Of a stretch of 64,000 nt of DNA, positions 1 through 64,000 are shown piece after piece. The stretch is taken from positions 248,001 to 312,000 of the forward strand of contig MPOA01000006.1 of the NCBI GenBank assembly GCA_001899445.1, given 5' to 3'. Within the stretch, counting starts at the first letter, position 1. Each line of letters begins with the position of its first letter. The notes below the pieces were generated by a model. The model was not told the origin of the DNA. It worked only from the letters and a program-made list of their open reading frames with translations, and ran no database searches. The DNA comes from Candidatus Desulfopertinax cowenii (GTDB taxonomy: Bacteria > Bacillota > Desulfotomaculia > Desulfotomaculales > Desulforudaceae). The position numbers and the translations under genes are program-made.

Positions 1-664
1 CCATCGCCATCACTAGGTAGGTGCGGTTAATTAAGGAGCGCTCCCGTGCCCGCTGCGAGATATTGCTCAGCCCCACCACGGTCCGCGGCGGCGGTGAGGC
101 CAGAAGCTTTACCTGCCGGATGGTTTCCAGCACCTCTATGGCGTGTTCCTGGGCTACGTTCACCGGCAGAATCAACGGGTCAATGAATAGGTCTTCCATC
201 GGGATTCCGTGGGCGTCGGCATTGGCCACCAACTCCATCGCTAGGGTCAGGCGGTCGCCGGCATCCTTGGGTACGCCCCGCTCGTTCATGGCCAGCCCGA
301 TGATCGCCGCCCCGTATCGGACGGCCAGCGGGAAAAACTGGTCCATCCGCTCCTGGTCGGCGCTGGTGGAATTGATGATCGCCTTGCCTTGGTGCACCCG
401 GAGCCCCGCCTCCATGGCGCCCGGGTTCACCGTATCGAGACAACACGGCAATCCGACCGCTTCCTGGGCGGTCCGCACCAGCCATTCCACGATCGCCGGC
501 TGTTCCTCGGCCGCGACCGCTGGACCGGTGCTGATGTCCAGGTAGTGCGCCCCGGCCTGCGCCTGCCGTTTGGCCCATTCTGCGACGGGACCGGGTTCAC
601 GCTTTTCGATAGCTTCACGGATGTCCCGAAACATACCGTTGATTCTTTCGCCGATGAGGATCAA
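1..664 (-). CDS. acsE: methyltetrahydrofolate:corrinoid/iron-sulfur protein methyltransferase, partial (3' end outside window)
   Basis: Transfers the methyl group of methyl-tetrahydrofolate to the cobalt of the corrinoid iron-sulfur protein, linking the methyl and carbonyl branches of the Wood-Ljungdahl pathway. About 221 codons are visible and the frame runs off the left edge. The protein begins LILIGERINGMF and contains an AGAHYLDISTGPA segment and a CCLDTVNPGAMEAGL strand, as expected for the pterin-binding TIM barrel of the family (about 260 residues in full). The start is a TTG at 664, chosen because a perfect AGGAGGT lies 6 nt upstream at 671-677. It follows acsD by 56 nt on the same strand and is the last visible gene of the acs operon. 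Identity is firm; only the C-terminus is missing. Confidence 0.95.
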   Translation of the reverse strand, partial: MILIGERINGMFRDIREAIEKREPGPVAEWAKRQAQAGAHYLDISTGPAVAAEEQPAIVEWLVRTAQEAVGLPCCLDTVNPGAMEAGLRVHQGKAIINSTSADQERMDQFFPLAVRYGAAIIGLAMNERGVPKDAGDRLTLAMELVANADAHGIPMEDLFIDPLILPVNVAQEHAIEVLETIRQVKLLASPPPRTVVGLSNISQRARERSLINRTYLVMAM

Positions 665-720
665 GCGGTTACCTCCTCAAAGAACTAAGAATTCAGGAGT
701 TGGAATTCAAGTTTTGGAGA

Positions 721-1662
721 TTAGTATACCTGTTGGCCCATGAGGGCGTCAATTTTTCTATTGAATCGGGTCAGGGATTCTGGGTGCCGAAATACGAAGA
801 TGGAACCGCCCGCCAGGGCCAGCGTGACGGCTGTCATCGCTTCCCAGAGCACTGCCCGCCGGGTCTGGTCCCCCCACTCTGGAACATCCTCGGCCTGGGC
901 CTCCTTGATCTTCCAGGACTCCTCGCCCACTAGGCAGATCACCGGCTGAGCCAGCATCCGGTCGCCGGTCAGCGCCCCGAGCCGTTTTCGTTCGATGATC
1001 GAGTACGCGTATTCGATCCCGTAACCCAGCGGTCCAATGGACGGGTCCATGGCGATCCGTTCAGGCGGCAGGTTCATCTCGGTAATCAGGATGTTCAACT
1101 GTTTCGCCAGGTTGATGTCCAAGGGCGAAGTAGCCACCACGCTATGCCCGTAAGCCAGGCAGCCGGCCACCACGGCCTTGTAGTTATCCATCGTGGCCTG
1201 GCCAAGCAGACAGTTTTGCCCTTCCAGGGCCTCGGCCACCACCGGGAGGATCCGGGCATCCTTTTCCTCCACGCCGCAGCCCAGCACGATCAGGGGCACG
1301 CTCACCGCCCCGGCCACCGCGCGGGCGGTGGCGGCCACCGCCTCGGCCCCGGCATCCCCGCTTTCCGGGTGGGCGCCGGCCAGCCGGAGGGCCACCAGGT
1401 CGGCACCAACTTCCACACACCGGCACGCCCAGGCCACGGGGTCACCCAGCACCTCGGCAAACGGCGCCCGCAGTACCTCCGGCCAGTCGGACGGTTCCAC
1501 GTCCTGCACTTCCAGTGCGGTTACCGGCCGTGCCGTCTTCCCCTCGAAGTGCATGAACGGCAGGGACGTATCACCCCCCACCCGAACGGTGTGGGGTTCG
1601 CGGCCCAGCATCATTTCGTATACCTTGCCCTTCCATCTTTCCCGTACGATTTCCACGGACAT
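721..1662 (-). CDS. acsD: corrinoid iron-sulfur protein small subunit (CODH/ACS delta subunit)
   Basis: 313-residue TIM-barrel subunit of the heterodimeric corrinoid iron-sulfur protein that carries the methyl group from AcsE to acetyl-CoA synthase. The sequence shows the family's central AMDPSIGPLGYGIEYAYSI segment and an N-terminal HTVRVGGDTSLPFMHFEG segment. The length matches the family. It pairs with the large subunit encoded at 4404-5741, but the two are separated here by the nickel ATPase and activator genes. The start is ATG at 1662, 17 nt after the cooC-like gene. Cytoplasmic, corrinoid held at the subunit interface. No alternative identity is likely. Confidence 0.95.
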   Translation of the reverse strand: MSVEIVRERWKGKVYEMMLGREPHTVRVGGDTSLPFMHFEGKTARPVTALEVQDVEPSDWPEVLRAPFAEVLGDPVAWACRCVEVGADLVALRLAGAHPESGDAGAEAVAATARAVAGAVSVPLIVLGCGVEEKDARILPVVAEALEGQNCLLGQATMDNYKAVVAGCLAYGHSVVATSPLDINLAKQLNILITEMNLPPERIAMDPSIGPLGYGIEYAYSIIERKRLGALTGDRMLAQPVICLVGEESWKIKEAQAEDVPEWGDQTRRAVLWEAMTAVTLALAGGSIFVFRHPESLTRFNRKIDALMGQQVY

Positions 1663-1678
1663 GCAGCATTTCTCCCCG

Positions 1679-2494
1679 TTACTCCGTTTTCCCGGACGCC
1701 GGCGCTGTTCCCGTGGCGCCTTTTACTCCCAAAACGGTCCGCTTAATAATCTCCCGCACGGCGGCGACCACCGGTGAGTCGTCCGGCAACTGCACCAGCG
1801 GCCTGCCCCGCAGGTCCCAGGACTCCACCGCCGGATCGTAAGGCAGCCAGCCGGCGACCTCCAAACCGGTCTCCCCGATTTCCGCTTCCAGTGCCCCAAG
1901 CGCCCCGTCCCGCACCCGGTTGACCACCAGGTAGGACCGCCCAATGCCCAAGTCAAGCCGTTCCGTCAGCCCGTGAATCCGGCCCGCCGAACGGACGCCG
2001 CGTACCGTGGCCTCGCTGACCACGAATAAGAGGTCCACCTGTCGGGTGGTCCGGCGGCTCAGGTGTTCCAAACCGGCCTCGTTGTCCATTACCAGGAACG
2101 GATAATCCCGCGCTTTTTGCTCGATGAACCCGCGCAGCAGGTTATTGACGTAACAGTAACACCCGGGTCCCTCGGGACCCCCCATTACCAGGAGATCAAC
2201 ATCCGGGCTCTCGGCCAGCGCCTGGTACATGCGGAAATTAAGGTACTCGGCCTTGGACATCCCCCCGGGCCGGGAGCGCCGGTCCTCGGCCAATTCGGCC
2301 AGGATGTCGGCGATTGTTTCCTCCACCGCCAAACCCAGGACCTCACCCAGGTTGGCGTTGGCGTCGGCGTCCACCGCCAGCACTGGCCCGCGCCCAGCGG
2401 CCACTAGTTCCCGGATCGCCAGGGCCGCGAAGGTGGTCTTGCCGCCGCCACCCTTGCCGGCCACCGCGATCTGGATTGTGTTCACTGTGCCCAC
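1679..2494 (-). CDS. cooC: CooC/AcsF-type nickel-insertion ATPase for CO dehydrogenase/acetyl-CoA synthase
   Basis: 271-residue MinD/Mrp-type ATPase. Residues 11-22 form a deviant Walker A loop with the signature lysine (GKGGGGKTTF), and Cys112-x-Cys114 (GPGCYCYV) is the CxC motif that in CooC-family dimers binds nickel or zinc. These proteins deliver nickel to the C-cluster of CODH or the A-cluster of ACS. Its place between the activator gene and acsD supports a role in maturing this complex. Whether it serves CODH (CooC) or ACS (AcsF) cannot be decided from sequence alone. The first codons overlap the 3' end of the upstream activator gene by 13 nt, indicating translational coupling. Confidence 0.88.
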   Translation of the reverse strand: MGTVNTIQIAVAGKGGGGKTTFAALAIRELVAAGRGPVLAVDADANANLGEVLGLAVEETIADILAELAEDRRSRPGGMSKAEYLNFRMYQALAESPDVDLLVMGGPEGPGCYCYVNNLLRGFIEQKARDYPFLVMDNEAGLEHLSRRTTRQVDLLFVVSEATVRGVRSAGRIHGLTERLDLGIGRSYLVVNRVRDGALGALEAEIGETGLEVAGWLPYDPAVESWDLRGRPLVQLPDDSPVVAAVREIIKRTVLGVKGATGTAPASGKTE

Positions 2495-4416
2495 TCCCCC
2501 TGCACCGACGGAAAAAGGTCCAGGTCGGTATGCGGAATAAACATGGCCGACATGAATTCGTCCATGAACCGTGTCTCGTCCCCCAATTCAAGGTAGGTGA
2601 TCTTCCGGGCCGTCTCCCCGATCCCGGCCAGCCGGCGGCCCGAAAGCAGCGCCGCCCGCGCCCCCCGCAGGGAGGCGTTGCCCACGTAAGCGTAACGTTC
2701 CAGGGGCACGTCCGGCAGCATCCCGATGGCCACCGCGTCCCGCAGGGGCAGGAACCGCCCAAAACCGCCGGCGATCAGGATGCGGACAATCTGGTCCTGT
2801 TCCAGGCCCACGGCAGCCAGCATGCTTCGGATGCCGGCGTACACCGCCGCCTTGGCCCGCAAGAGGTTCTGAATGTCCGCCCCGGTCAGAACGACATCCT
2901 TACCGTGACCGGTTTCCCGTGCCCAGGCGAGCACAAACTCGGTCTCCGATTCGGTCCGTCGCAGTCGGGGCGTCTCCAGTTCCGCCGCGAAACGCCCCGC
3001 CCGGTCGACCACCCCGGCACGAACCAGGCCGGCCAGCGCGGCGATCAGTCCGGAACCGCAGATGCCGACCGGGCGTTCGCCCCCAATGGTACGGCAAATC
3101 ACTTCGAACCCGCCCGGAGTAACGCCCAGCCACTCGATGGCCCCGTCGGTAGCCCGCATCCCGCAGCTGATCCCGCTGCCTTCGAAAGCCGGGCCGGCCG
3201 AACAAGAGCAGCCCACCAGCCAGTCCCCGTCGCCCAGGACCATCTCTCCGTTAGTGCCGACGTCTACGTACAGAACGATTTCGCCGCCCGCACCGCACCC
3301 GGAAGCGGTCACCCCCCCGGTGACGTCCCCGCCCAGGTAGCTGGCCACGCCCGGGAGCACGTGCACCGGCGCCCGGGGATGAATAACCAGTCCCAGTTCG
3401 CCCGCCCGGCACGGGGGCCAGAAATTGGCCGCCGGGGCGTAGGGCTCCAGCCGGATGAAGGCCGGGTCAACCCCCAGAAACAGGTGGCTCATGGTGGGGT
3501 TGCCCGCACAGACGGCCAGCCGGATTGCCTCCCGGTCGATCCGGTGCCGGCGCCGCAGGTCGTCGATCAGGGTGTTAACGGTATCCACCACCGCCTCCTG
3601 AAGTTGGCGCCGCCCCCCAGACCGTTCCCCGGCGTAGATGATCCGGGAAATCACGTCATCCCCATACGCGGCCTGCCGGTTGTAGGTGCCCAGCGCCCCC
3701 ACCGTCCGGCCCTTTTCTAGATCGACCAGTTCCACGACCACCGTGGTGGTGCCCAGGTCAACGGCCACCCCGTACACCGGTACCCTCGCGTGACCCGCCT
3801 GCACCATCACGATCCCGGCCCCGGACCCAGCTTCGTCCAGTCCTAAATCAACCGTTACCGCCCAATTTTTTTCCCGCAGGGCGGCCGGCAGTTCCCGCAG
3901 AACATCAACATCGGCCCGGACCGCCATACCGGTAACGCGGGCCAATTCCGCCTGCAACCGGCCCCAGTCGTCCGGGGTCTCCCCCGGCTCCGGCGGGGCC
4001 AGGGAGACCCGTACCCGGCGCAACAACGGGTCAGCCGGTCCCGTCGTGGTCTCCGCACCGGCTTGGAGTATCCCGGCTTCCTCTTCTTCCGCCAGCACCT
4101 GGTGTTCCCGCAACCGGGAGGTCTCCGGGACCTCGATTACCGGGTCCCCCACCGGAAAAGAATGGCAGGCCCGCACCACGGCACCCGGCTCGGCAACGAT
4201 GTCGCCACCCCGGTCCCGCACCGCGCCTTCGCGGAGCACCACCAGGCAACGGCCGCAGGTGCCGTCGCCCCCGCAGGCACCGCGCAGGGTGATGCCCGCC
4301 CGGGAAGCAACTTCCAGGATGGTTTCCGCTTCCCCGACCTCAATTTCCAGGTTATCCGGCAGGAAACGCAACCGCCGCCACCTCCCAATCCGGTTGCGAC
4401 CGGTTACTGCAACCAA
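2482..4416 (-). CDS. reductive activator of the corrinoid iron-sulfur protein (RACo-like, DUF4445)
   Basis: 644-residue protein. The N-terminal domain is a plant-type [2Fe-2S] ferredoxin with ligands Cys48, Cys54, Cys57 and Cys84 (C-x5-C-x2-C-x26-C). A linker of about 100 residues follows, then a large ASKHA-type ATPase domain from about residue 200, with motifs such as GVAVDLGTTTVVVELVD, YVDVGTNGEMVLGDG and ILIAGGFGRFLPL. RACo uses ATP to reduce inactive Co(II) to Co(I) in the corrinoid protein, and its position directly after acsC fits. It overlaps acsC by 13 nt and cooC by 13 nt. Family membership is clear; the activity is known from homologues. Confidence 0.92.
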   Translation of the reverse strand: MVAVTGRNRIGRWRRLRFLPDNLEIEVGEAETILEVASRAGITLRGACGGDGTCGRCLVVLREGAVRDRGGDIVAEPGAVVRACHSFPVGDPVIEVPETSRLREHQVLAEEEEAGILQAGAETTTGPADPLLRRVRVSLAPPEPGETPDDWGRLQAELARVTGMAVRADVDVLRELPAALREKNWAVTVDLGLDEAGSGAGIVMVQAGHARVPVYGVAVDLGTTTVVVELVDLEKGRTVGALGTYNRQAAYGDDVISRIIYAGERSGGRRQLQEAVVDTVNTLIDDLRRRHRIDREAIRLAVCAGNPTMSHLFLGVDPAFIRLEPYAPAANFWPPCRAGELGLVIHPRAPVHVLPGVASYLGGDVTGGVTASGCGAGGEIVLYVDVGTNGEMVLGDGDWLVGCSCSAGPAFEGSGISCGMRATDGAIEWLGVTPGGFEVICRTIGGERPVGICGSGLIAALAGLVRAGVVDRAGRFAAELETPRLRRTESETEFVLAWARETGHGKDVVLTGADIQNLLRAKAAVYAGIRSMLAAVGLEQDQIVRILIAGGFGRFLPLRDAVAIGMLPDVPLERYAYVGNASLRGARAALLSGRRLAGIGETARKITYLELGDETRFMDEFMSAMFIPHTDLDLFPSVQGEWAQ

Positions 4417-5741
4417 TACTGTTTCAGGAAAGCCGGAATGAGCGAAGATTCACGCGGTCCTACCATGATTTCCCATCCAGTGATCTCCTGCAGCTTGCCG
4501 CTCATTACGGCCAGCCCGCCCGGGATGATCAGCCGGCGGTGGTTCACCCGGGCACCGATCCCCGAGTTCTCCAAAAAGGTTCCGACTTTTTCGGGGGTCA
4601 GCTTTCCGGCCGCCCAGGCGGTAAGCACCGACGTGCCGTCAGTGTCGACCGGCAGGATGAAGGCCGGCACCCGGGCGGCCTCGATATCGCCCATGACGCA
4701 GAAGTAGGTTAGGGAAAAATTCGTGGTTAGGAATACCGGCGCCTCCGGCCCGGGGTTACCGATCTCGTAGACCTTGGCCTCGATGGCAATGGGTTTCTGG
4801 GGGTCGGTGTATACGTTGAGCCGCCAGGTAATCAGGGGCAGGATCTCCGCCAGGTCGGCGGTGTCTAAGAGTACCACCGCGGCGTACTTCCCGACGTACA
4901 CGGCCGCATCCAGCACGGCGTCCTCCCCGGTGGCCAGGCAGATGGTGGGGAACCCGAACGGGCGGAACCGCTTGTTAATGGCCAGCCGCCGAATCTGGGT
5001 CTGGTCGGCTAACACCCGGCCTGGCTCCCGGGCGCCGGAATCCAGTACCAGCTGCTTGTGGCCCAGCTTGAGCGCCCTTTCCGCCAGGACAGCCAGGTCG
5101 TTCAGGTCCCGGCCTCGCACCGCCAGGGCCAGCCCGTAGCGGCGGGCCAGGTCCACCATGGCTTCGCAATTCCCCCCGTCCGCGCCGTACAAAAGCGGTT
5201 TGCGGTCCCCGGCCACCTCCAGTGCCCGTCCGACGACCTCTGGGTCGCCGCACATCAGCACTAGGTTCAGCTCCGTGCGAACGCACGCCAGCCGCAAAGC
5301 ATCGAGATAACGATCCGGGTCGGCGGAATCGTAACCCAGCGCTAGCAGGTCGATCTCGTGGATCTGCCCCAGGCGATCAAAAGACAGCCGGTTGACGGCA
5401 TCGATGCGCGCCACCAGCTGTTCTTCGGCCAGCGCATCCGAAACCATGACGCCGAGGCCGGTGGGATAGACGAACCGCTTGTCGTGCCGGAAAAGCACGG
5501 TTTCGTTACCGATCTCCAGCGCCCGCGGGCCGGTGCCGATCCGCACCAGGGCGATTGGCGGTTCAGAGGCAGCGCTTAAGGCCTCCCGCGCTTCCTCGGA
5601 TACGTGCGGGCAGGCGTCAAGCGTGGCCTTGCCGGCCGCCAGCTGCATGGCAAACGCCAGGCAGGTGGCCTGTCCGCATTCCTTGCAGTTGGTCTTGGGC
5701 AAGAGTTTGTAAATAGCCAGTCCGGTCAGTGCCAACGGCAA
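4404..5741 (-). CDS. acsC: corrinoid iron-sulfur protein large subunit (CODH/ACS gamma subunit)
   Basis: 445-residue partner of AcsD. The N-terminus has the [4Fe-4S] motif Cys19-x2-Cys22-x4-Cys27-x16-Cys44, whose cluster passes an electron to cobalt during reductive activation. A TIM barrel follows, with the C-terminal corrinoid-binding domain (VMSGKLQEITGWEIMVGPRE near the end). The length is normal for the family. It starts 18 nt after acsB ends and overlaps the RACo-like gene. The protein shuttles methyl between AcsE and AcsB. Confidence 0.95.
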   Translation of the reverse strand: MPLALTGLAIYKLLPKTNCKECGQATCLAFAMQLAAGKATLDACPHVSEEAREALSAASEPPIALVRIGTGPRALEIGNETVLFRHDKRFVYPTGLGVMVSDALAEEQLVARIDAVNRLSFDRLGQIHEIDLLALGYDSADPDRYLDALRLACVRTELNLVLMCGDPEVVGRALEVAGDRKPLLYGADGGNCEAMVDLARRYGLALAVRGRDLNDLAVLAERALKLGHKQLVLDSGAREPGRVLADQTQIRRLAINKRFRPFGFPTICLATGEDAVLDAAVYVGKYAAVVLLDTADLAEILPLITWRLNVYTDPQKPIAIEAKVYEIGNPGPEAPVFLTTNFSLTYFCVMGDIEAARVPAFILPVDTDGTSVLTAWAAGKLTPEKVGTFLENSGIGARVNHRRLIIPGGLAVMSGKLQEITGWEIMVGPRESSLIPAFLKQYWLQ

Positions 5742-5759
5742 CGAACTCCTTCTGCAATG

Positions 5760-7967
5760 TTAGAATAACGGATCCAGGGTGAGCGCCGGGTGCGCTTTCT
5801 TCTCCAGGAAGACCAGGATGTCCTCGGGCTCCGCCCCCACGTTCTCGTCGGCGATCCGGTCCACGAAGTCGCGGCCCAAACCCTCTTCCTCGGCCCGCTT
5901 TTCCAGGACCGGCCGCATCTGGTCCTTGAAGGCGGACGGCATCCAGACAATCCGCGCCAAGCCGCCGTCAGCACGGATGAACTTGCGGGACCCCAGGTAA
6001 GCCTTGCCGATGCCCATGAACCCGGGGGTCTGCACCCCACCGCCGATACTGCCGGCCAGGGTGGAAAAGGTCATTCCGGCCGGGGTCATTCCGGGGTATT
6101 CCCGGTTGACGACGAGGAAACCGTTGCACTCGGGGACCACGCCCACGATCGCTTCGAAGCAGCCGCACGAGGTCAGGGGGTACTCCATGATCGTATAAAA
6201 TTTTACCCGTTCAATGGTACCCCGCGAGTGGGTACGGATGAACTCGTTGCACGCGGCCCACTCCCCGCCCGCCGCGTCCAGGACCTCTCCCTTGGGCACG
6301 GGTTGGTTGCAGCCGTGCGGGTCGATCTCGTAGGCGGCCCGGGCGTCCAGCCAGCTGACCGAACCGCAGAGCCCCACCCGCTCCGGCAACACTATGCAAA
6401 CGTGGGTCGGCGCGAACGACTGGCACAGCGTGCACGAATAAAAGGTGTCCACCGTTTCGTCACGAAGTGCGGCCAACCGGGCGTCACGCCCAGCGTAGTA
6501 CTCCCGGGCCATATTCCGCAGCGTCAGCACCTGCTCCTCTTCCGTATAAAGGCGCACCTGCACGCGGTCCACAATGTTGGCGAACTCGGATTTTAGTTTA
6601 GCATACAGGATTTCTCCCAGGTGCCGCAACCGGAATCCCTGTCTATAGGCATCCTTGCTGATGCGTACCCAGTTCACGTCCCGCTGGCCGATGTGCCACA
6701 CCCCGTGGGCGTAATTGATGAAGTGGTGCAGGTGCCGTTCCAGCACCGGTTCGAAGTCAGGCTCCATCTTCCGGCCGTAAACGTCCACCACGATTCCCAG
6801 GGGCATCGCGCCGCCGGTTTCGACGGCGTCGACGTCCGGTCCGGACAGGGTGATCTTCCCGTCCTCCACTTGGTCGGCGTTCGCGGTGCGGACCAGTTCA
6901 AAACCCGGCGTCTTCTGCCCACCGAACTGGACGTGCATGTCCCCGTGCCGGACGGTCTCGCCCTCGAACGCGGGACCAAAGGCCACCGGCACCGGGACCT
7001 TCTCCACGGTAATCTTCAACCCGCGCACCTCGCAGGCGCGGCCCACTAGCCGGTCATGGGGCACGTTCGCTACCACGTGCTCGTAGGTGCAGATGCCGCT
7101 GGGCAGGATCTCCGGGATGTCCGTGTCCGCGATCACCGGAAACCCGAAGTTGATCGCCCCGACCGCGTGGGCGCATTTTTCGTCGTCCACCGTACCAAGC
7201 GCTAGCACGAAGGCGAATACGCGGTTTTTAGTGTAGTCCAGCAGCCGGCGGTAATCCCCCGGGGTTATCCCGCCGAAGGACAATGCCACCCGTACCGCGA
7301 ACCCGAGTGCAAACACGGTGGCGGTCGTATCCCGGCCGAAAGGCACCAGCCGGGTGTCCCAGCCCAGCTGTACCCCTTCGGCCGCCAACTGCTCGGCCAT
7401 GCTGCGGCCATCGGCGGATGCGGACATGAACACGTACAGGTTTTTCTCCTGGCATTCCCGGGCAATCCGGAACGCGACTTTGCTCGACGGCGCCGCGCCC
7501 ACGCAGGCCGCGAACCCGGGCGCCGAACCGTCGACGAACTCTAGGCCCCGGCAGCGTAGAACCGCGTCGTCAGCGGCCCCGAGCCAAAGCTTGTCCGGCA
7601 CCGGCGCGCACTCTTCCCGGTAGGCGCCGGGATCAGCCAGGTACCTCAGGGCCTCAATGGTTTCGCCGGCAAACAGCGTGGCCATCCCCGCGTCCAGTGC
7701 CGGTCCCAGGTAGGGCAACCAGACCCGCTCATCGGGCACCGGCGGCAAGAGTTCCCGGGCAAACGCCAGCACTGCCTCCAGATCGCCCAGCTTTTCCACC
7801 TGTGTCCCGGTCACCCCGTAAATCACGGGCAGATAGTACCCGGTGTTCGGAAAGCCCACCCGCCGGTCCGGACCATATTGCTCCAAGGCCTGTCGGAGCT
7901 GTTCCCCGGCCCGGGCCACCACCCCGTGGGCGCCCCTGATGGCCGCCGCGGCGATCAACCTAGACAT
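5760..7967 (-). CDS. acsB: CO-methylating acetyl-CoA synthase (CODH/ACS, A-cluster subunit)
   Basis: 735-residue acetyl-CoA synthase that condenses CO, the corrinoid methyl group and CoA. The A-cluster ligands are all present: Cys512, Cys515, Cys524 and Cys534 for the [4Fe-4S] cluster and bridge (C-x2-C-x8-C-x9-C in SCTLCQSFAPTHVC), and Cys601-Gly-Cys603 for the distal nickel. Spacing is identical to the well-studied Moorella enzyme with an offset of six residues. It overlaps the 3' end of the CODH gene by 8 nt, typical of coupled translation of the two complex subunits. The N-terminal domain that contacts CODH and receives CO through the tunnel is complete. Confidence 0.97.
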   Translation of the reverse strand: MSRLIAAAAIRGAHGVVARAGEQLRQALEQYGPDRRVGFPNTGYYLPVIYGVTGTQVEKLGDLEAVLAFARELLPPVPDERVWLPYLGPALDAGMATLFAGETIEALRYLADPGAYREECAPVPDKLWLGAADDAVLRCRGLEFVDGSAPGFAACVGAAPSSKVAFRIARECQEKNLYVFMSASADGRSMAEQLAAEGVQLGWDTRLVPFGRDTTATVFALGFAVRVALSFGGITPGDYRRLLDYTKNRVFAFVLALGTVDDEKCAHAVGAINFGFPVIADTDIPEILPSGICTYEHVVANVPHDRLVGRACEVRGLKITVEKVPVPVAFGPAFEGETVRHGDMHVQFGGQKTPGFELVRTANADQVEDGKITLSGPDVDAVETGGAMPLGIVVDVYGRKMEPDFEPVLERHLHHFINYAHGVWHIGQRDVNWVRISKDAYRQGFRLRHLGEILYAKLKSEFANIVDRVQVRLYTEEEQVLTLRNMAREYYAGRDARLAALRDETVDTFYSCTLCQSFAPTHVCIVLPERVGLCGSVSWLDARAAYEIDPHGCNQPVPKGEVLDAAGGEWAACNEFIRTHSRGTIERVKFYTIMEYPLTSCGCFEAIVGVVPECNGFLVVNREYPGMTPAGMTFSTLAGSIGGGVQTPGFMGIGKAYLGSRKFIRADGGLARIVWMPSAFKDQMRPVLEKRAEEEGLGRDFVDRIADENVGAEPEDILVFLEKKAHPALTLDPLF

Positions 7968-9888
7968 CCAAACGCCTCCTCATTTCCATGTCGTACAGCA
8001 CCCGTTCCCGCTGGCCTTCGATCCCCAGCGCCCGCCGTTTGGCATCGATGCGTTCCAGGACCTTGCGGGCCATGGCCTGCGGATCGGGCTCGTAAAACCA
8101 GGCCGCCCCGTAATCCCGCTCCAGCCCCGCAAGCATATGGTCGGTAAATTTGTGGCTGTCCACCCCCGGGAAATACACCCCCAGACCCACCGGTATGCCG
8201 CTTCCGACGAAATACTGGCCGATAGTGACGGCCTTCTCGCTCATCCACTCTGGCGCACAACTGACCACCGGCAGGTCGGACAAGTCCTCCCCGAGTCCGC
8301 CCTCCCGGACCATTTGCGCCGCCACCTTGAGAATGCGGCTGTTGTCCACGCAGGAACCGCAATGTAACACCGGTGGGATCCCCAAGGCGACGCAGACCTC
8401 CCGCAACCCCGGTCCGGCCGTAGCCGCCGCTGCGGGCAACAGAAGTCCTTCCCGAGCACAGGCGATGGCCGCGCACCCGGTAACCAGCACCAGCACGTCG
8501 TTGGCGATCAGCTCCCGCACCAGCACCCCGTGGTTTTTGCCGGCCCCGGCCCGCGGATTTATGCAGCCAACCACCGCGGTCACCCCTCGGACCCAGCCGT
8601 TAATGATGTTCTCGTTCAGTACCCGGACGGAGCCGCGGAACCGGCCCCCCAAGACGTAGCCGATACTTTCGTATCCGAACCCGGCCACCACATCCACCGC
8701 CTTCGCCGGGATATTCACCGTCCGGCGGCGGGGAAAGTTGTCCACGGCCAGCTTGACCAATCCCCGCGCCGCGTCCAGGGCGGTCGCCGGCGAAAACTCC
8801 GCGTGGTGCACTCCTTTGATCCGGGCCTTTTCCGAGGTGGTCACCAGGTGGGTGTGGAAGCAGGCGGCCATCGCCACCAGACCCTGCATCACGCACTGAA
8901 TGTCCACCAGCATCAGTTCCACCGCCCCGGTGGTCAACGCGAACTCCTGCTGCAGGAAATGGCCGGCGACCGGCACCCCGTGGTGCATCAACAGTTCGTC
9001 GGCAGTGCAGCGCATCTCCACGACGTTGATCCCGGACGCGCCCATCTGCCCCGCCCGCGCCACCAGTTCCGGTTCCCGGGCCGCCCGGACCAGCGCCTCC
9101 GGCAGGAGCGGCTCGTGGCCGTGCACCACGATATTCACCTGGTCCGCTTTCAGCACGCCCAGGTCTACCCGGGAGCGTACCGGGTACGGGGTGCCGAACA
9201 GCACGTCCTGCACCTCGGCGGCAATCATGGAACCGCCCCAGCCGTCCGCCAGGGCCGTCCGCGTGCCCTGGGCGACCAAGCTGGACGTATCCTGGTCGAC
9301 CCCCATGTGGGTGCGGTGCAGCGTTTCGACCACCTCCCGGTCGATCCCGCGGGGCACCGCCCGCAAGCGTCGCCAGCGTTCCAAGCGCTTCGCCGGCGCG
9401 AGGGCGGCGAAGACCAGCTCGCCGTCCTGACGGCCGAACTCGTTCAGCAGGCGCGCCCCGACTTCGGCGGCCAACTCCCCGAGACTCTTATCGGCATCAG
9501 CCAATCCCAGGGTCCCCGCCAGCCGGCGTAACTTTTCCCCGTCCCGGATCTCCAACCCGGGCGCCTCTCCCCGGGCGACGGCGCAAAGGGCCTGCGTCAC
9601 CTCCCGGGCGTGGTCGGAATGCGCCGCAACGCCCACGGCGATCATCCGGCAGACATTCCGGGCGGCGATGGTATCCGGCGTCGCCCCGCAAACTCCGACC
9701 TTCGTACCCTTTCCGGATTCCACCACCCGGCAGGGTCCCATGGCGCAGGCCCGGCAGCAAGTGCCGTTGGTCCCCAGGGGACAGGGTCCGGTTTCCCACG
9801 CCCGGTTCAGGACGGTGTGGCGCTTGCCTTCCACTCCTCCACCCGGCCCGGTCCGCTCCGGGCCAGCGGTTTTCTTGGAATCGTTCAT
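7960..9888 (-). CDS. acsA: anaerobic Ni-CO dehydrogenase catalytic subunit
   Basis: 642-residue CODH (CooS/AcsA) that interconverts CO2 and CO at the Ni-Fe-S C-cluster. N-terminal cluster ligands fit the family: Cys36 and Cys44 for the D-cluster, then Cys45, Cys48, Cys53 and Cys67 for the B-cluster. Downstream C-cluster ligands are visible in VVHGHEPLLPE (His), VVEMRCTADE, LVDIQCVMQG, AVVGCINPRAG, LVTGCAAIAC and VSCAPEWMSEKA. It is first in the acs operon. The ATG at 9888 follows an AGGAG 8 nt upstream. About 20 residues precede the conserved region and are poorly conserved in the family. Subunit of the bifunctional complex with AcsB. Confidence 0.96.
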   Translation of the reverse strand: MNDSKKTAGPERTGPGGGVEGKRHTVLNRAWETGPCPLGTNGTCCRACAMGPCRVVESGKGTKVGVCGATPDTIAARNVCRMIAVGVAAHSDHAREVTQALCAVARGEAPGLEIRDGEKLRRLAGTLGLADADKSLGELAAEVGARLLNEFGRQDGELVFAALAPAKRLERWRRLRAVPRGIDREVVETLHRTHMGVDQDTSSLVAQGTRTALADGWGGSMIAAEVQDVLFGTPYPVRSRVDLGVLKADQVNIVVHGHEPLLPEALVRAAREPELVARAGQMGASGINVVEMRCTADELLMHHGVPVAGHFLQQEFALTTGAVELMLVDIQCVMQGLVAMAACFHTHLVTTSEKARIKGVHHAEFSPATALDAARGLVKLAVDNFPRRRTVNIPAKAVDVVAGFGYESIGYVLGGRFRGSVRVLNENIINGWVRGVTAVVGCINPRAGAGKNHGVLVRELIANDVLVLVTGCAAIACAREGLLLPAAAATAGPGLREVCVALGIPPVLHCGSCVDNSRILKVAAQMVREGGLGEDLSDLPVVSCAPEWMSEKAVTIGQYFVGSGIPVGLGVYFPGVDSHKFTDHMLAGLERDYGAAWFYEPDPQAMARKVLERIDAKRRALGIEGQRERVLYDMEMRRRLDV

Positions 9889-10031
9889 TGTTTCAACTCC
9901 TAAACCTCCTGGCTCTTTTTAATTCGCCTCCGGTCGCCAATAACCTTCCGCCGGCCGTTAGCCCACCGGTCCAGGACCCCGCTCGAAAAACGGTGGAAAT
10001 AATAAAGCCCCTTTCGGAGACCGCCCTGACT

Positions 10032-11180
10032 TTAGAACATCAGGAACCGCTTCCTGAGCACCCGGTATTGTACCAGGTACCCCAGGCCAAAAACAATCAC
10101 CAGCACGCCGATCAGATATTTCAGAAAGGAAATCGTCGTTTCCAGCCGGGCAATTTCCTCGTCTCGCTCCCGGATCGCCCTGGTGATATCGGCCTCCTTG
10201 TCCACCAGTTCCTGCTTTTCTTCGTGGACCAGTTGCTGCTCCTCCCGGAGTTGGTGGATCAGTCGGATGGACTCGGCCTGGGCCTTGCTCAGTTCGGTGA
10301 TCCGCTGCTCCATTAGATAGAAGCCGTTTTCCAGCGAGCCGGGCTCAAAAGCGTTCCACAGCACCAAACCGTCGGGCGCCGGGATCTCCACGTTGAGGAT
10401 GTAGGCCAGCGTGGGCGCAATATCCACCAGGGCGGCGGGCGGCAACACCGCTCCACCCTTGAACTGAATTCCCTTGATGACCAACGGAGGCTGCCCGTCG
10501 GTCCCGGTGATAACCACCAGGGTCTGGTCATAAACGCCCTGCCGGTGCAGGAAGTGCAGCACGCGGCCGACCAAATTGTCGGCGTTGCTGACAGCCCGGT
10601 AGTACTCCTGGCTGTTCCGGCCGGATTCATCCAGGGCCTTTCGGGCGTCGGCGAAGACCAGCACGTTCAGATACGGTTTCTTGGTTTCCATTTCCTTAAT
10701 CGCTGCCTCGACCATTTTATCGTCACCCCTGATTTTCAGATGACTATCGGCGTTCGCGGCCAGGCCGTCCAGGCGTCCGGAAGCATCATAGAAACCACTG
10801 GTCAGCTTGTTTTTCTTGATCACCTCGAAAAGCGTGGGCTGTTTGAGCTTGTCGCCCGCCTGCAGAAACTGGTGGGCGGCCGGCTCGGTCCCCGTTAGGA
10901 TCGAAGCAGCGGCAGTTTCCAGCCTGTATGGCCAGACCGGGGAGCAAACGTTGATCCGAACGCCGGAGGAGGCCACGCCGTTGATGTTCGGGGCCTGCGC
11001 TTTTTGCAGGGCGTCCGCCTGCAAGCCGTCAATCACGATCAGCACAATCTGCTGCGTATAGCGGGGTTCCTGGGACTTGGGCTCCTGGGAGCCGGATTGC
11101 TGAGCCAAAGCCCCAACAGGAAGGACGAAAAATGACACGCAAACAGCCACCAGCACCGCTAATCTGCGGGAAAAAAGCAT
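10032..11180 (-). CDS. secreted, C-terminally membrane-anchored alkaline-phosphatase-superfamily protein, catalytic residues apparently lost
   Basis: 382 residues. A signal peptide covers residues 1-27 (basic MLFSRR, hydrophobic stretch, ALAQQ cleavage region). The middle has the type I phosphodiesterase fold motifs IVLIVIDGLQADAL and VDIAPTLAYILNVEIP. From about residue 295 a charged coiled coil is followed by one transmembrane helix (YLIGVLVIVFGLGYLV), so the domain should face outwards. The nucleophile position of nucleotide pyrophosphatases reads RLETAAAS, without the usual Thr, and the SDHG metal motif reads GTDG, so activity is doubtful. A GGGGGAGG site precedes the ATG by 8 nt. It is followed by the acs operon on the same strand but 143 nt away. 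No specific function can be assigned. Confidence 0.7.
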   Translation of the reverse strand: MLFSRRLAVLVAVCVSFFVLPVGALAQQSGSQEPKSQEPRYTQQIVLIVIDGLQADALQKAQAPNINGVASSGVRINVCSPVWPYRLETAAASILTGTEPAAHQFLQAGDKLKQPTLFEVIKKNKLTSGFYDASGRLDGLAANADSHLKIRGDDKMVEAAIKEMETKKPYLNVLVFADARKALDESGRNSQEYYRAVSNADNLVGRVLHFLHRQGVYDQTLVVITGTDGQPPLVIKGIQFKGGAVLPPAALVDIAPTLAYILNVEIPAPDGLVLWNAFEPGSLENGFYLMEQRITELSKAQAESIRLIHQLREEQQLVHEEKQELVDKEADITRAIRERDEEIARLETTISFLKYLIGVLVIVFGLGYLVQYRVLRKRFLMF

Positions 11181-11249
11181 GGGACCAACCTCCCCCGCGT
11201 GGGTTGATACAATACTATACTCGGGAAGTGGTCCCCAATATGCCAGTTA

Positions 11250-11693
11250 TCAGGCAGAAGGGGTTGTTTCATCGGTTTGCCCCGGCCGGCGCGTTTCCTC
11301 CGCGGACAGCGGCGGCAGGTTCAGATGTTCCTCGATGCGTTTCAGGCGCTCCTCCGCCTGGTTCCCAACCTGTACATCTTCCACGGACAGCGGTGGCAGG
11401 TTGAGGTGTTTCTCGATCCGTTTCAGGCGGGCTTCGATTCTGGAAAGGTCCCGCCTGTTCACCAACCCCAGTTCTTCGCGCAATAGTGACATCTCGCGGC
11501 GCACCGTCTTTTGCAGCGCCATCCGTTCCTGTTCTCCGCGGCGGATCAACTCGCTCACGAACGTCTTGGCCTCGGCCTGGTCGACCTCGCCCTTCTCCGT
11601 GAGTTCTTTGATCATCATTTCGGCCCGTTCCCTGGTCAGCGAAAGCGCCCCGATACCCATGAGCATCATTCTCCTGACCGCTGTGCTCAGCAT
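11250..11693 (-). CDS. small phasin-like coiled-coil protein with an internal repeat
   Basis: 147 residues, almost wholly charged helix after a short hydrophobic N-terminus (MMLMGIGALSLT). It resembles phasin-like proteins annotated as polyhydroxyalkanoate-synthesis regulators (ERAEMMIKELTEKGEVDQ is typical). Residues 89-103 and 116-130 repeat the block RLKRIEKHLNLPPLS with one change. The start is the ATG at 11693 because AAGGGGGTGG ends 6 nt upstream; an in-frame TTG at 11699 is the alternative. Function unknown; a scaffold or granule-associated role is a guess. Confidence 0.75.
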   Translation of the reverse strand: MLSTAVRRMMLMGIGALSLTRERAEMMIKELTEKGEVDQAEAKTFVSELIRRGEQERMALQKTVRREMSLLREELGLVNRRDLSRIEARLKRIEKHLNLPPLSVEDVQVGNQAEERLKRIEEHLNLPPLSAEETRRPGQTDETTPSA

Positions 11694-11913
11694 ATTCAAC
11701 CACCCCCTTACCAGTTGATAGTCTACGCTTAAAGTATATCACAAAGACGGTAAACCCAGTCAGGCTTGATTAAGCGTTTCCAGGGGTTCTTCGGGATCAG
11801 GAACGGTTAAGGAACCCTCATTAAATTTGGGAATCACTTTAATTTAGATTCGTTACCTTATTGTTATCGGAACTTGGATATCACAGGCCAGTTGACGCCA
11901 AGGCTCCCGATCC

Positions 11914-11943
11914 TTGACCTCCAGCACATTTGCGTGCTACAAT
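11914..11943 (+). promoter_or_regulatory. sigma-A-type promoter of tRNA-Pro
   Basis: TTGACC at 11914-11919 and TACAAT at 11938-11943, separated by 18 nt, about 25 nt before the tRNA-Pro gene. Confidence 0.75.
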
Positions 11944-11967
11944 TGTCTTGCTTTGAACGTATGAATA

Positions 11968-12045
11968 CGGGATGTGGCGCAGCTTGGTCAGCGCGCCTGC
12001 CTTGGGAGCAGGAGGTCGGGAGTTCAAATCTCCCCATCCCGACCA
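11968..12045 (+). tRNA. tRNA-Pro (anticodon TGG)
   Basis: A 78-nt cloverleaf with CCA encoded. The acceptor CGGGATG pairs with CATCCCG. The anticodon stem CCTGC/GCAGG closes the loop CTTGGGA, giving anticodon TGG. The T-arm has GTTCAAATC. It has its own promoter upstream and a hairpin terminator downstream. Confidence 0.97.
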
Positions 12046-12084
12046 AAGTTAAAACTCATGTTCACCATGCAAAACAAGTGCTAT

Positions 12085-12110
12085 CAGGCCCTTCGGGGTC
12101 TGGTTTTTAT
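12085..12110 (+). terminator. rho-independent terminator after tRNA-Pro
   Basis: Stem CAGGCCC/GGGTCTG (one G-U pair) with a TTCG tetraloop, followed by GTTTTTATT. Confidence 0.8.
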
Positions 12111-12177
12111 TCAAATGGTTGTTGTTTAACGGTATTTCATAGCTTTCCCAATACAAAGGTAAAGTGGGTTCGAAAAA

Positions 12178-12840
12178 ATGATCGCCTCCCTGAAAGATCC
12201 GATAAGCGGCCTTACCCATTTGGCCGGTGCGTTGCTGTCTGTCGTTGCCCTGGTACTGTTGATTTATTTTGCAGTTCATTACGGTACGGCCTGGCACGTG
12301 GTTGCTTTCGCCATTTTCGGGGCAAGCTTGATTCTGCTCTACACGGCAAGTTCGCTATACCACCTTCTCCTGCTCTCGGAGCGCGGCACCAAAATCCTCC
12401 GGCGCCTGGACCACATTATGATTTTTCTCCTGATCGCCGGAACCTACACCCCTATCTGTTTGATTCCGCTGCGTGGGGGCTGGGGCTATAGCCTCCTGGT
12501 TTCAGTCTGGGTGCTGGCCGTTGCCGGCGTGGCATTAAAACTTTTGTGGTTACAGGCACCGCGATGGCTCTCGACCGGAATCTACCTGCTTATGGGCTGG
12601 CTGATCGTAATCGCTTTTTGGCCTTTGATCCAGACCGTGCCGCCCGGAGGGGTGGCCTGGATGGTCACCGGCGGCCTTTTTTACACTGCCGGTGCCGCCA
12701 TCTACGGCCTGAAACGCCCGAACATCTTACCCGGTGTATTCGGGTTTCACGAAATATTTCACCTCTTGGTGATGGCGGGAAGTTTCAGTCATTTCTGGCT
12801 CATGTTGCGCTACATTCTCTACACTACTCCGAAAATCTAG
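12178..12840 (+). CDS. hemolysin III / PAQR-family integral membrane protein
   Basis: 220 residues with about seven transmembrane helices. The family's metal-site motifs are present: SSLYHL after helix 2, RRLDHIMIFLLIAGTYTP, and HEIFHLLVMAGSFSHF near the C-terminus (the HxxxH motif). Bacterial members (YqfA/TrhA type) are linked to membrane-fluidity homeostasis; the hemolysin name is historical. It stands alone between tRNA genes, and its ribosome-binding site is weak (AAAGG well upstream). Confidence is high for the family, low for physiology. Confidence 0.9.
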   Translation: MIASLKDPISGLTHLAGALLSVVALVLLIYFAVHYGTAWHVVAFAIFGASLILLYTASSLYHLLLLSERGTKILRRLDHIMIFLLIAGTYTPICLIPLRGGWGYSLLVSVWVLAVAGVALKLLWLQAPRWLSTGIYLLMGWLIVIAFWPLIQTVPPGGVAWMVTGGLFYTAGAAIYGLKRPNILPGVFGFHEIFHLLVMAGSFSHFWLMLRYILYTTPKI

Positions 12841-13203
12841 AGTTCCGCTTTTCATCCTAAGTGGCGCCGCCCGCGGCATGGTTGTTGTCTAACTGATCTT
12901 CCGACAACCTGGACGGCAACCCGGGCGCAATGGCTTCGCCCAGCTACTTCCTTACTCTTCAATTTCCCTGATCAGCTTTACGTTGACCCACCGCCGACCA
13001 ACGGTTTTTCTTTCGAAGCTCCGTGAACGCCTAGAAAATACCAGTTTAGTTTTCGGACGCCGGCGGATCCGGGGCCGGATAGCATTCCCAGCCGAACCGG
13101 AAGCCTTTCTTGAAGTGGTACAACGCCAGTTGGAGGGAGGACAATTAACTTGAACAAAATAGTCAAAAATAAATAAGGAGTTCCAACAAAAAGAAACTCC
13201 TTT
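12841..13203. other. intergenic stretch with a possible gene remnant
   Basis: No recognised gene. On the plus strand a frame stays open from 12893 to the TGA at 13151-13153 (about 86 codons). It lacks an ATG and a ribosome-binding site. Its second half looks coding-like (VFLSKLRERLENTSLVFGRR, then FPAEPEAFLEVVQRQLEG). It may be the 3' remnant of a lost gene. The right end holds the tRNA terminator. Confidence 0.35.
13160..13202 (-). terminator. rho-independent terminator after tRNA-Tyr/tRNA-Lys
   Basis: Reading on the minus strand, AAGGAGTTTC and GGAACTCCTT form a stem around TTTTTGTT, followed by the T-rich ATTTATTTTTG. It begins directly after the CCA end of tRNA-Lys. Confidence 0.8.
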
Positions 13204-13280
13204 TGGTGGGCCATCAGGGACTCGAACCCCGAACCTGACGATTAAGAGTCGCCTGCTCTAGCCAATTGAGCTAATGGCCC
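13204..13280 (-). tRNA. tRNA-Lys (anticodon CTT)
   Basis: 77 nt including CCA. The acceptor GGGCCAT pairs with ATGGCCC. The anticodon loop CTCTTAA gives CTT, which reads AAG codons. T-arm GGTTCGAGTCC. Cotranscribed with tRNA-Tyr, 9 nt upstream. Confidence 0.96.
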
Positions 13281-13289
13281 ACGTTACTA

Positions 13290-13374
13290 TGGTGGAGGGA
13301 GCTGGATTCGAACCAGCGAAGGCTGCGCCAGCAGATTTACAGTCTGCCCCCTTTGGCCACTCGGGTATCCCTCC
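13290..13374 (-). tRNA. tRNA-Tyr (anticodon GTA)
   Basis: 85 nt including CCA, with the long variable arm of bacterial tRNA-Tyr. The acceptor GGAGGGA pairs with TCCCTCC. The anticodon loop is CTGTAAA, so GTA. First gene of a two-tRNA unit with tRNA-Lys. Confidence 0.96.
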
Positions 13375-13394
13375 GTATATTGTTGCCGAGTCAC

Positions 13395-13423
13395 ATTTTA
13401 ACACGCCGAAGAACGGGTGTCAA
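13395..13423 (-). promoter_or_regulatory. sigma-A-type promoter of tRNA-Tyr/tRNA-Lys
   Basis: On the minus strand: perfect TTGACA (13418-13423), 17-nt spacer, TAAAAT (13395-13400), about 20 nt before tRNA-Tyr. Confidence 0.85.
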
Positions 13424-13571
13424 TAAGACCGAACCGGAAATCATGTTGCACTCCGGGTTGCCTGGTGACCACGGAACCGTGCCCGGACGGATAACACGTA
13501 ACTCATCGGACACACTAAAAACCGCACGCTAAAGGGTACTTTAAGCTTTTTGGAAGCTGCAGGTTGATGTC

Positions 13572-15629
13572 ATGGGTTTAGACACGATCAATTCGCTTCA
13601 CCAATTGGCGCGGTTGTACGGGGTGCAGACATCGTATCGTGATTTTTCCGGCCGTCGCCAACAGGCCAAGCCGGAGGCGCTGCTGGCGGTACTCGGAGCA
13701 CTGGGGGCGCCGGTGGCCCGCCCCGCCGACGTTCCGGACGCGCTGCGGGAACGGCGGCAGGCGGAGTGGCGACGTGCCTGTGAGCCGGTGGCTGTGGGGT
13801 GGGCCGGGGAACACGTCTACCTCAGGTTGCGATTGCCTATGGGGCGGGGGGACGGAACAGTCGCCTGTCGGCTGGAGTTGGAGGGCGGGGAAGTGCGAAC
13901 CTGGTCCTTTGACCTGGACCACCTGCCGGTGCTCCGGACGGCCACGGTGGAGGGCGTGAATTGCGAGGTCCGGCAGTTCATCCTGTCCCCGGGATTGCCG
14001 TGGGGTTATCACCGGCTGACACTGGGCCTGTCGGCCGGCGTGTGGGAGACTCTGGTGATCATTGCCCCGCGGCACGCTTACGTTCCCACCCTGGAAACGG
14101 GTGGCCGGAGCTGGGGAGTTTTTCTTCCGCTTTACGCGCTCCATTCCGGGCGGAGCTGGGGCGCCGGCGACCTCGGCGACCTGGAGGCCTTGCTGCGCTG
14201 GGTCCAGGGGATGGGGGGCGGCCTGGTGGGCACCCTGCCGTTGCTGGCCGCCTTTCTGGACGAGCCCTTCGACCCGAGTCCTTACGCACCGGTCAGCCGT
14301 CTGTTCTGGAACGAGTTTTATCTGGACGCGGCCCGGATTCCGGAACTGGAAGGGTGTCCGGCGGCCCGGGAGCTGTTGGATTCCCCGGGTTTCCGGGAGG
14401 AAATCGCCTTGCTGCGGGCCGCACCGCTGGTGGATTACCGTCGGGGAATGGCGTTGAAACGCCGGTTCCTCGAACACCTGGCGCGTTACTTTTTCGCCAA
14501 AGAATCTTGGCGCCGGACGGCCTTGTTGCGGTGGGCCGCGGCGCACCCGGCGGCACGGGATTACGCCCGGTTCCGGGCCGCGGTGGAGCGACAGCGCACC
14601 GGCTGGTCGACCTGGCCGGACCGAATGCGGGACGGTGTTCTCCAGCCCGGGGACTACGACCCGGAGGCGGAACGTTATCACCTGTATACACAGTGGCTGA
14701 TCCACGAACAGTTTGAGGTTCTTTCGGCCCAGGCGCGTCGGCATGGGCCGGGTCTTTACCTGGACTTGCCGCTCGGGGTGCACCGTGACGGGTACGACAC
14801 CTGGCGCGAGCGCGCTGCTTTCGCCTTAGGCGTCAGCGGCGGCGCGCCGCCGGATCCGTTTTTCGATCAGGGGCAGGACTGGAGGTTCCCACCCCTGCAT
14901 CCGGAGCGGCTGCGGGAGCAAGGTTACCGCTACTACATCGCCTGCCTGCGCCACCACCTCCGGCACGCCGGCAGTCTGCGCATCGACCACGTGATGGGCT
15001 TGCACCGGTTCTTCTGGGTGCCCGCGGGGATGGCGGCGCGGGACGGGGTTTACGTGCGTTACCGCGCCGCAGAGTTCTACGCCATTCTGGCCCTGGAGTC
15101 TCACCGGTACCGCACGCTGATCATCGGTGAGGATCTGGGCACGGTGCCGGGCTATGTCCGGCGGGCCATGGCCCGGCACAAGGTCCACCGGATGTACATC
15201 CTACCCTTCGAGTACACCACGGGTTCCCGCCGGGCGTTGCGCCCCGTGCCTGCGGACGCGCTGGCCAGCTTGAACACGCACGATATGCCGCCCTTCGCCG
15301 CCTTCTGGTCTGGGAAAGACGTCGTGGACCGGCTGACCCTGCGCCTTTTCCTGCACTGCCAGGGCTGGCCGGAGGTACCCCCGGATGATGCGGGGACTGT
15401 CCTGCGGGCCTGCCTGGCGAACCTAGCTGCCAGCCGCGCCCGGGTGGTCCTAGTCAACCTGGAGGACCTGTGGTTGGAGACGAAACCCCAGAACGTGCCA
15501 GGCACGGGGGCGAAACGCCCGAACTGGCAACGCAAGGCGCGTTACGCCTTTGAAGAGTTCATCCAGCTGCCGGAGGTGCTGGAGACACTGCGGGAGATCA
15601 ATGCTTTGCGCAGGGGGCGGACCGGATGA
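13572..15629 (+). CDS. malQ: 4-alpha-glucanotransferase (amylomaltase)
   Basis: 685-residue GH77 enzyme of the longer E. coli type, with about 170 extra N-terminal residues before the barrel. It transfers maltooligosyl units between alpha-1,4-glucans. Catalytic segments are visible: SLRIDHVMGLHRFFW (nucleophile Asp), IIGEDLGTVP (acid/base Glu) and LNTHDMPPFAAFW (transition-state Asp). It is the first gene of a tight four-gene operon and overlaps treZ by 4 nt (ATGA). It would regenerate chains long enough for TreY from short maltooligosaccharides. The start has a modest GCAGGTTG site. Confidence 0.93.
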   Translation: MGLDTINSLHQLARLYGVQTSYRDFSGRRQQAKPEALLAVLGALGAPVARPADVPDALRERRQAEWRRACEPVAVGWAGEHVYLRLRLPMGRGDGTVACRLELEGGEVRTWSFDLDHLPVLRTATVEGVNCEVRQFILSPGLPWGYHRLTLGLSAGVWETLVIIAPRHAYVPTLETGGRSWGVFLPLYALHSGRSWGAGDLGDLEALLRWVQGMGGGLVGTLPLLAAFLDEPFDPSPYAPVSRLFWNEFYLDAARIPELEGCPAARELLDSPGFREEIALLRAAPLVDYRRGMALKRRFLEHLARYFFAKESWRRTALLRWAAAHPAARDYARFRAAVERQRTGWSTWPDRMRDGVLQPGDYDPEAERYHLYTQWLIHEQFEVLSAQARRHGPGLYLDLPLGVHRDGYDTWRERAAFALGVSGGAPPDPFFDQGQDWRFPPLHPERLREQGYRYYIACLRHHLRHAGSLRIDHVMGLHRFFWVPAGMAARDGVYVRYRAAEFYAILALESHRYRTLIIGEDLGTVPGYVRRAMARHKVHRMYILPFEYTTGSRRALRPVPADALASLNTHDMPPFAAFWSGKDVVDRLTLRLFLHCQGWPEVPPDDAGTVLRACLANLAASRARVVLVNLEDLWLETKPQNVPGTGAKRPNWQRKARYAFEEFIQLPEVLETLREINALRRGRTG

Positions 15630-17473
15630 TTGAGCAGTTGAGTCTGGGTGCCGTTTACCTGGGGGAGGGCCGTTGCGCTTTCCGCGTGTGGGCGCCGCGA
15701 GCCAGAAACGTTGCGGTGCACCTAGACGCCCCGCGGGAGCAGGTGATTCCGCTGGCGCGGGGCAAGCGGGGTCACCACCACGGGGTGGCGGCCGGGGTGG
15801 AGCCGGGCAGCCTTTACTTCTACCGGCTGGACGGGCGGGAAGAGCGGCCTGATCCCGCTTCCCGGTACCAGCCGCAGGGCGTCCACGGCCCGTCGCAGGT
15901 GGTCGACCCACGCGCCTTTGCCTGGTCGGACCACTGCTGGTTCGGCCCGCACCACCGGGACTTGGTGCTGTATGAACTCCACGTGGGAACCTTTACGCCC
16001 GAAGGAACTTTTGAGGCGGTGATCCCTCACCTGGATGAACTGCGTAAACTGGGCGTCACCGCCATCGAACTGATGCCGGTCGCTCAGTTCCCGGGCAGCC
16101 GGAACTGGGGTTACGACGGCGTCTATCCCTTCGCGGTGCAGAATTCCTACGGCGGCCCGGAGGGCTTGCGGCGGCTGGTGGACGCCTGCCACGCACGGGG
16201 GCTGGCGGTGATTCTGGACGTGGTCTACAACCACCTGGGACCGGAGGGGAACTACCTCGAAGACTTCGCGCCCTACTTCACGGACCGTTACCGCACCCCG
16301 TGGGGCGCGGCGCTGAACTTCGACGGGCCCGACAGCGATGAGGTGCGCCGTTTCTTCATTGAAAACGCACTTTACTGGCTAACGGATTTCCATATAGACG
16401 GTTTCCGGCTGGATGCCATTCACGCCATTATGGACCAGGCGGCACAACCCTTCCTGGCAGAGCTGACCGCCGCGGTGCACCAACGGGCAGAACGGTTGGG
16501 CTACCGAGTGCTGGTAATCGCCGAGAGTGACCTGAACGATGCCCGGGTGATCCGGCCGCGGGCGGCGGGGGGCTACGGCTTCGACGCCCAGTGGGCCGAC
16601 GACTTCCACCATGCCCTGCACGCCCTGTTAACGGGGGAACGGAACGGCTACTACCGGGACTTCGGCACGTTGCAACACCTGGCCCGGGCCTTCCGGAACG
16701 GGTACGTGTACACCGGGCAGTACTCCGCCTACCGCCGGCGGCGCCACGGCAACATGCCGCACCAGTGCGCCGGACACCGGTTCGTGGTCTTCGCGCAGAA
16801 TCACGACCAGGTGGGAAACCGGGCGGGGGGTGACCGGCTAAGCACGCTGACCTCCTTCTCTGGACTGAAGCTGGCAGCCTGCGCGGTGATGTGCTCACCG
16901 TTCGTGCCCCTGCTGTTTATGGGCGAGGAATACGGGGAGACGGCACCCTTCCAGTACTTCACCAGCCACTCGGATCGGGAACTTGTGGAGGCGGTCCGGA
17001 AAAGGCGCCGGGAGGAGTTCGCCGCCTTCAGCTGGGACGAGGTACCCGACCCCCAAGACGAGACGACCTTTCTCCGGTCCCGGCTCCAACACGACCTGCG
17101 CCGCCAGGGGCGCCACCGTGCACTTTACGAGCTTTACCGCGAGCTGATCCGCCTGCGCCGGGAACTGCCGGCTCTGGCGGAACTGAACCGGGAGAATGTG
17201 GAAGTCGGCGTTTACGAGCGGGAACGAGTGTTGTCCGTCCGCCGCTGGTGCGGCAACGACGAGGTGTGGATCATCTTTTCCTTTGGCACCACCGGGGTAA
17301 CCGTCACTTTGCCCGTGCCGCCAGGGCGCTGGCGCAAGCTCCTGGATACCGCGGAAGCCCGGTGGCTGGGAGAAGGCAGCCCGGTCCCGCTGGAACTGGA
17401 ATCCGCGGGGGAGGCCCGGATCACCTTGCCCCCCGAGACCTGCCTGTTGTTCGCCCGGATGGAGGAGGAGTAG
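15626..17473 (+). CDS. treZ: malto-oligosyltrehalose trehalohydrolase
   Basis: 615-residue GH13 enzyme that releases trehalose from maltooligosyl-trehalose. An N-terminal E-set domain (about residues 1-95, FRVWAPRARNVAVHLD) precedes the barrel. The catalytic Asp is residue 263 in GFRLDAIHAI and the acid/base Glu is residue 300 in VLVIAESDLND. FAQNHDQVGNR carries the third carboxylate. These segments are typical of TreZ rather than glycogen branching enzyme, and treY in the same operon confirms the choice. Cytoplasmic. Confidence 0.94.
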   Translation: MIEQLSLGAVYLGEGRCAFRVWAPRARNVAVHLDAPREQVIPLARGKRGHHHGVAAGVEPGSLYFYRLDGREERPDPASRYQPQGVHGPSQVVDPRAFAWSDHCWFGPHHRDLVLYELHVGTFTPEGTFEAVIPHLDELRKLGVTAIELMPVAQFPGSRNWGYDGVYPFAVQNSYGGPEGLRRLVDACHARGLAVILDVVYNHLGPEGNYLEDFAPYFTDRYRTPWGAALNFDGPDSDEVRRFFIENALYWLTDFHIDGFRLDAIHAIMDQAAQPFLAELTAAVHQRAERLGYRVLVIAESDLNDARVIRPRAAGGYGFDAQWADDFHHALHALLTGERNGYYRDFGTLQHLARAFRNGYVYTGQYSAYRRRRHGNMPHQCAGHRFVVFAQNHDQVGNRAGGDRLSTLTSFSGLKLAACAVMCSPFVPLLFMGEEYGETAPFQYFTSHSDRELVEAVRKRRREEFAAFSWDEVPDPQDETTFLRSRLQHDLRRQGRHRALYELYRELIRLRRELPALAELNRENVEVGVYERERVLSVRRWCGNDEVWIIFSFGTTGVTVTLPVPPGRWRKLLDTAEARWLGEGSPVPLELESAGEARITLPPETCLLFARMEEE

Positions 17474-17477
17474 TTTG

Positions 17478-19913
17478 ATGCAGCGTTACATCTGCATCCA
17501 CGGTCACTTTTACCAGCCGCCGCGGGAAAACCCGTGGCTGGAGGATATCGAACTCCAGGATTCGGCCTATCCGTACCACAATTGGAACGAGCGGATCACC
17601 GACGAGTGCTACGCCCCGAACAGTGCTTCGCGGATCCTGGACGGCGAGGGTCGGATCATGAAGATTGTCAACAACTACGCCAAGATCAGCTTTGACTTCG
17701 GCCCTACGCTGCTTTCCTGGATGGAGACCAAAGCACCAGACACTTACCAGGCGATCATCCAGGCCGACAAGGAAAGCCAGCAGCACTTTTCCGGTCACGG
17801 TTCGGCCATGGCCCTCGTGTACAGCCACATGATCATGCCCCTGGCCAACCGGCGCGACAAGCACACCCAGGTGATCTGGGGAATCCAGGATTTCGAGTAC
17901 CGTTTCGGCCGGCGGCCGGAGGGAATGTTTTTACCGGAGACCGCGGTAGACCTCGAAACACTTCAAGTCCTGGCCGAACACGGCATCCGCTTCACCCTCC
18001 TAGCCCCGCACCAGGCCCGGCGGATGCGCAAGCTGGGTAGCAAGCACTGGCGGGAGGTGGAATCCAGAGGCGTTGATCCGTCCATGCCCTACCGGTTGCA
18101 CCTGCCCGACTCGGACCGGACGATCGACATCTTTTTTTACGATGGTCCCATCTCGCGAGCCATCGCCTTCGAAGAGCTGCTCGCTAACGGGGAACACCTG
18201 GTCCAGCGGTTGCTGGGCGGTTTTGACGACGCGCGCAGCTGGCCCCAGCTCGTCCACATCGCCACCGACGGCGAGACCTACGGTCACCACCACCGGCACG
18301 GGGATATGGCGCTGGCCTATGCCCTGCACCACATCGAGGCCAATAACCTGGCGCGGCTTACCAACTACGGGGAATACCTGGAAAAACACCCGCCCACCCA
18401 CGAAGTGGAGATTATTGAAAACTCTTCCTGGAGCTGCGCCCACGGGGTAGAACGGTGGCGTAACAACTGCGGCTGCAACTCCGGCATGCACCCGGGGTGG
18501 CACCAGGAGTGGCGGGCGCCGCTGCGGGACGCCCTGGACTGGCTCCGAGACACGCTGGCCCTCCGGTACGAGGAACACGCCCGCCGTTTCCTCCGGGATC
18601 CCTGGGAAGCACGGAACGGGTATATTGCGGTGGTCCTGAACCGCTCGCCGGAGAACGTCGAACGGTTTCTGCAGGCTCATGCCGTGCGCAAGATTTTGCC
18701 GCCGGAGGAACAGGTCACGGCCCTGAAACTGCTCGAACTGCAGCGGCACGCCATGTTGATGTATACCAGTTGCGGCTGGTTCTTTGACGACATCTCGGGG
18801 ATCGAAACCACACAGGTAATCCAGTACGCCGGCCGGGTGATCCAGCTCGCCGAGGAACTATTCAACAGCAAACTGGAGCCCCAGTTTCTCGAGCGGCTGG
18901 CACGGGCGAAGAGCAACGTTCCTGAACACCGGAACGGCGCCCACGTGTACGAGAAGTTCGTCAAGCCGGCGGTGGTGGATCTGCCCAAGGTAGGCGCCCA
19001 TTACGCCATCACTTCGCTGTTCGACCGGTACGAAGACCAGTCGTGCATCTACTGCTACACCGTCGACCAGGAGGACCGCCGGGACACGATAACGGGGAAG
19101 GCCAAGCTGGCGGTCGGGCGGGCACGGTTCACCTCATTGATCACGCGGGAGTCGGAGACCCTGAGCTACGGGGCGCTGTACTTCGGCTACCACAACCTGA
19201 ACGGCGGTGTCCGGGTGTACCGCGGGGAGGAAGCCTACCAGGAAATGGTGAAGGGGGTGACGGCGGCCTTTGAGCGCGCCGACCTTCCCGAGGTGATCCG
19301 GCTGCTGGACCAGTACTTCTCCGGCATGACCTACTCCCTGCGCGAACTCTTCCGGGACAAGCAGCGGGAGATCCTGGAACTGATTCTCGAATCCACGCTT
19401 TCGGAGGTAGAGACGGACTGTCACCGGTTCTATGAACGTCACGTTTCCTTAATGCGGTTTCTAAAACACCTGGGCATTCCCCAGCCCAAGACCCTCCACA
19501 CCGCCGCCGAGTTCGTGCTGAACACCCGTCTGCGCCAGGCTTTTCTGGAGGAGGTGCCGGACCTCGAACGCATCACCGCCCTGCTGCACGAAGCCGAAAC
19601 GCTTGGTGTTCAACTCCACGGCAACGAACTCAGGTACGCGCTGGAACGAACCCTGGAACGGATGGCGGAACGGCTGGCGGACAGCCCCGCGGATCTGATG
19701 CTGCTCCAGAACCTGGACGCGATGATCGGTACTACCCGTTCCCTGCCGTTTGAGGTGGATCTCTGGAAGGTGCAAAATATCTACTACAAGCTTTTGAATA
19801 CCGTTTACCCGATTCTCCGGGGCGATGCCACGCAGGGGGACGAGAGTAGCCGGGTATGGGTCAACCATTTTGACTCCCTGGGCGAAAAACTGCGGATGCG
19901 AAGGGGCACCTGA
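17478..19913 (+). CDS. GH57-family glycoside hydrolase with DUF3536 C-terminal region
   Basis: About 811 residues. The N-terminal GH57 fold begins YICIHGHFYQPPRENPW, has FLPETAVDLETLQVLAE (the Glu of the conserved PE motif) and VHIATDGETYGHHHRHGD (the conserved Asp region). The C-terminal half is the helical DUF3536 region. GH57 enzymes act on alpha-glucans (amylase, amylopullulanase, branching). The exact specificity is unknown, but its place between treZ and treY suggests trimming or debranching of the glucan feeding trehalose synthesis. ATG at 17478 has GGAGG 9 nt upstream; a TTG at 17475 is possible. Confidence 0.85.
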   Translation: MQRYICIHGHFYQPPRENPWLEDIELQDSAYPYHNWNERITDECYAPNSASRILDGEGRIMKIVNNYAKISFDFGPTLLSWMETKAPDTYQAIIQADKESQQHFSGHGSAMALVYSHMIMPLANRRDKHTQVIWGIQDFEYRFGRRPEGMFLPETAVDLETLQVLAEHGIRFTLLAPHQARRMRKLGSKHWREVESRGVDPSMPYRLHLPDSDRTIDIFFYDGPISRAIAFEELLANGEHLVQRLLGGFDDARSWPQLVHIATDGETYGHHHRHGDMALAYALHHIEANNLARLTNYGEYLEKHPPTHEVEIIENSSWSCAHGVERWRNNCGCNSGMHPGWHQEWRAPLRDALDWLRDTLALRYEEHARRFLRDPWEARNGYIAVVLNRSPENVERFLQAHAVRKILPPEEQVTALKLLELQRHAMLMYTSCGWFFDDISGIETTQVIQYAGRVIQLAEELFNSKLEPQFLERLARAKSNVPEHRNGAHVYEKFVKPAVVDLPKVGAHYAITSLFDRYEDQSCIYCYTVDQEDRRDTITGKAKLAVGRARFTSLITRESETLSYGALYFGYHNLNGGVRVYRGEEAYQEMVKGVTAAFERADLPEVIRLLDQYFSGMTYSLRELFRDKQREILELILESTLSEVETDCHRFYERHVSLMRFLKHLGIPQPKTLHTAAEFVLNTRLRQAFLEEVPDLERITALLHEAETLGVQLHGNELRYALERTLERMAERLADSPADLMLLQNLDAMIGTTRSLPFEVDLWKVQNIYYKLLNTVYPILRGDATQGDESSRVWVNHFDSLGEKLRMRRGT

Positions 19914-19914
19914 G

Positions 19915-22776
19915 ATGATGTATCCGGAACGCATTCCGGCGGCCACCTACCGGCTCCAGTTCAACCAGCAGTTCCGCCTGGCCGACGCCCGGGCATTGGT
20001 GCCGTACCTCCATGCGCTGGGCATCACCGACCTTTACGCTTCGCCCCTGCTCCAGGCCCGGCGGGACAGCGCCCACGGTTACGACGTCACCGATCCCACG
20101 CGGCTGAACCCGGCGTTAGGGGACGAGGAGGAATTCGCCGCGCTGGCCAAAGAACTGCAGGAGCACGGGATGGGGCTGGTGCTGGACATCGTGCCCAACC
20201 ACATGGCTGCCAGCGGCGAGAACCCGTGGTGGCGGGATGTGCTCCGGCACGGCCCGGAGTCGCCGTACGCGGGTTACTTCGACATCGACTGGCAGCCGGC
20301 CCGTTCGGGCTTAGCCGGTAAAGTGGTACTCCCGATTCTTGGCGACCGTTACGGCCGGGTGCTGGAAAACCGGGAACTGACTCTGGCGCTGACCGAGGAC
20401 GGTTTTGTGCTTCGCTACCGCGAACGGACTTTGCCGGTCAACCCCCGCTCCCACGGCCGGATCTTGGCCCACCGGCTGGATGCCGCCGCCGCGGCCCTCG
20501 GGCCGGAACACCCGGTGCTGCTGCAGTTCGTGGACCTGGCCAACTTGGCCGGCCGCCTTCCCGGCCGCCCGACGGCGGCCTTCCGGCAGGTTACGGAAAG
20601 GCTGTGGCAGCTGTATAACAGTTACCCGGAAGCAAAATCGCTTATTGATGAAAACCTGCAAATTTGGAACGGCCGCCGGGGCGACCCCCGCAGTTTTGAC
20701 CGCCTGGACGGATTGCTGACCGAACAGTGCTACCGGCTCACCTTCTGGCGGGCGGCAAACCAGGAACTCAACTACCGGCGGTTTTTTGACCTCAGCGACC
20801 TGGTGTCGGTGCGGGTGGAGGATGAAGAGGTGTTTTCCGCCACCCACGGGCGTATCCTGCGGCTGGCCAAAGCAGGCTGGATCACCGGGCTGCGCATCGA
20901 CCACATCGACGGCCTGCACGACCCGGAATCCTACCTGCGCCGGCTCCAGGGCCGGCTTTCCAGGGCTGAAGGGCGTAACGGCTTTTACGTGGTGGTGGAA
21001 AAGATCCTGGGTGGGAATGAGGAACTACCCGACTGGCCGTGCCACGGCACGACGGGCTACGATTTTATGAACCTGGTGAACGGGCTGTTCGTGGACGGGC
21101 GCGCGGAAAAAGAGTTGGAAGAGATATACGCCCGGCTAGGGGGCACCGAGACCGACTTCGCCGCGGTGGTTGAGTCCCACAAACGGCGGATGGCTAGGGA
21201 ACTGTTCGCGGGGGAGATGCGCGCCCTTGCTCGGCGGCTGGGCCGACTGGCGGAGCGGGACCGCCACGGGCGCGACCTGACCCTGAACGAACTGGAAGCG
21301 GCCTTGGTGGAGGTAACCGTGTGCCTGCCCGTGTACCGGACCTACACCCGCGACTTCCGGATAGCCGCCCGGGACCGGCAATACATCGAGGGCGCCGTCG
21401 CCACCGCCCGGCGGCGGCAGTCTGAACGGGGCCCGGCCCTGGAGTTTTTGCGCCGGGTGCTGTTACTGGAGTTTCCGGCTAACCTGCCCGCGGCGGACCG
21501 GGAAAGCTGGCTCTCGTTCGTCATGCGCTGGCAGCAGTTCACCGGGCCGATCATGGCCAAGGGTTTCGAGGATACCGCCCTGTATGTCTACAACCGGCTG
21601 GTTTCCCTCAATGAGGTGGGGGGCGAGCCCCGGCACATGGGGGTACCGGTGGCGGAATTCCACCAGCGCAACCGGGCCAAGCGGGAAAGCTGGCCCCACT
21701 CCTTGAACGCCACGTCCACCCACGACAATAAGCGCAGCGAGGACGTGCGCACGCGGATCGACGTCCTCTCGGAGATCCCGGCGCTGTGGGGGGAGCGGCT
21801 GGACCGGTGGCGCCGCTGGAACCGTCCTCGGAAACCGGTGGTGCACGGCCAGCCCGTTCCGGACGACAACACCGAACTGTTACTCTATCAGACCCTGGTC
21901 GGGGCCTGGCCGTTGCGGGAAGGAGAAGTACCCGCCTTCCGAGAACGACTGCAAAACTACGTGGTCAAGGCGGCCCGGGAGGCCAAGGTCCACACCAGCT
22001 GGCTTGACACCGACACCAACTACGAGAACGCCTTGGTGGAGTTCGTGGCCGCGATCCTGGAACCCGGGGCCGAAAACCGGTTCCTGCCGGACTTCGTGCG
22101 GTTTCAGCAGCCGATTTCTTTCTACGGGGCGCTGAACTCCCTGGCGCAGGTCCTGCTGAAGATCGCCGCGCCGGGGGTGCCCGACTTCTACCAGGGGACG
22201 GAGCTCTGGGACTTCAGCCTCGTTGACCCGGACAACCGGCGTCCGGTGGATTTCCAGACGCGGGCGGCGCTGCTGGCGGCGCTGCAAGAGCGGGAAAAGA
22301 AAGACCGCCCGGCGCTGCTGCAGGAAATGCTCACCGGCTGGAAAGACGGCCGGGTGAAGCTGTACCTGACTTACAAAGCACTGCACTTCCGCCGCGCCCA
22401 CCAGGAGTTGTTCGTGGCCGGGGAGTACATACCCCTGGAAGCCACCGGGCGCGGGGAAGAACACGTCTGCGCCTTCGCGCGGCGCCTGGGTGGCGTCTGG
22501 GCGCTGGTGGCGGTTCCCCGGCTACCCGTGCGGCTCCTGGAAGCCGCCCGGCCGCCGGCGGAAAAGGAGACCCGGGCCGAAGCGCTGCGGATCGGGTTCC
22601 CCCTGGGTGAAGAGGTCTGGGATAATAGCGTCTTGCTCCTGCCCGGACACGCCCCGGGCCGCTGGCGCAACGTCCTGACCGGGGAGGCAGCGACCGCTGC
22701 GGCAGGGGACAAGCGCCTGCCGCTTGCCGGGGTATTTGGCCAGTTTCCGGTTACGCTGCTGGCGGGAGAGTCTTGA
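19915..22776 (+). CDS. treY: malto-oligosyltrehalose synthase
   Basis: 953-residue GH13 isomerase that turns the reducing-end alpha-1,4 link of a maltooligosaccharide into alpha,alpha-1,1. The start is ATG at 19915 (or 19918), behind AAGGGG and directly after the GH57 stop; the longer frame from 19825 would lie inside the GH57 gene. Signature segments include PAATYRLQFNQQFRLADA at the N-terminus, VLDIVPNHMA, GLRIDHIDGLHDPE (nucleophile), YVVVEKILGG (acid/base) and LNATSTHDNKRSEDVR. With TreZ it makes trehalose without ADP- or UDP-glucose. Confidence 0.95.
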   Translation: MMYPERIPAATYRLQFNQQFRLADARALVPYLHALGITDLYASPLLQARRDSAHGYDVTDPTRLNPALGDEEEFAALAKELQEHGMGLVLDIVPNHMAASGENPWWRDVLRHGPESPYAGYFDIDWQPARSGLAGKVVLPILGDRYGRVLENRELTLALTEDGFVLRYRERTLPVNPRSHGRILAHRLDAAAAALGPEHPVLLQFVDLANLAGRLPGRPTAAFRQVTERLWQLYNSYPEAKSLIDENLQIWNGRRGDPRSFDRLDGLLTEQCYRLTFWRAANQELNYRRFFDLSDLVSVRVEDEEVFSATHGRILRLAKAGWITGLRIDHIDGLHDPESYLRRLQGRLSRAEGRNGFYVVVEKILGGNEELPDWPCHGTTGYDFMNLVNGLFVDGRAEKELEEIYARLGGTETDFAAVVESHKRRMARELFAGEMRALARRLGRLAERDRHGRDLTLNELEAALVEVTVCLPVYRTYTRDFRIAARDRQYIEGAVATARRRQSERGPALEFLRRVLLLEFPANLPAADRESWLSFVMRWQQFTGPIMAKGFEDTALYVYNRLVSLNEVGGEPRHMGVPVAEFHQRNRAKRESWPHSLNATSTHDNKRSEDVRTRIDVLSEIPALWGERLDRWRRWNRPRKPVVHGQPVPDDNTELLLYQTLVGAWPLREGEVPAFRERLQNYVVKAAREAKVHTSWLDTDTNYENALVEFVAAILEPGAENRFLPDFVRFQQPISFYGALNSLAQVLLKIAAPGVPDFYQGTELWDFSLVDPDNRRPVDFQTRAALLAALQEREKKDRPALLQEMLTGWKDGRVKLYLTYKALHFRRAHQELFVAGEYIPLEATGRGEEHVCAFARRLGGVWALVAVPRLPVRLLEAARPPAEKETRAEALRIGFPLGEEVWDNSVLLLPGHAPGRWRNVLTGEAATAAAGDKRLPLAGVFGQFPVTLLAGES

Positions 22777-22818
22777 GCCTGTTCAACTGGACTTTGACAC
22801 CGCTCACCATAAGAATCC

Positions 22819-24572
22819 TTAAAAATCAAGGGTTTGCGGGCGCGAAAAAGTGACGTACCACTACATTTTGCCATTCTCTGGATGATTGGTTTGTGTTAAC
22901 AGCGCCACCCGCGGCGGCGGTTGGATACCCAAAGCGCGAAACGCTTCATAGGCCTTACCCTCCAACCCGTTACGACAGAGGTAGGCCTGGTTATCAAAGG
23001 TGAGTTCCACCGCTCGCAGTTGTTGTAGGTCCTGGATGAGGGATGTGTACTCGACTTCGCTTTCTGCTAATTTGAGACTGCGCTGCAGTGCCGATTCCAG
23101 AACCAGTGCCAGGAAACAGACCATCACATGCGCCCGCACCCGCCGGTCTTTCCAGTGGTAGACCGGCCGGAGGTCGAGGGTGGACTTGAGTTCCCGGAAG
23201 GCACGCTCCACCCGCCACAGTTCCTTGTATGCTTCGGCGGCCTCGGCCGCGGAGAGGGCGGCGTTGATGCGCAAGATGTACTTGCCATCGTAACGCGCCT
23301 CCTCCTCCAGCACCTTGCGGTTAATGCTGGCCGCACCATTTAGATCCAGGTAGCGCCGGTATCCACGGTGGCCGATGAGCGCTTTGGGTCCATCAGCCTT
23401 AAGCTTGGCTTCCAGTCTGGCGACCATGTCTTCGCGGGCCAGGCGGTCGCGTTCCGCCTCGGCCGGATTGTAACAGACGACGTAGCGATCGATGTCGTGC
23501 CAAACTTCCTTGACCCGGAGGTTCTCTTTCACGACCTTGTACCGGCCGCCGGTCTTCAAGACGGCGTTCACGGCCTTGCTCCGGCGCATCTTTACGCCGA
23601 CGATGTATTCGATCTGGGCGAACTCCAGTTCGTCCAGCAGGGCCGGACTAACCATGCCGCGGTCGCCGACAAAGATCACCCGCCGCAACTGGAAGCGCTC
23701 CCGGACATCCTTGATGGCGGCCCTGAAAGTATTGATGTCGGCGGTGTTGCCGGGAAACACGTGGTGGGCCACCGGGATGCCCTCGCGGGTCATCAAGAGG
23801 CCCACGACGATCTGGACGCGATCCGAACGCTGATCCTTGGAATGACCGTGGGTACCCAGTCCTTCCGGACCCCGGCCTTCGAAGTAGGTGGAGGTGGTAT
23901 CCCAAAAGACCATGTCCAGTTCTATATTGAAAAGGTTTCTGGTTTCAGCAAACAAAGCGTTTTCAATGGTTTCCTTGTGATCGATTAGAAAGTCCAGTGC
24001 CCGGTAGAAGTGCTGCAGTTCAAGGTCGGCGAAAGCAGGCCGCTGGATGCTCTTGACCCACCGGTGGACCGCCCGCTTCGAGAGCGGGTCACAGATGCGG
24101 TTCAAGACCATCGCGTAGACCGCTTCATCCAGCCGGCTGTTGCTTTCGGTCTGGTTTAGAAGGTGCTTTAATAGACGAGCTAAGCCCAGTTTGGTCCAGA
24201 GGTGTCCGAAGATCAGTTCGGTGCCCCATTCCCGGGCCGACTGGACCAGAAAGTCGGCCGCCTGGGCTTGGATCCAGCGCTTTTTCGAAAACTTGGCCAG
24301 GCCTTCGATGAGTCGGTCCAGCTTTTGCTCCTGGAACTCTTCCAGCCGACCCAGATTGGCCACCGTCTTCTGGCGCACCTTACCGTTTTCGCGTACGCTT
24401 TCGACGATCAGCAGGTAACTGCGCTGGGAGCCGTCCTTGTTGGTGAAGGTCTTAACTCTTGGATACATAGCACGATTATTATACCATATACATTACAGAA
24501 AGAAAAGACATAAACTGGTAGCCGTAGCACTACATTTGCGCATTTTTCAAAGAACAACTCTTGATTTTACTG
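22819..24572 (-). mobile_element. IS1634-type insertion sequence
   Basis: A transposase gene flanked by imperfect inverted repeats. The left end (22821-22851) reads AAAAATCAAGGGTTT then GCGAAAAAGTG. The right end, reversed (24541-24570), reads GTAAAATCAAGAGTTG then TTTGAAAAATG. The outer block (A)AAATCAAGrGTT is the best-matched part. No convincing target-site duplication was found, so the outer boundaries are approximate. It separates the trehalose operon from an AT-rich two-gene module. Confidence 0.75.
22861..24468 (-). CDS. IS1634-family transposase (IS4-like DDE)
   Basis: 535 residues and apparently intact. The N-terminus (SQRSYLLIVESVRENGKVRQ) and the DDE-domain segments LDMVFWDTTSTYFEG (first Asp), VIFVGDRGMVSPALLDELEF (second Asp) and the late YKELWRVERAFRELKSTLDL (the YREK-like Glu) are typical of IS1634 elements. 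The stop lies about 10 nt inside the left inverted repeat. No frameshift or internal stop, so the element may be active or recently inserted. Confidence 0.93.
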   Translation of the reverse strand: MYPRVKTFTNKDGSQRSYLLIVESVRENGKVRQKTVANLGRLEEFQEQKLDRLIEGLAKFSKKRWIQAQAADFLVQSAREWGTELIFGHLWTKLGLARLLKHLLNQTESNSRLDEAVYAMVLNRICDPLSKRAVHRWVKSIQRPAFADLELQHFYRALDFLIDHKETIENALFAETRNLFNIELDMVFWDTTSTYFEGRGPEGLGTHGHSKDQRSDRVQIVVGLLMTREGIPVAHHVFPGNTADINTFRAAIKDVRERFQLRRVIFVGDRGMVSPALLDELEFAQIEYIVGVKMRRSKAVNAVLKTGGRYKVVKENLRVKEVWHDIDRYVVCYNPAEAERDRLAREDMVARLEAKLKADGPKALIGHRGYRRYLDLNGAASINRKVLEEEARYDGKYILRINAALSAAEAAEAYKELWRVERAFRELKSTLDLRPVYHWKDRRVRAHVMVCFLALVLESALQRSLKLAESEVEYTSLIQDLQQLRAVELTFDNQAYLCRNGLEGKAYEAFRALGIQPPPRVALLTQTNHPENGKM

Positions 24573-24738
24573 GGTTTGTGGAAGCGAAAGGGCGTTTTGC
24601 TGTCAAACTTCCATTCAAACGGAGAAACAAAGCGTGACTTCGTAGACAGATGTCGCCTTTCGGACTTCGGCCTAGCGCAGAAAATCACCGGAATCAAGAA
24701 TAAGGTTTGTCGGCATGCCAGGCTGATGACACAAATCG

Positions 24739-24779
24739 TGTAATATATACTTGACATTTTGTAAAATATATATTACACT
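24739..24779 (+). promoter_or_regulatory. promoter overlapped by a perfect inverted-repeat operator
   Basis: TTGACA at 24751-24756 and TACACT at 24774-24779 with 17-nt spacing form a sigma-A-type promoter for the Xre gene. TGTAATATATA (24739-24749) and TATATATTACA (24767-24777) are perfect 11-bp inverted repeats that flank the -35 box and run into the -10. This is the layout expected for autorepression by the downstream regulator. Confidence 0.7.
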
Positions 24780-24824
24780 TGCCATGTATATTTACATAAT
24801 ATCTTATAAAAGGTGGGAGGGGGC

Positions 24825-25025
24825 TTGAAAAATCATGTTAAGTCAGCACGTATAGAACGCAACCTGACACAGCAACAGTTGGCTGATTATGTGGGAGTTA
24901 CCCGACAAACTATCAATTTAATTGAAAAAGGCAAATATAACCCATCTTTAAAATTATGTTTAGCCATTTGTCATTCCCTTAATAAAACGTTAAATGATTT
25001 ATTTTGGAGAGAGGTGAATGAATAA
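24825..25025 (+). CDS. small Xre-family HTH transcriptional regulator
   Basis: 66 residues that are almost entirely one HTH_3 domain: RIERNLTQQQLADYVGVTRQ, then TINLIEKGKYNPSLKLCLAI. The TTG at 24825 is preferred because GGGAGGGGGC lies directly upstream; a GTG at 24813 would bury that site. It is AT-rich, unlike the flanking genes. Its stop overlaps the next start by 1 nt (TAATG). Such small regulators usually bind inverted repeats in their own promoter, and one is present upstream. Confidence 0.88.
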   Translation: MKNHVKSARIERNLTQQQLADYVGVTRQTINLIEKGKYNPSLKLCLAICHSLNKTLNDLFWREVNE

Positions 25026-25459
25026 TGGGAAAATACATTAAAGATGAACGGATAATTCAAGAGGCAAACAAGCAAAACAATATTGGATTCACTATTTTGT
25101 ACTTTGGAATTCTTTTAGATTTGCTATATAGGCAGTTTATCCTCCAAGAGCCAATTTCAAAATTATGGAGCTTAGCGTTGTTATTTTTTGGCGTAAGTTT
25201 ATATATAGCAATTAGTCGTGTAAGCTCCGGCCTCCTTGCTTATAAGGATAATAAAAAAATAATAAAACAAATTTTGCCCTCATCTATTATAGCTGCCATT
25301 ATATATACAGTTATTGTGAATAGGTGGTGGTTTGGAAATGACTCCCCGATTGAACTTGCAATAGAAGGAATTATCTTTTTTACTGGTTTTTTGGGAATTA
25401 ATTTCTTTATGCACTACATTTCTAACAAAAAGAATGATGCCATGTTTAAAGATGATTAA
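25025..25459 (+). CDS. small integral membrane protein (DUF6773-like), cotranscribed with the Xre regulator
   Basis: 144 residues, AT-rich. A charged N-terminus (KYIKDERIIQEANKQNN) is followed by about four hydrophobic helices (GFTILYFGILLDLLY; LWSLALLFFGVSLYIAI; ILPSSIIAAIIYTVIV; IIFFTGFLGINFFMHYI). Genes of this kind are commonly paired with a small Xre regulator in Firmicutes. The DUF assignment is from memory of the pattern. Function unknown. Base composition differs sharply from the surroundings and suggests acquisition by transfer together with the regulator. Confidence 0.75.
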   Translation: MGKYIKDERIIQEANKQNNIGFTILYFGILLDLLYRQFILQEPISKLWSLALLFFGVSLYIAISRVSSGLLAYKDNKKIIKQILPSSIIAAIIYTVIVNRWWFGNDSPIELAIEGIIFFTGFLGINFFMHYISNKKNDAMFKDD

Positions 25460-25473
25460 TAACGGGATCTTGA

Positions 25474-25809
25474 TCAGCTCAAGGCCGTCCGCCTGATGGT
25501 GAACAGCAAGGAGTTCATCGTCGCACCGAACTCAAGGGTGAAGTCTACCGGACCTTCAAGGGCCGTAGGCCTTAGAGTGCCATCCCAGGTAGTCGAGTTG
25601 TGATCACCCCCCAGAGAAAATGTGGTGGTACGCCTCGTGGTCGTGTCCGGGAAGCCTTGTGCCACGGGAATTCCAAGTATTCGGGTCTTCCGGCCTCGAC
25701 CGGCAGTTACCGTGAGTACCTTGGGAATGCCGAAAAGCTCCTCCAGGATGCACGGTATGCTCAGGTCCAGCTCGGGCTGGGAAGCTTCCCGGGACGTATA
25801 TCTATCCAT
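25474..25809 (-). CDS. hypothetical protein, unrecognised
   Basis: 111 codons with codon use like the host genome. The product reads as a plausible small beta-rich protein (FGIPKVLTVTAGRGRKTRIL; VDFTLEFGATMNSLLFTIRR). No ribosome-binding site precedes the ATG; instead the upstream DNA has repeats of GCTATCCAAA and a palindrome around the start (CTATCCAAAATGGATAG). A short open frame also exists on the opposite strand, so this call is uncertain. The 190 bases from 25810 to 25999 hold nothing recognised. Confidence 0.4.
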   Translation of the reverse strand: MDRYTSREASQPELDLSIPCILEELFGIPKVLTVTAGRGRKTRILGIPVAQGFPDTTTRRTTTFSLGGDHNSTTWDGTLRPTALEGPVDFTLEFGATMNSLLFTIRRTALS

Positions 25810-25999
25810 TTTGGATAGCGTTTGGATAGCGGACGACCCCTAACCCGGAAAGCTTCGTAGTTACTAGATTCTTGTTTCCAAAACGGGTCAAATGTACCTA
25901 AAGAACCTGAAATCCTAGCAAGTGGGATGCCGGGTGTATAAAAACCTGGCGTATCATGTCAGGTTTAATTGTAATTTTTAATTGTAATCGAACCGTGCC

Positions 26000-26773
26000 T
26001 CAGCCAACCTTGGCTTCGATCCGCAGTCTGTCCGCGATCATGGCGATGAATTCCGAGTTGGTCGGTTTTCCGCGCTCCAGGTTGATGGTATATCCAAAGA
26101 ACTTGTTCATCATCTCCACGTTGCCCCGGTCCCAGGCCAGTTCAATGGCGTGACGAATGGCCCGTTCGACCCGGCTGGGCGTGGTGTTGTACTTCTGGGC
26201 GATCATCGGATAAAGCTCCTTGGTAACCGCTCCCAACAAACTGATCTCGTCGATCACCATCAAGATCGCGTCGCGCAGATAATGGTAACCCTTAATATGC
26301 GCCGGAACCCCCATCTCGTGGATGATGTTCGTAACGGCCACGTCCAGGTTCTTTTCCTTGACCGCGGCTACATAAGGGGGTTTTACGCTCACCCCGTCCG
26401 CCAACTGCCGAATCCGGGTAGCCAGCACCGAAAAATCAAACGGTTTGAGGATGTAGTAATCCGCGCCCAACTCGACCACTCTCTGGGCAATGTTCTGCTG
26501 CCCAAACGCGGTCAGCATGATGATTTTCGGCCGGTGCCCGGTTGGGCTCGCTGCCAGCTTTTCCAGTACCCCGATGCCATCCAGGTGTGGCATTATGATA
26601 TCTAGCACCACCACGTCCGGCCTGGCTTGTTCTATGTAGTCGACGGCCTCCGCACCATTGTGGGCAGCCCCAATTACTTCAAAATCATCTCGTTGTTGAA
26701 AAAAATCCTTCAGGGTTTCGCAAAACTCCCGGTTATCATCAGCAATTAGAATACTGATCGTCTCTCTAGCCAT
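26000..26773 (-). CDS. spo0A: sporulation master response regulator Spo0A
   Basis: 257 residues. The receiver domain (about 1-125) has the acidic pair in [11 protein letters not shown], the phosphoacceptor Asp in [18 protein letters not shown], and the switch Thr and Lys in MLTAFGQ and YILKPFD. The C-terminal DNA-binding domain carries the diagnostic [19 protein letters not shown] recognition region. The ATG at 26773 is chosen because the receiver fold begins immediately after; the longer frame from 26893 adds an unrelated leader. It lies directly downstream of spoIVB, the conserved order in endospore formers. A near-match to the 0A box (CGTCGAA) sits at 26828-26834 on the minus strand. Confidence 0.96.
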
Positions 26774-26965
26774 GTATGCGCCCGCCCCCCCAACTAAAAT
26801 TCGTTCGGTATCGGACCTGATAGTGAGTTCGACGAGCAGGTAAAAATATCCTTCCAGAGATAAAAGTTTTTCCAGGATACTTGAATTTTGCAATAATACT
26901 TAGTCACGAAAAGCAATGTCGTCCTAATTTAAGTCAATGGGATACTATGGTCCTTTATGCTGCTC

Positions 26966-28288
26966 TTAACTGGCCTGGCGCCATTCGTCCATTAATCCAT
27001 CCGCCGGCTCCAGCAAGCCACACTCCCGGAGCATCCATTCCACCGGTACGCCGTAGCCCCGCTTCGGGTTGTTAATAAACACATGCGTAACGGCCCCGAC
27101 CAGGCGTCCCTCCTGCAGAATCGGGCTCCCGCTCATTCCCTGGATAATGCCACCGGCCTGTTCAAGCAGCCGTTCGTCGGTGATCCTGATTACTAGACCC
27201 TTCCCGTCCCCAACAGCTTTTGGCCGGATTTCCTCAATCAGCAGCGCAAACCGTTCGATCTCCTGCCCGTGGAGCACGGTTAGCATTTCCGCCGGACCCG
27301 TACGGATATGATGCAGCAGGGCAACCGGAACCGGCGAGTCGAAATGGGGGTTGACCAGTTCTCCGTCCAAGGTCCCGAAAATCCCGTAGATCGTGTTCCG
27401 GTCAATCGAACCGGTGAGCAGATCACGGTCCGAAAAGATACCCAGTTTTTCCCCCGGCCGGCCCCGCGTTCCCGGGCGGATCCTCTGGATTTTGGCTTCG
27501 ACGATGCTGCCATCGGTCAATTCCAGGCTCCGAGAAGTCTGGACGTCGGAGATAACGTGTCCAAGGGCGCCGTAAGACCGGGTTTGGGGTTCGTAAAAAG
27601 TCAGAGTGCCCACACCCGCCGTGCTGTCCCGGACCAGCAGTCCCACCCGGTACCGGCCGGTCTTTTCACAAAAACCGGGGGTTATGCGCACCCGGAACTC
27701 ACGTCCGTCCCGCTTTACCCGCACCTCCAGCTTTTCGCCGGCGCCGCCGACCTCATTAATTATTTCTCGGACATCCGCTTCATTAAGTACCTGGTGGCCG
27801 TTAATAGCTAGGATGATGTCTCCCTCTCGGATGCCGGCCTGGCGCGCCGGGCTGAATTCCTGATCTCGGATCCGGATGGGAGCTTCACCCACCACCAGTA
27901 CCCCTTCCGAGTGCAGCAGCACCCCGATTGATTGCCCGCCCGGCACCACCTTCACTTCGGGAATCGCGGTCACCGTCATGTGCCGAAGGGGAATCAGTCC
28001 GAAAAGCTTCAGGCTGACGAAATAGTCCCCGGCCTGCTGCACCACCGGCAATTGGTCAGGATGCAACGCCTCGGCAAATTCTGGACGGTAAACCTGCCAT
28101 TGCAACGCTGAAATCAGGGTGGTCGGCAAATGAAATGAAGGTGCCAACGGTTCTCCCACCAGCACGTGGCGGTGAGTAGGTAAACCAAAAAAACTACGTG
28201 AAAAAGGAGTAAAGCAACCCAAAATGAGCAAAATAGCAAAAAAAATAAAGAAAACCTGGTGAATTCTCTTTCTGGCCGACCGTGGCAC
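26966..28288 (-). CDS. spoIVB: SpoIVB serine peptidase (intercompartment sigma-K checkpoint)
   Basis: 440 residues. A short cytoplasmic basic segment and one transmembrane helix (QVFFIFFAILLILGCF) lead to a PDZ domain (about 125-215, with SPARQAGIREGDIILAINGH) and the S55 peptidase domain. The catalytic His is in YGALGHVISD and the Ser in IQGMSGSPILQEGR. SpoIVB is secreted from the forespore and triggers pro-sigma-K processing. The start is GTG at 28288, with AAAGGGGG 7 nt upstream, rather than the in-frame start at 28336. Confidence 0.94.
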   Translation of the reverse strand: MPRSARKRIHQVFFIFFAILLILGCFTPFSRSFFGLPTHRHVLVGEPLAPSFHLPTTLISALQWQVYRPEFAEALHPDQLPVVQQAGDYFVSLKLFGLIPLRHMTVTAIPEVKVVPGGQSIGVLLHSEGVLVVGEAPIRIRDQEFSPARQAGIREGDIILAINGHQVLNEADVREIINEVGGAGEKLEVRVKRDGREFRVRITPGFCEKTGRYRVGLLVRDSTAGVGTLTFYEPQTRSYGALGHVISDVQTSRSLELTDGSIVEAKIQRIRPGTRGRPGEKLGIFSDRDLLTGSIDRNTIYGIFGTLDGELVNPHFDSPVPVALLHHIRTGPAEMLTVLHGQEIERFALLIEEIRPKAVGDGKGLVIRITDERLLEQAGGIIQGMSGSPILQEGRLVGAVTHVFINNPKRGYGVPVEWMLRECGLLEPADGLMDEWRQAS

Positions 28289-28420
28289 TCCGATTCCCCC
28301 TTTCTTGGGACTCAGAATGCCCCGGCCAAAAAGCATTTATAGCAGGAAAATGTGATCACCAGGCGTCAGCGCTTGTGGGGCAGCACCTGGAAAGTTTGAC
28401 TTAATGACAAAATTACTCTA

Positions 28421-30460
<2,040 letters not shown>

Positions 30461-30591
30461 CTAGTGAATAGCAAGTCACGCCGGTTTAGCGGATTGCGAT
30501 TGAAATTTGCACCGCTTCAGCCGGCTGCCGTTACCATCGCCACGCAAGGACTTAAGTTTTACAAACGGTCTCCTTAGGCCTGCACGTCCTG

Positions 30592-31485
30592 TTAACGGGG
30601 AAACGGGGCGGTCCCGGCAAGCAACTGGGCTACCCAGCGAATGAGCAACGCGGCCGGGATGAACAGCACCTGCGCCAGCAGGGTACCCAGAAACCGGGTC
30701 ACGGCCAGCCACATCACCATCAGCTTCACGTCCCGCTCGCTCCGCTCGCCCCGCAACGCCTGGTCAGTGATCCGCGCCGCGGTCGGGTCGACAATGGTGG
30801 CCACCAGCACGGTGGCGAAGCCGTTGACGATGGCCGAGAGCAGTACCGCCGTAGACCGGTACTGGGGAAACAGCGCCCCGGCGTACAGCGCCGAGAGTAC
30901 CCCGGTCGTGTAAATCCCGGTGACAATCACGTTCGCAACCAGGAAGCCCTTCGGGATGGGGAGACGCTCCCGAGTCGCGCTCCGGATGGTCGCCGCCCGG
31001 GGCAGATGCACCCCCGCCAGACTGCGCCAGACCTTCCGGGGCGAGAACACGGCCATGGCCACCAGGCGCGGAACCGAGCCCACCTCGTCAAACACTATGA
31101 TCGCCCGGGAAAACAACTGCACGAACACCGGGATTAAAAGCGCCCCGATAACCGTTCCAAACGTGGCCGCCAGGATTACCAGCCGGAGGTCGTCGGCCAG
31201 GATCTCCAGTTGCGCCTGGTAGAAGGCGGATTGCACCGGGTCGTCCACCTCCTCCGGATGCACTGCCCCGCCCAGGCTAAGGTTGATCGCCCGTTCCACA
31301 ATCGTGGATAAAAGCGGCGCCTGGATCATGTGCGCCGTACTGGACACCAAAAAAATGACGTTGAAAAGCGATATCGCCGTGGCCAGGCGCCGGGTCTGAA
31401 TGCCGGACAGCCGCACCCCGTAGATCAGGGTGTTGATCAAGTGGATCAGGGCCGTCAGCGCGGCCACCACGAGTAAACGGGTCAT
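30592..31485 (-). CDS. amj: Amj-type alternate lipid II flippase (DUF2837)
   Basis: 297-residue polytopic membrane protein with about six helices. The N-terminal region (LIHLINTLIYGVRLSGIQ, then ATAISLFNVIFLVSSTAHMI, QAPLLSTIVE) is the hallmark of the Amj/YdaH family. In Bacillus subtilis, Amj can replace MurJ in flipping lipid II. It starts 1 nt after pcrA ends, so the two are probably cotranscribed. The family call rests on pattern recognition. Confidence 0.8.
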   Translation of the reverse strand: MTRLLVVAALTALIHLINTLIYGVRLSGIQTRRLATAISLFNVIFLVSSTAHMIQAPLLSTIVERAINLSLGGAVHPEEVDDPVQSAFYQAQLEILADDLRLVILAATFGTVIGALLIPVFVQLFSRAIIVFDEVGSVPRLVAMAVFSPRKVWRSLAGVHLPRAATIRSATRERLPIPKGFLVANVIVTGIYTTGVLSALYAGALFPQYRSTAVLLSAIVNGFATVLVATIVDPTAARITDQALRGERSERDVKLMVMWLAVTRFLGTLLAQVLFIPAALLIRWVAQLLAGTAPFPR

Positions 31486-31486
31486 C

Positions 31487-33664
31487 TTATCCTAGTTTGC
31501 CCCTTCCAGGCGCGTGGAAAACCTTCCCAACTTGGCCGCGCACCAATTCCAGGGGCGCGTAACGCACCAGCAGGGTCTTGATGCCCCGTTCCGGGAAAGC
31601 CACCTTCACTTGAGCGTCCGGGCCGCTGCCGTTGGTCTGCACCACTATGCCTTCGCCCCACTGTTTGTGCCACACCCGGTCACCCGACCGGAAGGCGAGC
31701 GGGGCGGCCCCGGGATTCTCCGGCGCCGGGGACGGGGCCGGATCCGCTTCCGGGTCAGCGTCCGCGAACAGTTCCGGCGGAATCTCCGCCAGAAACCGGG
31801 ACGGCGCGCTGTAATACACGTTCCCGTAGAGCAGGCGCCGTTCGGCACAGGTCAGGAACAGCTGCTCCCGCGCCCGGGTGATTCCCACGTAGCAGAGCCG
31901 CCGCTCTTCTTCCATCTGGGCCGGCTCCGAAAAAGCACGGGCGTGGGGAAACACGCCTTCCTCCATCCCGGTGAGAAACACCACCGGAAACTCCAGGCCC
32001 TTGGCAGTGTGCAGGGTCATCAGCGCCACTTGCGCCGACTCCACGTCAAACCGGTCCAGGTCGGTGTACAGCGCCAGCTCGCCCAGAAACTCCTCCAGGG
32101 TGCCGCCCCGCCGCTGGTCAAATTCCCGGGTCACCGACAGCAACTCGTTTAGGTTTTCAATGCGGGTGCGGGCCTCCTCCCCCCGTTCGGCCTCCAGGGC
32201 CGCCAGGTAACCGCTCTCTTCTAGCACCTGCCGTGTCAGCTCGGTCACTCCGGTTTCCCTGTTCCGCCAAGCGGCCAGATTGTCGCCCAGTTGCCGCATC
32301 GCCCGCCGCACCTGGACTTTAAGTCCGGGGATCCGGTCGGCCTCCCGCAAAGCGTCCGCGGGCCGGAGGGCGTTTGCCGCCACGTAGGCGAAGAACTTCT
32401 GGAGCGAGGCTTTCCCGACCCCGCGCCGGGGCACGTTGATGATCCGGGTCAGCGCTAGGCGATCGGCCGGGTTGACGATGAGCTTCAGGTAGGCCAGGAT
32501 ATCCTTAATCTCCTGCCGGTCGTAGAACCGCAGGCCCCCAACAATGGAGTACGGGATGCCGTTTTTGAGCAGCATATCCTCCAGCACCCGGGACTGCGCG
32601 TGCGTGCGGTAAAAAACCGCGAAATCCCGGTAGGCGCGTCCCGCGGAGATAAGCCGCCGGATCTGACCGGCCACGAACCGGGCCTCGGCCGTCTCGTCTT
32701 CGGCCTGATAAAGAACCGGTTTCCGGCCCTCGCCCTTTGCCGTCCAGAGCCGCTTCTCCCGGCGGTGCCGGTTGTGCCGGATTACGTGGTTGGCGGCCTC
32801 CAGTATTTTCCCTGTGGACCGGTAATTCTCCTCCAATTTGATGACCCGGGCGTCCGGGTAATCGCGCTCGAAGTTCAGAATGTTCTGGATGTCCGCGCCG
32901 CGCCAGCCGTAGATGCCCTGATCCGGATCCCCGACCACCGTCAGGTTCCGGTGTTTCTCGGCCAGCAAGTTCACCAGCACGTACTGGGCGTGGTTGGTGT
33001 CCTGGTACTCGTCCACCAGCACGTGCCGGAAGCGCCGGCGATAGTGTTCCAGGAGTGAGGGTGATTCCCGGAACAGGCGCACCGCACACACCAGGAGGTC
33101 GTCGAAATCCAGGGCGTTGTTCCGCTCCAGCCGCGCCTGGTAAGCGGCGTATACCCGGGCGACCAACTCCTGGTGCCGATCGCAAACCGCCGCAGCGTAC
33201 TCCGCCGGGCCAACCAGCGTGTTTTTCTGCCAGGAAATCTCCGCCGAAAAAAGAGCGGGCGGGTACTTCTTCGGGTCCAGATTCAGTTCTTTCAAACAGT
33301 CCTTGAGCACCGTCTGCTGGTCGCCCTCGTCGTAAATCACGAAGTTCCGGTTGTAGCCAAGTTTGTCGATTTCCCGGCGCAGAATGCGCAGACAGGCCGC
33401 ATGAAAGGTCATCACCCAAAGGTCCCCGACCTCCCGCGGCACCAGCCGGGCGACGCGTTCTTTCATCTCCCGGGCGGCCCGGTTGGTAAAGGTGATGGCC
33501 AGAATGCGGTGGGCCTCGATTCCACGGACCTGCAACAGGTAGGCGATCCGGCAGGTCAGCACTCGGGTCTTGCCGCTGCCGGCCCCGGCCAGGACCAGCA
33601 GCGGTCCGCCCAGATGGCACACGGCCTCGGCCTGGGCCGGATTGAGTTCGTCGAGAAACTCCAA
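31487..33664 (-). CDS. pcrA: UvrD/PcrA-type superfamily 1A DNA helicase
   Basis: About 725 residues. Helicase motifs in order: Walker A LAGAGSGKTRVL near the N-terminus, motif Ia ITFTNRAAREMKERV, motif II VDEYQDTNHAQYVLV, motif III VVGDPDQGIYGWRGAD, motif IV VIKLEENYRSTGKIL, motif V LMTLHTAKGLEFPVVFLTG and motif VI RLCYVGITRAREQL. The C-terminal region (VWHKQWGEGIVV) is the PcrA Tudor-like domain. The TTG at 33664 has GGGAGG 8 nt upstream; an earlier TTG at 33670 would be too close. A TATAAT lies about 30 nt upstream on the minus strand. Confidence 0.96.
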   Translation of the reverse strand: MEFLDELNPAQAEAVCHLGGPLLVLAGAGSGKTRVLTCRIAYLLQVRGIEAHRILAITFTNRAAREMKERVARLVPREVGDLWVMTFHAACLRILRREIDKLGYNRNFVIYDEGDQQTVLKDCLKELNLDPKKYPPALFSAEISWQKNTLVGPAEYAAAVCDRHQELVARVYAAYQARLERNNALDFDDLLVCAVRLFRESPSLLEHYRRRFRHVLVDEYQDTNHAQYVLVNLLAEKHRNLTVVGDPDQGIYGWRGADIQNILNFERDYPDARVIKLEENYRSTGKILEAANHVIRHNRHRREKRLWTAKGEGRKPVLYQAEDETAEARFVAGQIRRLISAGRAYRDFAVFYRTHAQSRVLEDMLLKNGIPYSIVGGLRFYDRQEIKDILAYLKLIVNPADRLALTRIINVPRRGVGKASLQKFFAYVAANALRPADALREADRIPGLKVQVRRAMRQLGDNLAAWRNRETGVTELTRQVLEESGYLAALEAERGEEARTRIENLNELLSVTREFDQRRGGTLEEFLGELALYTDLDRFDVESAQVALMTLHTAKGLEFPVVFLTGMEEGVFPHARAFSEPAQMEEERRLCYVGITRAREQLFLTCAERRLLYGNVYYSAPSRFLAEIPPELFADADPEADPAPSPAPENPGAAPLAFRSGDRVWHKQWGEGIVVQTNGSGPDAQVKVAFPERGIKTLLVRYAPLELVRGQVGKVFHAPGRGKLG

Positions 33665-33779
33665 TGTCAATGCCTCCCATACTTACTGCGTCTGTCCTAT
33701 TATAACTCAAATTTGAAAGCGTCGGGCCAATTTCGGGCCTTTCAAACCCGCAAACCTGTGGCCTTCGTCTAGGCTAACC

Positions 33780-34078
33780 AACGCCCAAGGCGCAGGTGAA
33801 CGCCGAGACCGGCATCATCCTGGCCGCGGACCTTTTCAACCAGGCTACGGATGCCCCCTTGTTGCCCGCCCATATTTAACAAGGTCGAGGAGAACACCGG
33901 GCACACACCCGAAGAGGTCTGAAGCAGATGCCGAAAGAAATCTTGCTACGGAACCTGATGTGGCGTAAGTTCCAAACCAAACACGGCCGGGAGCGTTACA
34001 AGCTGCGACAGATTCCCGTGGAGCTGATATTTGACTTGGCATCATTGGAGGAGAGCAATTCTAACACAGGCTACTAGA
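33780..34078 (+). pseudogene. decayed DDE transposase remnant
   Basis: Fragments of one transposase appear in successive frames: NAETGIILAADLFNQATDAP, stop, then KVEENTGHTPEEV, stop, then RKFQTKHGRERYKLRQIPVE. Their order and content match the late DDE region and the C-terminal end of IS1182/IS5-like transposases, with the region between deleted. No intact frame remains. It fills most of the gap between pcrA and the histidine operon. Confidence 0.7.
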
Positions 34079-34085
34079 CGGCAAA

Positions 34086-34117
34086 TTAAAAAACCGCGGG
34101 GCTTGTTGCTCCGCGGT
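34086..34117 (-). terminator. rho-independent terminator of the histidine operon
   Basis: On the minus strand ACCGCGG and CCGCGGT form the stem, followed by TTTTTTAAT. It begins immediately after the hisIE stop codon. Confidence 0.88.
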
Positions 34118-34861
34118 CTATTTTCTCCGGGACTGCAACTCCCGGAGCACGTCGTCGAGGTGCACGTTTTTCTCGGCCAGCAGGACTAAGACGTGGTAAA
34201 ACAGATCGGCTACCTCGTGGATCACTTCCTGCCGCTGGTTGTTCTTGGCGCCTACGATCACCTCGGTGGTCTCTTCCCCCACCTTCTTCAAAATCTTATC
34301 CAGTCCCTTGTCAAAAAGATAGGTGGTGTAAGTACCCGCCGGACGCTTTTCTTTTCGGTCCTGGATCAACGAGTACAGCATTTCTAGCACGCCACAGGTG
34401 GTTTGGAATTCTTCCTCGGTCAGCACGCGCTTCCGGCTCTGCTTCGGGACCGTCGGAACATCCTTGACCGCCCCTGGGCCGTAAACTCGGTCCGGGTCAA
34501 AGGCCAACTCCCCCACCACCGCCACGCCGCCGCCGACCGGGTCGATTCGGTAATGAAAGCAGGTGCGGTAGCCCTCGTGGCAGGCCGCGCCGACCTGGTT
34601 AATCCTGATCAGCAAGGTGTCGGCGTCGCAGTCGTGGTAAACTTCGTCCACCTGCTGCACGTGCCCGGAAGTCTCCCCCTTGTGCCACAGTTTCCGCCGG
34701 CTACGGCTCCAGAACCAGGTCTCGCCGGTGGTCAGGGTTTTCTCGACGGCCTCCCGGTTCATCCAGGCCACCATCAGCACCTCGTGGGTGTGGGTGTCCT
34801 GAATGATGGCCGGAATTAGCCCGTCCTTGTCAAACTTCAACTTCTTCACGTTGAAACCCAC
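34118..34861 (-). CDS. hisIE: bifunctional phosphoribosyl-AMP cyclohydrolase / phosphoribosyl-ATP pyrophosphatase
   Basis: 247-residue fusion of HisI (about 1-120) and HisE (about 150-245). The HisI half has [20 protein letters not shown], the metal motif [13 protein letters not shown] and the paired Cys region [12 protein letters not shown]. The HisE half has [19 protein letters not shown] and [13 protein letters not shown]. It performs the second and third steps of histidine synthesis. Last gene of the cluster, followed by a strong terminator. A 116-nt gap separates it from hisF. Confidence 0.96.
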
Positions 34862-34977
34862 TACAAACTACCTCCCAGGGTCTTGGAACCCACTTACCAA
34901 CTGATCAATAAACGGCCCAGTCCATGCACCACCCATGTTTTAAATATCAACCCAGCGCCGGGCGCGGCTCCCCGGCA

Positions 34978-35736
34978 CTACAGGCGCACCGGAATCCCCC
35001 GGACCGCCAGGTATTCCTTTACCTCCCGGATGGAATACTCGCCGAAGTGGAAAATCGAGGCGGCCAGGGCCGCGTCCGCACCGCCTTCGGTCAGACCCGC
35101 GGCGATGTGCTCCAGGGTACCCACTCCGCCGGAGGCAATAACCGGAATCCGCACGGCGTCCGCCACCGCCCTGGTCAGCGGAATGTCGTATCCGTCTTTC
35201 GTACCGTCACGGTCCATGCTGGTGAGCAGGATCTCACCGGCTCCCAGGGTTTCTACCTGCCGGGCCCAGTCCAGCGCATCAATCCCGGTCGACGTGCGCC
35301 CGCCATTGATGTAGACCTCCCACCTTTCCGGCCCGGTCTGCCTGGCGTCAATGGCCACTACGATACACTGGGTGCCGAACTTTCCGGCGGCTTCGGCAAC
35401 CAGGTCCGGGTTTTTAACGGCCGCGGTGTTGATGGACACCTTGTCGGCACCGGCCTGCAGGATCAACCGGATATCATCCACCGTCCGGATCCCGCCCCCC
35501 ACGGCGAACGGGATGAACACCTTTTCGGCCGTCCGGCGGACCATGTCGAGTACGATGTCCCGCCCCTCGGCCGAAGCCGTGATATCCAGGAACACCACCT
35601 CGTCGGCGCCTTCCCGGTCGTACGCGGCGGCCAGTTCCACCGGGTCGCCCGCGTCCCGCAGGTTCACGAAGTTCACGCCCTTCACTACCCGCCCGTTATT
35701 CACGTCCAGGCACGGAATGATTCTCTTGGCCAACAT
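34978..35736 (-). CDS. hisF: imidazole glycerol phosphate synthase, cyclase subunit
   Basis: 252-residue TIM barrel. It begins [20 protein letters not shown] and has VVAIDARQ and [19 protein letters not shown]. Its catalytic aspartates lie in IPCLDV and [11 protein letters not shown]. With HisH it makes IGP and AICAR, and the AICAR is recycled into purine synthesis by PurH, encoded about 6 kb away. Its start overlaps the last base of hisA. Confidence 0.97.
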
Positions 35737-36467
35737 TATCCCTCTCCTTCCGCCACGCGCAAGGCTTCGGCCAAGGTGAACGCCCCGGCATACAGTGCTT
35801 TGCCGATGATTACGCCGTCCACGCCCAAGTCTTCCAGCTGTTTCAGGGCGTGAACGTCCTCCAGCCGGGAAACCCCTCCCGAAGCGATGACTTTAAGTTC
35901 GGTGTGGGTGGCGAAACGCCTGATTGCTTCCAGGTTAGGTCCCTCCAGGGTCCCGTCCCGCCTTACGTCGGTAAAAACGATCCGCCGCACGCCGTAGCGA
36001 ACCAGATCCTCAAGAAAAGCTAGCCCGTCCCGGGGGATTGTCTTCTCCCACCCGCTCACGCATACCTGCCCGTCCCGGCAGTCAACACCCACCACAATCC
36101 GTTCCCCGAAGGCCGCCGTGGCCGCCCTCAAAAAGGAAGGATCGGCCACGGCACCGGTGCCCAGGATCACCCGCGCAATCCCCTGGTCCAGGTAGTACCT
36201 CACCGTCTCCAGATTGCGGATCCCACCGCCCACCTGTACCGGAACCCCCACGTTTTGCACGATCTCCAGGACGATTCGGTCGTTTCGCGGCCGGCCCGAG
36301 AACGCCCCGTCCAGGTCCACCACGTGCAGCCAACGGGCGCCCTGCTTCTCCCAGCCCCGCGCTACGGCCACCGGGTCGGAGCTGTACACCGTTTCCTGGT
36401 CCGCCCGCCCTTGGAAAAGCCGGACACAGCGGCCCTCCCGCAGGTCGATGGCCGGAATGATCAGCAT
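35736..36467 (-). CDS. hisA: ProFAR isomerase
   Basis: 243-residue TIM-barrel isomerase, beginning [20 protein letters not shown] and containing [20 protein letters not shown] and [15 protein letters not shown]. The frame extends upstream to 36800, but the real start is ATG at 36467, which overlaps the hisH stop by 7 nt. Homologous to HisF and placed next to it, as usual. Confidence 0.97.
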
Positions 36468-37075
36468 TGTTTCACCATCCCCCCGAAATTCCGGAGCACC
36501 TGTAAGCCCAAGAGGCTGCTCTTTTCCGGATGAAACTGGATCCCGAACACGTTTTCGCGCCCCACCGCGGACGCGAACCGCACTCCGTAGTCGGTCTCCC
36601 CCAGCACGATTGCCGCTTCCGTCGGAGCGATGTAGAAGGAATGGACGAAATAGAAACGGGCCCCGTCCGCGATACCCGCGAACAGGGGTGACGGACGCCG
36701 GAAACACACCTCGTTCCAGCCCATGTGCGGCACCTTCACCGCCGCCGGCAGCCGCCGTACCCGGCCGGGAAACACGCCGAGCCCCGGAGTAACGCCCCAC
36801 TCCTCGCTGGCCTCAAACAGCAGCTGTTGCCCAAGGCAAATTCCTAGGAACGGTTTACCGGCCGCCACCGCCCGGATAATCGCCTCGTCCAGGCCAGTCG
36901 CCCGGAGATTCCGCACGGCGTCGGCGAAGGCGCCCACCCCCGGGAGCACCACCCCCGCGGCCCGGTCCACGTCCCGGGGTGTGGCCGTAATCCGGGCCGG
37001 CCAGCCGGCCGCCTCCAGTCCCTTGAGGACACTCCGGAGATTGCCCATTCCGTAGTCGATGATTGCAATAAACAC
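36461..37075 (-). CDS. hisH: imidazole glycerol phosphate synthase, glutamine amidotransferase subunit
   Basis: 204-residue class I glutaminase that feeds ammonia to HisF. The nucleophile Cys is in PFLGICLGQQLLFE, and the His-Glu pair in FGIQFHPEKSS. IIDYGMGNLRS is the typical N-terminus. The start codon is GTG at 37075. The hisB stop lies 43 nt upstream. Confidence 0.97.
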   Translation of the reverse strand: MFIAIIDYGMGNLRSVLKGLEAAGWPARITATPRDVDRAAGVVLPGVGAFADAVRNLRATGLDEAIIRAVAAGKPFLGICLGQQLLFEASEEWGVTPGLGVFPGRVRRLPAAVKVPHMGWNEVCFRRPSPLFAGIADGARFYFVHSFYIAPTEAAIVLGETDYGVRFASAVGRENVFGIQFHPEKSSLLGLQVLRNFGGMVKQC

Positions 37076-37118
37076 TCTTTCACCCGCAAGAACCGGTCTT
37101 TGGAGCTGTCGCGTCGCG

Positions 37119-37706
37119 CTAGTTGATTACGCCCTTAGTGGACGGAATACCGCGGTAGGCATTGCTACCCACCGCTTGCCCAAGGGCAATACCCAACCCC
37201 TTAAAGATAGCCTCGATGATATGGTGGGTATTGCTCCCGGCCAGCACGCGGACGTGCAGGTTGAAGCGGCCGTTGTACGCCAGCGCCCGCAGGAATTCCT
37301 CCACCAGTTCGGTGTCAAACCGGCCCACCCGAGCCGCGGGCAGGGACGCTTCAAAGGCCAGGTAGGCTCGACCGCTCAGGTCGACGACCACCAGTACCAG
37401 CGCCTCGTCCATGGGCACGATGGCGTGGCCGAAGCGCCGGATACCGGCTTTGTCGCCCAAAGCCCGGGCCAGGGCTTCGCCCAGACAGATCCCCACGTCT
37501 TCAACCGTGTGGTGGGCGTCCACCTCCAGGTCCCCGCGGGCCCGCACGTTCAGGTCAAACTGCCCAAATTTGGCCAGCAGGGCCAGCATGTGTTCAAAGA
37601 AGGGGAGCCCGGTGTCCAGGACGTACTCCCCCGTACCGTCCAGCTGCAAACGGACCCGGATCTCGGTCTCCCCGGTCTGCCTGCTGATTTCTGCCTTTCT
37701 GATCAT
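37119..37706 (-). CDS. hisB: imidazoleglycerol-phosphate dehydratase
   Basis: 195-residue monofunctional HisB without the phosphatase domain of enteric bacteria. Metal-binding repeats are DAHHTVEDVGICLGEAL and SNTHHIIEAIFKGLGIAL; the N-terminal region has LPFFEHMLALLAKFGQFDL. It dehydrates IGP to imidazole acetol-phosphate. Only 7 nt separate it from hisC. Confidence 0.97.
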   Translation of the reverse strand: MIRKAEISRQTGETEIRVRLQLDGTGEYVLDTGLPFFEHMLALLAKFGQFDLNVRARGDLEVDAHHTVEDVGICLGEALARALGDKAGIRRFGHAIVPMDEALVLVVVDLSGRAYLAFEASLPAARVGRFDTELVEEFLRALAYNGRFNLHVRVLAGSNTHHIIEAIFKGLGIALGQAVGSNAYRGIPSTKGVIN

Positions 37707-37713
37707 TAATCGG

Positions 37714-38793
37714 TCACCCTCGCTTTTCGACTACTTCGGTTAATGCCTGCAAAAAGGCCGCATTCTCGTCGGGCTGTCCAACCGAAACCCGGAGGCACCC
37801 CGGCAAATCGGGGCCGTCCAGCAGGCGGACGAGCACTCCCCGCACCAGCAGGCCTTCGTAGACCTGTTGGGCCGGAAACAGGGTCCGAAACAGGATGAAA
37901 TTCGCCCGGGACGGGAATACCGTGACTCCCGGGATGCGCCGCATCGCCGCTAGGAGTTCGTCCCGGGAACGGCAGATCTCCCGGATACGCCGCTCGAACA
38001 CCGGCCGCCACGTGAGCAGCCGGGCCGCGACCAGTTGGGAAAAAGCGTTCAGGTTGAAGGGCTGCTTGATTCGCCTCACCATCCCGGTCACCTCTTCGCC
38101 GGCCAGCATGTAACCCACCCGGAGGCCCGCCAGGCCGAACGCCTTGGAAAAAGTACGCAGGATAACCAGGTGCGGGTGGCGTGCCAGCAACGGAACGGCA
38201 GTTTCCCCGCAAAACTCGTAGTAGGCCTCATCCAGCAGCACCACCGCCCCGGTACCGTCCAGGATTTGGGCGGTCACGTCCGGGGAAATGGTGTTTCCGG
38301 TCGGGTTGTTCGGCGAACACAAAACCACCAGCCGCACCCCGGGCCGGCCGGCCGCCGCGAGCACCGCTTCCGGGTCCACGGAGAAACCAGCTCTCCGCGG
38401 CAGGGCCACTACTTCAGCCCCGGCGATGGTCGCGTGAATCGCATACATGCCGAAGGTGGGGGTGGCGATGACCACCTTGCCCCCAGCGGCGAAAGCAAGC
38501 ATGAGGGTCAGGATCAGCTCGTCCGAACCGTTTCCCACCACGATCCGGTCCGGAGCCACGCCGGTGTATTCGGCCAGCGCCGTCCGCAGTACTTCGGCGG
38601 ACGGGTCCGGGTAGCGCCCGAAGGTCTGGCCGTCAACGGCCCGGAAAACATCCTCCAGCACCTCTTGCGGAAAGTCATAGGTGTTTTCGTTGGCATCCAG
38701 TTTGATGACCCCGGAATGAGACGGCACGTGGTATGGTTCCAGTGCCAGCAGTTCGGGGCGCACCAGCTTTTTGACTTCCAGCAAACTGATCAA
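37714..38793 (-). CDS. hisC: histidinol-phosphate aminotransferase
   Basis: 359-residue PLP-dependent class I/II aminotransferase. KLDANENTYDFP is the N-terminal HisC hallmark. The PLP lysine lies in ILRTFSKAFGLAGLRVGYML, and VLCSPNNPTGNTIS and VVLLDEAYYEFCG complete the cofactor site. It overlaps hisD by 4 nt. AGGAGG lies 1 nt before the TTG at 38793; a second TTG at 38784 has better spacing (10 nt), so the first three residues are uncertain. Confidence 0.96.
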   Translation of the reverse strand: MISLLEVKKLVRPELLALEPYHVPSHSGVIKLDANENTYDFPQEVLEDVFRAVDGQTFGRYPDPSAEVLRTALAEYTGVAPDRIVVGNGSDELILTLMLAFAAGGKVVIATPTFGMYAIHATIAGAEVVALPRRAGFSVDPEAVLAAAGRPGVRLVVLCSPNNPTGNTISPDVTAQILDGTGAVVLLDEAYYEFCGETAVPLLARHPHLVILRTFSKAFGLAGLRVGYMLAGEEVTGMVRRIKQPFNLNAFSQLVAARLLTWRPVFERRIREICRSRDELLAAMRRIPGVTVFPSRANFILFRTLFPAQQVYEGLLVRGVLVRLLDGPDLPGCLRVSVGQPDENAAFLQALTEVVEKRG

Positions 38794-40079
38794 TCCTCCT
38801 GCTCCGCGAGCCGAACCCCGACGGACAGGGCGTGGGCCGGCAGGCCCTCGACCCCGGCGAGTTCAACCACCTTCGGCCCCAATTGTTCCAGACCGCGCCG
38901 TGAACAGTGCACAACGTTGATGTGCTTGAGAAAGGTGGCCACGCCCAGGCCGGAGAAAAACCGCGCTGTTCCCCCGGTGGGTAGTACGTGGTTCGGCCCG
39001 GCGAGATAATCCCCCACGGCCACCGGGGAATAGGGGCCCAGGAAAACCGCGCCGGCGTTTTTAACCTTGTCCAGCCAGTTGACCGGATCGAACACCAACA
39101 GCTCCAGGTGTTCGGGCGCGAAACAATTGGCCAGGCCGAAAGCCTCGTCCAGGTCACGGGTGACCACGATCAGCGCTCCGTCGGCCAGGGACCGCTCCAG
39201 GAGTTGGCGCCGGTCCAATCCCTCCAGCAGGCGCGCCACCTCCTCCCGCACCCGGGCGGCCAGTTCCCAGCTCGGTGTGAGGAGCACCGCCCGGGCCAGC
39301 ACGTCGTGCTCGGCCTGGGAGAGCATATCGGCGGCCACGTAGACTGGATCCGCCCCGGCCTCGGCAATGATCAGCACCTCGGAAGGCCCGGCCAGCATGT
39401 CGATGTCCACCTGGCCGAACACCTGCTGTTTGGCCACCGTCACGTAAATGTTGCCCGGCCCCGTGATCTTGTCCACCCGCCGGATGCTCCCGGTACCGTA
39501 GGCCAGCGCGGCTACCGCTTGGGCGCCGCCCACCTTGTATATTTCCTCCACCCCGGCCTCGGCCGCGGCCACCAGGGTGTAGGGGTGCACCCCACCATCC
39601 CGGGCCGGGGGAGTAACCATGACGATCTCCTTCACTCCGGCCACCACGGCCGGAACTGTGTTCATCAGGACCGAAGACGGGTACGAAGCCGTGCCCCCCG
39701 GCACGTAAATCCCGATCCGCTCCAGGGGCCGGACCAGTTGGCCGAGCCAGACGGCATCCCGGGCCGTGAACCAGGAACGCGGCAATTGTTGCCGGTGGAA
39801 ATCCAGGATGCGGTCCCGGGCCAGGCGGATATTTTCCAGAAAACCGCTGTCCACCTTGCGGTAGGCCAACCGGATTTCGTCCCTGGAGACCCGCAGTTCG
39901 GCCGGAGCCAGCTCCACCCCGTCAAAACGCGCAGTATACGCACACAATGCCTGGTCGCCGTCCCGGCGCACCGCCTGGACAATCTCGTCCACCCGGATGG
40001 CAACCTCGTCCGGGACCGTAAAGGCGCGGCTCAAGTACTTGGCGAGCACGGGGTCCCGGGATTCCACCGTCTTCAACAC
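38790..40079 (-). CDS. hisD: histidinol dehydrogenase
   Basis: About 429 residues; catalyses the last two steps of histidine synthesis with zinc and NAD. GIYVPGGTASYPSSVLMNTVPA, KITGPGNIYVTVAKQ and VDIDMLAGPSEVLIIAE are family segments; the Zn and catalytic His residues lie in AEHD (LSQAEHDVLARAV) and FAPEHLEL. AAGGAGG suits the GTG at 40079 (9-nt spacing) better than the TTG at 40085. It is the first gene of the cluster; hisG and hisZ, often upstream, are absent here. Confidence 0.95.
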   Translation of the reverse strand: MLKTVESRDPVLAKYLSRAFTVPDEVAIRVDEIVQAVRRDGDQALCAYTARFDGVELAPAELRVSRDEIRLAYRKVDSGFLENIRLARDRILDFHRQQLPRSWFTARDAVWLGQLVRPLERIGIYVPGGTASYPSSVLMNTVPAVVAGVKEIVMVTPPARDGGVHPYTLVAAAEAGVEEIYKVGGAQAVAALAYGTGSIRRVDKITGPGNIYVTVAKQQVFGQVDIDMLAGPSEVLIIAEAGADPVYVAADMLSQAEHDVLARAVLLTPSWELAARVREEVARLLEGLDRRQLLERSLADGALIVVTRDLDEAFGLANCFAPEHLELLVFDPVNWLDKVKNAGAVFLGPYSPVAVGDYLAGPNHVLPTGGTARFFSGLGVATFLKHINVVHCSRRGLEQLGPKVVELAGVEGLPAHALSVGVRLAEQED

Positions 40080-40179
40080 GGACAAGAACCTCCTTGGGTT
40101 CGGTCAACAAAACCATTGTACTATACGGCGAGGTGAAAAAGCGAGAAAATTGTCCGTTAAAGCAGCAGATCGAGGATCA

Positions 40180-40273
40180 GCTTGCCGGCTGATCAGTCAG
40201 CATCAGCACCTTTTTAGGTACCTGTCGGCAGCTGTTCGATCTGCGCTTGCCAGCTAATCAGCCGGCATCAGCA
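40180..40273. repeat. two imperfect 29-bp direct repeats upstream of hisD
   Basis: GCTTGCCGGCTGATCAG... at 40180-40208 and GCTTGCCAGCTAATCAG... at 40245-40273 share 25 of 29 bases and end in GCATCAGCA. The period is 65 bp and partial similarity extends leftwards around TCGA. They occupy the 217-nt gap between hisD and purD, which holds no gene. Confidence 0.6.
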
Positions 40274-40302
40274 TCCGAGCGGGCGCCTTCAGCCGCGAAC
40301 TG

Positions 40303-41577
40303 CTAACAGTTCTGAAGCGCTTTGCGGGCGATGTCCCGGCGGAAGTGCATTCCTTCGAAATCGATCAACTCCGCGGCCTGGTACGCCCGCCGGACGGCCT
40401 CCGAGAGTTCGGCAGCCACGGCGGTCACCCCAAGCACCCGCCCCCCGGCGGTCACCAGTTTCCCGTCCCGCTCGGCGGTGCCGGCGTGAAAAACAACGGC
40501 CCCGGTTTTTTCGGCTTCGTTCAGGCCCCGGATCACCCGGCCCTTCTCGTAGGCACCCGGGTAACCTCCGGAGGCCAGTACCACGCACATCGCCGCGCCC
40601 GCCCGCCACGTAAGGCTGAGGTCCGCCAGGCGGTTCTCAAGCACCGCCCCGACAACGTCCACCAGGTCGGTTTCCAGCAGGGCCAGGAGCGGCTGGGCTT
40701 CGGGGTCCCCGAAACGGACGTTGAACTCTAGCACCTTGGGACCGTCGGGAGTGAGCATCAGCCCCGCGTAGAGCACACCCCGATAGGTGATCCCTTCCTC
40801 CCGGAGCCCACGTACCGCCGGCTCTAGGATCTCCTGGACCACCCGGTCGTATATCTGGGGGGTGCACACCGGCGCCGGCGCATAGGCGCCCATCCCCCCG
40901 GTGTTCGGTCCCCGGTCACCGTCGAAAACCCGCTTGTGGTCCTGGGCCGGAAGCAGAGGCAGGACCGTTTCCCCGTCGGTGAAAGCCAAGACGCTGACCT
41001 CCTCGCCGGCCAGCCGCTCCTCGATCACGACCCGGTCTCCGGCCGTCCCGAAAGCCCTCTTAACCATGATCTCGTCCACGGCGGCAACCGCTTCCTCAAC
41101 GGTGTCGGCCACGATGACTCCCTTGCCGGCCGCGAGCCCGTCGGCCTTAACCACGCAGGGCCCGTCCAGACTCCGGATATAATCGCGGGCGGCGTTGGCG
41201 TCCTCGAAAGTACGGTGCGCCGCCGTCGGGATGCCGTGTCTCGACATCAGGTCCTTGGCAAAAGCTTTGCTCCCCTCCAGGGCGGCCGCCCGCCGGACGG
41301 GCCCGAAGACCCGGAGTCCCGCCTGGTGGAAAGCGTCTGCCAGTCCCTCCACCAGCGGCGCCTCCGGACCAACAAAAGTCAGGTCCACGTCCCGCGAACG
41401 GGCTAGGTCAAGCAGCCCCCGGATATCCGTAGCGCCGACCGGCACGCACTCGGCCTGTCGGGCAATGCCCGCGTTGCCCGGCGCGGCGATGATCTCACTG
41501 ACCCGGGGGCTTTGGCTCAGTTTCCACACCAGGGCGTGCTCCCGGCCCCCGCCACCAACCACCATTACTTTCAACAC
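40303..41577 (-). CDS. purD: phosphoribosylamine-glycine ligase (GAR synthetase)
   Basis: 424-residue ATP-grasp enzyme, second step of purine synthesis. It begins VLKVMVVGGGGREHALVWKL; the glycine-rich N-terminal motif and HKRVFDGDRGPNTGGMGAYA are diagnostic. GTG at 41577 is chosen for its GGAGGG site 5 nt upstream; the frame extends to 41610. Last gene of the purine block. Confidence 0.96.
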   Translation of the reverse strand: MLKVMVVGGGGREHALVWKLSQSPRVSEIIAAPGNAGIARQAECVPVGATDIRGLLDLARSRDVDLTFVGPEAPLVEGLADAFHQAGLRVFGPVRRAAALEGSKAFAKDLMSRHGIPTAAHRTFEDANAARDYIRSLDGPCVVKADGLAAGKGVIVADTVEEAVAAVDEIMVKRAFGTAGDRVVIEERLAGEEVSVLAFTDGETVLPLLPAQDHKRVFDGDRGPNTGGMGAYAPAPVCTPQIYDRVVQEILEPAVRGLREEGITYRGVLYAGLMLTPDGPKVLEFNVRFGDPEAQPLLALLETDLVDVVGAVLENRLADLSLTWRAGAAMCVVLASGGYPGAYEKGRVIRGLNEAEKTGAVVFHAGTAERDGKLVTAGGRVLGVTAVAAELSEAVRRAYQAAELIDFEGMHFRRDIARKALQNC

Positions 41578-41625
41578 CGATCCCTCCAAGCAGGCTCCTC
41601 TGGGTTTCATTATTAATTCTCGATT

Positions 41626-43167
41626 CTAATGTCGAAAGTGGCGGACGCCGGTGAACACCATCGCCATCCCATGCGCATCCGCCGCTTCAATCGACTCCTG
41701 GTCCCGCACCGATCCCCCCGGCTGAATGATCGCTGCAATGCCCGCTCGCGCCGCCAGTTCCACCGTGTCCGGAAACGGGAAGAAGGCGTCCGAAGCCAGC
41801 ACCGCGCCGCGGGCCTTCTCCCCCGCCTGCTCCAGCGCGATCCGCGCTGCGCCCACCCGGTTCATCTGCCCGGCCCCCACGCCGATGGTGGCTTGGTCCC
41901 GGGTGACCACGATGGCATTTGACTTGACGTGTTTAACTACTTTAAAGGCGAAGGCCAGTTCGGCCAGTTCTTCCGGGGAAGGCGCCCGCCGGGTGACCAC
42001 CCGGAAGTCAGTGTAGGGAATCAACTGTCGGTCCGCCTGCTGCGCCAGCAAACCCCCGTTCACCTTGCGCACGTCCAGCCAGTCAGCGGTCAGAGGGGTC
42101 AGCTCCCCGGTCTCCAAAAGCCGCAGGTTCTTCTTCTGGATCAGGATCTCGAGGGCTTCCGGGCTGAACTCGGGAGCGATCACCGCCTCCAGGAAGATTT
42201 TCGACATCTCCGCCGCCGTCTCCCTGTCCACCGCACGGTTCAGCGCCACGATGCCGCCGAAGGCCGACACCTCGTCGGCCGCGAACGCCCGGCGATAGGC
42301 TTCGGCCAAGGACTCGTGGCAGGCCACCCCGCACGGGTTGTTGTGCTTGATGATCACGGCGGCCGGAGCGGTGAAATCCCGCGCCAGCTCCAGGGCCGCG
42401 TTCAGATCCAGGATGTTGTTGTAGGAGAGTTCCTTGCCGTGCCGTTGCACGGCGGAAGTAACCGAAGCACCGCGCACGCGCGCGTCCCGGTAGAAGGCAG
42501 CCTTTTGGTGCGGGTTTTCCCCGTATCGCAGCAGTTGCTTCCGTTCGAAAGGTAGGGTCATTACCTCCGGAAACGGTTCCTGCTCGTCCATAAACTCGCC
42601 CAGGTAGCCGGCGATCACCGCGTCGTAATGGGCAGTGTGGGCGAAAGCCTCCCGCGCCAGGGCCAGGCGTAGCCGGTCGTCGACCGTCCCGGCGCGCAGG
42701 GCTGCCAAAACCTGGGGATAGCGATCCGGATTCACCACGACCAGCACGTAACGGTGATTCTTGGCCGCCGCCCGGAGCATAGCCGGGCCGCCGATGTCGA
42801 TCTGTTCCACCGCCTCCTCCAGAGTGACGTCCTTGCGAGAGATCGTTTCCTTGAACGGGTAAAGATTCACCACCACCAGGTCTACCGGCACGATGCCGAA
42901 CTCCGCCAGCTGCCCCAGGTGGTCGGGCGTGCGTCGGGCCAGGATGCCCCCGTGAATCCGCGGATGCAGGGTCTTCACCCGGCCCCCGAGAATCTCGGGG
43001 AACTCGGTGACCTCCGATATCTCCAGCACCGGAAAGCCCATTTCCCGAATTACCCGGGCCGTCCCCCCGGTGGAAACGATCTGGATGTCCAGATCCACCA
43101 GGCCCTGCACGAATTCCAGCAGCCCGCGCTTGTCCGAAACGCTCACCAGCGCCCGCGGCACCGCCAT
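41626..43167 (-). CDS. purH: bifunctional AICAR formyltransferase / IMP cyclohydrolase
   Basis: 513 residues. The N-terminal IMP cyclohydrolase domain (MGS-like, [33 protein letters not shown]) and C-terminal formyltransferase domain ([31 protein letters not shown]) are complete. It performs the last two steps to IMP. The ATG at 43167 has GGGAGG 7 nt upstream; the longer frame from 43182 overlaps that site. Confidence 0.97.
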
Positions 43168-43196
43168 ACAATCGCCTCCCAATGGGTAGTTTGCGT

Positions 43197-43811
43197 TTAT
43201 TCCGGCCGGATCCGCACCCGGCGGCCCTCAATCTTCAGGCGTCCCGCCTGGTACAGTTGGATCGCCTCGACATATATCCGGTGTTCCTGCTCCAAAATCC
43301 GGGCCGACAGGGCTTCTACCGTATCGTCCGGCAGTACCGGCACCACCGCCTGGAGAATAATCGGTCCGGCGTCGACCTCCTCCTCCACAAAGTGCACGGT
43401 GCAGCCCGCAAAGCGCACCCCGTACTCCAGCGCCTGCCGCTGGGCGTGCAGCCCCGGAAAGGCCGGGAGCAAGGACGGGTGAATGTTGATGATCCGGTTA
43501 CGGTAGTGTTCCAACATCACCCGGGTGAGGATACGCATGTACCCGGCCAGGCAGACCAGTTCCACCCCGTGCCGCTCGAGAATGGAAACAATCCCGTGCT
43601 CGAAGGCCTCCTTGGTGGGATAGGCCGCCAGATCTACAAAGTACTCGGGGATACCGGCCCGCCTCGCCCGTTCGCGGGCCCGGGCCCCGATCCTGTCCGC
43701 CACCACCACGGCCACCTCGGCTCGGATGCGGCCGCTGCGGGCGGCGTCAATGATCGCCTGTAAGTTGGTACCCCGACCGGAAGCCAGCACTCCTAGTCGC
43801 AGTTTTTCCAT
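43197..43811 (-). CDS. purN: phosphoribosylglycinamide formyltransferase (10-formyl-THF dependent)
   Basis: 204 residues. [19 protein letters not shown] binds GAR, the catalytic Asn-His region is [20 protein letters not shown], and [17 protein letters not shown] contains the catalytic Asp. It sits 6 nt after purM, so the two are translationally linked. Confidence 0.97.
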
Positions 43812-43817
43812 GGGTCG

Positions 43818-44909
43818 CTAATCCTCCAGCCGCACGTTACGCTCTCCCCGGACCACCTCACCGATCAGGTAGGTCGGCTCGCCTTTCGCAAGCAGGTCGG
43901 CCACCACCCGGTCAGCCTCGGTCGGCGGCACCACCAGGACGAACCCGATACCCATGTTGAACGTGCGGAACATCTCGGCTTCCTCCACCCCGCCCAGATC
44001 CTGGATCAGGCCGAATACGGGTGGTACCGGCCAAGACCCCCGGCGAATCCGAGCCGCTAACCCCCCGGGCAGTATCCGGGGCACGTTCTCGACGAGCCCG
44101 CCGCCCGTGATGTGGACCAGGCCCCGCACCGTATACCGGGAGAGCAGGGGCAGCACCGACCGGACGTAGATCCGCGTGGGCACCAGCAGTTCCTCGCCCA
44201 CCGTCCGCCCCAGGGCGTGCAGGTAGTTGTCAACGTCGTACGCCCCGATCTCGAACAGTACCTTGCGGGCCAGGGAATAACCGTTGGAGTGCAGGCCGGT
44301 GGCCGCACAGCCGACCAGAACGTCCCCCGGCTGAATGTCCGCCCCGGTGATCACCTGGCTCCGCTCTACCACGCCGACCACGAATCCGGCCAGGTCGTAC
44401 TCGTTCGGATCGTAAAAACCCGGCATTTCGGCGGTTTCCCCGCCGATCAGCGCGCAGCCGGCCTGACGGCAGCCTTCGGCCACCCCCCGAACGATGGCCG
44501 CCACCTTTTCCGGCTGCAAGCAGCCCACGGCCAGGTAATCCAAAAAGAAAAGGGGTTCGGCCCCGTGGACCAGGATATCGTTCGCACACATGGCCACCAA
44601 GTCGATCCCCACCGTGTCGTGGCGGTCAAGCATGAACGCTACCCGCAGCTTGGTGCCCACCCCGTCGGTACCGGATATCAGCACCGGCTCCCGGTATCTT
44701 TGGGTATCCAGGGCGAAAAGGCCCCCGAACCCCCCGATGTCCGCCAGCACCCCGGGGCGGAAGGTCCCACGGACGACCTGCCGTATGAGTTCCACCGCCC
44801 GGTTGGCGGCAGTGATGTCAACGCCGGAATCGGCGTAGGTTAGACCCCGCTCCTGTTCGCTGATGGTACACACCCGCCTTGCCGAGTTTTCCGCACCCAT
44901 ACCGGCCAT
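43818..44909 (-). CDS. purM: phosphoribosylformylglycinamidine cyclo-ligase (AIR synthetase)
   Basis: 363-residue member of the PurM/SelD/HypE ATP-binding family. [20 protein letters not shown] is the N-terminal hallmark, followed by [19 protein letters not shown] and [15 protein letters not shown]. The first ATG at 44909 lacks a good ribosome-binding site; ATG at 44900 is an alternative. It lies between purF and purN. Confidence 0.95.
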
Positions 44910-44957
44910 TTAACGCCCGCACCCGCAGTACCGAGTGCGCAGCAAACCAATCAGAGC

Positions 44958-46382
44958 CTAAGTTTTTGGGGGATACGCGAAAATATCCCGGGTTCCGAGC
45001 CCGGCACCGGTCTCCCGGGAAATCGGGTAGCGGCCGTCGAAGCAGGCCGTACAGAAATGCCGACCGTAGTCTCCGAACACGCTCAGGAGTCCCTCCAGGC
45101 TGAGATAGTACAGGGAATCGGCTCCGGTGAATTCCCTGATTTCCTCAATGCTCTTCTCGGCCGCGATTAGTTCCTTCCGGTTGGAGGTGTCAATCCCGTA
45201 ATAACACGGGCAGGTGATGGGCGGCGAACTAAGGCAGAGGTGAATCTCCCGTGCCCCGGCCTCACGCAGCATCCGCACGATTTTGCCGCTGGTCGTCCCC
45301 CGCACCAGGGAGTCGTCCACCAGCACCACCCGCTTACCCGCCAGCACCTCCCGGATCGGATTGAGCTTCAAGCGCACGCTCAGGTCGCGCAGCTGTTGGG
45401 AAGGCTGGATGAAGGTCCGGCCGATGTACCGGTTTTTCATCAAGCCCTCCTCCAGGGGGATCCCGGACCCGTCGGCGTAACCGCAGGCCGCCGGAATCCC
45501 CGAGTCCGGAACCGGGAGCACAATGTCGGCCTCCACCCGGTGTTCCCGGGCCAGTTGCTCGCCCATTTTGCGGCGAACGCGGTTGACGTTGAAGCCGTCG
45601 ATATTGCTGTCCGCCCGCGCGAAATAGATGTACTCGAACACGCAGTGCGCGAACGTTTGACGCTTTTTGGTCTGGATGGAGGTGATCCCGTTCCGATCCA
45701 GCACCACGATTTCCCCGGGCGCCACGTCCCGGACAAACCGGGCCCCGATGGTGTCCAGCGCACAGGACTCAGACGCCACCACCAGGCCCTGGTCCAGCTC
45801 ACCCAGACAGAGCGGACGGAACCCGCAGGGGTCCCGTACCGCCAGTAGTTGGTTCTCGGTAAGGATCACCAGGGAAAAGGCACCCTGCACTTCCCAGACG
45901 CACTGCTCCAGCGCCTCTTCCAGGCTGTAACCGCCGCTGCGGGCGATCAGATTCACGATCACTTCGCTGTCCGTGGTCGTCTGGAAGACGGCACCCTCGG
46001 CGGCTAGGCGCCGCCGCAGCGATTCGGTGTTGGTGAGGTTTCCGTTATGGGCCAAGCCGATCCACCCCCGCCGGTAGTCAAAGACCAGGGGTTGGGCGTT
46101 GATCGGATGGCTGGCACCGGTAGTGGAATAACGAACGTGCCCAATGGCCAGGTAACCTTTCAGGCCCGCAAGCACCCGATCGTTAAAAACCTCCGGCACC
46201 AGGCCCATGCCCTTGTGCAGAGCGATGTTCCAGCCGTCGGCGATAGCCATCCCCGCGCTCTCCTGGCCGCGGTGCTGCAGGGCGTACAGCCCGTAAAAGG
46301 TCAACCGGGCCACGTCGAGCCCCGGCCCGTAAATACCGAATACGCCGCAGTACTCCCGCAGCCGGTCGTCAACCATGCGCAA
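44958..46382 (-). CDS. purF: amidophosphoribosyltransferase
   Basis: First committed step of purine synthesis. A short propeptide precedes the N-terminal nucleophile Cys (LREYCGVFGIYG), followed by the glutaminase domain (ALQHRGQESAGMA; GLAHNGNLTNTESLR). The phosphoribosyltransferase domain has the PRPP loop VVLVDDSLVRGTTSGKIV. Cysteines near the C-terminus (PITCPCYYGIDT; HFCTACFDGRYP) suggest the [4Fe-4S] type. The start is uncertain among GTG 46391, TTG 46382 and ATG 46376; AGGAG is 8 nt before the TTG. Confidence 0.95.
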   Translation of the reverse strand: MRMVDDRLREYCGVFGIYGPGLDVARLTFYGLYALQHRGQESAGMAIADGWNIALHKGMGLVPEVFNDRVLAGLKGYLAIGHVRYSTTGASHPINAQPLVFDYRRGWIGLAHNGNLTNTESLRRRLAAEGAVFQTTTDSEVIVNLIARSGGYSLEEALEQCVWEVQGAFSLVILTENQLLAVRDPCGFRPLCLGELDQGLVVASESCALDTIGARFVRDVAPGEIVVLDRNGITSIQTKKRQTFAHCVFEYIYFARADSNIDGFNVNRVRRKMGEQLAREHRVEADIVLPVPDSGIPAACGYADGSGIPLEEGLMKNRYIGRTFIQPSQQLRDLSVRLKLNPIREVLAGKRVVLVDDSLVRGTTSGKIVRMLREAGAREIHLCLSSPPITCPCYYGIDTSNRKELIAAEKSIEEIREFTGADSLYYLSLEGLLSVFGDYGRHFCTACFDGRYPISRETGAGLGTRDIFAYPPKT

Positions 46383-46393
46383 CTGCCCCACTC

Positions 46394-47104
46394 CTATCCG
46401 ATGAGCCGTCTCATTATCTCGGCGTAGGCCTCTTCGACTCCGCCCAGGTCATGGCGAAACCGATCCTTGTCCAGCTTCTCGCCGGTGGCCCGGTCCCACA
46501 GCCGGCAGGTATCCGGCGAGATCTCGTCCACCAACAGCAGCCGTCCTTCGCCCTCGGAGAGCCCGAACTCCAGCTTGAAGTCCACCAGGTCGATTCCTCG
46601 ATCGAACAGATACCCCCTCAGGATCTCGTTCACCCGGAGGGCCATGGACCGCATTGTCTCCACCTCGTCGGGGGTGGCTAGCCCCAGCACCCGGATGTGA
46701 TCGTAGTTAATCAGTGGGTCGTGGAGTTCGTCGTTCTTGTAATAGGTCTCCACCACTGGCTCAGGCAACACCAGGCCTTCTTCCAGCCCCAGTCGCTTGC
46801 TCAGGCTGCCGGCGGCGATGTTCCGCACCACAACCTCCAAGGCCAAAACCCGGGTGCCTCGGACCAGCATTTCCCGGTCCCCGATTAATTCCACGAAGTG
46901 GTTCGGCACCCCGTACCGCTCCAGCAGCTGGAATAGATGCGCCGACACCTGGTTATTGACCACGCCCTTCCCAACGATCGTACCCTTTTTCCGGCCGTCG
47001 AAGGCGGTGGCGTCGTCCTTGTATTCCACCAGGTACAGGCCCGCCTCGGAGGTACGGAAAAGCTTCTTGGCCTTGCCCTCGTACAGAAACTCCCTTTTCT
47101 CCAC
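46394..47104 (-). CDS. purC: SAICAR synthetase
   Basis: 236 residues of the short bacterial type. [20 protein letters not shown] begins the protein, [17 protein letters not shown] and [14 protein letters not shown]-like segments follow, and [13 protein letters not shown] is the C-terminal signature. Start GTG at 47104 with a weak AAAG site. Placed between purB and purF. Confidence 0.96.
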
Positions 47105-47136
47105 CTTTGATTCTCCCGTTCCTCGCCCAAAAAGTA

Positions 47137-48429
47137 CTATAAACCGAACCGGCGGTAAATCTGGCCGGTCCGCCTGGTAAAGAAACCGTAATCAAACAGC
47201 GCGTCCAGTTCCTCCGGACGCAGCACCTCCTGGACGGCCGGGTCTTCGCCGAGGAGCCGCCGGAAAGGGGCTCCAGTTTCCCAGCAGCGCATGGCGTTTC
47301 TCTGTACCAGTTCGTAGGCCCGCTCCCGGGATAGCCCCTTCTCCACCAGGGCCAAGAGCACCCGCTGGGAGAACACCAGGCCGTGGGTGCGTTCCAAGTT
47401 ACGCCGCATCTTTTCGGGATACACCAGGAGGTTGTCTGCCACTTCGGTAAACCGGTACAGCATGTAGTCCAGGGCGGTGGTGCTGTCCGGAATGACCACC
47501 CGCTCGACCGAGGAGTGCGAGATGTCACGTTCGTGCCACAAGGCCACGTTCTCCAGACCGACAATGGCATTGGCCCGCAGCAGCCGGGCCAGGCCGGAAA
47601 TCCGTTCGCAGACGATAGGGTTACGCTTGTGCGGCATGGCCGAGGACCCCTTCTGCCCGGGCCGGAACGGCTCTTCAACCTCGCGCAGGTCAGTGCGCTG
47701 CAGGTTACGGATCTCGATCGCGAACTTTTCCAGCGAACTCCCGATCACGGCCAACGTACTGAGAAACGCTGCGTGCCGGTCCCGCTGCACCACCTGGGTA
47801 GCCACCTTCTCGGGAGTCAGTCCTAGCCGGACGCACACGTATTCCTCCACGAAAGGGTCCACCGTGGAATAGGTGCCCACCGCACCGGCCAGCTTGCCCA
47901 CACTGATCTCATCCAGCGCCCGGTCCATGCGCTCCAGCGCGCGCTCCACCTCGGCCGCCCAGAGCAAGAACTTCAGCCCCAGGACGGTCGGCTCGGCGTG
48001 CACGCCGTGCGTCCGCCCCGGCATCAGTGTGTTCCGGTGCGCCTGGGCCTGGCGCAGCAAGACCTGGTGCAACTTTCGCAGCCGCCCGACGATCTGGAGA
48101 CCGGCCTCCCGCATGCGCACGGCCAGCGCCGTGTCCACCACGTCCGAAGAGGTCAGCCCCAGGTGCAGGTACCGGGCCTCGTCCCCGACATACTCACCGA
48201 CACAAGTGAGGAAAGCGATCACGTCGTGCCGGGTGGTCTTTTCAATCTCCAGGATTCGGTCCACGTCGAAACGCGCCCGCTCCCGGATGATCCAGGCAGC
48301 CTCAGGAGGCACCTGGCCCAGCTCGGCCATGGCCTCCACCGTCAGGATTTCGATTTCCAGCCACTTGGCGAAGCGGTTCTCGTCGGACCAAATCCGTTTC
48401 ATTTCCGGCAGGGTGTACCGGTCAATCAT
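47137..48429 (-). CDS. purB: adenylosuccinate lyase
   Basis: 430-residue fumarase/aspartase-superfamily enzyme that acts twice in purine synthesis (SAICAR and adenylosuccinate cleavage). [20 protein letters not shown] is the typical N-terminus. The signature loop [20 protein letters not shown] carries the catalytic Ser. It is the first gene of a seven-gene run (purB-C-F-M-N-H-D). In the 129-nt gap upstream, a tandem GGGATACCA repeat and AT-rich -10-like sequences are present but no clear -35. Confidence 0.97.
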
Positions 48430-48558
48430 AGGGGTTCGGGCATCCTTCCAGTTGTATTATTCGTATTCGGCTGGTGACGGGTGTGGTATCCCTGGTATCC
48501 CTTTTATAATACAAAACTATAATGCACTGCGCCAGCAACTTACCCTTCCTAGTTTCTT

Positions 48559-50100
48559 TTATTCCCACTCGATCGTCCCCGGGGGCTTGGACGTGATGTC
48601 GTACACCACCCGGTTGACGCCCTCCACCTCGTTGACCAGCCTGCAGGAGATCGCCTCCAGTACCTCGTACGGCAGGCGTACCCAGTCGGCGGTCATAGCA
48701 TCCACGCTTTCCACCGCCCGAACGACGATGGTGTAGCCGTAGGTCCGTTCGTCACCCATCACGCCCACGCTGCGCACGGGCGCTAGAACAGCAAAGGACT
48801 GCCAGATCTGCCGGTAAAGCCCGGCGCGCCGGATTTCCTGGTCCACAATCGCGTCGGCCCGCCGCAGGAGTTCCAGCTTGTGCGCGGTGACCTCGCCGAG
48901 CACGCGCACAGCCAGACCCGGACCGGGGAAGGGCTGACGCCACACGATCTCCTCCGGGAGCCCCAACACCTCACCCAGCACCCGCACCTCGTCCTTGAAC
49001 AGCCAGCGCAGCGGTTCGATCAGCTTGAACCGGATATCGGCGGGCAGACCGCCGACGTTATGGTGGGTCTTGATTACCGCCCCGGTGGCCGTTCCACTCT
49101 CCACCACGTCCGGGTAAATGGTGCCTTGGACCAAAAAGTCGGCCCGGCCCAGCTTAGCCGCCTCCTCCTCGAACACCCGAATGAACTCCGCGCCGATGAT
49201 TCGGCGCTTGGCCTCCGGGTCTTCCACCCCGGCCAGGCGCTCCAGGAACCGCTCCCGGGCGTCCACGTACACCAGCCGCATTCCGAAGCGGTCCCGGAAA
49301 GTTGTCTGAACCTGTTCGGCTTCGCCCATCCGTAACAGCCCGTGATTCACGAACACACAGGTCAGCCGATCGCCCACCGCCCGGTGCACCAGTGCGGCGG
49401 ACACCGAAGAGTCCACGCCCCCGCTCAGGGCGCACAGTACCCGGCCATCACCGACTTCCCGCCTGATCTGCGCCACCGCATCGTCCAGGAAGGAGGTCAT
49501 GGACCAGTCCCCCCGGCAGCCGCAGACGTCGTATAGGAAACGCCGCAAGACCTGGTTGCCCTTCGGGGTGTGCCGCACTTCGGGGTGAAACTGCAGGCCG
49601 AACAATTGCTTCTCAGGGTGGGCCATGCCTGCGCACGGGGAATCGGCGGTGCGGGCCGTGATTCGGAATCCGGGCGGCGGAGCGTCCACCCGGTCACCGT
49701 GGCTCATCCAGCATTGTTCCCGGGCGTCCAGGTCCCGAAACAGAACATCCCGTTCCAGCACCTCCAGCTCGGTTTTACCGTACTCCCGCCGGGTGGCGGG
49801 CGACACGGTGCCGCCGAGCTGCCGGGCCATGAGCTGCATACCGTAACAGATCCCCAGGATTGGAATCCCGGCCTCATAAAGCGCCGCGTCGCACCGCGGT
49901 GCCCCTTCCTGGTACACGCTGGAAGGACCGCCCGAAAAAACAATGCCCTTCGGCGCCCGGGCGACAATCTCCTGCACGCGGGTATGGTAGGGCAAGATTT
50001 CACAATAAACCCGGCACTCTCTGATTCGCCGGGCGATCAATTGGGTGTACTGTCCGCCGAAATCAAGCACCAACACAAATTCTTCGACCGGGGCCTGCAA
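48559..50100 (-). CDS. guaA: GMP synthase (glutamine-hydrolysing)
   Basis: 513 residues. The N-terminal class I glutaminase has Cys in [17 protein letters not shown] and His-Glu in [12 protein letters not shown]. The ATP pyrophosphatase loop is [18 protein letters not shown], and the C-terminal dimerisation domain ends [18 protein letters not shown], the universal GuaA tail. The start is TTG at 50100, 8 nt after AGGAGG; the frame extends to 50121. It lies 36 nt after hpt and is probably cotranscribed with it. Confidence 0.97.
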
Positions 50101-50136
50101 AGGACAGAACCTCCTTGGCATACAGAATACAGGAGC

Positions 50137-50682
50137 CTATTTCTTTTGGTACACTGCGGGTTTTAGGACCCAGACATCGGGCAGGTTACGGTAAAACTCG
50201 TTGTAGTCCAGGCCGTACCCGACCACGAATTCGTCGGGAATCACAAAGCCCAGGTAGTCCACCGGCACCTCGATCTTGCGCCGGCTGGGCTTGTCCAAAA
50301 GCACGCAAACCCGCAGGCTGGCCGGATTCCGCGTGCGCAGGGTTTCCAGCAGGTAGTTCAAGGTCAGGCCGGTGTCGACGATGTCCTCAACGAGCAGCAC
50401 GTGTTGGTCTTCGATAGTTTGATCCAAATCCTTGAGGATGCGGACCACACCGGACGAAGAGGATAACTGGCCGTAACTGGCCACGGCCATGAAATCAAAC
50501 GAAACGGGCACTGAAATCACCCGCACCAGGTCGGCCATAAAGACGGCGGAACCTTTGAGGACGCCGACCGCCAGAAGCTGCCGTATTCCGGCATAATCCT
50601 GGGAAATCCGACGGCCCAACTCGGCCACTTTAGCCTCGATTTCATGCGCCGGGACCAGCACCCGGTCCAGGTCGGAGTGCAC
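50137..50682 (-). CDS. hpt: hypoxanthine phosphoribosyltransferase
   Basis: 181 residues with GTG at 50682 as start, the usual size for Hpt. The longer frame to 50790 is excluded because a strong promoter lies within it. The PRPP-binding loop is HVLLVEDIVDTGLTLNYLLE, and LLAVGVLKGSAVFMADLVR and DFMAVASYGQLSSSSG are family segments. It salvages hypoxanthine or guanine to IMP or GMP, in context with guaA and the de novo purine genes. Confidence 0.95.
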   Translation of the reverse strand: MHSDLDRVLVPAHEIEAKVAELGRRISQDYAGIRQLLAVGVLKGSAVFMADLVRVISVPVSFDFMAVASYGQLSSSSGVVRILKDLDQTIEDQHVLLVEDIVDTGLTLNYLLETLRTRNPASLRVCVLLDKPSRRKIEVPVDYLGFVIPDEFVVGYGLDYNEFYRNLPDVWVLKPAVYQKK

Positions 50683-50715
50683 AACCTCAACCCCTGTCAA
50701 TGGCGAAATTCCGGA

Positions 50716-50765
50716 AAAAATCTGGCCTATTATCCGCAAAACTCCCGAAAAATCTGGCCTATTAT
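50716..50765. repeat. duplicated 18-bp block at the hpt promoter
   Basis: AAAAATCTGGCCTATTAT occurs at 50716-50733 and again, identical, at 50748-50765, a 32-bp period. The promoter-proximal copy contains the -10 box, and the other lies at the start of the transcript. Confidence 0.85.
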
Positions 50766-50790
50766 ACCAGGAAAGCCGCAGGGGTGTCAA
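50761..50790 (-). promoter_or_regulatory. consensus sigma-A promoter of hpt-guaA
   Basis: On the minus strand: perfect TTGACA (50785-50790), 18-nt spacer, perfect TATAAT (50761-50766). Transcription would start near 50754, giving a leader of about 70 nt. Confidence 0.88.
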
Positions 50791-50947
50791 CGCGCCGAAA
50801 AACGGCGGGCCGATTGAACCGGCCCGGGGGACAGGCGACTCCGGGAAACTCCCGGATAGCGCCGCCTATTACGAAGAACACCCAGGCCAGGCGCACCAAC
50901 AATTAACGGTGGCACCACCGCCACCGTTTGAAATCCCGGGCAATCAG

Positions 50948-51667
50948 TTATCCTTCTTTCTCCGGTACCGTTTCCGGCGCCTCAATCGCGATGTCCTTGC
51001 CGTAATCCCAGAATTCGATGTCGATCAGCAGCTGTTGATTTTTGGCGCTCTTGCTTCGGGCTGTAATGCTGGCCTTGGTGATTCGCTGTTCCTTGGAGTC
51101 GATCCACAGCCGATAGTCGAAGTCGGTGAACTGCATCTCCAGGAAGGGGTTCACCACCATCGGTTTGATGGCCAGGATGTCGTGCGCCCGGCCCAAACCT
51201 CCCTCCCGGCCCTCGTAAGTAATTTCCGGCACGTCCTTGAAGTTCAGAACGCCCAGGGGGTTCAACTCGGTGATAAACAGTTCGGACTGGGCCAGGCGGT
51301 TGCCCTTGAGAATCAGCCATTTGCCGGTGATCTGGTCCTTCATGTAGGTGGTATCTTCGATCTGGACCATTTCGATGGGGCTGTTGATCAGGGTGCCCTT
51401 GATGTACACCCGGTCGGGCAGCACCGCGGCTCCCTCGATCTGGCTGAAATAGCTAGTCGGTTCCCCCCTGGTCTCGAGCCTAGAATTGATCCGGTACCGG
51501 TAAGACTGGGCGGCCCGCGTGTTTTTCAGGGCTTCGGCCAGCAACGCTTCCTTCTCCACTCCGGCGCCCCGGACATACCCATGCAGACCCCAGTACCCCA
51601 GGACAAGTACCGCCAAAACGATCAGTCCCAGCCAGAACCGGCGCCGCGACATCACTACCCAACGCAT
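50948..51667 (-). CDS. membrane-anchored LolA/LppX-like lipoprotein-type protein, function unknown
   Basis: 239 residues. A basic start (RRRF) and one transmembrane helix (WLGLIVLAVLVLGYWGL) anchor an extracytoplasmic domain. Its beta-strands (YRYRINSRLETRGE; AVLPDRVYIKGTLINSPIEM; TTYMKDQITGKWLIL) resemble outer-surface lipoprotein carrier folds seen in Firmicutes. No lipobox Cys, so it is probably an uncleaved anchor. GGAGGGG precedes the ATG by 5 nt. It is divergent from the DUF1015 gene 231 nt away. Confidence 0.7.
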   Translation of the reverse strand: MRWVVMSRRRFWLGLIVLAVLVLGYWGLHGYVRGAGVEKEALLAEALKNTRAAQSYRYRINSRLETRGEPTSYFSQIEGAAVLPDRVYIKGTLINSPIEMVQIEDTTYMKDQITGKWLILKGNRLAQSELFITELNPLGVLNFKDVPEITYEGREGGLGRAHDILAIKPMVVNPFLEMQFTDFDYRLWIDSKEQRITKASITARSKSAKNQQLLIDIEFWDYGKDIAIEAPETVPEKEG

Positions 51668-51898
51668 GCGGACCCCTCCCAGGCAAATTTACGGATTTAC
51701 GGTTTCCCGAACAGCACCCCCGGCGCACAGTAATTGATACGCCGGGCGGCCGGAAAATATGCCCGGCGATCCAATATGGCGGCATCTTTCGCCAACGTCG
51801 GTTTTGGGTTATAATCGGGTTAGAATTATCCAGGTCGGATTTCCAAATCCGGGCGAACGTGGTCGTAATTGAGATCACCCTAATGAGGAGGCCCCAAC

Positions 51899-53179
51899 TT
51901 GGCACGAATCATCCCGATCCGGGGACTGCGCTACAATCCCATGTTCGTGGACGACCTGTCCCTTGTAGTCACTCCCCCTTATGACGTAATCGATGAGGAA
52001 GCCCAGAACCGCTACTACGAACGGCACCCCTACAATATCATCCGCCTGGAATACAACCGTGTTTACCCGGAAGATAACACCCAAAATAACCGCTACACCC
52101 GGGCGGCCGCCACTTTTCGGGATTGGCGGGCCCGCGGGGTGTTCGTGCGGGAAGACAAGCCGGCGCTGTATCTTTACGAACAGGAGTTCGAACGAGGCGG
52201 GCGAAGCTACCGCCGCCGGGGGTTTTTCGGCGCCATTCGCTTGGAACCCTACAGTACGGGCACGGTCCGGCCCCATGAAGAGACCCTGCCCCACGCCAAG
52301 CGGGACCGCTATAATCTCCTCCGCGCCTGCCGGGCCAACTTCAGCCCCATTTTTGGACTTTACGCCGAAAAGGAACTGGAAACGGTGCAAATCCTGGCGG
52401 CGGCGGCTGGAATCCGGCCCGCGGTGGAGTTCCGCGACGAAGGGGGACAAACCCACCGACTCTGGCCGGTTACCGACCCGCAGACCATCAACCGGGTGCT
52501 GATCATCCTGGAGCGGTACCCGGTGTTTATCGCTGACGGTCACCACCGGTACGAAACGGCACTGGCCTACAAGGAGGCGTGCAACGCACCGGGACTGCAG
52601 AACTGCGCCCTGATCGTGCTGGTCAGCGTTTACGATCCCGGGTTGGTGATTCTGCCGACCCACCGGCTGGTCAAGAGTCCCCGCAGCTCGGCGCTTCCGG
52701 ACTTCCTGACCGCGCTGGAGCAGTATTTTGAAGTAATCCCGGCCGCCGGTGATTTGCCCGCCTTCCTCTCTGAACTGGGACGCCGGCCGAAACATTCCTT
52801 CGGCCTTTACGCCCGAACCGGGCAATTCTATTTACTTTCGCTGAAAACCGGTACCGATCTAGACCGGCTGATGCCGGCTGACCGTTCCCCGAGTTGGAGG
52901 CAGTTGGACGTTTCTGTGCTGCACCACCTGGTTTTTGAGAAAGTCCTGGGGCTCGGCCGCGCCCAATGGGCCGGAGAAGAATACCTGAAGTATACCCGCG
53001 AAGAAGAGGGCGCCCTGGCCCGGGTCGACGCCGGGGAATTCGATTACGCCTTTTTCCTCAACCCCCCGGGAGTCGAGGAGTTGGTCGCCGTAGCCGAGGA
53101 AGGGGAACGCATGCCCCAAAAATCCACTTACTTTTTCCCCAAGTTGAGCACCGGTTTGGTAATCAACGCCTTCGATTAA
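51899..53179 (+). CDS. DUF1015 family protein
   Basis: 426 residues. The family's features are clear: an N-terminal PIRGLRYNP with VVTPPYDVIDEEAQNRYYER, a central TGTVRPHEETLPHAKRDR, and FIADGHHRYETALAYKE, which has a His-Arg-Tyr-Glu core. Family function is not established; members are often near serine or methanogenesis genes. TTG start at 51899 behind GAGGAGG. TATAAT at 51810-51815 may be its -10 box. Cytoplasmic, no membrane segment. A strong terminator follows it. Confidence 0.9.
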   Translation: MARIIPIRGLRYNPMFVDDLSLVVTPPYDVIDEEAQNRYYERHPYNIIRLEYNRVYPEDNTQNNRYTRAAATFRDWRARGVFVREDKPALYLYEQEFERGGRSYRRRGFFGAIRLEPYSTGTVRPHEETLPHAKRDRYNLLRACRANFSPIFGLYAEKELETVQILAAAAGIRPAVEFRDEGGQTHRLWPVTDPQTINRVLIILERYPVFIADGHHRYETALAYKEACNAPGLQNCALIVLVSVYDPGLVILPTHRLVKSPRSSALPDFLTALEQYFEVIPAAGDLPAFLSELGRRPKHSFGLYARTGQFYLLSLKTGTDLDRLMPADRSPSWRQLDVSVLHHLVFEKVLGLGRAQWAGEEYLKYTREEEGALARVDAGEFDYAFFLNPPGVEELVAVAEEGERMPQKSTYFFPKLSTGLVINAFD

Positions 53180-53526
53180 TGCGATTTATTCGTGGCCTAA
53201 GCAGTAATCTCGAACGGAATGGCGAATTTAGCTGGAGCAATACGGTAAACGGTGACTGAAATCACCATCAGGCACTAACGATTGACTTTTAAAAGAAGAA
53301 CCACGGAGGTTTTCGATCCGCTGCAGGAGCAGCGGAAACCCCGTGGTTTTTTTATCAATGATGCACCGGTACAAAACCGCACCCGACCAGGCAGGATCAG
53401 TTTCGTGGTTTTGTGTTAACGGCCACACCAACGGAGGAACCGGGCGGTGTATGGCAAACTCCTGAATTACGCGCTGGCCGCATCAACGACTTCGGGCAGG
53501 ATTTCCACCGGCTTACGCACGACATT
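53180..53526. other. intergenic region between converging DUF1015 and radical SAM genes
   Basis: Contains the terminator of the DUF1015 gene. At the right end, on the minus strand, 19 coding-like codons (53470-53526) continue in frame beyond the TAG of the radical SAM gene to a TAA at 53467-53469. Nothing else recognised. Confidence 0.5.
53299..53354 (+). terminator. rho-independent terminator after the DUF1015 gene
   Basis: A long two-part hairpin: outer stem ACCACGG/CCGTGGT with GGTTT/AAACC, inner stem CCGCTGC/GCAGCGG, then seven Ts. Confidence 0.9.
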
Positions 53527-54798
53527 CTATACGTACCGCCACACCCGTTGCCGGAACTGCACGTTTATCGCCCACAGAATGCCATGGTGCCGGCGGGGCC
53601 ACCAGCCCAGGCGCTGGAGGATAGAAGGATAGGAGTAAAACTTGCGCCAGGCCCACTCGAAACCCCGCTGAAGTTTTTCGGCGGACATGCTCAGGGGCTC
53701 GTAAACCACGCGGGCGAAATTGTACTGAGACCAGTCCCGGTTGGTGATGCGGCCCTGTTCCTGCATCTCCCGGTAAAGTTTTGTCCCCGGCAGGGGGGTC
53801 AGGATCGAAAACTGCGCGACCTCGAGACGGCACCTCCGGGCGAAGTTGACCGTACACTTGAACACCCCGGGGTCGTCCTTGTCCAACCCAAAGATGAAGG
53901 CGCCCTCGATGGCGATGCCGAAGCGGTGAATCTTCTTAATCGCCTCGCGGAAGCGTTCCACTCGGTTCACGCGCTTGCCGATCTTCTCCAGGTTTTGCTG
54001 TACCAGCGACTCAAACCCGATGAACATACCTACGCAACCGCTTTTGGCCGCCAAACCAAGCAGTTCCTCGTCATCCGCCAGGTCGAGGCTGCCCTGACTA
54101 AACCAGTGGATACGCAGGGGAATCAAGGACCGGAAAAGTTCGCGGGCGTATTTTTTTGAAGCGATGATGTTGTCGTCCACGAAGCCCACGATCCTCCCCG
54201 GCAGGGAAGCCACCTCCCGGATCACCTCTTCCACGGGCCGGTGACGGAAGGTGCGCCCGAAGAACTGGCTTACCGCGCAGAAGCTGCAGGCAAACGGACA
54301 ACCCCGGGTGGTCTGAACGGTGTGTGGTATCAGGTACCGGTCCAACTCGAGGAGATCCCGTCGGGGTACCGGCAGCCCGGCGAGCGAGGGCCTTTTCTCT
54401 GTGCGGTAGACGTTTTTCATCCGCCCCGCCTGAAAGTCCTCCAGGAGTTGGGGCCACTGGCCCTCGGCCTCGCCGACCACGACGGCGTCCACGTGCTTCA
54501 GCGCCTCTTCGGGCATCGCCGAGGCATGCATGCCGCCCATCACCACCGGCACACCGCGGGCCCGGAATTCGTCCGCAATTGCGTAGGCCCGCGGCGCCAG
54601 CGCGGTTAGGGCGGTGATGCCCACCAGGTCCACCCGGGCGTTGAAGTCGATATCCTCGATACTTTCGTCCAGAATCCGGACCTCGACTCCGGGTGGGGTG
54701 AGCGCCGCCACGGTAGCCAGGTGCAGCGGCGGGAAGATAGTCTTGGTCTTATTCCCTGTACTTTTCCGCCAAGCCGGAGCGATGAGAAGCACTTTCAT
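53527..54798 (-). CDS. B12-binding-domain radical SAM protein
   Basis: 423 residues. The N-terminal cobalamin-binding-type Rossmann domain (MKVLLIAPAWRKS; VDLVGITALTALAPRAYAIA; VPVVMGGMHASAMPEEAL) is followed by the radical SAM barrel with the cluster motif TTRGCPFACSFCAVSQFFGR. It most resembles the HpnJ/BchE-type methylase and cyclase group; the substrate is unknown. Start ATG at 54798, with AAAGGAG about 13 nt upstream; upstream GTG starts are possible. The TAG stop at 53527-53529 may truncate the protein by about 19 residues. No partner gene nearby. Confidence 0.85.
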   Translation of the reverse strand: MKVLLIAPAWRKSTGNKTKTIFPPLHLATVAALTPPGVEVRILDESIEDIDFNARVDLVGITALTALAPRAYAIADEFRARGVPVVMGGMHASAMPEEALKHVDAVVVGEAEGQWPQLLEDFQAGRMKNVYRTEKRPSLAGLPVPRRDLLELDRYLIPHTVQTTRGCPFACSFCAVSQFFGRTFRHRPVEEVIREVASLPGRIVGFVDDNIIASKKYARELFRSLIPLRIHWFSQGSLDLADDEELLGLAAKSGCVGMFIGFESLVQQNLEKIGKRVNRVERFREAIKKIHRFGIAIEGAFIFGLDKDDPGVFKCTVNFARRCRLEVAQFSILTPLPGTKLYREMQEQGRITNRDWSQYNFARVVYEPLSMSAEKLQRGFEWAWRKFYSYPSILQRLGWWPRRHHGILWAINVQFRQRVWRYV

Positions 54799-55286
54799 CT
54801 TGACGAGCACACTCCTTTCCAGAAGCTTATGCGCCGGGTGTGCCCAACCGTACCACACCGTTGACCAGGTTCCGTATTACGCGATCAAAAACGCCACGGC
54901 CACGGCGGGAGCCGGCAAAAAAGAATGGCACTTTAGGCTAAGTCCCTTAAACAGACAGGACACCCACAATGCCCGGTTTTCAGGTGATTGCGGGTGTCAC
55001 TGGATCTAGGAAAGCAGGTTTTGTTCCTCGTGTTCAGTCGCTGAGACTTCTAACAGTTTGGCAAGCTTCCGGAAAGGTCCGGGCTGGAACAGGCTTCTAG
55101 AATGGTAAATGCTTATCTTTATGTTAATACCAGGTACCGGTGTTCTGTCAAGCTACCGCAAGTTGAACTACTAACCCAAAGCGGCATCTCGGAACTCGTC
55201 CCCCGCGTTTTCTCTTTGGTCCTCCAGTTGTCCGAACTGATCAATCTTTGAATAATGTAGCGCACTCGTGTATAAGCGGTGGCCTC
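54799..55286. other. 488-nt gap, mostly the long leader of the radical SAM gene
   Basis: On the minus strand a promoter at 55124-55151 would give a leader of about 315 nt. It contains a long hairpin (54959-54998: GACACCCgCAAT paired with ATTGTGGGTGTC) and a 34-codon frame at 54827-54931 with a GTG start and no clear ribosome-binding site. No known riboswitch consensus was recognised. No gene was found from 55152 to 55286. Confidence 0.5.
55124..55151 (-). promoter_or_regulatory. candidate promoter of the radical SAM gene
   Basis: TTGACA (55146-55151), 16-nt spacer, TATTAA (55124-55129) on the minus strand. The -35 is perfect and the -10 matches at four of six positions. Confidence 0.5.
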
Positions 55287-56312
55287 CTAGCAGATACGCG
55301 GTAGGGGAGCGCCGGCCAGCAGATCCAGGTACTTGGTCCCTCCGAGCGCCGTTTTCAGGAACACGTTACCCCCGCCGGCCTTAACCTCGCCGATAATCCG
55401 GGCCTCCCGGCCCAGTTCATCTGCGCGCAAAAGCGTCAGGGCCTTTTCGACCTCCGTGGGCGCAACCACCGCCAGGAATTTCCCTTCGTTCGCCAAGTAC
55501 AGCGGGTCCACGCCCAGCATCTCGGCCGCGCCCTGGACAGCCAGTCCGATCGGGATCTCGGACTCGGACAACCAGATGTCCATCCCGGCGGAAACGGCGA
55601 TTTCCTTGGCCGAGGTGGCCAGCCCACCCCGCGTCAGGTCGCGCATCAACCGGACGCCGCGGCCGAGTTCGTCGAGCAGCCGACCCGTAATCCGGTGCAG
55701 TGCCACGCAGTCGCTGACCACCTGGTCCGCGAAACCGAAACCCTCCCGCGCGGCCAGCACGGCCATGCCGTGGTCGCCCATGTTCCCGTTAACGAGGATC
55801 AGGTCCCCGGGCGCCAGGCGGTGGTAGCCCAGGTCCACGTCGGGCCGGATCAGGCCCACGCCGGTGGTGTTGATGAAGATCTTGTCCAGGTGGCCCCGGC
55901 CCACCACCTTGGTGTCACCGGCCACGACCTGTACCCCGGCCTCCTGGCAGGCTTGGGCCATCGAGGCCACCACCCGGTCCAGATCGGCCAGCGGAAAACC
56001 CTCCTCGATCAAGAAGGCCACCGTAAGGTAGCGGGGTTCGGCCCCGCTCACCGCCAGGTCGTTCACGGTGCCGCAAACGGCCAGCTTGCCGATATCGCCG
56101 CCCGGGAAAAAGGGCGGGTCGATCACGAAGGAATCGGTGGTCACCGCCATCCGGCCCTCCCCGACCGGAAACGCGGCCGCGTCGGTCAACTCCCGGAGCA
56201 GCCGATTTTCAAAGTGGCGCAGGAACAGGCCGGTGACGAGTTCGTGGGTCAGCCGCCCCCCGTCGCCGTGCGCCAGCAGGATTACATCTTCACTCTTATT
56301 GCCCGTCGGCAC
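55287..56312 (-). CDS. hypE: hydrogenase maturation factor HypE (carbamoyl dehydratase)
   Basis: 341 residues. It dehydrates the thiocarbamate on its own C-terminal Cys to thiocyanate, the source of the cyanide ligands of the NiFe site. The C-terminus ends PLPRIC, the conserved PRIC tail. The PurM-like ATP-binding segments LLAHGDGGRLTHELV, MAVTTDSFVIDPPFFPGG and VVAGDTKVVGRGHLDK are present. GTG start at 56312 behind AGAGGGGG. It is separated from hypD by 254 nt holding no gene. Confidence 0.96.
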   Translation of the reverse strand: MPTGNKSEDVILLAHGDGGRLTHELVTGLFLRHFENRLLRELTDAAAFPVGEGRMAVTTDSFVIDPPFFPGGDIGKLAVCGTVNDLAVSGAEPRYLTVAFLIEEGFPLADLDRVVASMAQACQEAGVQVVAGDTKVVGRGHLDKIFINTTGVGLIRPDVDLGYHRLAPGDLILVNGNMGDHGMAVLAAREGFGFADQVVSDCVALHRITGRLLDELGRGVRLMRDLTRGGLATSAKEIAVSAGMDIWLSESEIPIGLAVQGAAEMLGVDPLYLANEGKFLAVVAPTEVEKALTLLRADELGREARIIGEVKAGGGNVFLKTALGGTKYLDLLAGAPLPRIC

Positions 56313-56566
56313 CCCAAGACCCCCTCTACTTATTAACCCATCTCTATCTTAGAAAGCGGTTCCCCAAGAAACACTGGGACAAAAAGTTGTCTTGCCATTT
56401 TCATACCAGCAAGGTACTTGATTTCCATACCCATATGTACTGTAGCCCGGAGGCCGCGAAAAAACAAGCATGGCGCGGAAGGCAAAGTCGGGCGGAGCGT
56501 ACTTGTGGGTACGTGAGCACCGGCCGGCAAGCCTGACAAGGTCAGACGCCGTTTTGCAGCGGCATC

Positions 56567-57679
56567 CTAAGAACTTCTCCGTTCGTACTGGTAGAAGGCA
56601 GCGCACGCGCCTTCGGTCGAAACCATGCACGGACCCACCGGGTGGGTGGGCGTGCAGGCGGTGGCAAACAGCTTGCACTCCCGCGGGGTGAGCTTGCCCT
56701 TCAGGAGATCCCCGCAGCGGCAGCCCTTAGGGATCCGCGGCTCGGCTACCTCGGGCGCAAAACGGACCCGGGCATCGAAATCGCGGTATTCCGGTTTCCA
56801 CTGCAGCCCGCTGCCCGGAATCACCCCGAAGCCCCGCCACGAAACGTCGGTGATTTCAAAAAACTGGTCCAGCAGGGCCTGCGCCCGGAGGTTGCCCGCC
56901 TCCTTCACTACCCGGGTGTACCCGTTCTCCACCCGGGCCTCCCCGGCCAGCACCTGCCGCAGCAGGTTGTACAGCGCATCTAGGATATCCAGCGTTTCAA
57001 AGCCACTGATCACCGACGGCAACCCGTATTCTTCAGCGATAAAGTCGTAAGCCCGCCGCCCAATAATCGCCGAGACGTGACCCGGCAGGATGAACCCGTC
57101 CAGCCGAAGTTCCGGATCGACGAGTAGGGCGTGCAGCGCCGGGGGCACGACCTTGTTGGCCAAAAACACGCTGTAGTTCTTCAGTCCCAGCGCCCGGGCC
57201 TGGGCCACGCTTAGAGCGATAGCCGGCGCCGTGGTCTCGAAACCGACACCCAGGAAGACCATTTCCCGGTCCGGGTTGGCTTCGGCCCACTTCACGGCGT
57301 CGGCCGGGGAGTAAAACACCCTGATGTCCGCCCCCCGGGCCTTTTCCTGTTCCAGCGAAGTCTGGCTGCCGGGTACCCGGACCATGTCACCGAAGGTGCC
57401 CACCGTCACTCCGGGCAGGCGCCCAAAGGCTACCATGGCATCGATATCCCCGTAGTCGGTCACGCAGACCGGGCAGCCCGGACCGCTGCGCAGTTCCAGT
57501 TTCCCGTCCAAGAGACTCCGCAGGCCCGCCTTGGAGATGGCCACCGTGTGGGTACCACAGACCTCCATGAACACCACCCGGCGCCCCAGCTTCTCCTGCG
57601 CCTGTTCCGCCAGCGCCGACACCCGCGCCAGCAGGGCCCGGCCGGTCTCCGGGTCACGAAACCTGTCCAGGATTTGCAT
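56567..57679 (-). CDS. hypD: hydrogenase maturation factor HypD
   Basis: 370-residue [4Fe-4S] scaffold on which, with HypC, the Fe(CN)2CO unit is assembled. Conserved cysteine motifs: FMEVCGTHTVAISKAG, SGPGCPVCVTDYGDID, and the cluster motif GCRCGDLLKGKLTPRECKLF near the C-terminus. VVFLGVGFETTAPAIA-type segment present. Overlaps hypC by 26 nt. Confidence 0.96.
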   Translation of the reverse strand: MQILDRFRDPETGRALLARVSALAEQAQEKLGRRVVFMEVCGTHTVAISKAGLRSLLDGKLELRSGPGCPVCVTDYGDIDAMVAFGRLPGVTVGTFGDMVRVPGSQTSLEQEKARGADIRVFYSPADAVKWAEANPDREMVFLGVGFETTAPAIALSVAQARALGLKNYSVFLANKVVPPALHALLVDPELRLDGFILPGHVSAIIGRRAYDFIAEEYGLPSVISGFETLDILDALYNLLRQVLAGEARVENGYTRVVKEAGNLRAQALLDQFFEITDVSWRGFGVIPGSGLQWKPEYRDFDARVRFAPEVAEPRIPKGCRCGDLLKGKLTPRECKLFATACTPTHPVGPCMVSTEGACAAFYQYERRSS

Positions 57680-57896
57680 CTTTCAAAATCTCCTCCCACA
57701 GCTTGAGCCGGATCTTGGCCTCTTCCACGTCGAGCTTCTCGATGGCGTAGCCGGTGTGCACGATCAGGTACTCGCCGGTCTGCACCTCACCCACCAGGAA
57801 GGTACTGACCTCCCGCTGCACCCCGAAAATCTCGATCACGGCGCTGTCGTTCTCAGGTTTCACTTCCACCACGAGACCCGGAATCCCTAAACACAT
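57654..57896 (-). CDS. hypC: hydrogenase maturation chaperone HypC
   Basis: 80 residues. The start is ATG at 57896 so that the essential Cys is residue 2 (MCLGIPGLVVEV); the frame extends further upstream to 57938. VQTGEYLIVHTGYAIEKLD is the second family motif. HypC carries the iron-cyanide unit from HypD to the large subunit. It overlaps hypF by 10 nt and hypD by 26 nt. Confidence 0.96.
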   Translation of the reverse strand: MCLGIPGLVVEVKPENDSAVIEIFGVQREVSTFLVGEVQTGEYLIVHTGYAIEKLDVEEAKIRLKLWEEILKDANPGQVS

Positions 57897-60187
57897 TGCT
57901 TCCACCTCCGGTACGCTATCACGGCCTGTCCCAGGCACAGGCCCCCGTCGTTGGCCGGCACCTGTCTATGGACCAAAACCCGAAACCCGTCTTCGGGCAG
58001 AGTCTCCCGCGCGCGCCGGAAAAGGTAACGGTTCTGCCAGGTGCCGCCGCTTAAGGCCACGGTTTTCAGCCCCGTGGCCATCCCCACCCGACGCACCGCC
58101 TCTCGCACCATCTCTAGGACGGTGTTGTGGAAACGGGTGGCGATGTGCGCGGCATCCATACCCCGCTCCAGGTCCTTCACCACCCCAGCGATAATGCCGG
58201 CCGCCGAGATCACTCTATCTTTAATTGAATAGGGATAGGGTGGCAGTTCCTGGCCCCGGCCGCCGTCCAGGACTAGTTCACCCAGTTCAATGGCCGCCTG
58301 CCCCTCGTAAGTGCTGCGCGTGCATACGCCGGTCAGTGCGGCCACCGCGTCGAACAGCCGGCCACAGCCGGCGCTTAACGGGGCGTTGAATCCCCGCCTG
58401 ACCATCTGGCACACAATGTCCAGTTCCCGGCCCCGCACACCCAAGAACTGCCCGGCCACCCGTTCGCCCTCCGCACCCAGGTAAGTCAACAGGTAGGCGA
58501 CCGCCGTCCGCCAGGGCTGGCGTACCGCTACCTCACCCCCCGGTAGGGGCACGGGCGCCAGGTGGATCTCCCGCGTGAAATCCAGATAATCCCCGGTGAG
58601 CACCTCGAACCCCCACAGGGTACCGTCCGGGCCGTACCCGGTGCCGTCCAGGATCACCCCGATCGCCCGCTCCTCCAGGCCGTTGTCCGCCAGGCAGGAC
58701 GCCAGGTGGGCGTGGTGATGCTGCACCGCGAACCGGGCCCGCGCCGGCACCTTTTCGGCCAGGCGAGACGAACGGTATTCCGGATGCATGTCGTAACCGA
58801 CGATCTCGGCTTCAATGTCCAGCAGCCGCTGGAAGTTCAGCAGGCTGGAAAGCAGGTTCTCTTCGCCCTCAATGCTGTCGAGCTCGCCGATGTGCTGGCT
58901 CACGAAAGCCCGTCCCTTTTTGAGAAGGCAGAAGGTATTCTTCATTTCGCCGCCGATCCCCAGCACTACCGGCCCGTCCCCGGTGGGAACTGGCACCGGG
59001 GACGGCACGTAGCCCCGCGAGCGACGCAGCAATTGCACTTCCCCGCCCATCACCATCGCCAGTGAGTCGTCACAACGGTTGACGATCTCCCGGTTGTGCC
59101 GGAGAAAATAGTCGGCGATTCCGCCCAATTCCTCCAAGGCCCGGTCGTTGTCCTTGGCCAGGGGTAGTTCGCTGTAGTTCCCGCTGGTCATGACCAGAAG
59201 GTCAAACGACCCGCCGAACAGCAGGAAATGAAGCGGGGTGTACGGCAACATGACCCCCAGGGTCTTCAGTCCCGGGGCCAGCTCACGCGGCAGCCTGACC
59301 TCTGGCCGACGTCGCAGCACCACGATCGGCGCCTGCGGGGAAGTCAATAGTTCACGTTCCACCTGGTCCAGGTGGCAATAGCGCGCCACCGTCTCCAGGT
59401 TCCGGGCCATCACCGCGAACGGCTTGGCGTCGCGGCCCTTGCGCCGGCGCAACTCCCGCAGCGCCTTGGGATTCTTCGCGTCGCAAACCAGGTGAAAACC
59501 ACCCAGGCTCTTCAACGCCAGGATTTTCCCCTGCGCCAGTAAATCCCAGCAGACTTGCGTCCACTCCCCCGGCACCGGCCGGCCCCGGCCGTCCACCAGT
59601 TCCACCGCCGGGCCACAGGCCGGGCAGGCCACCGGCTGGGCGTGGAACCGCCGGTCGGTCGGATCGTGGTACTCCCGAGCGCAAGCCCTGCACATGGGAA
59701 AGGCGGCCATCGAGGTCTTGGGCCGATCGTAGGGCAGTTCCCGAACGATGGTGAACCGCGGCCCGCAGTTGGTGCAGTTGGTAAACGGGTAGCGGTAGTG
59801 CCGATCGGCCGGATCGAAGGTCTCCCGGGCACAAGCCCTGCACAACCCCACGTCCGGAGGCACCAGGGCTTCGACCTCCTCGCCGCCCTGGCTCGCGATA
59901 ATCTCAAAACCGGTATAACCCACCGGGGGCAGGGACTCCCAGGTCACTTCTTCCACCCGGGCCAGCCGCGGCGGCCTCCCCCGCACTTCTTCCAGGAAAC
60001 CGTGTACGGCCACCGCCGACCCCTCGGCATCCACGATCACCCCCCGGCCCGCGTTCAGCACGCTGCCGCGGATACCGTGGGACCGAGCCAGATTATAAAT
60101 GAAGGGGCGGAAACCGACGCCCTGGACGGTGCCCCGGACCGTTATCCGGTAGCGGACCGCTTTTTCCGCACGATCTCCCTGAGCCAT
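57887..60187 (-). CDS. hypF: hydrogenase maturation carbamoyltransferase HypF
   Basis: About 766 residues; makes carbamoyl-AMP from carbamoyl phosphate and passes it to HypE. Domains: acylphosphatase (about 10-100, TVRGTVQGVGFRPFIYNLA), two zinc-finger repeats (CRACARETFDPADRHYRYP; CRACAREYHDPTDRRFH), YrdC-like (about 205-390) and Kae1-like (about 400-765, HHHAHLASCLADNGLEERA; ALSGGTWQNRYLF). ATG at 60187 has GAGGGG 9 nt upstream; GTG at 60196 would overlap that site. It overlaps hypB. Confidence 0.96.
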   Translation of the reverse strand: MAQGDRAEKAVRYRITVRGTVQGVGFRPFIYNLARSHGIRGSVLNAGRGVIVDAEGSAVAVHGFLEEVRGRPPRLARVEEVTWESLPPVGYTGFEIIASQGGEEVEALVPPDVGLCRACARETFDPADRHYRYPFTNCTNCGPRFTIVRELPYDRPKTSMAAFPMCRACAREYHDPTDRRFHAQPVACPACGPAVELVDGRGRPVPGEWTQVCWDLLAQGKILALKSLGGFHLVCDAKNPKALRELRRRKGRDAKPFAVMARNLETVARYCHLDQVERELLTSPQAPIVVLRRRPEVRLPRELAPGLKTLGVMLPYTPLHFLLFGGSFDLLVMTSGNYSELPLAKDNDRALEELGGIADYFLRHNREIVNRCDDSLAMVMGGEVQLLRRSRGYVPSPVPVPTGDGPVVLGIGGEMKNTFCLLKKGRAFVSQHIGELDSIEGEENLLSSLLNFQRLLDIEAEIVGYDMHPEYRSSRLAEKVPARARFAVQHHHAHLASCLADNGLEERAIGVILDGTGYGPDGTLWGFEVLTGDYLDFTREIHLAPVPLPGGEVAVRQPWRTAVAYLLTYLGAEGERVAGQFLGVRGRELDIVCQMVRRGFNAPLSAGCGRLFDAVAALTGVCTRSTYEGQAAIELGELVLDGGRGQELPPYPYSIKDRVISAAGIIAGVVKDLERGMDAAHIATRFHNTVLEMVREAVRRVGMATGLKTVALSGGTWQNRYLFRRARETLPEDGFRVLVHRQVPANDGGLCLGQAVIAYRRWKQCV

Positions 60188-60801
60188 GCGTACCACCCCT
60201 CTGTCCCCTCGCCGGTGGCGGCCGAAGTCACGAAAATAAGGATGTCCGGATTGATCGTCCGGATCTCCTCCTGCACCTTATTTATATCAAAATCGGTATA
60301 CGCAAGCAAATCGCTCTTGTTAATCACCACCGCCTGGGACTCCCGGAACACCAGCGGGTACTTAACCGGCTTGTCGCCCCCCTCGGCCACACTCAAAAGG
60401 GCGACTTTGTAGTCCTCGCCCAGGTCGAACTCCGCCGGGCAGACCAGGTTGCCGACGTTTTCGATGAACAGAAGGTCCAGACCGGCCAGATCCAACTGGT
60501 CGAGCGCCCGGCCCACCATGTTTGCGTCCAGGTGACAAAGCCCCGCGGTGTTTACCTGTACCACCGCGGCACCCTGGCCGGCGATCCGCTCGGCGTCGCG
60601 GGTGGTGTAAATGTCCCCCTCGATCACCCCGACGTTGACCTCACCCCGTAGGGCCTGGATCGTCCTCTCCAGCAAGGTGGTTTTCCCCGCTCCCGGGGAG
60701 CTGATCAGGTTGACGGTCGGGAGATGCTTAAGCCGTTCCCGATTTTCACGGGCCACCTGTTCGTTCGCCCGCAGAATCTTCTGGGCCATCACTACCTTCA
60801 C
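60142..60801 (-). CDS. hypB: hydrogenase nickel-incorporation GTPase HypB
   Basis: About 219 residues. P-loop NLISSPGAGKTTLLERTI, switch and metal region VIEGDIYTTRDAERI and AGLCHLDANMV, guanine-specificity motif VVINKSDLLAY. No His-rich N-terminal nickel store. GTG at 60801 is 6 nt after AAAGGAGG; ATG at 60807 lies directly against that site. It overlaps the hypA 3' end by about 55 nt. HypA and HypB load nickel after the iron unit is in place. Confidence 0.95.
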   Translation of the reverse strand: MKVVMAQKILRANEQVARENRERLKHLPTVNLISSPGAGKTTLLERTIQALRGEVNVGVIEGDIYTTRDAERIAGQGAAVVQVNTAGLCHLDANMVGRALDQLDLAGLDLLFIENVGNLVCPAEFDLGEDYKVALLSVAEGGDKPVKYPLVFRESQAVVINKSDLLAYTDFDINKVQEEIRTINPDILIFVTSAATGEGTEGWYAWLREIVRKKRSATG

Positions 60802-61156
60802 CGGCATCCTCCTTTCCATCGTCGCCTTCAAAGTAATCTATGTACAGCTCCTGCCCGGAAACGATTTCGGCGCGGCCGCCGCATTTCGGGCAGAAGTACG
60901 CCAGTTCCTCGCTCTCCGACTCCGCACCGCATTGCGGGCACCTCAAGGTGACGGGCACGGACTCGATCTCCAGCCGGGCACCCTCGAACATGGTTCCCGG
61001 GGCCAGGACAGAAAACGCAAACTCCAACGCGTCGGGAATCGCGCCGTTCAACCGGCCAACCACCAAACGCACCCTGGTTACCCGCTCAATGTTATTGGCC
61101 CCGGCCACGCGGGAGATTTCATTCATCACGGTTTGGATCAGTCCGACTTCGTGCAC
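60746..61156 (-). CDS. hypA: hydrogenase nickel-incorporation protein HypA
   Basis: 136 residues. GTG at 61156 makes the nickel-binding His residue 2 (VHEVGLIQTVMNEI), as in all HypA proteins; the frame extends upstream only by chance. The zinc site is CPQCGAESESEELAYFCPKC. The last 25 or so residues, after the canonical end near YIDYFEGDD, form an acidic low-complexity tail that overlaps the start of hypB. GGAGGGGG precedes the start. Cooperates with HypB. Confidence 0.94.
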   Translation of the reverse strand: MHEVGLIQTVMNEISRVAGANNIERVTRVRLVVGRLNGAIPDALEFAFSVLAPGTMFEGARLEIESVPVTLRCPQCGAESESEELAYFCPKCGGRAEIVSGQELYIDYFEGDDGKEDAGEGSDGPEDSAGERTGGP

Positions 61157-61644
61157 TCGCCCGCCCCCTCCAGCCAGCACCGCACTTCCCGGCGCACGGC
61201 CTCGACCGCCCGCGGGACAGCCCCGGACACTGCGGGGTCCAGACCCATGTGCCACGGTTCCACGTTGGCGACCGTAATCCCGATGATCACCACTTCGTCC
61301 GGTAAGCCCTCCGGCATGGACTTTCGCCCAAATTCCAAGGCGTCCCGGATCCCGATGTCGTGCACCGACAGTGGCGGCGCCTCCTTGCGGGGTACGTCCT
61401 CCTCCCGCCAGCGAAGCACCTGTCCGGGCGGTATTCCTTCCGCCAGCACGGCGTCGATGATCACCGCCTTGTCGCTCCCGAACATCAGGTCCAGCATCCC
61501 CAGCCCCGGGGCACCGGCTTCATACAGGGTCACTCCGGCCGGCAGCGGTTCTTTCTCCAGTTCCCGCAGCACCTCGATCCCAACGGCGTCATCGCCGGCA
61601 AAAATATTGCCGCATCCCAGGATCACGATCTTACAGTCAGCCAA
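61138..61644 (-). CDS. hydrogenase maturation endopeptidase (HyaD/HycI family)
   Basis: 168 residues. IVILGCGNIFAGDDAVGIEV holds the conserved GN..(A)GDD motif with the nickel-binding acid, VIIDAVLAEG the second Asp and LSVHDIGIRDALEF the His. These proteases remove the C-terminal tail of the large subunit once nickel is bound. The gene lies between the hydrogenase and hypA, so it most likely processes the large subunit encoded at 61841-63304, whose tail of 26 residues after DPCFSCATH is intact. TTG start at 61644. It overlaps hypA by 19 nt. Confidence 0.93.
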   Translation of the reverse strand: MADCKIVILGCGNIFAGDDAVGIEVLRELEKEPLPAGVTLYEAGAPGLGMLDLMFGSDKAVIIDAVLAEGIPPGQVLRWREEDVPRKEAPPLSVHDIGIRDALEFGRKSMPEGLPDEVVIIGITVANVEPWHMGLDPAVSGAVPRAVEAVRREVRCWLEGAGECTKSD

Positions 61645-61672
61645 GATACCTTCCCTTTCTATCCGGTTCTAT

Positions 61673-61726
61673 CCGGGTGCCAGGCACTCGACCTGTTAAC
61701 TTAACTTATCTTGACTCCTGGCGCCC
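61673..61726. repeat. inverted repeat between hydrogenase and hyp genes
   Basis: GGGTGCCAGG and CCTGGCGCCC (nine of ten paired) enclose about 33 nt. An adjacent tandem CTATCCGGTT/CTATCCGGGT lies to the left. No T-run follows, so it is not a standard terminator. Confidence 0.6.
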
Positions 61727-61794
61727 GCATTCTAAACCCTAACTCCTGTACCTAGTATTCGCCGCTAGCCGCCCTTATCCTCCGGCGTGAACTG

Positions 61795-61824
61795 AAAAGC
61801 CCTTCCGGAGAACCGGAAGGGCTT
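61795..61824 (-). terminator. hairpin terminator after the hydrogenase large subunit
   Basis: Perfect 12-bp stem AAGCCCTTCCGG/CCGGAAGGGCTT with a 4-nt loop, followed on the minus strand by TTTTC. It lies 17 nt past the large-subunit stop. The T-run is short, so some read-through into the hyp genes is likely. Confidence 0.8.
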
Positions 61825-61840
61825 GCAGCAAGCGCCTAGT

Positions 61841-63304
61841 TTACTCCCTGCTGAGGGTCTTCACTAGTTCGCCTTTGTGGTCGTAAATGTTGACCTTCAG
61901 CGGCAGTTCGCCCAGGATGGCGTGGGTCGCGCAGCTAAAGCACGGGTCGTAAGCCCGGAAGGCCATCTCTACCATGTTCAACACTCCGTTGGTGATTTCC
62001 ATCCCTGGTTTGATGACCGAGCTGGCCGCTTTCTTAATGGCCATGGAGATCGGGGCGTTGTTGTTGGTGGTGCCCACGATCAGGTTGGCCTTCACCACGA
62101 TGCCGTTGGCGTCGGTGGCGTAGTGGTGAGTCAGAGTACCGCGCGGCGCCTCCACGATGCCGACGCCTTCCTCCGGCGACCCGGTCGGGATGTTCCGGAT
62201 GTCCGGGCTGGTAACCTCCTCGTCCTGCGCCAGTTCCAGCAGACGCTCGGCCGCGTACATCAGCTCTACCAGCCGCGCCCAGTGGGTGGCCAGCACGGCA
62301 TGCACCGGACGACCGCCCAGAGTCGAGAAGAACTTCTCGTAAGCCTCCTGCGCCAGCGGGGTGGCCATGCCGTCGCAGGCGTTAATCCGACCCAGCGGGG
62401 CCGCCTGGTAGATCGCGGTACCCGGCCCCTCAGTGAAACCGGTCCAGCCAAACTTCTTCAGGTACGGGTATTTCAAGTAGCTGTAAGGCTCCACGTGCTC
62501 GGCCACGTAGTCCACGTATTCCCGCGGCGAGTACTTGAACAGTTCCTTGCCCTCGGTGTCCACCACGCGGACCTTGCCGTCGTAGAAATTAATCTTGTTG
62601 TTCTCGTCCACTAGGCCCATGTAGTTGGTGACCAGCTTGTAGGTGTCGCCCAGGATCAGTTCCACGTAGGCCTGGTTCTTCAACACCACGTCGTCGAACA
62701 GCTTCAGGGAGAACTTGGCGAACTCCACGCAGGACTTGGCCATCTCCTCGACCTGCTTGCGCTCCTCCCCGGTGAGTCCCTTGCTCACGCCGCCGGGAAG
62801 CGTCCAGGCCGGGTGGGTAGCCTTGCCGCCCAGCATCGCCTGAATCTGCTGCGCGTACGCCCGGTGCTTGATCACCTCGCCGCCGATCTCCAAGCCCACT
62901 TTCTCGATCACGCCCAAGACGTTACGGACGGCCGGGTCGGCGTCCGGGCCCAGCACGAAGTCCGGCGCCGCCAGGGCGTAAAAGTGGGCGATGTGGCTGT
63001 GCACAAAGTGCGCACTGTAAAATAGCTCCCGCAGCTTCTTTGCCGCCGGTGTCGGCTCCACACCGAACACCATGTCCATGGCCTTACCCGAGGCCAAATG
63101 GTGCGCGCTGGGTCAGACGCCACAGATGCGGCTTACAATCTGCGGGACTTCCTCAGCCGGACGGCCCTCGCAGAACTTCTCGAAACCACGTAGCTCCGGA
63201 ATCTGAAAGTAGCAGTTTTCAACGGCCCCCGAATCGTCCAGGAAGATCTCGATCCTCCCGTGACCCTCAAGCCTGGTGATGGGATCAATGGTAATCCTCT
63301 TCAC
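61841..63304 (-). CDS. NiFe(Se) hydrogenase large subunit (MvhA/group 3c-like) with in-frame TGA read as selenocysteine
   Basis: 487 residues if the TGA at 63113-63115 is translated. The N-terminus (KRITIDPITRLEGHGRIEIF; IPELRGFEKFCEGRPAEEV) is group 3c-like. The N-terminal nickel motif reads RICGV-TGA-PSAHH: Cys61 is present and codon 64, always Cys in ordinary enzymes, is TGA. The same frame continues unbroken to the C-terminal motif AYDPCFSCATH (Cys455, Cys458) and a 26-residue tail for the endopeptidase. A hairpin fitting a bacterial SECIS follows the TGA. A nonsense mutation or sequence error is the alternative. GTG start behind AAGGAGGG; the small-subunit stop abuts it. Confidence 0.85.
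63076..63101 (-). promoter_or_regulatory. candidate bacterial SECIS element
   Basis: In the mRNA, beginning 11 nt after the TGA: lower stem CCAT/ATGG, a TT bulge on the 5' side, upper stem GGCCT/AGGCC, and apical loop CGGGTA. The loop starts 22 nt after the TGA and has G at its second position. This fits the usual criteria for bacterial SECIS hairpins. Confidence 0.7.
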
Positions 63305-64000
63305 TTACTTTGCCCTCCTTAATAGCGACCCGGGCAGACCATAGCGGTAGAAAGTGCCCGCCGGATCGACTATCTCGCTGATTATCCGGTCGGCCTCTTC
63401 GGGGGTGTCGGCGTCCACGACCGAGGCCAGCGCCGAGATGTATTTGGCGCCCTGGTCGATCACGCCGTCAACTGGCCCGTAGCAGCCGCGGCACGGCAAG
63501 TTGGCGCTGGTGCACTGGTTGCCACAGCCGGCTCTGGTCACCGGGCCCATGCAGGTCAGGCCCTGCTCCAGGAGACACTTCTTGGGATCCACCATGATTT
63601 CGTGGGGCCGGTAGAATTTCTTGACCTTCTTCTCGGTCTTCTCCCGTTCACATTCGTCGCACATGGTCTTGTTGGAACAGCCGACGAACGCACCCTTGGG
63701 CGGCAGGTTACCGGAAGCGATGACCTGGATAACCGCCCAGACCTGGGTCGCCGTCGGCGGACAACCCGGCATAAAGTAGTCCACGTCCACGACGTCGGCC
63801 AAACACTTGACTTCTTTGTAGAATTCGGGGAGTTCCAGCTCACCCTCGAGCACCTGGTACCTGGTCACGGGGAAAACCCGCTCGGGGTTTTGGGTGGAAT
63901 CGCTCTGGATGTAAACCCGGTCCAGGATGTCGTCCCGGCGCTTGAAGTTGGCGAGCCCCGGAATACCGCCCGCAATCGCGCAGCTGCCGAAGGCCACCAG
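63305..64000 (-). CDS. NiFe hydrogenase small subunit (MvhG-like), partial (5' end outside window)
   Basis: About 231 residues are visible; the start lies beyond the right edge. VAFGSCAIAGGIPGLANF, DYFMPGCPPTATQVW and the later cysteines (CLLEQGLTCMGPVTRAGC; CTSANLPCRGCYGPVDG) supply [4Fe-4S] ligands as in F420-non-reducing (Mvh/group 3c-type) small subunits. It transfers electrons from the NiFe site towards a partner, in Mvh systems MvhD and heterodisulfide-reductase-like proteins, which would be expected just outside this window. Its stop abuts the large-subunit start. Confidence 0.93.
   Translation of the reverse strand: MVAFGSCAIAGGIPGLANFKRRDDILDRVYIQSDSTQNPERVFPVTRYQVLEGELELPEFYKEVKCLADVVDVDYFMPGCPPTATQVWAVIQVIASGNLPPKGAFVGCSNKTMCDECEREKTEKKVKKFYRPHEIMVDPKKCLLEQGLTCMGPVTRAGCGNQCTSANLPCRGCYGPVDGVIDQGAKYISALASVVDADTPEEADRIISEIVDPAGTFYRYGLPGSLLRRAK

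Follow-up and report, generated by a model that had tools for sequence, protein, structure and literature searches.

The gene at positions 61841-63304 (minus strand) of the window, meaning the whole 64,000-nucleotide stretch of DNA analysed, is a selenoprotein gene by every available sequence test. In this large subunit of a cytoplasmic MvhDGA-type hydrogenase, selenocysteine (Sec) very probably takes the place of the second Cys in the N-terminal nickel motif, being decoded by SelB and a SECIS element and predicted to bridge Ni and Fe. The assignment is made in the absence of peptide, 75Se or structural data. Sec is thus predicted at a metal-binding position where only Cys was expected, and in two hydrogenases of one genome.

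The large subunit gene and its neighbours

The frame of the large subunit runs from 63304 to 61841, opens with a GTG start that is preceded by a good ribosome binding site (AAGGAGGG), comprises 487 residues and closes with a TAA stop. The earlier note had described a frame broken only by the TGA at the second N-terminal Cys, followed by a normal large subunit with intact DPCFSCATH; re-reading of the minus strand agrees, and the rest of the gene is free of decay. The features of the locus are as follows.

61841-63304, minus strand: mvhA-type [NiFe]-hydrogenase large subunit, 487 aa, Pfam NiFeSe_Hases
63113-63115, minus strand: single in-frame TGA, predicted Sec64, at the second Cys codon of the N-terminal RxCGxC
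63113-63130, minus strand: N-terminal nickel motif RICGVU, with Sec in place of the second Cys of RxCGxC
61922-61948, minus strand: C-terminal nickel motif DPCFSCATH, Cys/Cys unaltered
63305-64000, minus strand: mvhG-type small subunit, Oxidored_q6, cut by the window end and complete at L097:3305-4309
C6:312263-312826 (L097:4263-4826), just past the window end and beyond mvhG: mvhD with an in-frame TGA, motif AGUHPGDCHY
61138-61644, minus strand: HycI-type hydrogenase maturation protease
60746-61255, minus strand: hypA, the real start probably lying further in
60142-60831, minus strand: hypB, CobW/HypB/UreG domain
57887-60196, minus strand: hypF
57654-57938, minus strand: hypC
56567-57679, minus strand: hypD
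55287-56312, minus strand: hypE, AIR synthase related

Upstream of the large subunit lie mvhD and mvhG, which adjoin it as membership in the MvhA-type group 3 requires, and downstream follow the gene for the HycI-type protease and then hypA, B, F, C, D and E. The group labels used here (group 1, group 3) are taken from the nearest structures and the neighbouring genes, not from HydDB. The nearest solved structure to the window protein is 5odc, subunit A of the methyl-viologen reducing hydrogenase (E 4.9e-119). Against the VhuA equivalog model NF041785 the protein scores 428 bits, below the curated cut-off of 800, and it is therefore considered an MvhA-type relative only, not the methanogen VhuA equivalog. 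The score against the curated HysA model NF045518, 171 bits, is likewise below the cut-off (780 bits), and the window protein lacks the Sec with which the C-terminal CxxC of HysA begins, the motif reading DPCFSC instead. A C-terminal extension is present beyond DPCFSCATH and, together with HycI, is consistent with normal maturation, although this is an inference. Several HdrA-like genes occur in the genome, one of which (C2:231233-233203) adjoins another mvhD-like gene that contains one TGA (C2:233212-233616).

Ligand positions in two hydrogenases of one genome

All four Ni-ligand positions of RxCGxC and DPCxxC are present in the window protein, with Sec standing for the second N-terminal Cys. 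The corresponding ligands in Desulfovibrio gigas are Cys65, Cys68, Cys530 and Cys533, and in each pair it is the second Cys that forms the bridge between Ni and Fe. Position Cys530 is the one taken by the classical Sec (PMC7324405). In the alignment with the solved Mvh and HysA enzymes, Sec64 falls on their second N-terminal Cys, all four ligands being in register, and this alignment, taken with the established structure, leads to the prediction of a bridging selenolate at Sec64. The placement of Sec at the Ni-Fe bridging position, as proposed in the earlier note, is thus supported, as a prediction, through homology to solved enzymes.

A protein search of the genome revealed two further large subunits besides the window gene. 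One of them is of the Cys/Cys form; the other, P0002, carries the same substitution as the window gene.

C1:197820-199208 (L101:1440-2898), minus strand: group 1 large subunit P0002, TGA at the same codon, RICGVUPISH

P0002 shares 29% identity with the window protein, and its C-terminal DPCIAC is intact. Among solved structures it is closest to the periplasmic [NiFeSe] hydrogenases (5jsu, HysA), and the small subunit encoded by the adjoining gene has, as judged by eye, a Tat-type N-terminus. Its score against the curated HysA model NF045518 is 614 bits, below the cut-off of 780 bits, and the HysA-type C-terminal Sec is absent from P0002, which has DPCIAC and its Sec codon in the N-terminal motif. 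The group 1 case extends the earlier observation, which covered only the window gene.

Within the order, group 1 genes exist in three states: some have Cys in both motifs (Cys/Cys), some have Sec in the N-terminal motif and Cys in the C-terminal one, and others show the reverse arrangement, with the classical C-terminal Sec; the combination of N-terminal and C-terminal Sec was found in none of the 29 group 1 genes compared. On the tree, a branch with bootstrap 91 sets off the N-terminal-Sec genes, which lie apart from the C-terminal-Sec clade. Four genes from a sister family within this order (L160, L161, L164 and L165) carry the classical C-terminal Sec, as DPUIGC or DPULGC, with an N-terminal Cys.

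It is conceivable that Sec64 is inserted and that the mature site is nevertheless rearranged, such that Sec serves as a terminal Ni ligand or is displaced by another ligand, without forming a Ni-Fe bridge. Shifts of this kind are known, since a terminal Cys of the O2-tolerant Hydrogenophilus enzyme becomes bridging upon oxidation, according to PMC10214449. Of the alternatives this one survives best, yet it remains unlikely, inasmuch as the ligands at all four positions are conserved and line up with those of solved enzymes and the same Sec position recurs in two distant hydrogenase groups.

Decoding and distribution of the TGA codon

The preferred reading, in which Sec is inserted at the TGA and bridges the two metals, presupposes a decoding signal, and a candidate lies directly downstream.

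63079-63096, minus strand: bacterial-type SECIS hairpin UGGCCU-CGGGUA-AGGCCA, 16 nt past the TGA, its loop beginning 22 nt past the TGA

The stem consists of six pairs, with G at the second loop position, and the distance and shape of the hairpin fit those of bacterial SECIS elements. All six pairs are formed in 29/29 distinct TGA genes versus 11/62 Cys genes (Fisher p 5e-15); the p-values ignore the kinship of the sequences and hence overstate their independence. The synonymous positions of codons 71-75 (GCC TCG GGT AAG GCC) are nearly frozen in the TGA genes, where, out of 260 conserved codons, the six that vary least include all five hairpin codons, and the two Ala codons of the hairpin have an entropy of about 1.9 bits in the Cys genes. 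In a TGA gene of KSB1 (L058), a compensatory double change converts a C-G pair into U-A. Two close Cys orthologues (L186 and L187, 72-74% identity) have lost the hairpin. A Krumholzibacteriota gene (L028) has TGC at the Sec codon and a hairpin that is identical letter for letter, the fossil of a recent Sec-to-Cys change. No SECIS match was obtained in an Rfam search of the window and of the locus, and the folding energy of the 50-80 nt past the TGA is not clearly exceptional compared to dinucleotide or synonymous shuffling; the case for a SECIS element therefore rests on conservation.

The TGA genes of group 1 possess a distinct hairpin, GGCAUC-AGUUC-GGUGCU, which is invariant in all ten of them (10/10) and is formed in 3/20 relatives without the N-terminal TGA, the latter being a pattern count that may cover TGC/TGT genes only. 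Seven successive codons are frozen in these genes, including a Leu codon, CTA.

The loop codon of the group 3 hairpin differs among lineages. Five Chloroflexota TGA forms (L027, L034, L038, L134 and L136) have Cys (TGC/TGT) at this codon, other TGA forms have Gly, and Cys-form relatives have Thr or Ala. It may be the RNA loop that dictates the protein residue at this codon in the Chloroflexota.

The genome (G000, completeness 99.96%) contains adjacent selA and selB genes in an operon, a tRNA-Sec (selC) with a UCA anticodon, and selD at C1:148504-149424 (L103), whose own frame holds one TGA. TGA also serves as an ordinary stop in this genome, ending 11/44 long frames of the window. Among relatives, SelB exceeds the curated cut-off in 13/15 TGA-bearing genomes versus 21/35 Cys genomes (p about 0.1), so that its presence separates the two only as a trend and not significantly. 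Clear SelB was not found in two of the TGA-bearing genomes, G118, which is a small MAG, and G119. The latter is a MAG deposited as a chromosome (CP070645.1) and bears the TGA hydrogenase L027, but has no SelB above the cut-off.

Reading of the UGA as Cys or Trp, through suppression or reassignment, would be in keeping with the Cys that relatives have at residue 64, and UGA is generally known to admit near-cognate insertion. Such a reading is very improbable in a genome that has a complete Sec system and in which UGA still serves as a stop elsewhere; moreover, the hairpin has the form and placement of a SECIS element and is conserved in the TGA genes. Insertion of Sec is thus retained as the preferred reading.

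The distribution of the codon bears on the same question. The same codon is TGA in 15 of the 80 nearest relatives of the window gene, as read from genome contigs, the remainder having Cys. The bearers span at least seven phyla, namely Bacillota, Chloroflexota, Krumholzibacteriota, Latescibacterota, Acidobacteriota, KSB1 and UBP1, whereby the data outside the Bacillota stem mostly from MAGs. Those in the Bacillota belong to Desulforudis, Desulfotruncus, Desulfoscipio and a Moorellales MAG, and include the isolates Desulfotruncus alcoholivorax DSM 16058 and Desulfoscipio geothermicus DSM 3669. Since independent assemblies, including those of isolates, have the same TGA, sequencing error is excluded. 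Within the order, 17 of the 19 closest orthologues have TGA and 2 have Cys, and each of the 8 genomes of the family has two RICGVU sites, one in group 3 and one in group 1. A pattern search for RICGVU-Pro in 113 genomes of the class returned 27 sites, which are spread over 17 genomes and lie without exception in hydrogenase large subunits (17 of group 3 and 10 of group 1), and the reversed control pattern returned zero sites in the 113 genomes; thus, the RICGVU TGA is not a product of chance. The trait is rare in the Chloroflexota, as TGA occurs in 3 of a sample of 400 genomes. On a protein tree with the codon masked, the TGA and Cys states require 6 changes, at least 4 of which are forced by well-supported branches, which implies several gains or losses of the trait, or its transfer between lineages.

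The least tenable alternative, that the TGA is a true stop, whether in a pseudogene, through a sequencing error or because the downstream 418-codon ORF is translated alone from an internal TTG, can draw on the mechanical ORF that begins at TTG 63097, right after the TGA, and on the genes here that stop normally at TGA, yet it has almost nothing left to stand on, given the same TGA in independent assemblies, isolates and several phyla, the strong conservation of the protein downstream, the SECIS hairpin conserved together with the TGA, and the lack of the N-terminal nickel motif in any product begun after it. A pseudogene or an assembly error was rejected on the basis of the conservation across independent assemblies.

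The prediction of Sec at residue 64 would have been refuted, according to the earlier note, by the absence of selB or selC, by orthologues with only Cys and no conserved hairpin, by resequencing that yields TGC or TGT, or by decay in other parts of the gene. None of these applies: selA, selB, selC and selD are all found in the genome, related genomes hold both the TGA and the Cys form, the hairpin is conserved, as a rule only in TGA forms, and independent assemblies show TGA. The prediction thus stands on the machinery, the TGA-bearing orthologues and the conserved hairpin.

Proposed mechanism and relation to known hydrogenases

In the mechanism proposed here, SelB and Sec-tRNA(Sec) would decode the UGA, aided by the SECIS hairpin 16 nt downstream. 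The chain would then run on through the intact C-terminal DPCxxC. The HycI-type protease encoded next to it would process the chain, and the neighbouring Hyp proteins would supply the Ni-Fe(CN)2CO site, both steps being inferred from gene content. The mature site is inferred to hold one bridging selenolate and three thiolates, and the group 1 enzyme would have the same substitution. Electrons would pass via MvhG and MvhD, probably on to an HdrA. In ordinary enzymes, S-oxygenation of the bridging ligand is tied to slow inactivation. The likeliest benefit of the substitution, which is put forward as a hypothesis, would be a bridging ligand that is easier to re-reduce after oxidation, or altered Ni-Fe electronics, in strict anaerobes. 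Any change in O2 tolerance, redox behaviour or catalysis resulting from Sec64 is an inference for which there is no biochemical evidence.

Natural hydrogenases appear to have placed Se at more than one spot of the Ni-Fe site. It is likely, with less assurance than for the window gene itself, that the genes described here constitute a second natural class of Se-containing [NiFe]-hydrogenases, distributed over groups 3 and 1 and several phyla, in which Sec forms the N-terminal Ni-Fe bridge and, in group 1 of this order, is an alternative to the C-terminal Sec. The known [NiFeSe] enzymes hold Se as a terminal Ni ligand, and arguments about what Se contributes to O2 recovery and H2 production have relied on that geometry alone. 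A natural bridging selenolate, if true, would be an independent evolutionary experiment in two distant hydrogenase groups. Close relatives of the Cys/Cys and C-terminal-Sec forms would be ready controls, and the comparison would test which of the ligands is important for oxidative inactivation, proton transfer and catalytic bias. Gene callers that halt at TGA will have left such hydrogenases truncated or lost in deep-subsurface and in sulfate-reducing lineages.

A literature search, to which subscription papers were out of reach, found no description of a RICGVU-type motif or of Sec at the bridging position, and priority for an N-terminal bridging Sec in natural hydrogenases cannot be claimed. 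Two reviews of prokaryotic selenoproteomes, from 2022 (PMC9312934) and 2026 (PMC13188914), present hydrogenase alpha subunits only with a C-terminal UxxC. Sec-containing FrhA has been described in Deltaproteobacteria (Syntrophobacter, Desulfotalea), in operons that cluster with archaeal ones, although the Sec position is not readable in the text of that source (PMC1794560); for this family the later reviews state UxxC.

Among the known systems, MvhA/VhuA of the F420-non-reducing MvhAGD hydrogenase (group 3c; 5odc) resembles the window protein in full-length homology, in its MvhG and MvhD neighbours and in the RxCG and DPCxxC motifs; the solved Mvh, however, has Cys at the second N-terminal position, where the window protein has Sec. 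VhuU, the known Sec form of the Mvh/Vhu family, is unlike the window protein in carrying its Sec in a C-terminal UxxC. The classical HysA of Desulfovibrio (5jsu, 1cc1) shares with the window enzyme both Sec at a Ni ligand and UGA decoding, yet its Sec is the first residue of the C-terminal CxxC and a terminal Ni ligand, whereas that of the window enzyme is N-terminal and predicted to be bridging, with Cys/Cys at the C-terminus. MvhD/FrhD with Sec is a known selenoprotein family. Sec-containing MvhD/FrhD belongs to the same operon and also relies on UGA decoding, but it is an iron-sulfur subunit and has already been described. A parallel in ligand position is an engineered one: Evans et al. in 2021 reportedly replaced each of the four Ni cysteines of E. 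coli Hyd-1 with Sec, including that at the bridging N-terminal position. These Sec swaps of all four Ni cysteines are cited in PMC11212049 (its ref 57). The engineered Hyd-1 variants are artificial, whereas the window-type variants are natural and come with a predicted SECIS element of their own.

Follow-up and report, generated by a model that had tools for sequence, protein, structure and literature searches.

The window analysed here is a 64,000-nt stretch of DNA (contig C6, positions 248001-312000) from a genome of 1.78 Mb; Desulforudis sp. Kmv41 and Firmicutes UBA3572 are among the nearest relatives that have a name. On its minus strand lies the gene for an mvhA-type hydrogenase large subunit, whose frame contains one internal TGA and is otherwise open (Table 1). 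The genes are arranged in the order mvhD-mvhG-mvhA, followed by a putative hydrogenase protease and putative hyp maturation genes, all assigned by reading of the sequence. An in-frame UGA is present in mvhD as well as in mvhA, and the operon therefore contains two UGA-containing genes. In the flank directly upstream of mvhD in locus L009, sequence reading revealed no hdr genes. Part of the hypE-like sequence also matches the selD model weakly (C6:303458-304186).

Table 1. Genes and features of the hydrogenase locus, with related loci named in the text; positions are those of the window unless a locus or contig is given.
Feature	Position	Strand	Details and basis
mvhA-type (group 3c) [NiFe]-hydrogenase large subunit	61841..63304	minus	487 aa, GTG start, UGA codon 64 read through
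Ni-site residues of MvhA	C61, U64, C455, C458		
Predicted Sec codon (UGA, codon 64)	63113..63115	minus	second Cys position of L1 motif RICGV-U-P; alignments
Candidate bSECIS core, 6-bp stem UGGCCU/AGGCCA with 6-nt loop	63079..63096	minus	-8.5 kcal/mol, 22 nt from UGA
Apical loop CGGGUA	63085..63090	minus	alignment and bSECIS consensus
mvhG-type small subunit	63305..64000, continuing past the window end to about contig position 312259	minus	NCBIfam VhuG match, E 6e-68
mvhD with in-frame UGA (VAGUHPGDCHY)	L009:3261-3791, just past the window end		adjoins the mvhG-mvhA group
Probable hydrogenase maturation endopeptidase (HycI/HyaD type)	61138..61644	minus	sequence reading
hypA/hypB-type Ni-insertion genes	60142..61255	minus	sequence reading
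hypF, hypC, hypD and hypE-type maturation genes	55287..60196	minus	sequence reading
selD, itself UGA-containing (GGGUAAK)	L137, G000:C1:148504-149424		
Second, group 1 hydrogenase large subunit	L045, G000:C1:195500-202000, ORF start 3724	minus	about 482 aa

The best solved relative of the read-through protein is chain F of 5ODC, the MvhA of M. thermolithotrophicus (E 3e-119). An AlphaFold2 model built from the window and locus sequences, with Sec entered as Cys, had a pLDDT of 85.6, and the top Foldseek match of the modelled MvhA was the same chain (5odc_F, TM 0.88). Against the archaeal VhuA equivalog the protein scored 430 bits, which is under the curated cut-off of 800. Its membership of group 3c (MvhA) is indicated by this relationship in sequence and fold and by the neighbouring MvhD and MvhG.

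UGA-containing mvhA genes are found well beyond the window. In a set of 60 genomes that includes the window's own, a single TGA sits at the same codon in 14 mvhA orthologues, and those of the 13 related genomes are 73-95% identical to the window's over the whole protein. An order-wide motif scan of 113 genomes, in which TGA, TGC or TGT was allowed at the first codon, returned 17 matches, one per genome and all with TGA, while the reversed-pattern control returned none. A scan of named genomes brought further UGA-containing mvhA genes, from Latescibacterota, Acidobacteriota, Krumholzibacteriota, Chloroflexota (Dehalococcoidia), KSB1, UBP1 and Moorellales-type Bacillota. A search of plasmids returned distant hydrogenases only.

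Downstream of the UGA, and inside the mvhA coding region, lies a short hairpin. The model of bacterial SECIS (bSECIS) elements specifies an apical loop of 3-9 nt in which one of the first two bases is G and the next base is usually G or U, a stem of 4-16 bp, a spacing of 16-37 nt and an energy of -7.5 kcal/mol or lower (PMC13188914). The window hairpin lies within all of these limits, with a 6-nt loop that opens C-G-G and with the stem length, spacing and energy given in Table 1. The TGA, the upper stem GGCCT/AGGCC, the 6-nt loop CGGGTA and the 22-nt spacing described in the original prediction were all found on the minus strand, and the general rules that it named (a place in the coding region, an apical loop about 16-37 nt past the UGA, and an early loop G) hold for this hairpin. 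Fold energy was rejected as evidence for a SECIS element, as the local fold z-score is -0.31 and similar hairpins are numerous in this GC-rich background. In seven nearby minus-strand genes, loose bSECIS rules are passed by 12% of codons, and an equally good hairpin (G[G/T] loop, -8.5 kcal/mol or lower) occurs at 4.5% of codons. A search of the whole window with Rfam at gathering thresholds returned three tRNAs only. The hairpin stands above chance because of its conservation, not because of its fold.

This conservation was measured by aligning 24 UGA genes and 56 Cys genes of the mvhA type codon by codon. In the UGA genes, codons +7 to +11 are almost fixed as Ala GCC, Ser TCG, Gly GGT, Lys AAG and Ala GCC; the codon identities among same-residue pairs are 0.92, 1.00, 0.99, 0.92 and 1.00, compared with a gene mean of 0.50 in the UGA set, and windows over these codons rank first in the gene. 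In the 56 Cys genes the identity of the same codons is 0.26-0.52, which is ordinary for that set (mean 0.40). The codons are thus fixed where the UGA is present and ordinary where it is not, and it is therefore the RNA that is constrained, in connection with the UGA. The 6-bp stem together with a G[G/U] loop occurs in all 24 UGA genes versus one of the 56 Cys genes, and the 5-bp stem with such a loop in all 24 versus two of the 56. The contrast in stem and loop gives a Fisher p of 2e-18, a value that is indicative only, since the sequences are related.

The same comparison bears on the possibility that the hairpin is a by-product of codon constraint on the active-site peptide HHxASGKA. The conserved peptide A-S-x-K-A can be encoded as GGCCT...AGGCC, so that part of the upper stem is latent in it, and a 5-bp stem is found in 14 of the 56 Cys genes. 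However, 12 of those 14 lack the G[G/U] loop, and the mixed codons of the Cys genes stand against the almost fixed GCC-TCG-GGT-AAG-GCC of the Sec genes. Codon constraint alone is therefore a very improbable source of the hairpin. Some Cys orthologues, such as L062, L065, L081 and L103, thus already hold GGCCT/AGGCC as a latent 5-bp stem by way of A-S-x-K-A, and such a latent stem is a possible route for the repeated origin of SECIS elements.

In a covariation alignment of 23 distinct UGA rows, all six stem positions are paired in every row (100% of cells), compared with about 51% or less in slid-register controls. The stem that is kept throughout is U-GGCCU/AGGCC-A, in which the basal pair (20-37) may be U-A, U-G or C-G. 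Pair 24-33 is U-A in the KSB1 sequence L098 and C-G in all other rows. Compensatory changes are thus present in two of the six pairs, a level also reached by 6 of 500 shuffles, and the covariation comes from few changes, with both sides altered in two sequence cells. The core of the window element is almost invariant across phyla. Loop base 2 is an invariant G and base 3 is G, or U in Dehalococcoidia, which matches the G[G/U] consensus; the loops of the relatives read CGUGUA or CGUGCA.

The original prediction had called for stem covariation to be compared between TGA and Cys orthologues, and the outcome, with compensatory pairs in the TGA set and the stem and loop rare among Cys genes, bears it out. 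The stem is not equally kept in Cys orthologues, nor is it absent from other TGA relatives, as it was present in all those examined, distant phyla included. The part of the structure below this core fared differently. The letters of the lower CCAT/ATGG stem and the TT bulge are present in the window, but the lower stem is broken in many relatives, with the C-G pair missing in 16 of 23 and the next two pairs missing in 5-6 of 23. The lower stem is not maintained, and the suggested likeness to the bulged U of E. coli fdhF, which involves a conserved lower stem below the bulge, is therefore not supported.

The machinery for Sec insertion is present in the window's genome, which encodes a tRNA-Sec (detected by ARAGORN), selB, selA adjoining selB, and selD. 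Among relatives, selB was found in 16 of 17 checked, the exception being a 57%-complete genome, and in 9 of 11 distant ones. Two MAGs with UGA genes (L064 and L067) gave no selB match above the cut-off, and selA is present in both. L067 (CP070645.1), a single-contig Dehalococcoidales MAG, combines a UGA mvhA, the loop CGUGCA and an intact selA with a selB fragment (residues 2-55) that directly adjoins selA and may reflect either a sequencing indel or decay.

The frame downstream of the UGA is conserved, and the codon must therefore be read through in some way. In principle, the UGA could be read as another amino acid by a suppressor tRNA or a reassigned code, or be bypassed by another form of recoding, without Sec. 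Such readthrough would agree with the conserved frame, but it is hardly credible given that all 56 non-UGA orthologues have Cys at the position, that tRNA-Sec, selA, selB and selD are present, and that the occurrence of a SECIS-type hairpin goes with the UGA. A nonsense mutation or sequencing error, leaving a pseudogene cut at codon 64 beside a chance hairpin, is just as hard to believe: although such a hairpin follows about 4.5% of codons, the TGA is common to 24 distinct orthologues, the 400+ downstream codons are intact and conserved, and the hairpin is under synonymous constraint.

Judged from the sequences compared here, the hairpin at 63096-63079 almost certainly works as a bacterial SECIS element and serves UGA codon 64 of mvhA. 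SelB carrying Sec-tRNA-Sec would bind the G[G/U] apical loop and the 6-bp stem, and the UGA located 22 nt upstream of the loop would be decoded as selenocysteine. The product would be a full-length group 3c large subunit with Sec64 as the second L1 ligand, whose selenium, by homology with Cys84 of D. vulgaris Miyazaki, would bridge Ni and Fe. The SECIS mechanism itself is already known, and what is noteworthy is the position of the Sec residue; any advantage of Sec at L1 is something that we infer.

Sec and Cys appear to have been exchanged repeatedly at this position. On a protein tree of 80 rows, built by a quick method with the Sec residue masked, seven Sec/Cys changes are needed, of which at least four are forced by starred (well-supported) branches. 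The Sec genes of Dehalococcoidia nest among Cys genes, and the Cys genes L028 and L029, which have no hairpin and occur in genomes having selB, lie among Sec genes. In Krumholzibacteriota, L068 (L068:2741-2776), one of the exceptional Cys genes that have both stem and loop, has TGC at the Sec position and keeps the whole GGCCTCGGGTAAGGCC core, and its neighbours on the tree are UGA genes. Sec was probably exchanged for Cys recently in this gene, leaving a fossil SECIS, or else it is an intermediate, and as a Cys gene with an intact SECIS it offers a view of Sec/Cys exchange.

The window's genome also encodes a group 1 hydrogenase (L045) whose large subunit, like MvhA, has its UGA at the second L1 cysteine and Cys in the C-terminal motif, and the same arrangement is found in the eight relatives examined. 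L045 scores 719 bits against NCBIfam NiFeSe_hydrog, above the cut-off of 600, and its small subunit has a twin-arginine-like start. The nucleotides CACGGCATCAGTTCGGTGCTA are invariant after the UGA in L045 and these eight relatives. Its hairpin differs from that of mvhA and is weaker by a simple model (-5.8 kcal/mol). Separately, one related genome (L053, G023:C89) contains a classical C-terminal DPU [NiFeSe]-type gene along with a Cys mvhA.

The predicted Sec64 takes the second place in the L1 pair, C61-G-V-U64, and both residues of the C-terminal pair, DPC455-FSC458, are Cys. With DPCFSC as its C-terminal motif and Sec in L1, the window protein was set apart from the classical [NiFeSe] hydrogenases. 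In D. vulgaris Miyazaki F, Cys81 and Cys546 are the terminal ligands, and the classical [NiFeSe] enzymes have Sec at the equivalent of Cys546. The other two cysteines of the same enzyme, Cys84 (the second of L1) and Cys549, bridge Ni and Fe (PMC12117559). Residues 4-118 of the window protein align with residues 25-138 of 1H2A, and residue 64 would be the equivalent of Cys84 if the one-residue gap in this alignment falls upstream of it.

Two selenoprotein reviews list hydrogenase alpha subunits with a UxxC motif only (PMC9312934, PMC13188914). In the reviewed [NiFeSe] hydrogenases, Sec is confined to the C-terminal UxxC, where it is a terminal Ni ligand, and this has been invoked for H2 production and recovery from O2. 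A literature search on bridging selenocysteine or selenolate and hydrogenase found no paper, and an earlier report of Sec at L1 may still exist. We consider it likely that the genes described here represent widespread, uncatalogued natural selenium hydrogenases, in which Se replaces the sulfur of the bridging L1 Cys between Ni and Fe, and that the trait has been gained or lost several times in group 3c and extends to periplasmic-type enzymes of group 1 in these bacteria. If so, bridging-ligand Sec, spread over two groups of hydrogenases and several phyla, would provide natural tests of selenium at a different position of the Ni site. Hydrogenases whose genes automatic annotation may truncate at the UGA or label as pseudogenes would come to light as well, those of deep-subsurface Desulforudis relatives among others.

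The window element resembles known bSECIS elements in its in-frame site just 3' of the UGA and in its stem, spacing and energy (PMC13188914). The E. coli fdhF element has a lower stem and a bulged U, whereas the window element is without conserved ones. At the level of the operon, the archaeal 5ODC complex (group 3c MvhADG, linked to Hdr) has the same gene order, but Cys rather than Sec at the L1 position. The [NiFeSe] HysA of Desulfovibrio and Desulfomicrobium and the VhuU/FruA of methanogens likewise have Sec among the four Cys-type Ni ligands. In these proteins, however, Sec comes first in the C-terminal DPUxxC and is a terminal ligand, whereas the window protein has Cys455 there and its Sec as the second residue of the N-terminal CxxC. 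In E. coli Hyd-1 and Hyd-2, every Ni cysteine has been exchanged in turn for Sec by engineering (PMC13111528), and a perspective reports that H2 oxidation was reduced at every position (PMC9961374). Judging from the motif, one position engineered in these laboratory variants would correspond to the natural Sec64.
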